From Desulfobacterium sp. (GTDB taxonomy: Bacteria > Desulfobacterota > Desulfobacteria > Desulfobacterales > Desulfobacteraceae): a DNA stretch of 34,536 nt. Numbering within the stretch: the stretch's first letter is position 1; each line of letters starts with the position of its first letter. The notes beneath the pieces were generated by a model, which did no database searches, was not told where the DNA came from, and worked only from the letters and a program-made list of their open reading frames with translations. A program made the translations under genes and the position numbers. Location: NCBI GenBank assembly GCA_030145245.1, contig JAQYWC010000058.1:1-34536 (forward strand), given 5' to 3'. Shown piece by piece: positions 1 through 34,536 of the stretch.

Positions 1-49
1 AAGCACGCCGCCAGCGTTCATTCTGAGCCAGAATCAAACTCTCCAGTTA
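1..49 (-). rRNA. rrs: 16S ribosomal RNA, 5' end only
   Basis: The reverse complement reads GAGAGTTTGATTCTGGCTCAG followed by AATGAACGCTGGCGGCGTGC, the universal 5' end of bacterial 16S rRNA (the 27F primer region and the next conserved block). The gene runs off the left edge of the window, so only about 49 bases are present. The mature 5' end is placed near 49 by aligning to the E. coli start and could be a few bases off. The rest of an rrn operon should lie to the left. Confidence 0.97.
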
Positions 50-70
50 AATTCTTTGAATATCTTTTAC

Positions 71-86
71 GTGCTTTCAAAAGCAC
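71..86 (-). other. Short perfect hairpin in the 16S leader
   Basis: GTGCTTT and AAAGCAC form a 7-bp perfect inverted repeat around a 2-base centre, about 20 bases upstream of the mature 16S end. Such elements in rRNA leaders often take part in the pre-16S processing stem; that role is inferred here, because the matching 3' side lies outside the window. Confidence 0.4.
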
Positions 87-123
87 CCAAAAGACACGCT
101 TCATCTTTATATGTCACTAACCA

Positions 124-137
124 GTTTTCAAAGATCA
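124..137 (-). promoter_or_regulatory. boxA-like antitermination element of the rrn leader
   Basis: The minus strand reads TGATCTTTGAAAAC, which resembles the rRNA boxA core (TGCTCTTTAACA in E. coli) and sits between the likely promoter and the 16S start, where boxA is normally found. BoxA recruits NusB/NusE to make rRNA transcription resistant to Rho. Recognised by similarity of the core and by position only. Confidence 0.5.
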
Positions 138-187
138 AAATTGTGGTCGTTCGCAAGAACACTGAACTTCATCGCGAAGACTCAGTG

Positions 188-216
188 AACCTACCTGAAT
201 ACCCTTTTCTTGTCAA
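188..216 (-). promoter_or_regulatory. Probable rrn promoter
   Basis: A perfect -35 TTGACA (211-216 on the minus strand) is followed after 17 bases by TAGGTT (188-193), a weak -10. An A-rich run just upstream of the -35 could act as an UP element. Transcription would start near 181 and give an rRNA leader of about 130 bases. The -35 is convincing, the -10 is not. No terminator hairpin is visible between the tyrA stop and this promoter. Confidence 0.55.
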
Positions 217-271
217 CTGTTTTTTTCGCCCCCAATAACACGCTTTTATATATGGCTGAATTCGTAGGATT

Positions 272-1102
272 TTATTCAAACAAAACATTCAAGAACTTGT
301 TGCTTCGCTCAAGGGCGGTCTCCTTATAACTGCCAACGAACCCGCCTATTTCCCGCAAAAAATCAACCCCCTGGTCATGGTCCCCCTCAAGAATGGCCTG
401 GGTTCCCTCCTCCAGGGATTCACAATACAGTGACAGCACCTCCTTTACATACTTGTTTTCCCCCACCAGGGTCGTATAGAGATCAGGATCCTGGGCAAAG
501 AGCCTGCCCATGATGTCCGAATTGAGCCTAAAAATGGGCGTTGAGATGGAAAAGACATCATTGGGATGGAGATCCATCTTCTGAAGGGTTCTTGCCATGG
601 TGATGGTCACAAGATGGGTAAGTCCCTGGACAAGGGCCATATGCCGGTCGTGATCCCGGGCTGGAAGCTCGGTGACCGTTGCGCCGGCAGCTTCGAAAAC
701 CTGGGTTGCCCAGGCAAACCCCTTCCTTCCCCGACCGGGACAAAGGATGATATTCTGCCCCTCGATCCCTTTGGTAAACGGCCCGAACATGGGATGGGTT
801 CCCACGACTTCAGCCTTGGAGTGGTCTGTCATGGCCGTAACAATTTCTTCCTTCTGGGAGCAGAAATCCATGAAGATCTGCTCTTCCCCCATAAGCGGCC
901 CAATCCCGGCCGCTATCTTTACTGCCTGATCCTTTGATGTGCTTAAAATTACAACGTCGCACGCCAAAGCGAGATCCTCGTTGTTTAGCGGGGTGTTCAG
1001 ATCCGAGATCATGACCCCATGTCCAAGGGCCTCAAAAAAATCCTTAAACCAGGTCCCCATGCTTCCCTTGCCACCTATGATTCCTATACTCTTTAACTTC
1101 AT
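272..1102 (-). CDS. tyrA: Prephenate dehydrogenase (TyrA), single-domain
   Basis: Converts prephenate to 4-hydroxyphenylpyruvate with NAD(P)+, the committed step to tyrosine. The 276-residue protein opens with a Rossmann motif GIIGGKGSMG (about 7-16). It has GTHPMFGP near 101, which carries a conserved His of the family, and HDRHMALVQGLTH around 150-162. There is no chorismate mutase domain in front and no ACT domain behind, so it is a plain TyrA; feedback control by Tyr is not evident from domains. Its ATG overlaps the aroC stop as ATGA, which implies translational coupling. It is the last gene of the aromatic operon, 222 bases before the 16S rRNA gene. An arogenate-using enzyme cannot be excluded. 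Confidence 0.93.
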   Translation of the reverse strand: MKLKSIGIIGGKGSMGTWFKDFFEALGHGVMISDLNTPLNNEDLALACDVVILSTSKDQAVKIAAGIGPLMGEEQIFMDFCSQKEEIVTAMTDHSKAEVVGTHPMFGPFTKGIEGQNIILCPGRGRKGFAWATQVFEAAGATVTELPARDHDRHMALVQGLTHLVTITMARTLQKMDLHPNDVFSISTPIFRLNSDIMGRLFAQDPDLYTTLVGENKYVKEVLSLYCESLEEGTQAILEGDHDQGVDFLREIGGFVGSYKETALERSNKFLNVLFE

Positions 1103-2151
1103 CCGATTGCTTTCTGCCGTAATAAAAGGTCTGCGATCACAATGGCCACCATGGCCTTACATACCGGGTTTATCCTGGGAATGGCTGAGACATCATGCCG
1201 CCCCCTTGTTGACAAGGTTGTCAGCTTTCCGTTTTCATCAACGGTTTTCTGTTCTTTGGTAATGGAGGGAATGGGCTTTACATGTACCCTGGCAATGATC
1301 TCATCCCCATTGGATATTCCGGCAAGAACGCCGCCACTATTATTGGACTCAAACCGGCCCTCCAGAATCTGGTCGTTGTTTTCCGACCCTGTCATTCCTG
1401 CGGCGTCACAGCCTGCCCCGATCTCCACCGCCTTGACAGCCCCGATCCCCATGAGTGCCCCTGCAAGCATGGCATCCAGCTTGTCAAACACCGGTTCACC
1501 AAGGCCTGGAGGCACGTTGACCGCCCTGATCTCAACCACGCCGCCCACGGAATCCCCCTGGCGTTTTACATCATTGACCCTGTTTTCCATCTCCTGCACA
1601 ACATCATTGTCAGGGCACTGGAACCGGTTGTTCTCCGTATCGCTCCAGTCGATCCGGCTAGCCTTTACCCCTCCGAGTTCAAGGGTGCAGGTATTGATTT
1701 CGATCCCAAGGGTGTCCAGAAGGGCCTGGGCAACGGCGCCTGCCGCAACCCTTGCCGCCGTTTCCCGGGCAGATGCCCTGCCCCCGCCCCGCCAGTCACG
1801 GATACCGTACTTGGCAATGTAGGTGATATCCCCGTGACCCGGCCGGTACAACCTGGCAATGTCAGAATATGCCCTTGAATCGGCATCCTTGTTTTGTATC
1901 TCGATCATGATGGGAGTGCCGGTGGTAACCCCCTCAAACACCCCGGACAAAATCACCGGGACATCCGGCTCTTTTCTTGCCGTGCTTGCGGCGCTCTGAC
2001 CCGGTTTTCTTTTATCAAGGGCCGCCTGAATCCGGGCCTCATCAAGGGAAATTCCTGGAGGACACCCGTCCACGACCACACCGATTGCCTTGCCATGGGA
2101 TTCTCCCCAGGTGGTTACCTTGAAACACGTTCCAAAACTGCTACCTGCCAT
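1099..2151 (-). CDS. aroC: Chorismate synthase
   Basis: Performs the trans-1,4 elimination of phosphate from EPSP to give chorismate, using reduced FMN. The 350-residue protein starts with the family N-terminus and the signature TTWGESHG (about 13-20), followed by the second signature RGGGRASARETAARVAAGA near 120-140 and the C-terminal RHDVSAIPR near 318. Length is normal for the family. It sits 3 bases after aroK and overlaps tyrA by 4 bases inside the aromatic operon, so chorismate is made next to both enzymes that draw on it for Phe and Tyr. Confidence 0.97.
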   Translation of the reverse strand: MAGSSFGTCFKVTTWGESHGKAIGVVVDGCPPGISLDEARIQAALDKRKPGQSAASTARKEPDVPVILSGVFEGVTTGTPIMIEIQNKDADSRAYSDIARLYRPGHGDITYIAKYGIRDWRGGGRASARETAARVAAGAVAQALLDTLGIEINTCTLELGGVKASRIDWSDTENNRFQCPDNDVVQEMENRVNDVKRQGDSVGGVVEIRAVNVPPGLGEPVFDKLDAMLAGALMGIGAVKAVEIGAGCDAAGMTGSENNDQILEGRFESNNSGGVLAGISNGDEIIARVHVKPIPSITKEQKTVDENGKLTTLSTRGRHDVSAIPRINPVCKAMVAIVIADLLLRQKAIG

Positions 2152-2154
2152 GGT

Positions 2155-2664
2155 TCATATATTCCTTTGTATGGTGGCTGCCACCCCGGCCGCATCCAGG
2201 TTTGAGGTATCGATCTCCATATGGGCAGCCTTTTTATAGAGGGGCGCCCGCATGGCCAGGGTATCCTTCACTTCATCTTCAATGCTCCGGTCGGTCAGGG
2301 CGGGTCTTAAGCCGGCCGTTTTTGAATCGTTTGACATCCTTTCTAATATGGTGTCCATGCTTGCCGTCAGCCACACCACGGTTCCGGCATTCTTCATGGC
2401 AAGAATGTTCCCTTGGTCCAGAACCACGCCGCCCCCCGTGGCAATCACCAGGCCGTCGATTTTCAAAAGGCCCTTCAAAATCTGGCTCTCTACCTTTCTG
2501 AAGCGTTCCCAGCCCTTGCTTTCCACAATGTCGGCAACCGAACCCTTCATGGTTTTTTCAATGAGATCATCGGTATCCATAAATTGAAGCCCCAGCAGGT
2601 CGGCCAGAATCCTGCCGGTCTCGCTCTTGCCTGTACAACGGTATCCTATTAAAATCACGTTCAT
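2155..2664 (-). CDS. aroK: Shikimate kinase
   Basis: Phosphorylates shikimate at the 3-hydroxyl with ATP. The 169-residue protein has the Walker A loop GYRCTGKS (about 7-14), the DTDD acidic pair near 31-34 that contacts shikimate and magnesium, and the substrate-binding TGGG stretch near 76-79. The start ATG overlaps the aroA stop (ATGA), and aroC begins 3 bases after its stop. Whether to call it AroK or AroL cannot be settled from this sequence; aroK is used as the general name. Confidence 0.95.
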   Translation of the reverse strand: MNVILIGYRCTGKSETGRILADLLGLQFMDTDDLIEKTMKGSVADIVESKGWERFRKVESQILKGLLKIDGLVIATGGGVVLDQGNILAMKNAGTVVWLTASMDTILERMSNDSKTAGLRPALTDRSIEDEVKDTLAMRAPLYKKAAHMEIDTSNLDAAGVAATIQRNI

Positions 2665-3920
2665 GACAAGGTTTCAAAGACCTCCCAAAAGGTTGGAAAT
2701 GATTTTCCAACACAGGATTCATTTTCAATGGAAACATTCTCAACCTTCAGGCCTGCCACACTGAATGCCATGGCGATCCGGTGGTCGTTGAATGTCTCGA
2801 TGGATGCGCCATGGGGAGTACCTCCCGTGACCGAAAGCCAGTCATCCCCCTGGTCAGCCGATATCCCCATCTTCCTGAGCTGGGACACCATAGCCTCAAT
2901 GCGGTCGCACTCCTTTTCCCTTAAATGGGCAATGTTGGTCATCCGGGTGGTTCCGTCTGCAAAGGCAGCAACCACGGCCAGGGTCGGGACCACGTCGGGA
3001 CAGCGTCCCATATCAACATCAACAGCCTTAAGCTCGCCGCCTGAAACAGCGATCCCCTCGCCATCCTCCGCCACCTCGCACCCCATGCGTTCAAGGATGT
3101 TAACAAACTCAAGGTCACCCTGGAGGGAATCGCGACTAACGCCTGTCACCTTTACAGGACTTCCAGAAACCGCGCCTGCGGCCCAGAAATAACTGGCATT
3201 GGAAAGATCCGGCTCCACCGCAAAATGACCGGGAACATACTCCTGGCCGCCGGGAACACGGAACTGGGTCTCGGTGAGCCTTTGGGCAGTCACCTGGAAC
3301 CGCTTCATGATATCCAGGGTAAGATCGATGTAGGGGGCAGACACCGGGGGACCGGACAGGGTGATGTGCAGTCCGTTCCTCAAAACCGCCCCCATCATCA
3401 GCATGGCTGAGAGGTACTGGCTGCTGGTGGAGCAGTCCAGGGTCACAAGGCCGCCCCGCCTGCTTCCCCCTTTTATGGAAACCGGGGGACAACCGTTGCC
3501 ATTGACGGAAACGGCATCGATGTCAGCCATTCTAAGGCAGGAAAGAAGGGCATCCATTGGCCGCTGGTTCATTCGCTCGTCCCCTGTGAGGATATAGGCG
3601 GAATCCCCCAGGGCGGCAATGCCGGCGAGAAGCCGCATGGAGGTGCCTGAGTTCCCAAGATAGATGGGATCTGAAAAAGGCCCGGGTTTCCCGTTAAACC
3701 CGTTGATGGTCACCGAGTTGCTTCCGGTTTCAGTGATGGACGCCCCCATGTGAGCGAGGGTTGCCATGGTCAGTTCAATATCTTCACTTTTTAAAAGATT
3801 ATCCACAACGGATTGCCCGTTGGCAAGGGCCGCACAGATCACCATCCTGTGGGAAACGCTTTTGGATCCCGGGACGGTAACGGAGCAGGAATGGATATTT
3901 CGTGTTTTTATATGTTTCAT
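2661..3920 (-). CDS. aroA: 3-phosphoshikimate 1-carboxyvinyltransferase (EPSP synthase)
   Basis: Transfers the enolpyruvyl group of PEP to shikimate 3-phosphate. The 419-residue protein shows KSVSHR near 20, the PEP-site motif LGNSGTSMRLLAG around 87-99, RPMDALL near 121, REKECDRIEAM around 334-344 and FNDHRIAMAFSVAG near 379-392, in the order expected of two repeated alpha/beta domains. The PEP loop reads LGNSGTS, where E. coli has LGNAGTA. Overlaps aroE upstream and aroK downstream by 4 bases each. It is the fifth gene of the operon. Confidence 0.97.
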   Translation of the reverse strand: MKHIKTRNIHSCSVTVPGSKSVSHRMVICAALANGQSVVDNLLKSEDIELTMATLAHMGASITETGSNSVTINGFNGKPGPFSDPIYLGNSGTSMRLLAGIAALGDSAYILTGDERMNQRPMDALLSCLRMADIDAVSVNGNGCPPVSIKGGSRRGGLVTLDCSTSSQYLSAMLMMGAVLRNGLHITLSGPPVSAPYIDLTLDIMKRFQVTAQRLTETQFRVPGGQEYVPGHFAVEPDLSNASYFWAAGAVSGSPVKVTGVSRDSLQGDLEFVNILERMGCEVAEDGEGIAVSGGELKAVDVDMGRCPDVVPTLAVVAAFADGTTRMTNIAHLREKECDRIEAMVSQLRKMGISADQGDDWLSVTGGTPHGASIETFNDHRIAMAFSVAGLKVENVSIENESCVGKSFPTFWEVFETLS

Positions 3921-4732
3921 CGGTTTTCAATTACCTTTATTAACGAATTTTTCATGGTCTCTTTTGGCGCCTTTGTACCTGTGAACAACTCAAATTGTGC
4001 AGCACCCTGATTAACGAACATGGACAGGCCATCAATAACAACACACCCTTTTTCCATGGCAGCCCGGATCAATGCTGTCCTTACAGGGGTGTAAACGATA
4101 TCCATCACTATCATGGAACTCTTCAGAATTCCAGGATCCAGGGGAATATCGCGGGTTTTGGGTGCCATTCCAACGGATGTGGCATTGATAACGATTTCAG
4201 GATCAACCCTTACCAGGTCTTCCTTATATATAAAGGTAGCCCCCAGCTCCCGGGCAAGTTCCCTTCCCCGCTCTTCCGACCGGTTGACCATGAAGAGCGC
4301 GGCGCCCTTTTGTTTCACACCAAAGGCAACGGCCCTGGCCGCGCCACCGGCACCGATGATCACCACCCTTTTTCCCGCAAGGTCACACACCTCCTCTATG
4401 GGATCCACAGCGCCCCTGGCATCGGTGTTGTAACCAACGAGCTTTCCATCAAGATTTACAATGGTGTTCACAGCCCCCATCTCCCGGGCAAGATCATCCA
4501 CTTCGTCAAGAAAGGGAATCACCGTTTCCTTATGGGGAATGGTGACAGAGGCACCGGCAATATTCAGGTTTCTGACGGCATCAACCGCCTGTTCGATCTT
4601 TGAAACCCGGAATGCCAGGTACACGGCATTGATTTGACCCTCCGCAAAGGCGGCATTGTGCATCACCGGACCCAGGGAGTGGGAAACCGGATCGCCGAAA
4701 AGAGCATAGAGCCTGGTGTCTGAATTTAACAT
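3917..4732 (-). CDS. aroE: Shikimate dehydrogenase (NADP+)
   Basis: Reduces 3-dehydroshikimate to shikimate. The 271-residue protein has the substrate motif SHSLGPVMHN near 17-26, SVTIPHKE around 62-69 with the catalytic Lys, GYNTDARG near 98-105, and the nucleotide loop GAGGAARAV near 127-135. No dehydroquinase domain is fused to it, and none is found elsewhere in the window, so the preceding pathway step must be encoded elsewhere. It follows pheA after 34 bases, the second largest gap inside the operon, and overlaps aroA. The SD is weak, so it may rely on read-through from pheA. Confidence 0.96.
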   Translation of the reverse strand: MLNSDTRLYALFGDPVSHSLGPVMHNAAFAEGQINAVYLAFRVSKIEQAVDAVRNLNIAGASVTIPHKETVIPFLDEVDDLAREMGAVNTIVNLDGKLVGYNTDARGAVDPIEEVCDLAGKRVVIIGAGGAARAVAFGVKQKGAALFMVNRSEERGRELARELGATFIYKEDLVRVDPEIVINATSVGMAPKTRDIPLDPGILKSSMIVMDIVYTPVRTALIRAAMEKGCVVIDGLSMFVNQGAAQFELFTGTKAPKETMKNSLIKVIENR

Positions 4733-4766
4733 TGACGTTCACAACCTTAGGTTCTTAGTTTTAATT

Positions 4767-5870
4767 TTAAAGTTCACTGAATACGGGATAAGAGCCCAGG
4801 AGTTTGAGGTAGAGGCTGTTGGCCTTCATCTCCTCAATGGTGTCAAACACGACCTTGTCTTCAATGTGTCCCTCGATATCCATGAAAAAATAGTAGCTCC
4901 AGTTCTGGTGACGGGTGGGTCTTGATTCCAGCTTGACCATGTTTAGACCTGCCCGGTTCACCGGATCCAACGCCTTAAAAAGAGCTCCCGGCACATGGGA
5001 GGTGGCAAACATGACAGAGGTCTTGTCCTTACCGGTTTTTTCGACCTTGTCCCTGCCGATCACCAGGAACCGGGTGATGTTGCCGGAGAGATCTTCGATC
5101 TTTGACTCCACCACCTGGAGATTATAAATATGGGCGGCCCTGGAGCTTGCAATGGCCCCGGCATGATTCTCCTTGGCTGCGATCCTTGCGGCCTGGGAGG
5201 TGGAGGTCGTCTCCACAATCTCTGCTCCGGGCAGTTTTTTCCGAAGCCAGTTCCGACACTGGGCAAGGGCCTGGGGATGGGAATAGACTGTTTTTATGGC
5301 ACCGATATCCCCTGAAGCCGAAAGCAGGTCATGGGAGATATGTTCATAGTGCTCGGCAACAATGGTGAGGTCAAACTCATAGAAAAGATCCAGGGTGTGG
5401 TTCACCGCGCCCTCAATGGAGTTTTCAACCGGAACCACCCCGTAATTGCTCTCTTTTTTCTCCACCTGTTGAAACACTTCCCTGAGGCTTACCTCATCTA
5501 CAAATTGTCCCGAATGCCTGAAATGATTCAGAGAGGCGATATGGCTGTAGCTGGCTTCGGGTCCCAGATAGGAGATCCTGTTGGCGCGCTGGATCTGCCG
5601 GGAGGCCGTCATGATGACACTGTAGATGTAACGAAGCACATCATCCTCTAAAGGCCCCTGGTTAATGCGGGCAAGCCGTTCCAGCACCTTGTTTTCACGT
5701 TGCTGGTCAAGGACATCGGACCCGATCTCATCCTTGACCTCCCCGATCTTCTTGCCGATGAGCAGCCGCTTGTTGATAAGGGCGACGATCTCCCGGTCAA
5801 TGCCGTCGATCTCGGCCCTGAACCCCTCTAACCTGTTTTCCAACGGTTGATTGTCTGTCGTGTTTGTCAT
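4767..5870 (-). CDS. pheA: Bifunctional chorismate mutase / prephenate dehydratase (P-protein)
   Basis: Makes phenylpyruvate from chorismate in two steps. Domains in order over 367 residues: an AroQ-type chorismate mutase (about 10-95, with RAEIDGIDREIVALINKR), a prephenate dehydratase domain (about 98-275, with YLGPEASYSH, VPVENSIEGAV and the catalytic NITRF near 264) and a C-terminal ACT domain (about 284-367). The ACT domain has a GALF stretch and ESRPT, the counterparts of the GALV and ESRP motifs that bind phenylalanine, so allosteric inhibition by Phe is likely. The ATG overlaps the stop of the DHQ synthase gene. With tyrA at the operon end, both branches from prephenate are covered. 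Confidence 0.96.
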   Translation of the reverse strand: MTNTTDNQPLENRLEGFRAEIDGIDREIVALINKRLLIGKKIGEVKDEIGSDVLDQQRENKVLERLARINQGPLEDDVLRYIYSVIMTASRQIQRANRISYLGPEASYSHIASLNHFRHSGQFVDEVSLREVFQQVEKKESNYGVVPVENSIEGAVNHTLDLFYEFDLTIVAEHYEHISHDLLSASGDIGAIKTVYSHPQALAQCRNWLRKKLPGAEIVETTSTSQAARIAAKENHAGAIASSRAAHIYNLQVVESKIEDLSGNITRFLVIGRDKVEKTGKDKTSVMFATSHVPGALFKALDPVNRAGLNMVKLESRPTRHQNWSYYFFMDIEGHIEDKVVFDTIEEMKANSLYLKLLGSYPVFSEL

Positions 5871-6859
5871 TGCTCTAAAATACTCTCCTCTATACTGTGG
5901 CCGAAATGCCGGGCTTTGGTTTCAAGGGCGACCAGTACGGTGTCCCCCGGCTTCAGGTCCACCACGGAGATGGCTTCTCCCTTGGGAGAGGTCAGGCGGA
6001 TTGTTTCGGCGTTCTGAACCAGCAGGGAGATCTCCTGCTCCTTTGCCCTTGCCTTGACCAGCATCAGCGGCCGTTTCTCTATCTTGAGACGCCCGGTGAC
6101 CGCCTCAATGGTCCGGCCGTCGGCACAGGTGATCAAAATGGGATCTCCGGCCTCAAGCTCGGACAGGTAGCGGGTCCTGCCGCCGGGAACCCGGGTGTAG
6201 GCATGGACCGGTCCTGCATTCACCCGGAACGGACGGGCGGCCACATAGGGATTTTCAAGGCTTTCGCTATGAACCAGGAACAACGCCTTGCTGCTGTTTC
6301 CGGCAAGGATTCCCTGTCCGGGCGTCATCATGGTGCAGGTGTCGATACAGACCCGGTCACCCATTCCGGCCTGGGTGACGCTTACGATCTCGGCGGTTTC
6401 CAAAAGGGTGGTTTCACCTTCAAGGGATAGATCGGAGAAAAAATTCTTCAACTCAACACAGTTTTTGGGTTGATACACAATCTGGTCGACCCCATGTTCC
6501 AGGATCTGAAACGCCGTCTTTGCCTCGGCGGTTGTTTCCACCTTGAAGATCACGCTTGCTCCCCTGGCAATGAGGTTCTCCAGGGGAATAATTTTCCAGT
6601 CACAGGTATCTAAGATCACCGTTCCGGCCCGTGCGGCATCAAGTATCGCTTCCTCATCCTCCTGGCTCTCGATGCGGATCTCCCTGACATCCGTTCCAGG
6701 TACCAGATCTCCATCCGGCGCCATGATGACGATTTTACCAAGTTTTCTCACCTCTGCAGCATGGCCCTCGGGAACCATCACCCCAAAGGCCCCGCACTCA
6801 AGGGCCGTGGTTACTATCTCCTTATCCCAGGGCTCCACCCGTATCCATATTTTTTTCAT
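5867..6859 (-). CDS. aroB': 3-dehydroquinate synthase II (archaeal-type DHQ synthase)
   Basis: Converts 2-amino-3,7-dideoxy-D-threo-hept-6-ulosonate to 3-dehydroquinate by NAD-dependent oxidative deamination and cyclisation, replacing classical AroB. The 330-residue protein matches the family characterised in Methanocaldococcus: N-terminal MKKIWIRVEPWDKE, VIFKVETTAEAKTA around 104-117, GMGDRVCIDTCTMM around 165-178 followed by PGQGILAGNSSKALFLVHSE, and NAGPVHAYTRVPGG near 213-226. There is no similarity to DAHP-dependent AroB. The start has a clear AGGAG 6 bases upstream. It lies 71 bases after ADH synthase and overlaps pheA, so the pair forms the operon's entry module. Confidence 0.93.
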   Translation of the reverse strand: MKKIWIRVEPWDKEIVTTALECGAFGVMVPEGHAAEVRKLGKIVIMAPDGDLVPGTDVREIRIESQEDEEAILDAARAGTVILDTCDWKIIPLENLIARGASVIFKVETTAEAKTAFQILEHGVDQIVYQPKNCVELKNFFSDLSLEGETTLLETAEIVSVTQAGMGDRVCIDTCTMMTPGQGILAGNSSKALFLVHSESLENPYVAARPFRVNAGPVHAYTRVPGGRTRYLSELEAGDPILITCADGRTIEAVTGRLKIEKRPLMLVKARAKEQEISLLVQNAETIRLTSPKGEAISVVDLKPGDTVLVALETKARHFGHSIEESILEQ

Positions 6860-6930
6860 ATCCGTCTCCTGCTATACACTTTACCTGTCAAAACAAAAAT
6901 TGGGCTCAATCCAAATGCGATAAGGTAAAA

Positions 6931-7734
6931 TCAATGATCAGCTAAAATGCCAAGTGCTTTGTCAATGGATGCATCATCATGGATGATCGCCCCCATGGCC
7001 TCCACCATCTTCCCCGGATCATCGTGCTGGAACACGTTTCGCCCGATGGAAACGCCGGAGCCGCCCGCATCAATGCTCTCCCTGACCATGGTCAGGATCT
7101 CCCTGTCCGAATCCATCTTTGCGCCACCTGCGATAACCACGGGAACGGGACACCCCTCCACCACCTCACGGAACCCCTCGGGAGTACCGGGGTAGGCCAC
7201 CTTGACAATGTCGGCACCCATTTCGCCCCCCACCCTGGCGGCATGCTTGATGGCATCTTTGTCATACTCGTTGGGAACCTTCTGCCCCCTTACGTAGATC
7301 ATCACCAGAAGGGGCATGCCCCACTCCCCGGCAACCCGGCTGATTTTCCCGAAATCGTTGAGCATCCGGGCCTCATCCCCGTTGCCGAGATTAACATGGA
7401 TGGACACGGCATCGGCCCCGAGCTTGATGGCCTCCTCCACGGTGCAGACCAGGGTCTTGGCGTTGGGCCGGGTGGAGAGGGAGGTGGAAGCTGAGAGATG
7501 TACGATGAGCCCGATATCCGGACCCTGACCCCGAAGGCCCTCCCCAACCAGTCCCTTGTGTTCCACAATGGCATTTGCCCCACCACGGGCCACTTTCCTC
7601 ACCGCCTCCTTCATGTCAAGGATCCCCTTGACAGGACCTATGGAAATACCGTGATCCATGGGGACGATGATGGTCTTGCCTGTTTCTCTGTTGATAATGC
7701 GCTCAAGGCGAATCCTCTTTCCGATGACTGACAT
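6931..7734 (-). CDS. aroA': 2-amino-3,7-dideoxy-D-threo-hept-6-ulosonate (ADH) synthase
   Basis: A class I aldolase-family enzyme that joins aspartate semialdehyde and a 6-deoxy-5-ketofructose phosphate to start the DAHP-independent route to dehydroquinate. Seen in the sequence: [11 protein letters not shown] early in the protein, [13 protein letters not shown], the Schiff-base region [13 protein letters not shown], and [13 protein letters not shown] and SIGRNVFQ in the phosphate-binding part. The start is set at the ATG at 7734 because AAGGAG (7741-7746) lies 6 bases upstream; this gives 267 residues, close to the archaeal enzyme. An in-frame GTG at 7800 would add 22 residues that read through a hairpin, which is unlikely. 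First structural gene after the attenuator. A fructose-bisphosphate aldolase role is the alternative, but the adjacent DHQ synthase II argues for ADH synthase. Confidence 0.92.
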
Positions 7735-7755
7735 TTTTTTCTCCTTGAAAAGGAA

Positions 7756-7792
7756 AAAGGGCTGCAGATTTTTAACATCCCCGCAGCCCTTT
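7756..7792 (-). terminator. Second terminator-like hairpin in the aromatic operon leader
   Basis: On the minus strand AAAGGGCTGC pairs perfectly with GCAGCCCTTT (10 bp, 17-base loop) and is followed by TTCCTTTTC, then the AAGGAG ribosome site of ADH synthase. It could act as a second intrinsic terminator, or hold the ribosome site in a structured context. Its left arm shares GCTGCGG with the first terminator, so alternative pairing between the two hairpins is possible. Confidence 0.55.
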
Positions 7793-7800
7793 AAAAACAC

Positions 7801-7837
7801 AAAAGCCGCAGCGACCTTTGGTCTGCTGCGGCTTTTT
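7801..7837 (-). terminator. Attenuator terminator (3:4 hairpin) of the aromatic operon
   Basis: The minus-strand RNA folds GCCGCAGC-(A)-GACC / GGTC-GCTGCGGC with an AAA loop: 12 pairs, one bulge, very GC-rich, then TTTT G TG TTTTT. This is a textbook intrinsic terminator. It lies 27 bases after the stop of the aromatic leader peptide and before the first structural gene. The flanking A and T runs make it symmetrical, but no plus-strand gene ends here. Confidence 0.85.
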
Positions 7838-7884
7838 CACTTTTTAGTTTAGTATCTTCTCTTTCAGTGCACCACAGGCAGACC
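7820..7884 (-). promoter_or_regulatory. Antiterminator pairing (2:3) of the Phe/Tyr attenuator
   Basis: RNA segment 2 (7884-7872, GGTCTGCCTGTGG) is complementary to segment 3 (7831-7820, CCGCAGCAGACC) over 12 pairs with a single bulged C and one G-U pair. Segment 3 is also the 5' arm of the terminator, so the two structures exclude each other. Segment 2 lies inside the 3' end of the leader peptide frame. A ribosome stalled on the aromatic codons leaves it free, and one at the stop codon covers it. The pairing is read directly from the sequence; its regulatory role is inferred. Confidence 0.8.
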
Positions 7885-7941
7885 GGTATTAAAATAATAC
7901 CTAAAATAAAAGTAAAAGTTGTCTGCGTTGAATGTGATCAC
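7864..7941 (-). CDS. Phe/Tyr leader peptide of the aromatic operon attenuator
   Basis: A 25-codon frame starting with GTG at 7941 and stopping with TGA at 7866-7864. It encodes a short peptide with the run FYFYFRYYF at residues 9-17, that is eight Phe or Tyr codons out of nine, plus a Phe at residue 4. AAGGA lies about 10 bases upstream of the GTG. Leader peptides rich in the regulated amino acid, followed by competing hairpins, are the hallmark of ribosome-mediated attenuation (compare pheL in E. coli). Mixed Phe and Tyr codons fit an operon that carries both pheA and tyrA. The peptide itself probably has no function after synthesis. The GTG start is the only weak point. Confidence 0.85.
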   Translation of the reverse strand: MITFNADNFYFYFRYYFNTGLPVVH

Positions 7942-7981
7942 TGTATTTTTTTCCTTGGGAGTAGATACTGTTAATAATTTC

Positions 7982-8009
7982 GTAACAGCGTATAGAGTCT
8001 TTTTGTCAA
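7982..8009 (-). promoter_or_regulatory. Candidate promoter of the aromatic operon
   Basis: A perfect -35 TTGACA (8004-8009) lies just after the corC stop region and is followed after 16 bases by TGTTAC (7982-7987), a poor -10 with three matches. Transcription from here would give a leader of about 240 bases that includes the whole attenuator. The attenuator requires a promoter upstream of 7941, and this is the best candidate. Confidence 0.4.
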
Positions 8010-8011
8010 AG

Positions 8012-9256
8012 TCAAGGCTTTTTTACTTCTTTTTTCAACATAAAGGTTTTGATCCTGTTGCCGTCCTTCTCCTTGACCGTGGCCGTATAGGGATCTATAT
8101 CAATGCTCTCCCCCACATCCGGGATCCTTCCCATCCTGTCAAGGATGTACCCGGAAAAGGTATCGTAATCGCTGGAATCATCAATGGACAATCCCAGATT
8201 CTTGTTGATCTCGTCGATATCGGCCTTGCCGAGAACGATCCAGCGTTTGTCCTTGAGTTTGACCAGGTGGGGATCAAGCTGGTCTGTCTCATCGGATATC
8301 TCACCCACTAGCTCCTCAAGCACATCCTCCATGGTGACAAGCCCCTCCACACCGCCGTGCTCATCAATGACAATGCCGATGTGACTCTTCATCTGCTTAA
8401 ACTCATGGAGCAGAGAATCGATCTTTTTGGATTCCGGAACAAAAAAAGGTTCCCGCATGATCTTCCGGACATCAAAGGCAGAGGAGTCTTCCGTGATACA
8501 GCGCTCGTGGTACCGGGCAAAAAGGTCCTTGATGTTGAGGATACCCACCACATTATCGATGTTCTCCTCGATAACGGGGATACGGGAAAATCCGGATTTA
8601 AGGATCGCCTTGATATCCAGAGGGTCGTCCACATCGATGACATACATATCCACCCTGGGGGTCATGATCTCGGAGGAGCTTGTATCGTCAAATTCAAAGA
8701 TGTTGGAGATCAGCTCCCGCTCCTCCTCCTTGATCTCTCCTCCCTCCTCAACCACCTCCACCATGGTCATGAGTTCATCCTCTGTAACGGCGGGCTGGCT
8801 TGAATAACCGCCAAGGATCTTGGGAATAAAGTTGAGCACGGCAATGATGGGCAAAAACAGCTTTGACAGCCAGAACACAGGATAGATTACAACCCTGGCC
8901 ACCAGGACATTGTTATGGGTGGCAAAGGATTTGGGAATGATCTCCCCGAACACGAGGATGAGAAAAGTCATGATGCCGGTGGCAATGCCCACGGCATTGG
9001 AATGGAACTGCTCCATGACAATGGCGGTGGCCAGGGCGGAGCCGCCGATGTTCACCAGGTTGTTACCAATGAGAATGGTTGTCAGAAGACTGTGGGGTTT
9101 CTTTTTCATCCGCATGATAAGCCGGTCAAACCGCGTGCCCTCCTTGGCCAGGTGAAGGGCCCTTACCTTGGAGATGGAAAATAGAGCTGTCTCGGATGAA
9201 GAAAAAAAAGCGGAAAGAATCAGACATAGAACAAGGAAAATCAACTGGGTTGGCAT
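8012..9256 (-). CDS. CNNM/CorC family membrane protein with CBS pair (hemolysin-family)
   Basis: A 414-residue integral membrane protein. An N-terminal DUF21/CNNM transmembrane domain covers about residues 1-190, with SAFFSSSETALFSISKVRA near 15-33 and EIIPKSFATHN in the third or fourth helix region. It is followed by two CBS domains (about 200-325) and a C-terminal CorC/HlyC transporter-associated domain (about 335-410). Family members are linked to magnesium or sodium transport, and the name hemolysin is historical. The substrate is not evident here. The start has only a distant AGAGG. The gene lies 99 bases after lpxB in the same direction and could be the last gene of that transcript. The aromatic operon promoter begins at its stop codon. 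Confidence 0.88.
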   Translation of the reverse strand: MPTQLIFLVLCLILSAFFSSSETALFSISKVRALHLAKEGTRFDRLIMRMKKKPHSLLTTILIGNNLVNIGGSALATAIVMEQFHSNAVGIATGIMTFLILVFGEIIPKSFATHNNVLVARVVIYPVFWLSKLFLPIIAVLNFIPKILGGYSSQPAVTEDELMTMVEVVEEGGEIKEEERELISNIFEFDDTSSSEIMTPRVDMYVIDVDDPLDIKAILKSGFSRIPVIEENIDNVVGILNIKDLFARYHERCITEDSSAFDVRKIMREPFFVPESKKIDSLLHEFKQMKSHIGIVIDEHGGVEGLVTMEDVLEELVGEISDETDQLDPHLVKLKDKRWIVLGKADIDEINKNLGLSIDDSSDYDTFSGYILDRMGRIPDVGESIDIDPYTATVKEKDGNRIKTFMLKKEVKKP

Positions 9257-9355
9257 GGTATCGTGTTTAACCTCTTTAACATGAAATTTGACTGAATATT
9301 GATGGTATTAGATCATAGTCCCGGAAAATATCAAAGGGAAAAACGGGATTTTCTG

Positions 9356-10504
9356 TTAAAGACTGCGGGTTCTCATAAGTTCCAGGGCAAGCCTTGCCGT
9401 GCGCAGGGATGCTCCCCTCCCCCCAAGGAGTTTTCGAATCATTAAAAGCCTGGACCGCATCTGGCCGAGTTTTTTCCGGTTCAAGAGGGACACCGCTGTA
9501 TGGGCAATGGTTTCAGGGGTAGCCTGGTTCTGGAGTAACTCCGGAACCACCTCGTGCCCTGCGATGATGTTGGCCAGCCCCACATGTTTAAGCCGGACAA
9601 ATATCCTGCCAATGAAGAAGGTCAGGGAGGAAAGTTTGTAGACAATGATCATGGGAACCCCGCAGATGGCGGCCTCCAGGGTGACGGTACCCGAGGCTGC
9701 AACCAGCAGGTCTGCCCGGTGGAAGATAGACTGGGGAGTGCCTTTGACAAGGGTGAACAGGTGGTCCTTGTTGTATGGAGCCATGATCTGTTCCATCTGC
9801 TGGTGGTCCACGCTGGGGGCCGCGGACACCAGGAACCGGACATTTCCAATCCGCTTCCTGATAAGGACGGCGGACTCAACCATGGTCTTGAAAAGGGCTG
9901 AGATCTCCGTCTCCCTAGACCCGGGAAGAAGCCCGATGATAAAATCACCATCCTCCCTGGAACGGTCAGGCGTCATGGTATCGGGATAGCAGTCCAGGAG
10001 GGGATGCCCCACAAAGGTTGCGGGAATGCCCTCCTTCCGGAACATGGGTGCCTCAAAGGGAAAGATCAGGGCGGCATGATCCACAACCCGTTTGATGGTC
10101 TTGAGCCGGGAACGTTTCCAGGCCCACACCTTAGGCGTGATATAATAAAGGACGGGCACCCCGGCTTTTTTGGCAAATGCGGCAGCCCGGAGATTGAACC
10201 CGGGATAATCGATCAGGATGACAAGATCCGGTTTCGTGGTTCTGACCTTCTGCCTGAACAGGTCGAAAGCCTGTTTAATCACCCTGAACTGGAGAAGCAC
10301 CTCGGTGAGTCCCATGACCGAGAGCCGGTTGATGTGAAAAAACAGCTCCATGCCCCGGGCTGCCATGCCGTCTCCGCCGATGCCGGAGATCTTAAGCCCG
10401 GGTTCCATCTGTTTCAGGCTTCGGACCAGGTTAGCACCGTGGAGATCCCCGGAGGGCTCGCCTGCAAGAATCATGATGTGACGGGGCTGTATAACCGGTG
10501 TCAT
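9356..10504 (-). CDS. lpxB: Lipid-A-disaccharide synthase
   Basis: A GT-B glycosyltransferase (family GT19) that joins lipid X and UDP-2,3-diacylglucosamine to form the lipid A disaccharide at the inner face of the cytoplasmic membrane. The 382-residue protein shows AGEPSGDLHGANLV near 14-27, GIGGDGMAARGMEL near 41-54, the LIDYPGFNLR stretch near 97-106, YYITPKVWAWKRSR near 120-133 and the donor-site region LLPGSRETEI near 195. Its start overlaps the lpxI stop (ATGA), so product and substrate enzymes are translationally coupled. Confidence 0.96.
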   Translation of the reverse strand: MTPVIQPRHIMILAGEPSGDLHGANLVRSLKQMEPGLKISGIGGDGMAARGMELFFHINRLSVMGLTEVLLQFRVIKQAFDLFRQKVRTTKPDLVILIDYPGFNLRAAAFAKKAGVPVLYYITPKVWAWKRSRLKTIKRVVDHAALIFPFEAPMFRKEGIPATFVGHPLLDCYPDTMTPDRSREDGDFIIGLLPGSRETEISALFKTMVESAVLIRKRIGNVRFLVSAAPSVDHQQMEQIMAPYNKDHLFTLVKGTPQSIFHRADLLVAASGTVTLEAAICGVPMIIVYKLSSLTFFIGRIFVRLKHVGLANIIAGHEVVPELLQNQATPETIAHTAVSLLNRKKLGQMRSRLLMIRKLLGGRGASLRTARLALELMRTRSL

Positions 10505-11316
10505 TCCACCTCTCCCTCTTCCATGGCAACAATGGTGATACCGAGTTCGTTGGCCAGACCGATCATCTCTTCCCTGTCAAAGGAGAGGCTCTTTCCCGCC
10601 TCGAGCACCAGCACCGAAACCCCGGAAGCGTGCATGGTCCGGATGGTTTCAACCCCTGATGCGGGCAGATCAAACCTCAGGTCCTGTTCCGGCTTACAGA
10701 GTTTGACCACCACGGCTCCACCCTTTCCAAGGGAACCTCCCCTGGTAATGGTTGCGTCGGTTCCGTCCACCGCCTCAACGGCAAGCACGGTTCCGTTGCT
10801 GATCACAAGGCACTGGCCGATGTCCAGCCTGCCGATCTCCCGGGCCATGGACCAGCCGATTCGAATATCCTTTTTTTCGGCCTTGTTGGGCTTGCGCTTT
10901 GTCCAGCAGCCTTTGGGGGAGATCAGTTCCGGAAGGAGAAAGGTGGACGGCCGGATGGTGACCCCTTCCCCCTGGAGAAGATCTGCAAACGACCTCAATA
11001 TGGAATCGTCGTGGGTATGGCCCATCCTGGCGATGAAAGCCAGGGCCTTGAGATCCGGTTTGATGTCGGTGAAGATCCGTGTTTTCCTGACCGTCCCGAG
11101 CATAACCGCCTCGGTGATCCCCTGGCGCCTGAACTGCTTCAACAGGCGCCCGACCTGGCCCAGGTGAAGCCATTCAATGGAGTCCACATGGTCGGCAAGT
11201 ACGGAAGAGGCTTCGTTGACATAGGCTGCGGCATGAACTTCGTATCCGTTCTGCCTTGCCTTTTTAGCAAAAAGGAGGGGGAACTGGCCCCCTCCTGCAA
11301 TGAGTCCGATCTTCAT
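10501..11316 (-). CDS. lpxI: UDP-2,3-diacylglucosamine pyrophosphatase LpxI
   Basis: Hydrolyses UDP-2,3-diacylglucosamine to lipid X and UMP; LpxI replaces LpxH in many alpha- and deltaproteobacterial lineages. The 271-residue protein begins with GLIAGGGQFPLLFA and contains VMLGTVRKTRIF near 93-104 and HDDSILRSFADLL near 127-139. A C-terminal domain with EAVDGTDATI near 182 and the conserved DLPASGVETI near 215 matches the former DUF1009 layout. It sits between lpxA (3 bases away) and lpxB (4-base overlap), which fits the pathway order exactly. Confidence 0.93.
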   Translation of the reverse strand: MKIGLIAGGGQFPLLFAKKARQNGYEVHAAAYVNEASSVLADHVDSIEWLHLGQVGRLLKQFRRQGITEAVMLGTVRKTRIFTDIKPDLKALAFIARMGHTHDDSILRSFADLLQGEGVTIRPSTFLLPELISPKGCWTKRKPNKAEKKDIRIGWSMAREIGRLDIGQCLVISNGTVLAVEAVDGTDATITRGGSLGKGGAVVVKLCKPEQDLRFDLPASGVETIRTMHASGVSVLVLEAGKSLSFDREEMIGLANELGITIVAMEEGEVE

Positions 11317-11319
11317 AAA

Positions 11320-12090
11320 TTATCTTGTCACGCCCCGGTTGGACTCCTGGATAAAAGTCATGAAGTTGACCACCTCGGGAATCTGCTCCACCTCGGCCCT
11401 GACCCGCTCTGCAGCCTGTTTCACGGTGAGTCCGATCCGAAATACGATCCGGTATGCCTTTTTCAGCTCCTGGAGAGTGGATTTGGAAAATTTATTCCGT
11501 TTAAGCCCGACATTGTTGAGGCCATGGAGGGTTGCCCGGTCACCTGCGGCAATCACATAGGGGGGAATATCCTTGGTAACTGCGGATTTCCCGCCGATAT
11601 AGGCGAAATCTCCGACTTTGACAAACTGATGAATCGCCACAAGGCCGCCAACCGTAACATTGTTCCCAAGTTCAATGTGACCGGCCAGGGTGGAGTTGTT
11701 GGCAAGGATAACCCTGTTACCGGTTTTGCAGTCATGGGCGATATGGGTATAGGCCATGAGGTAGTTCTCCTCCCCCACTTCGGTATATCCCCCTCCGAAC
11801 TCGGTTCCCCGGTTGATGGTTACAAACTCACGGATGATGGTCGCCCGTCCGATCTTGAGGTAGGTTTTTTCTCCGTGGTATTTCAAATCCTGGGGAGCAC
11901 CTCCAACAGAGGCGTACTGAAATATCCTGCAGTCAGGACCGATGGTAACGTATTCGTCAATGGTGGCATGGGGGCCGATCTCGGTACCGGCGCCGATGCG
12001 GACATCATTCTTGATGATGGCATAGGGTCCGATGGTGACGTTGGAATCGATCTCAGCTCCTGGATCAATTATTGCCGTGGGATGAATCAT
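11320..12090 (-). CDS. lpxA: Acyl-ACP--UDP-N-acetylglucosamine O-acyltransferase
   Basis: First step of lipid A synthesis, a trimeric left-handed beta-helix enzyme. The start at 12090 gives 256 residues beginning MIHPTAIIDPGAEI, the standard LpxA N-terminus, with CGGAG 8 bases upstream. A longer reading to 12225 would add 45 residues unlike the family. Hexapeptide repeats fill the first 190 residues. The catalytic His lies in YTHIAHDC (about 118-125), and HQFVKVGDFAYIGG follows near 155. A helical C-terminal part completes the fold. A good promoter lies about 40 bases upstream. The fabZ gene usually placed between lpxD and lpxA is absent. Confidence 0.95.
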   Translation of the reverse strand: MIHPTAIIDPGAEIDSNVTIGPYAIIKNDVRIGAGTEIGPHATIDEYVTIGPDCRIFQYASVGGAPQDLKYHGEKTYLKIGRATIIREFVTINRGTEFGGGYTEVGEENYLMAYTHIAHDCKTGNRVILANNSTLAGHIELGNNVTVGGLVAIHQFVKVGDFAYIGGKSAVTKDIPPYVIAAGDRATLHGLNNVGLKRNKFSKSTLQELKKAYRIVFRIGLTVKQAAERVRAEVEQIPEVVNFMTFIQESNRGVTR

Positions 12091-12131
12091 ATAAAAAGCT
12101 CCGTTCGTGGTAAAACCGTAAAACAATTTTG

Positions 12132-12160
12132 ATTGTAAATCATGACAACCGGGGTTGCAA
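12132..12160 (-). promoter_or_regulatory. Probable promoter for lpxA-lpxI-lpxB
   Basis: The minus strand has TTGCAA (12155-12160), a 17-base spacer, and TACAAT (12132-12137), one mismatch from the -10 consensus. It lies in the 143-base gap between lpxD and lpxA, the place where fabZ often stands, and would give a short leader of about 35 bases. It suggests that lpxA onward can be expressed separately from the bamA-lpxD part. Confidence 0.6.
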
Positions 12161-12233
12161 CAGTTATAGTTATTTGCACTCGAATGGATACCTGCTTTCC
12201 CTACCGAAACAGGAAAACGGCTCAATTCACATG

Positions 12234-13289
12234 CTATGAACTAGAATCGCGTTGTCCCGTCTCCTGGCGGTCGACCCGCTTTTCAAGGGCCAAAAGCCGT
12301 TTCCTGAAATCCGGAAGCCTTGGAAGAATCTTCCCCACCTTGAGCCAGAGCTTGTGGGGCATTTGGGGAATTCCGGAAACAACCTCCCCCGGTGGAACAT
12401 CAGAGAGCACGCCGCCACCGGGTCCGACTATCGCGGAATCCCCAACGGTCAGGTGGCCCGACACTGCGCATTTTCCGGCAAGGATCACATTTTTTCCAAT
12501 GGTGGCGCTTCCTGCCAGCCCCACCTGGGCAACAATAAGGGTATTCTCCCCAATGGTGACATTATGGGCAATGTGAACAAGGTTGTCGGTTTTGACACCC
12601 TTGCCGATCCATGTACGCCCCAGGGTTCCCCGGTCAATGGTGTTGCAGGCACCGATCTCCACATCATCGTCAATCTGGACGAATCCCGCGTGGATCAGCT
12701 TCTCATGGGCACCCTGGTTGGGTGTGAAGCCAAAACCGTCGCTGCCGATCACCGTACCGGAATGGATGAGGACCCTCTTTCCGATCCGTGTCTTCTCCAT
12801 CACCGTTACATTGGGTTTAACGGTTGTATCGCTGCCAATGACGACATTGTCACCCACAAAGACCCCGGCCATGAGGCAGACACGGTCCCCAAGGGTGACA
12901 TTGTCGCCCACCGTAACATTGGGGCCCATGGTAACATCTGTTCCCAGGGTAAGGCCACACCCCATGGATGCCATGGGAGAGACAGTACGGTCAGGCTCTT
13001 TTGCAGGATGAAACCGTGAAACGATCCTGAAAAAGTGGAGTTTTGGATTCTCTGATTTCACCAGGGTACAGGTGAGATTCTTTGAATCATCATTAATGAA
13101 ATCCAGGGGGACGATCACGGCCCCGGCCCGGGTGTCACTCAACCGGTTCAGGAATTTGGGGTCTACCGCAAAGGTGATCTCGTCGGCCCTGGCGTCGTCA
13201 AAGGAGGAGACCCCGGAAAGTTCCAGGGCACCGTCGCCTATGACTTCGCAGCCCATGGTTGATGCCAGGTCGTTAATGGTAATTTTCAT
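12234..13289 (-). CDS. lpxD: UDP-3-O-(3-hydroxyacyl)glucosamine N-acyltransferase
   Basis: Adds the N-linked acyl chain, the third step of lipid A synthesis. The 351-residue protein has a uridine-binding N-terminal domain (about 1-100), a long run of left-handed beta-helix hexapeptides (about 105-320) and a short helical tail. The catalytic His is in LVHIAHNVTIG near 235-245, and QVGLAGSATIG follows. It begins 8 bases after the ompH stop. The order bamA, ompH, lpxD is conserved in many Gram-negative bacteria. Confidence 0.95.
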   Translation of the reverse strand: MKITINDLASTMGCEVIGDGALELSGVSSFDDARADEITFAVDPKFLNRLSDTRAGAVIVPLDFINDDSKNLTCTLVKSENPKLHFFRIVSRFHPAKEPDRTVSPMASMGCGLTLGTDVTMGPNVTVGDNVTLGDRVCLMAGVFVGDNVVIGSDTTVKPNVTVMEKTRIGKRVLIHSGTVIGSDGFGFTPNQGAHEKLIHAGFVQIDDDVEIGACNTIDRGTLGRTWIGKGVKTDNLVHIAHNVTIGENTLIVAQVGLAGSATIGKNVILAGKCAVSGHLTVGDSAIVGPGGGVLSDVPPGEVVSGIPQMPHKLWLKVGKILPRLPDFRKRLLALEKRVDRQETGQRDSSS

Positions 13290-13297
13290 GGATCTGT

Positions 13298-13837
13298 CTA
13301 CTGCTTTGCCTTTACGGAACTCTTATTAAACTCGATGATCAGCTTGTCGGTGATATCAAGGGCTTCAGGAAAATACATGACACCAGCGGCATTTTGCTCC
13401 AGGATGAGAACATAGCCATTATCCTTCCCAATCTTCTGGGCAAGCTCAAGGACATCCTTGTTGATCTTTGAAACAAGGCGGTTCTCAAGAACCTTGAAGG
13501 TCTCCTTATACTTTGCCTGCAAGGTCTTGAAGTCATTGACCTTGATCCTGAACTCACGCTCTTTCTCATCGCGCTTTTCCTTACTCATCACCAGGGCCTC
13601 GCGCTCGATGGTCTTTTTCAGCTCCTCAAGCTCAGACCCTCTGGCCTTAAGGCTCTCTTCCATCTCTTTTCCCTTCTTGTTTATTTCAGCCTTGGCAATC
13701 TTGCCCGGGCTTGAGGTGGCGAGAACCTTCTGGAAATTGACAATCCCGATCTTCGGCAGGTCTGCCGCAACAGCCGATGCTGCACCAAAGGTAAACAGTA
13801 CCGCAGTTATTAGAGCCATTCGATTCAATGCTTTCAT
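13298..13837 (-). CDS. skp: OmpH/Skp-family periplasmic chaperone
   Basis: Holds unfolded outer membrane proteins on their way to the BAM complex. The 179-residue precursor has a signal peptide (about 1-25, hydrophobic core ALITAVLFTFGAASAVA, cleavage before ADLPKIG). The conserved KIGIVNFQKVL strand follows, then a long charged coiled-coil arm (about 50-125) and a closing strand region ending near the C-terminus. A strong AGGAGG lies 5 bases before the ATG. A 73-base inverted-repeat element separates it from bamA upstream. Confidence 0.92.
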   Translation of the reverse strand: MKALNRMALITAVLFTFGAASAVAADLPKIGIVNFQKVLATSSPGKIAKAEINKKGKEMEESLKARGSELEELKKTIEREALVMSKEKRDEKEREFRIKVNDFKTLQAKYKETFKVLENRLVSKINKDVLELAQKIGKDNGYVLILEQNAAGVMYFPEALDITDKLIIEFNKSSVKAKQ

Positions 13838-13865
13838 TGTATCCTCCTGATAAGTAAATCTTTTA

Positions 13866-13938
13866 GGGGTCAGGCTTAGCTTATTGTGACAAAACTCAAA
13901 AAAATGAGCAATTACTGCAATAAGCTAAGCCTGACCCC
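13866..13938. repeat. 21-bp perfect inverted repeat element (GGGGTCAGGCTTAGC family)
   Basis: GGGGTCAGGCTTAGCTTATTG (13866-13886) is the exact reverse complement of 13918-13938, with a 31-base centre that holds a small CTCA/TGAG hairpin. In RNA this would form a very stable stem-loop between bamA and skp. Related pieces occur at 29604-29633 and 30721-30731, so it belongs to a dispersed family. Its shape resembles REP-type elements mobilised by RAYT transposases, but no such transposase is in the window. Confidence 0.9.
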
Positions 13939-14004
13939 GGTTTATTATAATTTTGCTGAGGGCATTTTACAGCTCCCTGAAAAGGGGCATAGCCCGGTCA
14001 ATCG

Positions 14005-16683
14005 TTAAAAAGAGCTGCCCATGGAGAACTCCCACCGGCTGTCACCAGCTGTGGACTCATCCGTATCATCCAGGGTTATGCCGTACTCGATCCGGATGGG
14101 CCCCATGGGAGAATACCAGCGGATGCCTGCGCCATAGCTTGAATAGAGTTCGTCGACAGCAAAATCTTCGCCCTTTGCAAACACATCCCCGGTATCGTAG
14201 AACACCACCCCGGAAAGCCCGACATCGTCCAGAAGGGGAAAGTTCAGTTCCGCATTGAACTGGATAAACTTCTCACCGCCCCTGATCTTGTTATCTTTGT
14301 TCTTGCCGGCATTGATATCCTGCCAGTCATAACCCCTTACGGAGTTGATGCCGCCAAGATAAAACTTCTCATAATCGATATCGATGTCACTGTCTGAGTT
14401 GTCGTCGAGGAACCCGGTCTTACCGTGGATCAGTCCCGTGAACTTCCAGAAGATCGGAAAGTGGATTCCGGATTCTGCAATGTACTTGGTGAAATCGATC
14501 TTGCCCCCCAGGGGACCGCCTGCATACTCCACGGAAATGCTGTTCAGCATTCCCTTTGTTGCATTGAAGCGTTTGTTTCTGGAATCGTACTTCAGGGAAG
14601 CGGTGACGCTGCTGGTCACATAGTGGCCTGAATCAACCGAGGTGTATTCATCCTGGACATTGGTGATATCAAAATCCTCAAATCCGTATTTTAACCCGAT
14701 GCTGGTAAAATCAAAGATCATGTAACCGAGCCTGATGGCGCCGCCCCGGCTTTCCTTGTCATAGTAGTCATACTCCTTGTCCCAGTTGTAGATATCAAAG
14801 CCTGCGCTCAAGGGAATATCAAAGAGCCAGGGTTCGGTAAAACTGAGGGTGTATTTATTGGAGTTACCCGAAATTTCAGCCTTTAAGGTGAGGATCTGTC
14901 CCTTGCCAAAGAGGTTTCGTTCGGTGACCGAGACCATACCGAAAATGGAGTCTTCACTGGAATAACCGCCGCCAAAGCTGAAGGCGCCGGTTGCCTTTTC
15001 CGTGATACCGATATGAACATTGAGCTGGTCGTCCTGGCTTCCCTTGGAGGTGTTCACCTCAACGTTCTCAAAGTAGTCGATCCTTCTCAGGTTTTTCACG
15101 CTCGACTGGAGCTTCGACATGGAGTAGAGTTCCTGCTCATATATCTTGAGCTGCCTCCGGATCACCTTGTCACGGGTCTTTGAATTACCGCTGATGATGA
15201 TTCGCTCAAAGTAAACAGGGGATCCTTTTTCCATGTTAAAGGTGATGTTTACAAGCTTTTTCTCCTTGTCCCGGATGATGGTCGGAGAGATGTCTGCGTT
15301 TGCAAACCCCCTGTCCGAGTATATGTCGGTAAGGGACATCACATCACTTCTCAGCCCCTGCCTGGAGTAAAGCTCGGAGGCGCTGGATTTGATGGTCTTC
15401 TCCAGGGTCTCAACGGGAACAATGATATCCCCCTTGAAGTCAATGGTTCCGATTCTGTACTGGAGCCCTTCGTCTATCTTGAACTTGACGGAGATGCTCT
15501 CCTTTCCAAGTTCTATTTCCGGATCCGACACCCTGGCATCCACAAAACCCTGGTCCTTGTAATGGGACTCGATCCTGAACACATCCTGGTCAAGTTCATT
15601 CCTGTCAAGATCTCCGGATGAGGTGAGCCAGTAGAAAAATCCCTTCTTTTTGGTCTTCATCACCTTCAGGATTTTTCTGTCCGAAAAGTAGTTGTTACCC
15701 TCGAACACAAGTTCCTCTATCCTGAGCTTATTGCCCTCTTCGATAACAAACTCGATGTCGGCCTGGTTGTTGTCAAGGGGGGTTATTTCATATCGGATGG
15801 CGCAATTATGATAGTTTTTTTCCGTGTACATGGCCTTGATTCTGGCCACATCGGCATCCAGCTTGAAGATATTCAGGATGGCGCCGGTGTTCGTCCGGGT
15901 CACCTCGGTGATCTCGGACGCCTCGTAAACATGGTTCCCCTTGATCTTCACCCGTCTTACGCTGGGTTTTTCAACCACAATAAAGACCAGCTCCACGCCT
16001 TTTTCCTGGAGGTTGCTCTCCACCCTGACATCGTCGAAATAGCCCATTTTATAGATCTTTTTCAGATCATCGGACAATTTGGCAGGATTGAAGATATCAC
16101 CGGATTTGACATTGAGGATCCTGAGCACGGCATCGGACTCGATCCGCCTGTTTCCCTCAAGCTTGACCGCTGTGATGAATTTCTTCTGAAAAATGACGCT
16201 GGACATGTCACGGGAAAGGCTGCTGACAGCCGAGAAAAGTTTCTCCACGCCCCTGGCTTCGGCAAAAAAGGAATCGGGCGTCCTGGAATCAAAGGTTGCC
16301 CCCATCTTCGCATCAATGCTCAGCCTTCCTCCTGCCATGAATACGGAACCCCACACAAGGTAGTCTACCCCGTACCGGATACCGATCTCCTGGATCTTTT
16401 TGTATCCAAGGGTTAACCCTGCCGGCATCTCATCCAGGATCACGGTTGAGGCCCCGTCAGATTCAAAATTGTCCGCCATCATCTTGGATAGGTTCTTTTC
16501 AAGGTGGTTTATCCCTTGATCTGCATGCACAGTAAAGGGAAGAATTCCCACCGTAATATTGTCTTCGGCGGAAACATTGACACAACAAAAGAGAATGAGA
16601 AGAATCGCTATCAAGGATGCTTTCTTGAAATCACCATGGTTCATTTTTAAGGTCTCGATTAGGTTGGATGGTTTAATAATCAT
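14005..16683 (-). CDS. bamA: Outer membrane protein assembly factor BamA with an extra N-terminal domain
   Basis: Central component of the complex that folds beta-barrel proteins into the outer membrane. Over 892 residues: a signal peptide ending near 39, an extra domain (about 42-155) with VGILPFTVHAD and GVDYLVWGSV that resembles TolB/CsgG-type N-terminal folds, five POTRA domains from about 168 (first strand ITAVKLEGNRRIES), and a 16-strand barrel with VRGYDW, the conserved loop-6 motif, and a C-terminal Phe. The barrel and POTRA part is of usual length; the added domain explains why the protein exceeds 800 residues. The ATG at 16683 overlaps the lolD stop; an ATG at 16644 would give a neater signal peptide, so the true start is uncertain. 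Confidence 0.95.
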   Translation of the reverse strand: MIIKPSNLIETLKMNHGDFKKASLIAILLILFCCVNVSAEDNITVGILPFTVHADQGINHLEKNLSKMMADNFESDGASTVILDEMPAGLTLGYKKIQEIGIRYGVDYLVWGSVFMAGGRLSIDAKMGATFDSRTPDSFFAEARGVEKLFSAVSSLSRDMSSVIFQKKFITAVKLEGNRRIESDAVLRILNVKSGDIFNPAKLSDDLKKIYKMGYFDDVRVESNLQEKGVELVFIVVEKPSVRRVKIKGNHVYEASEITEVTRTNTGAILNIFKLDADVARIKAMYTEKNYHNCAIRYEITPLDNNQADIEFVIEEGNKLRIEELVFEGNNYFSDRKILKVMKTKKKGFFYWLTSSGDLDRNELDQDVFRIESHYKDQGFVDARVSDPEIELGKESISVKFKIDEGLQYRIGTIDFKGDIIVPVETLEKTIKSSASELYSRQGLRSDVMSLTDIYSDRGFANADISPTIIRDKEKKLVNITFNMEKGSPVYFERIIISGNSKTRDKVIRRQLKIYEQELYSMSKLQSSVKNLRRIDYFENVEVNTSKGSQDDQLNVHIGITEKATGAFSFGGGYSSEDSIFGMVSVTERNLFGKGQILTLKAEISGNSNKYTLSFTEPWLFDIPLSAGFDIYNWDKEYDYYDKESRGGAIRLGYMIFDFTSIGLKYGFEDFDITNVQDEYTSVDSGHYVTSSVTASLKYDSRNKRFNATKGMLNSISVEYAGGPLGGKIDFTKYIAESGIHFPIFWKFTGLIHGKTGFLDDNSDSDIDIDYEKFYLGGINSVRGYDWQDINAGKNKDNKIRGGEKFIQFNAELNFPLLDDVGLSGVVFYDTGDVFAKGEDFAVDELYSSYGAGIRWYSPMGPIRIEYGITLDDTDESTAGDSRWEFSMGSSF

Positions 16684-17375
16684 TGAAAAGGCACTATTCC
16701 ACTATTTTTAAGGGTAACTCTCTGATTCATCAGGTTAGCAAGATCGTTGTTGTGGGTCACAACAATAACCGTCATGCCAAGCTCCTTGTTCAATTCCATC
16801 AGCAACTGATGAATCTCCTCGGAATTCTTTATATCCAGGTTGCCGGTGGGCTCGTCGGCCAGGAGCAGAAGCGGCTCCATAACCAGGGCCCTTGCAAGGG
16901 CCACCCGCTGCTGCTCGCCTCCGGACAGGTCTTCGGCCCGGTGGAAGAGACGTTCCTTCAGCCCCACACGGACAAGTATTGCCTCGGCCCGTTTTTCTGC
17001 CTCCTGTTTAGCCATCTTGCTGATCAGGCAGGGTATCATCACGTTTTCCATGGCAGTGAACCCCTGGAGCAGATGATGGAACTGGAACACAAACCCTATG
17101 GATTGGTTCCTGAACCTTGCAAGCCTCTCCCGGTCAAGGGCGAAAAGATCCCTGCCTTCAAAGAGCAGGCGTCCCTGGTCGGGCCGGTCAAGGGTTCCTA
17201 TGATCTGAAGCAGCGTCGATTTACCGATCCCGGAGGCGCCCACAACGGCAATGGAATCACCCTTGATAATGGTGAAGTCCACCTGGTCCAGGATTTCGAT
17301 CCTGGCCCGGATTGTATTATAGCCCTTGGAGATGCCTTCAAGGACCAAAAGCCGGGAGGTCTCTGTACTATCCAT
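16680..17375 (-). CDS. lolD: Lipoprotein-releasing ABC transporter ATP-binding protein LolD
   Basis: Energises release of outer-membrane lipoproteins from the inner membrane. The 231-residue protein has Walker A GASGIGKS, the Q-loop region [18 protein letters not shown], the signature [15 protein letters not shown], Walker [13 protein letters not shown] and the switch His in VVTHNNDLA. The start at 17375 is preferred over an upstream ATG (17438) because GGAGG lies 9 bases before it and the family begins here. It overlaps the permease gene by 8 bases and bamA by 4. Confidence 0.93.
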
Positions 17376-18591
17376 AACGCAGGGCCTCCACCGGATCCAT
17401 TTTGGATGCCTTGTAGGAAGGATAGATGGTCGACACAAAGCAGATCACAATGGCGGACACCACGATGAACACAACGTCCATGGTTTCCAGTTGAACAGGA
17501 ATGGTTGAAAAGGGATAAGCCGGCGGCAGGTCGATGAACTTGTATCTCTGGAGCAGGAGGCAGACGCCAACGCCTGCAACCGTTCCAAGCAAGGTGCCCA
17601 GAAGCCCGATGATCATTCCCTGGGCAACAAAGATGTTGCGAACCATGGCATCGGTAGCTCCCATGGCCTTGAATACGGCAATGTCCCGGGTCTTCTCCAT
17701 CACCATCATGATCAGGGCCGAGGCAATATTAAAGGCCGCGACCAGAACGATGAGGGTCAGGATGACGAACATGGCCGTCTTTTCAAGTTTCAAGGCCGAA
17801 AACAGGCTCTTGTTGATCTCCATCCAGTCCCTGGCATAAAAGGGATAATCCAGGGTCTTCAGGAGTTCCGCCTTGACCTTGTCCGCCGAAAAAACATCAT
17901 CGACCCAAACCCCCAGGGCGGAAACCCGGTTCTTCATGCCCATGAGCTTTTGTGCCTCGCGGAGATGAACATAGGCAAGGGAGCTGTCATACTCGTACAT
18001 GCCGGATTCAAAAATCCCGGTCACACGGAACCGTTTCAAAGAAGGAACATGGCCCACAGGAGAGATCATCCCCCCCGGGGACATGAGAACGATCCTGTCC
18101 CCCACCATACTTGCCAGGTTTTTTGCCAGCTCCTTGCCGAGAATAATCCCGGGCAGACGGCTGTTGTCAAGATCAGGCCCAAGGTCCCTCTCAAGCTCCA
18201 CCGGACTGAATCCCTTGACCAGGCTGACCCCCATGGAGGGATCCACCCCCCGGACCACCGCTCCTGAAAGGGAGTGGGCGGTTCGGATCATGGTCTGGGC
18301 AAACACAATAGGGGAGACCCCCTTGACACCCGGAATATCCTGGACAATGCCAACGGTCTTGTCAACATCATAGGCTTTCCCGGAAGAGTTCATCACAAGG
18401 ACGTGGGGCTCCACACCGAGAATTCTGCGTCTGAATTCGGTTTCAGCACCGCTCATCACAGCAATGACGATGACAAGGGCCATGACTCCCACGGTAACAC
18501 CGGCAATGGACAAGAGGGTAATCAGGGATATGAACCCCTCCCGTCTCTTTGCCTTGAGATACCGCGCAGCTATAAGCAGTTCAAGGGGCAT
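17368..18591 (-). CDS. lolC: Lipoprotein-releasing ABC transporter permease LolC/LolE family
   Basis: Inner-membrane part of the Lol system. The 407-residue protein has an N-terminal transmembrane helix (about 20-50, ITLLSIAGVTVGVMALVIVI), a large periplasmic domain (about 50-265) and three C-terminal FtsX-type helices (about 270-395). The start YLKAKRREGFISLIT is typical of LolC/LolE. Only one permease gene is present, so the complex may be a homodimer, or a second gene may lie elsewhere; LolC versus LolE cannot be decided. It lies 3 bases after lysS and overlaps lolD. Confidence 0.92.
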   Translation of the reverse strand: MPLELLIAARYLKAKRREGFISLITLLSIAGVTVGVMALVIVIAVMSGAETEFRRRILGVEPHVLVMNSSGKAYDVDKTVGIVQDIPGVKGVSPIVFAQTMIRTAHSLSGAVVRGVDPSMGVSLVKGFSPVELERDLGPDLDNSRLPGIILGKELAKNLASMVGDRIVLMSPGGMISPVGHVPSLKRFRVTGIFESGMYEYDSSLAYVHLREAQKLMGMKNRVSALGVWVDDVFSADKVKAELLKTLDYPFYARDWMEINKSLFSALKLEKTAMFVILTLIVLVAAFNIASALIMMVMEKTRDIAVFKAMGATDAMVRNIFVAQGMIIGLLGTLLGTVAGVGVCLLLQRYKFIDLPPAYPFSTIPVQLETMDVVFIVVSAIVICFVSTIYPSYKASKMDPVEALRYG

Positions 18592-18594
18592 AGG

Positions 18595-20073
18595 TTATGA
18601 AACGTTCTTCATGTGCGGAAAGAGGATCACCTCCCGGATGGAGGGGGAATCCGTCAGCAACATGACCAGCCGGTCAATACCAATACCTTCGCCAGCCGTG
18701 GGAGGCATGCCGTACTCAAGCGCCTCTACATAGTCGTTATCCATGACATGGGCTTCCTCATCTCCGGCAGTTCGTTTGGCAGCCTGGCCAAGGAACCGTT
18801 CATACTGGTCTGCGGGATCGTTGATCTCGGAGAAGCCGTTGGCAATCTCTTTTCCGGCAATAAAGAGCTCAAATCTGTCGGTGAGTTCCGGATTCTCATC
18901 ACTCTTTCTGGAAAGGGGAGAGACCTCCACGGGGTAACCCGTAATAAAGGTCGGCTGGATCAGCTTAGGCTCCACAAGCACGTCAAACAGCTTTGTCAGG
19001 ATCTTGCCATGCTGGTCCTGCTTGGTGATCTTTATGTTGTTATCATCTGCAAACTTGAGAAGAGCAGCTGAATCATCGAGGATCGCCTCGTCAACGCCGC
19101 CGATCTTAACCAGGGACTCAATCATTGGGATTCGCTGCCAGGGCTTGCCGAACTCGAGGGTGTCGCCCTGATACTCCACGGCGTCAGACCCGGTCACCTC
19201 GGTTGCGATGTACCGGAACATCTCCTCGGTGGTATCCATGAGATCCTCATAGTTGGCATAGGCCTGGTAGAACTCCACCATGGTAAACTCGGGATTGTGA
19301 CGGGTGGAAACCCCTTCGTTCCTGAAGTTACGGTTAATCTCAAAGACCCGTTCGAATCCACCGACCACAAGACGTTTCAGATAGAGTTCCGGGGCGATTC
19401 TGAGAAAGAGTTCCATGCCCAGGGCATTGTGCCATGTTTTGAAGGGTGTGGCTTCGGCGCCTCCGGGTACGGGTTGCATCATGGGCGTTTCCACCTCCAT
19501 GAAATCCCTCTTCTCAAAGAAGGAGCGCATGAGGCTCACGGTCTTGCTTCGCTTGATGAAGATATCCCTGGCGTCCTGGTTCATGATGAGATCAAGGTAT
19601 CTTTGCCTGTACCGCTTTTCAGGATCCTTGATGCCATGGAATTTCTCAGGCAGGGGCCGCACTGATTTGGAGAGCAGCCTGAAGCTGTCTGCAAGCAGGG
19701 TCCACTCCCCGGTCCGGGTCTGGAACAAGGTGCCGGTTATCCCGACAAAGTCACCGATATCAAGTTTTTTAAAAAGGTCGTAGACCTCGTCACCCACCCG
19801 GTTCTTCTGAAGATAAGCCTGGATCGGCCCGGTCCGGTCCTTGAACCGGATGAAGGATGATTTACCAAACTTATTGATGGCCATCATTCTTCCGGCAACG
19901 GAAAAAACAGGACCTTCCTCCCCAAGGGTTTCGGGCTGCTTATCTATCAGGTCCTTAAGGTCTTCGATGGTGTGAGAGATCCTGAAATCATTCGGATAGA
20001 GATTGACACCGTTCTCTATCATCTCATTTATCTTCTCTTTTTTTGCTTTGAGTAATGCGCTTGTTTCATCCAT
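18595..20073 (-). CDS. lysS: Lysyl-tRNA synthetase, class II
   Basis: Charges tRNA-Lys. The 492-residue protein has an N-terminal OB-fold anticodon-binding domain (about 50-150) and a class II core: motif 1 around SFFEKRDFMEVETPMM, motif 2 FEINRNFRNEG followed by STRHNPEFTMVEFYQAYA, and motif 3 GEGIGIDRLVMLLTDS near the end. The ATG at 20073 is used; a TTG 9 bases upstream is possible, and neither has a strong SD. A TTGACA at 20153-20158, overlapping the end of the kinase gene, is a candidate -35. As often seen, lysS heads the lolC-lolD part of the cluster. Confidence 0.96.
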   Translation of the reverse strand: MDETSALLKAKKEKINEMIENGVNLYPNDFRISHTIEDLKDLIDKQPETLGEEGPVFSVAGRMMAINKFGKSSFIRFKDRTGPIQAYLQKNRVGDEVYDLFKKLDIGDFVGITGTLFQTRTGEWTLLADSFRLLSKSVRPLPEKFHGIKDPEKRYRQRYLDLIMNQDARDIFIKRSKTVSLMRSFFEKRDFMEVETPMMQPVPGGAEATPFKTWHNALGMELFLRIAPELYLKRLVVGGFERVFEINRNFRNEGVSTRHNPEFTMVEFYQAYANYEDLMDTTEEMFRYIATEVTGSDAVEYQGDTLEFGKPWQRIPMIESLVKIGGVDEAILDDSAALLKFADDNNIKITKQDQHGKILTKLFDVLVEPKLIQPTFITGYPVEVSPLSRKSDENPELTDRFELFIAGKEIANGFSEINDPADQYERFLGQAAKRTAGDEEAHVMDNDYVEALEYGMPPTAGEGIGIDRLVMLLTDSPSIREVILFPHMKNVS

Positions 20074-20154
20074 TTTTTTCAACTATCTTTCATATATAGA
20101 TAAGGTTATTAATCAATAAAAACTTGTTAAACTACCCCATTCCATGACTCAGTG

Positions 20155-21456
20155 TCAAGATTTTGTTGATGATCGGCCCTTCAGAATCAAGGTAAAAACC
20201 GTTCCCTTTCCGGGTTGGGTTTCAAAATCGATCATCCCTTCGTAGTTATCGATGAGCCTGTGGACGATGGAAAGCCCTAATCCTGACCCCGAAGGTTTTG
20301 TAGTAAAAAACGGGTCAAACACCCCGCCCTGGTCATCCGTGGAAATTCCGCTCCCGCTGTCCTCAACGGTCAGATAGACGTTCCCCCCCCGGGACATGGA
20401 GAGCTTGATTGCGACCACGCCGGCATCCCCGATGGCCTCAGCACTGTTTTTCAACAGGTTCCACAGCACCTGTTTGAAATGGCCCGGATCCATGGCCACC
20501 CACACGGGTGTATCCAGCCGGGTGGTGATCTGGATGCGACCGGCACAAAGGGCGTCCTGGCGAAAAAGTTCGACCACCTCGTCAATGGCAAGATCCAGCC
20601 TGATATCCTTAACCATGCCGCCCTTTGGTTTTGCAAACAGCAAAAAATCCGTAACAATGGCACTGAGCCGCTGGGTCTCCCTGAGAACGATCTGCATCAA
20701 CCGCTGGTTCGAAGAACCCGGTTTTGTATCTTCGGCCATGAGTTGAATGGCACCGGAAATTGACGCCAGTGGATTTTTTATCTCATGGGCCATACCCGCA
20801 ACCATCTCCCCCATGGCGGCCATGCGTTCGACCCGCTTGAGATGTCCCTCCACCACCCTCAGGTCACGGCGGGCACGCTTGGCCTGGAGGGCCAGGACAC
20901 CGCTCAGCAAGGCAACGGCAAAACAGGCACATGCGATGATCACCACCCGGTAGGCAACCTGGGGAAAATCCACCAGAAAAGCAAGATCCCCATAGCCGGT
21001 CAGCGGCCGCAGAAAACCGTAGTATTCCAGAAAGATGAGAAGGGCATACTCCATGCTGCAAAAAGCCGCGACCACAATACTTCCTTGCCGCAAAAGCAGC
21101 ATGCTGGATCCAATGATCCCCACAAGGTAGAGAAAGGTGATGATGCTTTCGAAGCTGCCGGTAACATAAACGATCAAGGTGATGACAAAGCTGTCCACAA
21201 TGAGTTGAACATAGGCAAACATCACCATTGCACGAACCCTGGCCAGGACCAGGGCATACCCGGTGGACAGACAGAAAAGCAGTGCGGATATATAGTAGAG
21301 AGCAACAAAAGGCTGTTGACCGTAAGCGAGGTTCTCCCCTGTACAATAGATGACAGTGGAAAGAGTCAGGAGCGTTGCAAACACGGCCCTGATAACCATG
21401 AGCCAGCGAAGTCCCCGCACAAGATCCGGAGTGTCTGTGGCTTTGATGATTTCCAC
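20155..21456 (-). CDS. PilS-like membrane sensor histidine kinase
   Basis: A 433-residue kinase with about six transmembrane segments in the first 190 residues and no periplasmic or PAS domain obvious. The HisKA domain follows (phospho-acceptor His in MAHEIKNPLAS, about residue 224), then a HATPase domain with N box NLLKNSAEAI, G1 box VEDSGSGIS and G2 box GSGLGLSIV. Six-helix kinases of this type next to pil genes are usually PilS, which with PilR and sigma-54 controls pilin transcription. No response regulator gene lies beside it here. The start is GTG at 21456 with GAGGGG 9 bases upstream. It lies 59 bases after pilC. Confidence 0.85.
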   Translation of the reverse strand: MEIIKATDTPDLVRGLRWLMVIRAVFATLLTLSTVIYCTGENLAYGQQPFVALYYISALLFCLSTGYALVLARVRAMVMFAYVQLIVDSFVITLIVYVTGSFESIITFLYLVGIIGSSMLLLRQGSIVVAAFCSMEYALLIFLEYYGFLRPLTGYGDLAFLVDFPQVAYRVVIIACACFAVALLSGVLALQAKRARRDLRVVEGHLKRVERMAAMGEMVAGMAHEIKNPLASISGAIQLMAEDTKPGSSNQRLMQIVLRETQRLSAIVTDFLLFAKPKGGMVKDIRLDLAIDEVVELFRQDALCAGRIQITTRLDTPVWVAMDPGHFKQVLWNLLKNSAEAIGDAGVVAIKLSMSRGGNVYLTVEDSGSGISTDDQGGVFDPFFTTKPSGSGLGLSIVHRLIDNYEGMIDFETQPGKGTVFTLILKGRSSTKS

Positions 21457-21469
21457 GGCTTATGGCCCC

Positions 21470-21515
21470 TCGCATATGTAAGGCAGATCAATTCGGGTGC
21501 GAACGTCTATAAATT
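21470..21515 (-). repeat. Diverged repeat, copy A (between pilC and the sensor kinase)
   Basis: The segment including agatcaattcgggtgcgaac matches 22785-22865 (agatcaattcgaatgcaaac). Differences across the roughly 40-base core are almost all transitions. Copy A lacks about 20 bases present in copy B between the core and the shared CGCATATG block. It starts right after the pilC stop and ends just before the kinase ribosome site. Confidence 0.65.
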
Positions 21516-22724
21516 TTACCCTACGGCTGCCGCCATTTTGAAGATAGGAAGATACATGGCAATCACCAACCCGCCGATGACCACCCCGAGGAACACCAGC
21601 ATAAAGGGTTCGATCATGTCCGTCAGATTTTTCACGGCCTGGTCGACTTCGTCATCGTAAAAATCGGCAATTTTGCCGAGCATGGTATCCAGGGCGCCCG
21701 TGGACTCGCCCACCGCGATCATGGAACAGACCATGGAGGGAAACACCCCGCTCTCCAGCAGGGGATCGGCCATGGAACGACCCTCGGAGATTCCCTGTTT
21801 CACATCACTGATGGCAAATTCAACGGTCTTGTTTCCCGCTGTTTTCCCTACAATATCCAGGGCCTCCAGAATGGAGACACCGCTGGACATCATGGTGCCC
21901 ATGGTTCTGGTAAATTTGGCAACCGCAACCTTTCGTATGAGCATGCCAAACACGGGAAGCCTCAAAAACATGTCATCCATGAAAATGCGCCCTTTTTCCG
22001 ACATATAGATTCGCCGGATGAGAAAGGATGTCACCATAAAACCGCCGATAATCCAGAAAATCTTGGAGATTACGATATCACTCATGGTGACCACGAACAT
22101 GGTGGGTGCCGGAAGTGCCGCGCCAAAGTCCTTAAACATCTCCGCAAAGACCGGAATGACAAACACCAGAATAATCCCCACCACAATCACGGCAACGGCC
22201 ATGGTAATGCCGGGATAGGTCATGGCCCCCTTAACCTGCTTCTTCAGCTTTGCCATCTTCTCCATGTAGGCAGAAAGCCTTCGCAGAATAACATCGAGAA
22301 TACCTCCGGCCTCCCCGGCCGCGACCATGTTGGTAAACAGTTCGTTAAAGATCTCCGGAAATTTCCCCAGGGAGTCGGCAAAGGTCTCCCCGGATTCCAC
22401 CGATTCCTTGATCTTTTTCAAAACTTTCTTAAACGTGGGATTCTCCTGCTGGGCGTGGAGGATGTCCAGACACTGGAGCAGGGGAAGACCGGCATCGATC
22501 ATGGTGGAAAACTGCCTGGCAAAGATGATGACATCCCCGTCCTTGACACTGGGCTGGAGAAACCCGACATTCTCGAAAATATCCTTGGGCTTTTCCTTGA
22601 CCTTGATGGGGGTAATTTTTCGGCGGACAAGGCTGGACCGGACCTGGTCAACGGTTTCTGCCTCCATCTCACCCTTGACGGTTCTGTTTCTGGGATTTTT
22701 CCCCTTCCATATAAAAGCTGGCAT
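21516..22724 (-). CDS. pilC: Type IV pilus / type II secretion inner-membrane platform protein PilC
   Basis: Platform protein that couples the assembly ATPase to pilin insertion. The 402-residue protein has the N-terminal FIWKGKN start and two T2SF domains (about 65-190 and 270-395), each ending in membrane helices. Family motifs include FARQFSTMIDAGLPLLQCL and its repeat KFTRTMGTMMSSGVSILEAL, plus VGESTGALDTML. An AGAGGA lies 6 bases upstream of the ATG. No pilB, pilT or pilin gene is in the window, so the rest of the pilus system lies elsewhere. Confidence 0.93.
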   Translation of the reverse strand: MPAFIWKGKNPRNRTVKGEMEAETVDQVRSSLVRRKITPIKVKEKPKDIFENVGFLQPSVKDGDVIIFARQFSTMIDAGLPLLQCLDILHAQQENPTFKKVLKKIKESVESGETFADSLGKFPEIFNELFTNMVAAGEAGGILDVILRRLSAYMEKMAKLKKQVKGAMTYPGITMAVAVIVVGIILVFVIPVFAEMFKDFGAALPAPTMFVVTMSDIVISKIFWIIGGFMVTSFLIRRIYMSEKGRIFMDDMFLRLPVFGMLIRKVAVAKFTRTMGTMMSSGVSILEALDIVGKTAGNKTVEFAISDVKQGISEGRSMADPLLESGVFPSMVCSMIAVGESTGALDTMLGKIADFYDDEVDQAVKNLTDMIEPFMLVFLGVVIGGLVIAMYLPIFKMAAAVG

Positions 22725-22784
22725 GATCTATCCTCTTTTTTCAGGTTGTCGGTAAAGAACCTCCATCGGAACAGACCTATCGCT

Positions 22785-22865
22785 CCCCGCATATGAACTG
22801 AAGCATTTTTTATTAAAATCAGGTAACGCAGAGATCAATTCGAATGCAAACATCCATAGGTCTTA
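22785..22865 (-). repeat. Diverged repeat, copy B (upstream of pilC)
   Basis: Longer copy of the element at 21470-21515: a CCCCGCATATG block (22785-22795), about 25 intervening bases, then the core 22821-22865. It lies in the 345-base gap between pilC and the divergent acyltransferase gene, in the presumed pilC leader. The rest of this gap holds the candidate plus-strand promoter and no gene that I can support. Confidence 0.6.
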
Positions 22866-22937
22866 TTCTTAGCATAGCGGTAGTGAGCGAACAACAGATT
22901 TTATGCCGGATCAGCCCCAAGTTCATTTGTAAAATTT

Positions 22938-22966
22938 TTGCAAAACCAGCTTTTTCCCTTTACAAC
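22938..22966 (+). promoter_or_regulatory. Candidate promoter for the acyltransferase gene
   Basis: TTGCAA (22938-22943), a 17-base spacer, then TACAAC (22961-22966). Both boxes have two mismatches to consensus with ideal spacing, about 100 bases before the start codon. Confidence 0.4.
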
Positions 22967-23069
22967 ACCTAACCAATGGTGAATATTAAGCATTTTTAAT
23001 TCTCTTCAAACGGCCACAACCGGATGGCGAGATCAATCAACACAATGTAAAAACAAAGGATGGACGCAG

Positions 23070-23669
23070 TTGAAGCATACTATTTTTGACACACCTGGAT
23101 TGGGAACACTCATGGGCTGGATTTCGATGATCTTCCTGAAACTGTTTGGGTGGCGGGTTGAGGGCGAAATGCCGGACACAAAAAAAATGGTTATCATTGC
23201 AGCGCCCCACACCTCAAACTGGGATCTTCCGTATACATTGTTCACCGCATTTATCCTCAAAACAGGGATATACTGGATGGGCAAAGATGCTATCTTCAAA
23301 CAGCCCTTCAGAAACCTGTTCAGGTGGCTCGGAGGAATCCCCATCGACCGGTCCTGTTCCCACAGCGTGGTGAACCAGACCATCGAACAGTTTAACAAAA
23401 GGAACCGGCTCGCCCTTGCCATCGCCCCTGCCGGCACAAGAACAAAGGTGAGCCACTGGAAAACCGGATTCTACCATATTGCCGTGGGAGCAAAGGTGCC
23501 CATTGCCTTGGGATTCCTGGACTACAAGCGGAAAATAAGCGGTTTCGGCCCCCTCATCCATCCAACCGGTGACCTTGAGGCGGACATGGAGCTTATCCGG
23601 GCGTTCTATAAAAACATCACCGGAAAACATCCTGAAAAAGCAACGGATTTGGCAAAGATAAGAAAATAG
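23070..23669 (+). CDS. Small PlsC-like acyltransferase
   Basis: A 199-residue member of the glycerolipid acyltransferase superfamily. Seen: a hydrophobic N-terminus (MGWISMIFLKLFGW), the catalytic H-x4-D block APHTSNWD around 45-52, the second block GGIPIDRS near 88-95, and APAGTRTK near 123-130 followed by WKTGFYHIA. The third block is normally PEGTR; here the Glu is Ala. The start is TTG with AAGGA 9 bases upstream; an ATG at 23112 would cut into the first helix. Family members acylate lysophosphatidate or similar lipids; the actual acceptor is unknown. The gene stands alone, divergent from pilC. Confidence 0.8.
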   Translation: MKHTIFDTPGLGTLMGWISMIFLKLFGWRVEGEMPDTKKMVIIAAPHTSNWDLPYTLFTAFILKTGIYWMGKDAIFKQPFRNLFRWLGGIPIDRSCSHSVVNQTIEQFNKRNRLALAIAPAGTRTKVSHWKTGFYHIAVGAKVPIALGFLDYKRKISGFGPLIHPTGDLEADMELIRAFYKNITGKHPEKATDLAKIRK

Positions 23670-23732
23670 AGCCCATAAAAAAGGCTGGCCTTGGTTTTAT
23701 CCCCCAATAGTGATAATAGGAAGACCCATGTC

Positions 23733-23763
23733 AACACCCCTGAGCTGAAGGCCCTGGTGTTTT
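23733..23763 (+). terminator. Weak terminator candidate
   Basis: AACACC (23733-23738) and GGTGTT (23756-23761) can pair over a 17-base loop, followed by TT. It is a short stem with a short T run after the acyltransferase gene, so only a possibility. Confidence 0.25.
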
Positions 23764-23802
23764 CGTACTGATTTTCATAAATAACCGTTGGAGCTTCAGA
23801 AC

Positions 23803-26475
23803 ATGGGTAGAAAAAAAATCAAGGCAGAGACCGTCATCACAAGCCACATCAATTCAGACTTCGATGCCGTGGCATCCATGCTCGCAGCCCAGAAGCTCTA
23901 CCCCGACTCCGTGGTGATCTTTCCAGGCTCCCAGGAAAAAAACCTCAGGGACTTTTTCATCTCTTCCATGAGCTATCTCTTTAATATGGCAGATGTGAAA
24001 ACCATCGATTTTTCCAGTGTAAAACGCCTTGTCGTGGTTGACACCAAGCAGAAACTGCGGCTGAAACCCGTGGCAGAGCTCATGGAAAAGGAGGGGATCG
24101 AGGTCCATATCTACGATCACCACCCTGCCCTTGCCAACGACATCAAGGGCAGTTTTGAACTGACCCGCCTCACCGGCGCCACCGTCACGATCCTGACCCG
24201 GATCATCAAAGAAAAAGAGATCCGGCTCACTCCGGAAGAGGCGACGGTCATGGCTTTGGGAATCTACGAGGATACAGGTTCATTCACCTATGCCGCCACC
24301 ACGGAAGAGGATTTCCATATGGCGGCCTTTCTCCTCTCCTGCGGGGCAAGCCTGAACACCATTTCCAATCTCGTTTCAAGGGAGATCAGCCCGGGCCAGA
24401 TCACCTGGATCAACGACCTGTTGAATGAATTGACCTGCCACAGGATCAACGGCTACGATGTTCACATCTCCACCATCTCCTCACCCGCCTACATCACCGA
24501 CCTTGCCTCCATTGTTCAAAAGGTGGTGAAGATGGAGAACATCGATATCTTTTTTGCCGTGGTGCTCATGGGAAACAAGATCAACATCGTTGCAAGGAGC
24601 AGGGTCCCCCAGGCAGATGTGGGCAGAATTCTCTCAACCTTTGGCGGGGGAGGCCATCCCTATGCCGCTTCGGCAAAGATCAGCGACATCCCCCTTGCCC
24701 AGGTCGAACAGCAGCTCATTGAGACCATCCGGCAGACGGTCAAGGTATCCCGGGTGGCCAAGGAGCTGATGTCATCTCCTGCCATCACCATCAAGGCCCA
24801 TGTCACCTGCAAGGAGGCCAGCCGGATCATGGCCCGGTACAATATCAACGCCCTGCTGGTCCTTGAGAACGAAACAAACAATGTGATCGGCTACACCACC
24901 CGCCCGGTGATCGACAAGGTGCTCTACCACAACCTTGAAGATCTTTCGGTATACGAGTACATGACCACCGAGATTTCAGCCATCTCCCCCAAAGCCGACC
25001 TTCCCGAGATTGAAACCAAGATCATCGAAGGAAAACAGCGCATCCTGCCGGTCATCGAAAACAACGTCCTCCTGGGGGTCGTCACCCGCACCGACCTTCT
25101 CAACTTCCTGGTGCAGAACAACAAAGACGCCAAGGAGTTGCAACAGGACGGGGTAACCTATGGCAAACATGCAAAAAAGCGAAACATCAAGCGATTCATA
25201 GACGAACGCCTGAGCCCCAAGATCGCAACCCTGTTAAGGGAGATTGGCGCAGCCGGAGACTCCCTGGGGGTCAACCTCTTTGTGGTGGGCGGCTTTGTCA
25301 GGGATCTTCTCCTCTACAGAAATGTGGATGACATCGATGTTGTGGTGGAGGGGGACGGTATCGCCTTTGCAAAAGCCCTTGCCAAAATGTGTGGGGGCAG
25401 ATGCAACGCCTACAAGAAATTCGGCACTGCCGTCATCATTCTCCCGGACGGGTTCAAAGTGGATGTTGCCTCGGCCAGACGGGAGTATTACAAATTTCCG
25501 GCTGCGCTCCCAACCGTGGAGATGAGTTCCATCAAGCTTGACATGTTCCGCCGTGACTTTACCATCAACACCCTGGCAATTCATCTGAACCATGACGAGT
25601 TCGGCACCCTTATCGACTTTTTCGGGGCCCAGAGGGATCTCAAGGACCGGACCATCCGGACCATCCACAATCTGAGCTTTGTGGAAGATCCGACCCGGGT
25701 TTTCCGGGCCATCAAATTTGCCAACCGGTTTGACTTCACCATCGGCAAACTGACCTCAAGCCTCATCCAGAATGCCGTCAGGGTCGACTTTTTCAAGAAC
25801 CTGAGCGGTTTAAGGGTCTTTTCCGAACTCAGACAGATCCTTGAGGAGGAAAACCCCATCCAGGCCATCAACACCCTCCGGGAGTACGGCCTTGAAAAGG
25901 TGATCCACCCCCAGCTCGTCCTGGACAAGGAAACCTTTGTCCTGCTTGAGGAGGTGAAGAAGACCCTTGCCTGGCACGACCTCCTGTTTCTGGATGAGCC
26001 CTATCTTAGGTGGTCTGTCTACTTCATGGTAATGGTCAGACAGTGCTCTCCAAGGATCATGGAGGAGATCGGTACCAGACTGAGGCTGTCCCCCTCCCAC
26101 AAAAAGATCATCATCAAAGAGAGACTCAAGGCGGAACAGCGCCTCCACATCCTTGAAAACGATCTGCCCGGAACCAACAGCGACCTCTACAACGTCCTCA
26201 ACATCTTCAAGCCCGAGCTGATCCTCTACATGATGGCAACGGCCAAAAAGGAAAAGACCGTAAAGGCCATTTCCCACTTTTACACCCAGCTGAGGAACAC
26301 CACGGTCCAGGTCAGGGGACGTGACCTGATCAAGCTCGGGATAAAGCCGGGACCGGGTTTCAGGGATATTATGCTGGCCATCCTCAAAGCCCGGCTGAAC
26401 AGCCGGCTTGTCACCCTTGAGGATGAGATCCAATTTGCAAAGTCCTATGTCCGGCAGAACAAAACCGTTGATTAA
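23803..26475 (+). CDS. DHH phosphoesterase, CBS pair and CCA/poly(A) nucleotidyltransferase fusion
   Basis: An 890-residue multidomain protein. In order: a DHH phosphoesterase domain (about 1-160; [10 protein letters not shown] and YDHHPA), a DHHA1 domain with [13 protein letters not shown] (about 285-297), two CBS domains (about 320-440; [17 protein letters not shown] and [19 protein letters not shown]), then a class II nucleotidyltransferase head (about 480-620; [11 protein letters not shown] and the acidic pair DDIDVVVEG) and an RNA-binding body. The last part is the tRNA CCA- or A-adding/poly(A) polymerase fold; the first resembles oligoribonucleases, so the protein may both trim and extend RNA 3' ends. 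The ATG at 23803 is chosen because GGAG lies 9 bases upstream; a TTG at 23788 is less likely. Exact nucleotide preference cannot be read. Confidence 0.88.
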
Positions 26476-26554
26476 TCCAACCGATTCTGTTAATGCCCTA
26501 TTAAAAAATTCAAGGATTTTATTCACACTAACTTGTCATCAGGACCACGAGAGT

Positions 26555-27565
26555 ATGAAAAACAGTGCAGACCTATTAACCGGAATAAACACAACAGGAA
26601 CCCCGCACCTCGGCAATTACGTTGGCGCCATCCGCCCCGCAATCGAGGCAAGCAGGGAAGAGAACAAGAGTTCCTTCTATTTCCTGGCAGACTACCACTC
26701 ACTCATCAAATGCCATGACCCTGAAAGAATCAGGCGTTCTGTACTGGAAGTTGCAGCAACCTGGCTTGCCATGGGTTTAGATACGGATCGGTCTGTCTTT
26801 TACCGCCAGACCGACATCCCCGAGATCCCGCAGCTGACCTGGATACTCAGCTGCATGACCTCAAAAGGACTGATGAACAGGGCCCATGCCTACAAGGCCG
26901 CCATGGCCGACAACGAAGCCCATGGAAGAAAGGATCTTGACAAGGATATCTCCATGGGACTCTTCTCCTACCCGGTTCTCATGGCCGCAGACATCCTGAT
27001 GTTCAACGCCAAAAAGGTTCCCGTGGGAAGCGACCAGATCCAGCATCTTGAGATGGCCCGGGACATTGCAGGCCGCTTCAACCACACCTTTGGCGAGCAT
27101 TTTGTCCTTCCCGAGGCGCTTGTGGATGCGGAAACTGCCGTATTAGAGGGTCTTGACGGAAGAAAAATGAGCAAGAGCTACAACAACACCATCCCGTTGT
27201 TTGAGCCGGAAAAAAAGCTCAGAAAGCTGATCATGAAGATCAAGACCAACTCCCTTGCACCGGAGGAGCCCAAGGACCCTGAAACCTGCACCCTTTTTGC
27301 CATCTACAAGGCATTTGCCACCCCGTCCGAGCTAAAGGATATGGAAAAACGGTATAAAGAGGGCATCGGCTGGGGAACGGTAAAACAGGAGCTGTTCGAA
27401 TACCTGAACGAGCTGTTGAGGGAGCCCAGGCAACGCTACAACGAATTGATCGAAGCGCCGGGTGAGATCGACATCATCCTTCAGAAGGGCGCCGAAAGGG
27501 CCAGGGAGCAGGCTGCCCCCTTCCTTGATAAAATCAGGAAAGCCGTCGGCATACAGCGGCTGTAG
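26555..27565 (+). CDS. trpS: Tryptophanyl-tRNA synthetase
   Basis: Charges tRNA-Trp. A 336-residue class I synthetase with the HIGH-type motif [10 protein letters not shown] near 16-25, the Trp-pocket stretch [12 protein letters not shown], and the KMSKS loop [10 protein letters not shown] near 205-214. The start at 26555 is chosen because the family begins a few residues before the HIGH motif; AGGA lies about 10 bases upstream and GAGAG nearer. A longer in-frame reading from 26408 would overlap the preceding gene and add 49 unrelated residues. It follows the nucleotidyltransferase fusion by 79 bases and may be co-transcribed. Confidence 0.95.
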
Positions 27566-27577
27566 ATAGCCATAAAA

Positions 27578-27615
27578 ATCCGTCCGGCAGAATTTCCCGA
27601 TTTTGCCGGACGGAT
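27578..27615 (-). terminator. Intrinsic terminator between trpS and the pseudouridine synthase
   Basis: ATCCGTCCGGCA (27578-27589) pairs perfectly with 27604-27615 over a 14-base loop: 12 bp. On the minus strand it is followed by TTTTTATGG, so it best serves the argJ-pseudouridine synthase transcript. It may also stop trpS transcripts from the other side, although no T run follows on the plus strand. Confidence 0.8.
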
Positions 27616-27637
27616 CGACACGCTTTAACCGTTACCC

Positions 27638-28336
27638 CTACCCCTTAAGGGCTTTTACCTCGGCCTCACTCAGAAAGCGCCAGGCACCATTCTTGAGGTT
27701 GCCGAGCCTGACACTCCCCATCCTGATCCGCTTCAGGGTCCTGACCCGGTTTCCGGTCTCTTTCACCATCCGCCGGATCTGCCGATTTATCCCTTGCTTC
27801 AGCACGATGTTAAAGCTGTTTTCATCAACCCGCTTCACCCTGGCCCTCCGGGTTCGCTTACCATCCAGGACAATGCCGTCCGCCATTCGCTTGAGGGCCT
27901 CGTTACCCATGGGCCCAGCGGTTTCCACCACATACTCTTTTTCATGGTCAAAAGAGGGATGGGAAAGCCGGTTGTGGAGCTCCCCGTCATCGGTGAGAAG
28001 CAGAAGCCCCATGGAATCCTTGTCAAGCCGGCCGATGGGGTAAACCCTCTCCTTGATATCAATGAGATCAAGGACAATCCGCTCCCCCTTGTGGGAACAG
28101 GAGGTTACGATCCCCCTTGGCTTGTTAAGGGCGATATATATCTTCTTTTTGCCGGGGGAGTAGGTAATCTTTTTTCCGTCCACCTCCACCCGGTCGGTTT
28201 CAGGATCGATTTTCGTTCCAAGGGAGTCAATGGTCTCGTTGTTGACACGAACCCTTCCTGCGAGGATATACGTCTCCCCTTTTCTCCTGGAACACACTCC
28301 TGCCTGGGAAAGGAACTTCTGAAGTCTCATGCTCAT
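27638..28336 (-). CDS. rRNA pseudouridine synthase, RsuA/RluB/RluE/RluF family
   Basis: Isomerises uridine in ribosomal RNA. The 232-residue protein has an N-terminal S4 RNA-binding domain (about 1-60; MRLQKFLSQAGVCSRRKGE and the GRVRVNN turn) and a catalytic domain with the signature GRLDKDSMGLLLLTDDGE near 100-117, where the Asp is the nucleophile, and RQIRRM near 188. Which uridine in 16S or 23S rRNA is modified cannot be told; the layout is closest to RluB. The start ATG overlaps the argJ stop (ATGA). Confidence 0.92.
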   Translation of the reverse strand: MSMRLQKFLSQAGVCSRRKGETYILAGRVRVNNETIDSLGTKIDPETDRVEVDGKKITYSPGKKKIYIALNKPRGIVTSCSHKGERIVLDLIDIKERVYPIGRLDKDSMGLLLLTDDGELHNRLSHPSFDHEKEYVVETAGPMGNEALKRMADGIVLDGKRTRRARVKRVDENSFNIVLKQGINRQIRRMVKETGNRVRTLKRIRMGSVRLGNLKNGAWRFLSEAEVKALKG

Positions 28337-29502
28337 GAACGATAATCCGCGTTTATTTTAACGTAATTCTCTGAAAAGTCGCAAAACAGGTACCAGTCGC
28401 TGTACTCCCCGATATTGAGATCAAGGACCAACTCGATCTCATCTTTCTTCATGATCTGAGCAGCCTCTTTTTCCGCATCTTTTCCCTGCCATACCCCACC
28501 CTCAACAAGGGCAACATCGCCAAACTTCAGATCCAGCCGTTCCGGTTCCACCAGGGCACCGGATCTTCCTGCCGCAGCAACGATCCGTCCCCAGTTGGGA
28601 TCCTCCCCGTAGATGGCGGTTTTGACAAGGTTGGACTGGGCAACGGTCTCAGCCACTTTCAAAGCATCCTCCGGGGTTTTAGCTCCGTTCACAAGAATCC
28701 TGACAAGTTTTGTGGCCCCCTCCCCGTCCCTGACGACCTTTTTTGACAGATCCAGAAGCACCTCGTCCAGGAGGCGCTGGAATTCAATGGAGTCGTCACT
28801 GTCCTCCAGAACCGCCTGGGACATGCCGTTTGCAAGGGCAAATACCGAATCGTTGGTGCTGGTGTCCCCATCCACGGAGATCCGGTTAAAGGAACGGTCA
28901 CACGCCTTTTTCAGGCAGGCCTGAAGCAGTGTGGAAGGAATATCAAGATCGGTCACCACAAAGGCGAGCATGGTTGCCATGTTCGGCTTGATCATGCCCG
29001 ACCCCTTGGCCATCCCGGTGATGGTAAACTCCCCGCCCTTTACCCTGCAACGCCTGGTTGAGACCTTGACCGTCAGATCAGTGGTCAGGATGGCCGTTGC
29101 AAACGCTTCCGTCTGATCCTCCCCCATGTTGCCGACAAGCCCGGGAATGCCCTTTTCGATCTTCTCCATGGGAAGGGGGGCGCCGATCACCCCGGTTGAA
29201 GACACCATGACAAGCTCAGGGGCTATTCCCAAAGCCTTGGCGGCAAGGACCGCGGTTTTTTCCGCATCCTCAAGCCCTTTTGTTCCGGTAAAGCAGTTGG
29301 CATTGCCCGAGTTCACCACAATTGCCTGGCAGAGCCCGGTTTTTATCCTCTCCCGGCCAAGGACCACCGGGGCTGCGACCACCTGATTCTGGGTAAAAAG
29401 AGCTGCCGCCCTGGCAGGCCTTTCGGAAAAGATAATGCCGAAATCCATGGAATCGTTAGTCTTTATCCCGGCACTGATTCCGTTGAACTTAAAGCCTTTC
29501 AT
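28333..29502 (-). CDS. argJ: Bifunctional ornithine acetyltransferase / N-acetylglutamate synthase
   Basis: Recycles the acetyl group in arginine synthesis by moving it from N-acetylornithine to glutamate. The 389-residue precursor has SSTGVIGAPLPM, the self-cleavage site in KPNMATMLAF, where Thr becomes the N-terminal nucleophile of the beta chain, and VDGDTSTNDSV. The start is ATG at 29502 with AGGAG 5 bases upstream. Whether it can also use acetyl-CoA is not visible. No other arg genes lie in the window; its partner here is a pseudouridine synthase, a loose association. Confidence 0.96.
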   Translation of the reverse strand: MKGFKFNGISAGIKTNDSMDFGIIFSERPARAAALFTQNQVVAAPVVLGRERIKTGLCQAIVVNSGNANCFTGTKGLEDAEKTAVLAAKALGIAPELVMVSSTGVIGAPLPMEKIEKGIPGLVGNMGEDQTEAFATAILTTDLTVKVSTRRCRVKGGEFTITGMAKGSGMIKPNMATMLAFVVTDLDIPSTLLQACLKKACDRSFNRISVDGDTSTNDSVFALANGMSQAVLEDSDDSIEFQRLLDEVLLDLSKKVVRDGEGATKLVRILVNGAKTPEDALKVAETVAQSNLVKTAIYGEDPNWGRIVAAAGRSGALVEPERLDLKFGDVALVEGGVWQGKDAEKEAAQIMKKDEIELVLDLNIGEYSDWYLFCDFSENYVKINADYRS

Positions 29503-29603
29503 ATGTTCTCCTGTCAAAATATATAGTTATTTTTAATATAATAGCCTGCAATCATACACCCCAACACAGATTTTTGGAATATTTTTTACTTTTATGAATA
29601 AGG

Positions 29604-29633
29604 GCAATAAGCTAATAAGCCAGGCCTGACCCC
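29604..29633. repeat. Degenerate copy of the GGGGTCAGGC repeat family
   Basis: GCAATAAGCTA, then about 9 inserted bases, then AGGCCTGACCCC. Apart from the insertion this equals the right arm of the element at 13866-13938. It lies in the argJ-selenoprotein intergenic region; the other arm is missing. Confidence 0.7.
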
Positions 29634-29640
29634 AATTGAT

Positions 29641-29668
29641 TTGACTTTTCGATTTTTTGTCATATTAT
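29641..29668 (+). promoter_or_regulatory. Probable promoter for the selenoprotein-truA unit
   Basis: TTGACT (29641-29646), a 16-base spacer, then TATTAT (29663-29668). Both boxes are one base from consensus. Transcription would start near 29675 and give a leader of about 120 bases made almost entirely of the palindromic GGGGACAG repeats. Confidence 0.6.
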
Positions 29669-29692
29669 TTGGCGCGTATCGGGGACAATATC

Positions 29693-29790
29693 GGGGACAG
29701 ATTTCAAATCTGTCCCCATGGCTGGATTTTGAATCTGTCCCCATGGCTGAAACTTATCGGGGACCGATTTCAAATCCGTCCCCATGGCTG
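29693..29790. repeat. Cluster of GGGGACAGATTT palindromes with CCCCATGGCTG tails
   Basis: Three units: a perfect 25-base palindrome (29693-29717, GGGGACAGATTT arms around one C), a half unit ending at 29742, and a near-perfect palindrome at 29759-29783 with GGGGACCGATTT and one mismatch. Each is followed by CCCCATGGCTG. The last tail (29780-29790) leads straight into the GGAG ribosome site of the selenoprotein gene. The layout is like clustered REP or similar intergenic palindromes. Confidence 0.85.
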
Positions 29791-29797
29791 GAGAATT

Positions 29798-29983
29798 ATG
29801 ACGAACAATACCGAGAGTACATGCCCCGCATGCGGCGGCACCCTATACATCAAACGCTCCTGAACCAGGGTTTATTTCAGCTGCAGGTCCTGCGGCAAAA
29901 ATTTTCCCATGGAAACACACAACGAACTCATGGACGATCGCCTTGAGGAGCAGCTTGCCAACGTTCCGTGCAACAGGCTATGA
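29798..29983 (+). CDS. Dual-CxxC small selenoprotein (UGA at codon 22 read as selenocysteine)
   Basis: A 61-residue protein if the in-frame TGA at 29861-29863 is read as selenocysteine. Before it: MTNNTEST then CPACGGTLYIKRS. After it: TRVYFSCRSCGKNFPM, then an acidic tail MDDRLEEQLANVPCNRL. Two CxxC motifs (residues 9-12 and 29-32) form a zinc-ribbon-like pair, and Sec 22 lies between them. A hairpin with the hallmarks of a bacterial SECIS begins right after the TGA (29874-29902). The layout agrees with the family I recall as dual CXXC motif small (seleno)protein; function is unknown, and redox or metal-thiol chemistry is only a guess. GGAG at 29790 lies 4 bases before the ATG. The final TGA overlaps the truA ATG, so translating past the internal UGA would couple to truA. 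If UGA is not decoded, a 21-residue stub results. Confidence 0.88.
29874..29902 (+). promoter_or_regulatory. Bacterial-type SECIS element
   Basis: GCTGCA and TGCGGC pair over 6 bp (one G-U) around the loop GGTCC, with a lower helix ATTT/AAAT across a small internal loop. The apical part TGCAGGTC is the same as in the E. coli fdhF SECIS, whose GGUC loop binds SelB. There are 22 bases between the TGA and the loop GG, against about 18 in fdhF, within the range used by bacterial SECIS elements. It lies inside the coding frame, as bacterial SECIS elements do. Confidence 0.85.
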
Positions 29984-30720
29984 CCAATTTCAAGATCACC
30001 ATTGAGTACGACGGCACTCCTTTTTCCGGGTGGCAGGTGCAGAACGACTGCAAAACGGTCCAGGGTGAGATCCAACAGGCCCTCTCCCTGATCCTGAACC
30101 AGCCGGTGAGAATCAACGGCTCCGGCAGAACCGATGCCGGGGTCCATGCCCTGGCCCAGGTGGCCACCTTTAACGCAGAGACGGGAATCAAGTGCCAGGC
30201 ACTGAAAAAAGGGTTGAACAGTGTAATCAAGGGACCCATTGTGATTCACGAATGCACCCGGGTTGATGACGGGTTCCATGCACGGTACAACGCCAGGGCC
30301 AAGGAGTATCACTACCATATCCTGAACAGACAGGATCCCTGTGCCGTTGGCAGCAATTACCTCTGGCACATCCAAAAGCCCCTGGACCTTACCGCCATGG
30401 AAGAATGCTGTGAAATCATTACGGGCACCCACGACTTCAAAGCGTTCGAAGGAGCGGGCAGCCCTCGCTCCACCACGGTCAGGACCCTGTTTTCGGCAGG
30501 GTTTGACACGGAAAACGATCACCGGCTCAGGTTCAGGGTCCGGGGAGACGGCTTTCTGAGATTCATGGTGAGAAACATCGTCGGCACCCTTGTACTTGCC
30601 GGAATTGGCAAAATTTCTCCCAAGGAATTCAAGACGATTCTCGAAAAACAGGACAGGAATCTTGCAGGTGCAACTGCCCCTGCCAAGGGACTCTTTCTGG
30701 TGACCGTCTTCTATAATTAA
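29980..30720 (+). CDS. truA: tRNA pseudouridine(38-40) synthase
   Basis: Modifies uridines 38, 39 and 40 in the anticodon arm. The 246-residue protein starts MTNFKITIEYDGTPFSGW, has the catalytic GSGRTDAGVHALAQVA around 46-61 (Asp nucleophile), RYNARAKEYHYHI near 100-112 and the C-terminal FMVRNIVGTLVLAG typical of TruA. The ATG at 29980 overlaps the selenoprotein stop (ATGA) and has no clear SD of its own, so translation may depend on ribosomes that pass the selenocysteine codon. An upstream GTG (29968) is the alternative start. Confidence 0.95.
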   Translation: MTNFKITIEYDGTPFSGWQVQNDCKTVQGEIQQALSLILNQPVRINGSGRTDAGVHALAQVATFNAETGIKCQALKKGLNSVIKGPIVIHECTRVDDGFHARYNARAKEYHYHILNRQDPCAVGSNYLWHIQKPLDLTAMEECCEIITGTHDFKAFEGAGSPRSTTVRTLFSAGFDTENDHRLRFRVRGDGFLRFMVRNIVGTLVLAGIGKISPKEFKTILEKQDRNLAGATAPAKGLFLVTVFYN

Positions 30721-30731
30721 GGCCTGACCCC
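30721..30731. repeat. Short remnant of the GGGGTCAGGC repeat family
   Basis: GGCCTGACCCC begins at the base after the truA stop codon and equals the end of the element at 29604-29633. Together the two pieces bracket the selenoprotein-truA unit in the same orientation. Confidence 0.5.
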
Positions 30732-30740
30732 TTTAATATA

Positions 30741-30769
30741 TTGACATGACCTCATTTTCAATCTATTAA
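30741..30769 (+). promoter_or_regulatory. Promoter for the amino-acid ABC transporter genes
   Basis: Perfect TTGACA (30741-30746), a 17-base spacer and TATTAA (30764-30769), two mismatches from consensus. The start would be near 30776, about 40 bases before the ATG, whose AAGGAAGG ribosome site is at 30805-30812. Confidence 0.7.
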
Positions 30770-30816
30770 CCTGTGATGTTTTTTATCATAACTTTTTACT
30801 GTTAAAGGAAGGTTTT

Positions 30817-31581
30817 ATGAAGGCTTCAAAAATTATCAAACTTGCCCTTGGTGCATTGTTGGCAGCTACATTGACGGTGGGTTGCGGTCCGAAAAAAGAG
30901 ATGACAGCCCTTGAGAAGATCAAGGAAGCCGGCGTCATCACCGTGGGTACCTGCCCGGACTACCCCCCCTTTGAGAGCATCGATGACAAGGGCAACATCA
31001 TCGGTTTTGACATTGATCTTGCCCGTGCCGTTGCGGCCGAGCTGGGTGTTGAGGTCAAGTTTGTCAACATGGGATTTGATTCCATCATCACCGCTGTAAA
31101 GAGCGGCCAGGTCAATGTGGGTATCTCAAGCTTTTCCATCAATGAGGAGCGCAAGGCCAGCATCGACTTTTCCGTCCCCTACCTTATCAGCTCCCAGGTT
31201 GTGCTGGTACAGAAAGATTCCCCCCTCAAGGCCATTGAAGACCTTACCGGCAAACAGGTTGCAGTGGCCATCGGAACCACCGGTGCCGAGGCAGCCAAAA
31301 GCATCGAAGGGGCCAAGCTCAAAGTCGTTGATGACAGTAACCTGAGTGTGATGATGCTGGGCAACGGCTCTGCCGACGCCGTGGTTATCGATGTGGCCAT
31401 TGCCAAGGAGTACCAGAAAAAACGCGGCTTCGTCATCATGGAAAAACCCCTCCAGATGGAAGAGACCGCCTGCGTAATCATGAAGGGCAACGATACCCTC
31501 AGGCAGGAGATCGACAAGGCCATCGAAAAAGTAAAAGCCGACGGCTCATTTGATACCATCAAGGCCAAATGGGAAATATAA
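30817..31581 (+). CDS. Amino-acid ABC transporter substrate-binding lipoprotein (family 3)
   Basis: Captures an amino acid in the periplasm and delivers it to the permease. The 254-residue precursor has a lipoprotein signal peptide with lipobox LTVGC (Cys 23). The family 3 core follows: VGTCPDYPPFESID near 47-60, GFDIDLARAVAAELGVE near 68-84, and SINEERKASIDFSVPYL near 108-124. A ligand cannot be named with certainty; this subfamily takes polar or basic amino acids. It has a strong promoter and SD, and a terminator-like hairpin follows, so more of it than of the permease would be made. Confidence 0.92.
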   Translation: MKASKIIKLALGALLAATLTVGCGPKKEMTALEKIKEAGVITVGTCPDYPPFESIDDKGNIIGFDIDLARAVAAELGVEVKFVNMGFDSIITAVKSGQVNVGISSFSINEERKASIDFSVPYLISSQVVLVQKDSPLKAIEDLTGKQVAVAIGTTGAEAAKSIEGAKLKVVDDSNLSVMMLGNGSADAVVIDVAIAKEYQKKRGFVIMEKPLQMEETACVIMKGNDTLRQEIDKAIEKVKADGSFDTIKAKWEI

Positions 31582-31614
31582 CCCGTAAAAGGGCCTGATA
31601 CGTTCAATCAAACC

Positions 31615-31655
31615 CGATGACCGGTTGGCTTTCCTTCCGGTCATCGTTATTTTTT
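31615..31655 (+). terminator. Intercistronic terminator-like hairpin
   Basis: CGATGACCGG pairs perfectly with CCGGTCATCG (10 bp, 12-base loop, 31615-31646), followed by TTATTTTTT. It lies between the binding protein and permease genes, where such partial terminators often adjust the ratio of the two proteins. Confidence 0.85.
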
Positions 31656-31668
31656 AGGAGAAGAAACA

Positions 31669-32337
31669 GTGGATTTAACACTGCTATGGCAGCAAAAATT
31701 CTTTATGCTGGCAGGCGCGTCTGTCACCTTGCAGCTCACGGCCGGAGCCATCATCATCGGTCTCATCCTGGGTGTCATCACCGGGGTCGCCAGTGTCTCA
31801 CCCGCCAGAACCCCCAGGGTGATCAGCGGCATCTATGTGCAGATTTTCAGGGGTACCCCCATGCTCCTGCAGATCTTTTTCATCTATTTCGGCATCCCCC
31901 AGCTCTACAGGCTCATCACGGGTAACTCCATCATGCCCGATCCCTTGCTTGTGGGTATCATCGCCCTTGGCCTCAACTCGGGCGCCTATGTCGCCGAGAT
32001 CGTCCGGGGCGGCATCCAGGCCGTGGGCGACGGCCAGATGGAGGCCGGACGGTCCATCGGACTCTCCAGAAAAATGGCCATGCGCTACATCATCATTCCC
32101 CAGGCAATGAAAAAGATCATCCCTCCCCTGGGCAACGAAGTGATCGTCCTTTTAAAAGATTCCTCCCTGATATCAGTCATCGGCACCAACGAGCTCATGT
32201 ACTCGGCCAAGGTGATGGGGGCGAAATACTACGACTATGTGCAGTTCCTGATGGGCGCGGGCCTGATCTACCTGACCCTTACCTTTGTGATATCAAGGGT
32301 GCTTGCCCGGGTGGAAAAAAAGCTCCAGTACTCCTAA
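31669..32337 (+). CDS. Amino-acid ABC transporter permease (HisM/GlnP type)
   Basis: Inner-membrane channel of a polar amino acid importer. The 222-residue protein has about five helices, the family start with MLAGASVTLQLT, and the EAA loop motif EAGRSIGLSRKMAMRYIIIPQAM near 125-147, which contacts the ATPase. The start is GTG at 31669 with AGGAG 8 bases upstream. No ATP-binding subunit gene follows: 4 bases later the convergent channel gene ends. The ATPase must come from another locus. Confidence 0.92.
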   Translation: MDLTLLWQQKFFMLAGASVTLQLTAGAIIIGLILGVITGVASVSPARTPRVISGIYVQIFRGTPMLLQIFFIYFGIPQLYRLITGNSIMPDPLLVGIIALGLNSGAYVAEIVRGGIQAVGDGQMEAGRSIGLSRKMAMRYIIIPQAMKKIIPPLGNEVIVLLKDSSLISVIGTNELMYSAKVMGAKYYDYVQFLMGAGLIYLTLTFVISRVLARVEKKLQYS

Positions 32338-32341
32338 CCCC

Positions 32342-34108
32342 TTACTTTTTCCTCATGGTCTTGATGTAGTGGTTGTAGTGGGATATGACGTCCCGCCTGT
32401 AAAGGATTCCAAGGAGGACACCGTGATCATCCTCCCTGACCACCGGCAGGGCGTCAATGTTCTTGATGGTAAGCTTTTGAAGCACCGTGTTCAGATCCTC
32501 TGAAACCGTGGTAACAATGATGTCCGAGACCATGATATCCCGCATCACCACCAGGTCTTCAATGTGCCGGGCAAAAATGATCTCCCGGATGTCGGTGCTG
32601 GAAAAGATGCCGCAGAACCGGTTTTGCCGGTTCATCACCGGAAAGTAATGCTGCTTTGTCTTTGAAAAGAGCTGTTTGAATTTGGAAAACGGCATATCCT
32701 CGTGCACATGGATTGCGGATTTGACAAGCCCCATGAGATCCCCCACCTTTATGGTCTGGAGAATATCCATCATAAACTCTCCGGCATGGGCCGGGGATTC
32801 CACCCGGCTCCTCACCTGGTTGTGAAAAATGGTCCACCGCTGTGAAATAAGATAACAGAGGGAACAGACCAGTAGACTTGGCAGCAGGAGATGGTAGGAA
32901 TTGGTCATCTCGCTCACAAAGATGATGGTGGAGATGGGGGTGTTGGAAACCGCCGTAAAAAAGCCCGCCATGCCCACGATCACAAAGGCACCGGGGTGGG
33001 TCACAACGGAGGGCATCACCAGGTGGAACAGCTGTCCCACCACCCCGCCCATGGCACCGCCGATAACAATGGACGGACCGAACACCCCGCCGCTGCCCCC
33101 GGAACCGATGGAAAAACTGGTGGTGAGAATCTTACCCATGGCCAGGGCAAACAGCACCTGAATGGAGAGTTCGTTAAAAATGGCTTTCTGGGCAAACCCA
33201 TAGCCAAAGGCCAGGGTGTAGGGCAGGAAAAACCCGATGATCCCGGTGATGAGGCCGCCAATGGCAGGTTTTATATGATTGGGGACCTTCAGCCGGTGGA
33301 ACAGCCCTGCAATCCCGTAAAACGCCTTGACATAGAAGATGCCCGTTGCGACAAGCACAAAGGCAAGAACAGTGTACGGTCCGAGTTCCAGGGGATTCCG
33401 GAACACAAAGTCAGGTGAGTCAAACAAAGATCCCCAGCCAAACACAAGGCAGAACACACAGTAGGCAACCACGGAAGAGATCCCGGCCGGAATAATTACA
33501 TCCGACTCAAACTCGGGATCCCGGTAAAGCACCTCTGCGGCAAAGAGCGCTCCCGCAAGGGGAGCCCGGAAGATACTGCCCACCCCCGCTCCAACCCCTG
33601 CGGCCATCATGATCCGCCGCTCCCTGTCCGACAGCTTCATCTTCGTGGCCAGAAAGGAACCGAATCCCGCGCCGATCTGGGCAATGGGTCCCTCCCTTCC
33701 ACCGGATCCGCCGGTGGTAAGGGTAATGGCCGAGGCCAGGGTCTTGATAAAGGGCACCCTGGAACGGATGAAGCCGCCCTTGGCGTGGTAGGCCTCTATG
33801 GCGGCGTCTGTTCCGTGGCCCTCGGCTTCCGGAGCAAATGTGTAAACCAGCCATCCGCTGACGATCCCCCCTGCCGCAGGAAGCAGCAACAGAATCCATG
33901 GGTTGAACACTGTGTTGGTGGGCGGCAGGAGATGGTGTTCCCCTGCCGGGGCATCGGGCCTGTAACCGGCCATGAGGTCCAGGAAATAATGGACCCCCAG
34001 CCCGCAAAGGTAATGGAACACGACGGAGCCAAGGCCCGCAATCAACCCGATGAGGATGAAATTGAACAGCCAGCGGCCGGCTACGGCAATGTCCGGGGAT
34101 CTAAGCAC
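32342..34108 (-). CDS. ClC-family chloride channel / transporter with C-terminal CBS pair
   Basis: A 588-residue membrane protein: a ClC core (about 15-430) with GHGTDAAIEAYH near 97, GGSGGREGPIAQIG near 133-146 and GSGGSGGVFGPSIVIGG near 340-356, then two CBS domains (about 455-585). The gating glutamate of GREGP is present. The first selectivity motif, GSGIP in E. coli ClcA, reads GHGTD here, so ion preference may differ. CBS pairs in this family can bind nucleotides. The start is GTG at 34108 with GGGAG about 11 bases upstream. It converges on the ABC permease with only 4 bases between stops and has no terminator of its own. Confidence 0.9.
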   Translation of the reverse strand: MLRSPDIAVAGRWLFNFILIGLIAGLGSVVFHYLCGLGVHYFLDLMAGYRPDAPAGEHHLLPPTNTVFNPWILLLLPAAGGIVSGWLVYTFAPEAEGHGTDAAIEAYHAKGGFIRSRVPFIKTLASAITLTTGGSGGREGPIAQIGAGFGSFLATKMKLSDRERRIMMAAGVGAGVGSIFRAPLAGALFAAEVLYRDPEFESDVIIPAGISSVVAYCVFCLVFGWGSLFDSPDFVFRNPLELGPYTVLAFVLVATGIFYVKAFYGIAGLFHRLKVPNHIKPAIGGLITGIIGFFLPYTLAFGYGFAQKAIFNELSIQVLFALAMGKILTTSFSIGSGGSGGVFGPSIVIGGAMGGVVGQLFHLVMPSVVTHPGAFVIVGMAGFFTAVSNTPISTIIFVSEMTNSYHLLLPSLLVCSLCYLISQRWTIFHNQVRSRVESPAHAGEFMMDILQTIKVGDLMGLVKSAIHVHEDMPFSKFKQLFSKTKQHYFPVMNRQNRFCGIFSSTDIREIIFARHIEDLVVMRDIMVSDIIVTTVSEDLNTVLQKLTIKNIDALPVVREDDHGVLLGILYRRDVISHYNHYIKTMRKK

Positions 34109-34115
34109 GTCCGGT

Positions 34116-34536
34116 TCAGCTCCCTGTTGCCCTGAGATCGTTTATTCCCTTGAGAATGGTGTCGAACATCAACCGTACATCCTCTTTTTCAAGACAGGAG
34201 AATGCCACCCGGATATTCTTGTCACCAATGGCGATGAGGCCGGTTCCGTAGGTATCAAGGAGATGAACCCTCAGGGTTTCGGCATCCACGTCCTTGAGTC
34301 GGATGCACATGAAGTAGCCGGAGTTGAAGGGATAAACATCCCAGGCCTCACAATAGCCGGGATCCTTGAGCACTTCCTTGATCTCAAGGGCCCTGTCCCT
34401 GAGCAGGTCGAATTTCTCCTGCTTGAATTCAGCGTAATTTTCATGCTCCATGGACTTCAGCACAACGGACTGGCTAAGGTGGGATACATTGGAAACATTT
34501 CCCCTGATGCAGCCGGCCGTTTTTTTCTCCAGGGCG
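34116..34536 (-). CDS. PLP-dependent aminotransferase, class I/II, C-terminal part only
   Basis: The frame is open to the right edge and ends at 34116; 139 codons are visible. Seen: ALEKKTAGCIRGNVSN at the edge, SGYFMCIRLKDVDAE in the small domain and KNIRVAFSCLEKED near the end, where the Arg of the type IRVAFS binds the substrate carboxylate. The PLP lysine lies outside the window, so the exact enzyme cannot be named. An internal ATG does not mark the true start. It is followed 7 bases later by the channel gene in the same direction. Confidence 0.8.
   Translation of the reverse strand, partial: ALEKKTAGCIRGNVSNVSHLSQSVVLKSMEHENYAEFKQEKFDLLRDRALEIKEVLKDPGYCEAWDVYPFNSGYFMCIRLKDVDAETLRVHLLDTYGTGLIAIGDKNIRVAFSCLEKEDVRLMFDTILKGINDLRATGS

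Follow-up and report, generated by a model that had tools for sequence, protein, structure and literature searches.

Does the TGA at codon 22 of a short reading frame just upstream of truA terminate a peptide, or is it translated as selenocysteine (Sec)? The frame lies in a 34,536-nucleotide stretch of Desulfobacterium sp. DNA, referred to here as the window, where it runs on the forward strand from an ATG at 29798 through the TGA at 29861-29863 to a final TGA stop at 29981-29983. An earlier note on this DNA had described a 61-residue selenoprotein gene at this site, and translation of 29798-29983 confirms that frame, yielding MTNNTESTCPACGGTLYIKRSUTRVYFSCRSCGKNFPMETHNELMDDRLEEQLANVPCNRL with U at residue 22. 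On the same strand, the TGA is flanked by two putative zinc knuckles, C9-P-A-C12 (29822-29833) and C29-R-S-C32 (29882-29893), and the ATG is preceded by a probable ribosome binding site, read in the sequence as GGAG at 29790-29793. The truA gene follows on the forward strand at 29980-30720 (TIGR00071, 188.7 bits, cut-off 142.85), its ATG overlapping the selenoprotein stop as ATGA (29980-29983). Upstream, argJ is divergently oriented on the reverse strand (28333-29517; NF003802, 506.6 bits, cut-off 351), and a gene for an RsuA/RluF-like pseudouridine synthase lies beyond it. The segment 29689-29792 contains a REP-like perfect palindrome, GGGGACAGATTTCAAATCTGTCCCC, at 29693-29717, with degenerate copies extending as far as this probable ribosome binding site; with N in its centre, this palindrome has 35 exact copies genome-wide, compared with 0 for the reversed control.

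Were the UGA an ordinary stop, the locus would encode a 21-residue peptide or represent a decayed gene, and truA would be started at an internal site. Mechanical ORF calling (at least 60 aa) is compatible with such a reading, as its sole product from the selenoprotein frame is a 68-aa fragment (29657-29863) that ends at the codon-22 TGA. The same may be said of a comparison with one close relative (L168), in which the first 21 codons carry one synonymous and five non-synonymous changes, so that the short first part alone gives no sign of purifying selection in this pair; after the TGA, the changes number six synonymous and three non-synonymous. Across 32 sequences chosen for diversity, however, residues are conserved on either side of the TGA and onward to the end of the protein, bearing out the coding character that the earlier note had seen on both sides. 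This conservation, the presence of either UGA or a Cys codon at one and the same column among relatives, and a hairpin whose conservation is tied to the UGA lead us to reject a plain stop, which the Sec machinery of the genome also argues against and which we regard as highly improbable. Among the 1437 TGA codons in the six frames of the window, that at codon 22 is the only one flanked by CxxC on both sides at the spacing of the family described below, an arrangement that is more than chance.

Against the NCBIfam model NF041197 ("dual CXXC motif small (seleno)protein"; cut-off 40), the read-through product scores 79.5 bits (E 1.5e-22) along the full length of the profile (positions 1-53 of 53), and the family named in the earlier note was thus the right one. 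In published selenoprotein tables, NF041197 appears as hypothetical protein OS_HP3 (PMC13188914; PMC9312934), and a 2007 paper on the Olavius algarvensis symbiont is cited in reviews (PMC9312934). Sec falls in the same column in OS_HP3 and the window protein, and the window protein carries the RxU motif given in a review table (PMC13188914); nothing essential distinguishes the window gene, which is an ordinary member. The predictor deep-Sep is reported to have recovered, in the genomes to which it was applied, every known selenoprotein gene other than OS_HP3 of Desulfosarcina widdelii (PMC12013277). The earlier suggestion that standard gene callers would miss such genes therefore holds only in part, as a published predictor did miss one member, whereas the NCBI annotation library already has a model for the family.

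The genome itself encodes tRNA-Sec (75.7 bits), SelB (363), SelA (601.4), and SelD (372.8), each above its cut-off, and hence all of selA, selB, selC, and selD; a lack of selB or selC would, by the earlier note, have refuted its interpretation. Its SelD frame (L204, G000:C33:156-1079) holds one in-frame TGA, so SelD is probably itself a selenoprotein. RNase P RNA is likewise present in this genome; it is not a Sec component and has no bearing on the selenoprotein. We conclude that the UGA at codon 22 almost certainly specifies Sec, and we hold with high confidence that the window gene is a UGA-recoded selenoprotein belonging to NF041197 (OS_HP3). It is a new member of a catalogued family, not a new family.

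Matches to NF041197 were found in 77 of 98 genomes (the source genome and 97 relatives) and in 0 of 14 control genomes. When the best match per genome is considered, 68 of the 77 contain one internal TGA, 8 have Cys at the same residue, and 1 is truncated; all 8 Cys genomes belong to a single genus (g8). As the earlier reading had anticipated, the residue-22 column of the homologs is either UGA or a Cys codon, and their sequences run on past it. The truncated match (L094, in genome G018) begins only at profile position 18, having lost the first half and the Sec site and kept the second knuckle and tail, and represents either decay or a new start. SelB scores above cut-off in 86 of the 98 genomes, including, by visual comparison, 62 of the 68 with UGA and all 8 with Cys, the latter count indicating that SelB was retained where Cys took the place of Sec. 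In the other six UGA genomes (G008, G013, G024, G065, G069, and G090), no SelB scores above cut-off; these are drafts of 180-1270 contigs that are 70-100% complete.

The closer-relative set comprises 81 loci, of which 71 have UGA and 8 have Cys; two fit no Sec/Cys pattern, namely the truncated L094 and L097, which is another zinc ribbon. Phylum-wide, NF041197 matches 115 of 395 genomes, 88 of them above cut-off, and the phylum loci examined are a part of these matches, consisting of 30 (one being the window's own) plus 40, among which 20 were chosen as weak; one comparison of the UGA/Cys column omits L146. A scan of named genomes yielded 35 loci. The titles of 34 entries give Desulfobacteraceae, Desulfobacterales, or a genus belonging to them, whereas the remaining one says only Proteobacteria; the nearest locus comes from a Desulfobacterium sp. 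MAG, and the cultured relatives Desulfospira joergensenii DSM 10085 and Desulfocicer vacuolatum DSM 3385 are among the named entries. In the window protein, as in its relatives, two CxxC motifs enclose a Sec or Cys placed six residues before the second CxxC, a spacing shared by every distinct gene parsed with a pattern allowing four to eight (119 of 119 with UGA, 35 of 35 with Cys). The residue two places before Sec is Arg or Lys in 94 of 104 main-branch sequences; among Cys sequences it is Arg in 34 of 35.

Bacterial SECIS elements present a loop G 16-37 bases after the UGA, and a SECIS-like hairpin of the window gene places its loop G within this range. The GGTC loop lies, as had been stated, 22 bases past the TGA, at 29886-29889. 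The hairpin reported in the earlier note is likewise real, although its limits (29874-29902) are not retained: a core stem-loop, GCUGCAG-GUC-CUGCGGC, spans 29880-29896 on the forward strand, overlapping the codons of C29, R30, S31, C32, and G33, and is enclosed by a longer, imperfect hairpin at about 29868-29908, for which folding of 29861-29910 gives a z score of -2.58. Folding energies were computed for four stretches, two of which gave z scores of -2.58 and -2.94 (equaled by 4 and 3 of 200 shuffles), compared with -0.99 and -0.94 for the other two (32 and 30 of 200), and by energy alone the hairpin is only moderately unusual. An Rfam search of 29700-30100 returned no match at E <= 1. The sequence TGCAGGTCNTGC occurs once in the window versus 0.02 expected, with 2 of 100 shuffles containing one. 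The element resembles the SECIS of E. coli fdhF in that the UGA is followed by a stem with a GGUC loop, and TGCAGGTC does occur in E. coli fdhF, as claimed, being common to both. It differs in spacing, with 18 bases separating GGTC from the fdhF TGA, which we take to be the Sec codon of that gene, compared with 22 in the window gene, and in that the stem of the window gene occupies zinc-knuckle codons.

Because Cys genes need no SECIS, they serve as a control for the hairpin. We compared 154 distinct sequences among 182 parsed, comprising 102 main-branch UGA genes, 17 UGA genes of a divergent branch, and 35 Cys genes; one hairpin comparison excluded L047, L093, L095, and L096 in addition to L094 and L097. 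The apical stem is paired in 91% of cells for main-branch UGA genes, 78% for divergent UGA genes, and 66% for Cys genes, absolute figures that flatter every set, since the Cys codons by themselves impose two of the six pairs. When the stem is slid along the 102 main-branch UGA genes, pairing reaches at most 55%, as opposed to 91% in register. More can be learned from single pairs set against shuffles. The outer pair 16:32 is formed in 78% of main-branch UGA genes versus 56% in shuffles (0 of 2000 reach this value) and in 23% of Cys genes versus 18% (423 of 2000). For pair 17:31, the corresponding values are 80% versus 72% (0 of 2000) in UGA genes and 49% versus 43% (350 of 2000) in Cys genes, and for pair 15:33 they are 56% versus 45% (4 of 2000) and 51% versus 40% (61 of 2000). 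The lower pairs 12:36 and 13:35, which belong to the longer hairpin, give no covariation signal in UGA genes by the shuffle test. In Cys genes, pair 12:36 exceeds every one of its shuffles, which shows that the shuffles leave relatedness in.

Codon usage and residue identity follow the same division. Among main-branch UGA genes, TGC encodes 196 of 204 Cys in the second knuckle versus 148 of 204 in the first, whereas the two knuckles of Cys genes are nearly alike (53 of 70 and 55 of 70), as are those of the divergent branch (23 of 34 and 22 of 34), and the TGC signature thus belongs to the main branch. For the 70 UGA genes of the first set alone, the contrast is 139:1 versus 100:40 (Fisher P 1.7e-12, relatedness ignored). 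The residues between the second-knuckle Cys are RS in 62 of the 102 main-branch UGA genes, compared with mainly PA, DA, TG, and KS in Cys genes, in which Arg never comes first. Judged from these alignments, hairpin and second CxxC knuckle are one and the same element, with residues and TGC codons that are kept in UGA genes and relaxed in Cys genes. This difference suggests that the CRSC motif largely reflects the RNA signal, and in our reading it would be conserved largely because AGG-UC makes the SECIS loop.

A divergent UGA branch also exists. In many genomes, a second or only NF041197 match of approximately 20-37 bits contains one TGA at the equivalent place, as in CKYCGGKAIIEGTUAKARVRCLTCGIERPAKEYQEEIEALKE; the members assigned to this branch (L128-L134, L136, L137, L139-L141, L145-L147, and L096) were picked among matches below the NF041197 cut-off. 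In 7 of 17 divergent genes, a different hairpin nearer the UGA pairs fully (GGUGAG/CUCACC or GGUAAG/CUUACC), with changes on both sides. Nine hand-picked whole proteins, seven from the divergent branch and side types together with one main-branch variant and one Cys form, score 46.1, 46.1, 45.1, 41.8, 25.0, 32.2, 44.6, 37.7, and 35.6 bits against NF041197 with Cys substituted for Sec, indicating that the curated model covers part of the divergent branch. Two loci (L143 and L144) represent a third type, in which CU or SU precedes QGL and the C-terminus lacks an acidic tail comparable to the one in the window protein.

The genes surrounding the family vary by lineage. In 76 loci (the window's own and 8 Cys loci included), the gene is followed by TruA in 30 and has ArgJ upstream in 29; a phosphoribosyltransferase occurs in 20, and ArgG lies on the same strand in 14. 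ArgJ, TruA, the RsuA-like protein, xanthine phosphoribosyltransferase, ArgG, and PyrE were each checked by profile on one representative, and other labels reflect our reading. Two different arrangements place argJ or argG in the flanks of 43 of the 76 loci, and a PyrE-like ORF directly precedes the gene in 12 of 28 phylum Cys loci (L111-L117, L119, L122, L127, L149, and L150), at frame distances, counted from unchecked starts, of a 4 nt overlap to 32 nt. These associations raise the idea that the protein is a small acidic carrier, or an adaptor, in the biosynthesis of amino acids or nucleotides, comparable to LysW in lysine and arginine synthesis, and weak LysW matches (E 0.11; PDB 3wwl, E 0.37) point the same way. 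Phylum-wide, however, argJ or argG accompanies just 1 of 24 UGA, 0 of 28 Cys, and 0 of 16 divergent loci, and synteny within an order is inherited. The window protein, moreover, scores 12.6 bits against the LysW model NF041070 (cut-off 75) and lacks the EDWGE motif found at the LysW C-terminus. With the arginine-gene neighborhood nearly confined to closer relatives, we reject the LysW-type carrier as the main explanation and consider it unlikely. No constant partner gene was seen in the flanks examined, which are short (mostly 1.5-3 kb), so that absences from them are weak evidence; as the neighborhood changes between lineages, we also reject the idea that gene context points to a fixed partner.

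An AlphaFold2 model was built for the window protein with 30 of the 35 named-genome relatives, using Cys for Sec (alignment A3). Confidence is modest (mean pLDDT 64.4, 72-75 over residues 11-40; pTM 0.43), with strands at residues 15-20 and 25-29 and a helix at 47-53. These strands would put residue 22 in a turn at the end of the ribbon far from the four Cys, and Sec22 is accordingly predicted to sit at the tip of a zinc-ribbon hairpin, away from the zinc ligands. Foldseek gave no match at E < 0.001 (best E-value 0.24). Its more probable matches (probability 0.84-0.92, TMq 0.43-0.47, rmsd 1.3-2.1) are chains labeled I or J in Pol II and Pol III complexes, which we read as RPB9 or RPC10, and the likeness to their N-terminal zinc ribbon concerns the core fold, at an E-value that is not significant.

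Such matches suggest a ribbon associated with transcription or translation, like those of RPB9, RPC10, or TFIIS, in which the tip would contact a nucleic-acid enzyme and Sec would render that contact redox sensitive. Zn_ribbon_RPB9 is indeed the best Pfam match (24.1 bits, cut-off 25.2), RPC10 ranks first among solved structures searched with A3 and second, after 2jrp, with a more diverse alignment (A1, 31 loci hand-picked from 81), and the neighbors include truA, the RsuA-like synthase, and, in three divergent-branch loci, a topA-like ORF (labeled by reading). Yet all of these matches are marginal and common to zinc ribbons in general, and RPC10, as aligned, has neither Cys nor Sec at the hairpin tip. 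We regard this role as doubtful, although less so than that of a LysW-type carrier.

The search of solved structures with A1 is led by PDB 2jrp, with E 1.7e-6 overall and 9.9e-5 for its best stretch; its title is "putative cytoplasmic protein," and we take it to be a YfgJ; 2jne, listed as yfgJ, follows RPC10 at E 0.0014. With the closer alignment A3, these values become 0.44 for 2jrp and 0.55 for 2jne. A single hhalign comparison of A1 with E. coli K-12 YfgJ gave 73.8% over 25 columns (E 2.9e-5). The second ribbon of YfgJ, C34-x2-C37-x9-C47-x6-C54, reproduces the spacing of C9, C12, U22, and C29, and these four Cys are invariant in six YfgJ-like sequences (K-12 and 5 of 11 records, the five being 39-67% identical to K-12). 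YfgJ differs in having an extra N-terminal ribbon, Cys in place of Sec, and another C-terminus. The window protein scores 17.3 bits against PF07191 (Zn_ribbon_6; cut-off 25) and one phylum Cys member of NF041197 scores 23.7 against the same cut-off; over 197 phylum genomes, PF07191 matches lie mostly in long frames of other proteins. The link to YfgJ is thus a lead, not membership, with a sequence likeness that appears confined to the second ribbon. Literature searches, judged by title and the beginning of the abstract, found no study of YfgJ function; searches pairing yfgJ with selenoprotein, joining selenoprotein, zinc ribbon, and Desulfo, or pairing selenoprotein with PGAP returned no papers.

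With the recoding signal, the family membership, and the exchange of Sec and Cys as observations, the following mechanism may be proposed. SelB with tRNA-Sec most likely decodes the UGA at 29861-29863 as Sec under the direction of the hairpin, the stem of which consists of second-CxxC codons. The product would be a minimal zinc ribbon in which C9, C12, C29, and C32 bind zinc and strands 15-20 and 25-29 form the predicted hairpin. Sec22 would occupy the tip of that hairpin, within an R-x-U motif that has basic residues around it, and an acidic C-terminal helix would follow. A solvent-exposed selenol or thiol might then react with an oxidant, an electrophile, or the thiol of a partner protein, with the ribbon and acidic tail serving to dock; drawing on general knowledge of Sec, we tentatively put forward this reaction as the most likely activity, while placing its probability somewhat below even. 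Cys members, perhaps including E. coli YfgJ with Cys47, could perform the same work with sulfur. By extension, NF041197, the divergent UGA branch, and E. coli YfgJ might constitute a single "tip-chalcogen" zinc-ribbon superfamily, in which the apex Sec or Cys is the working residue, the second knuckle of selenium members is the SECIS, and CRSC is dictated by the RNA and relaxes upon replacement by Cys, a proposal to which we give appreciable but less than even weight.

The window gene adds one case to a catalogued, functionally blank selenoprotein family, and interest centers on the double use of the second knuckle, the tip position predicted for Sec, and the lead to YfgJ. NF041197 gains from the comparison a structural hypothesis, that of a lone Sec at an exposed hairpin tip as opposed to a CxxU redox pair. 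The hairpin comparison also carries a warning, in that a conserved selenoprotein motif can be the footprint of an RNA signal instead of a mark of function. E. coli K-12 YfgJ is a possible tractable relative of NF041197, and if the tip-chalcogen superfamily is real, its Cys47 would allow the function to be tested in that strain.
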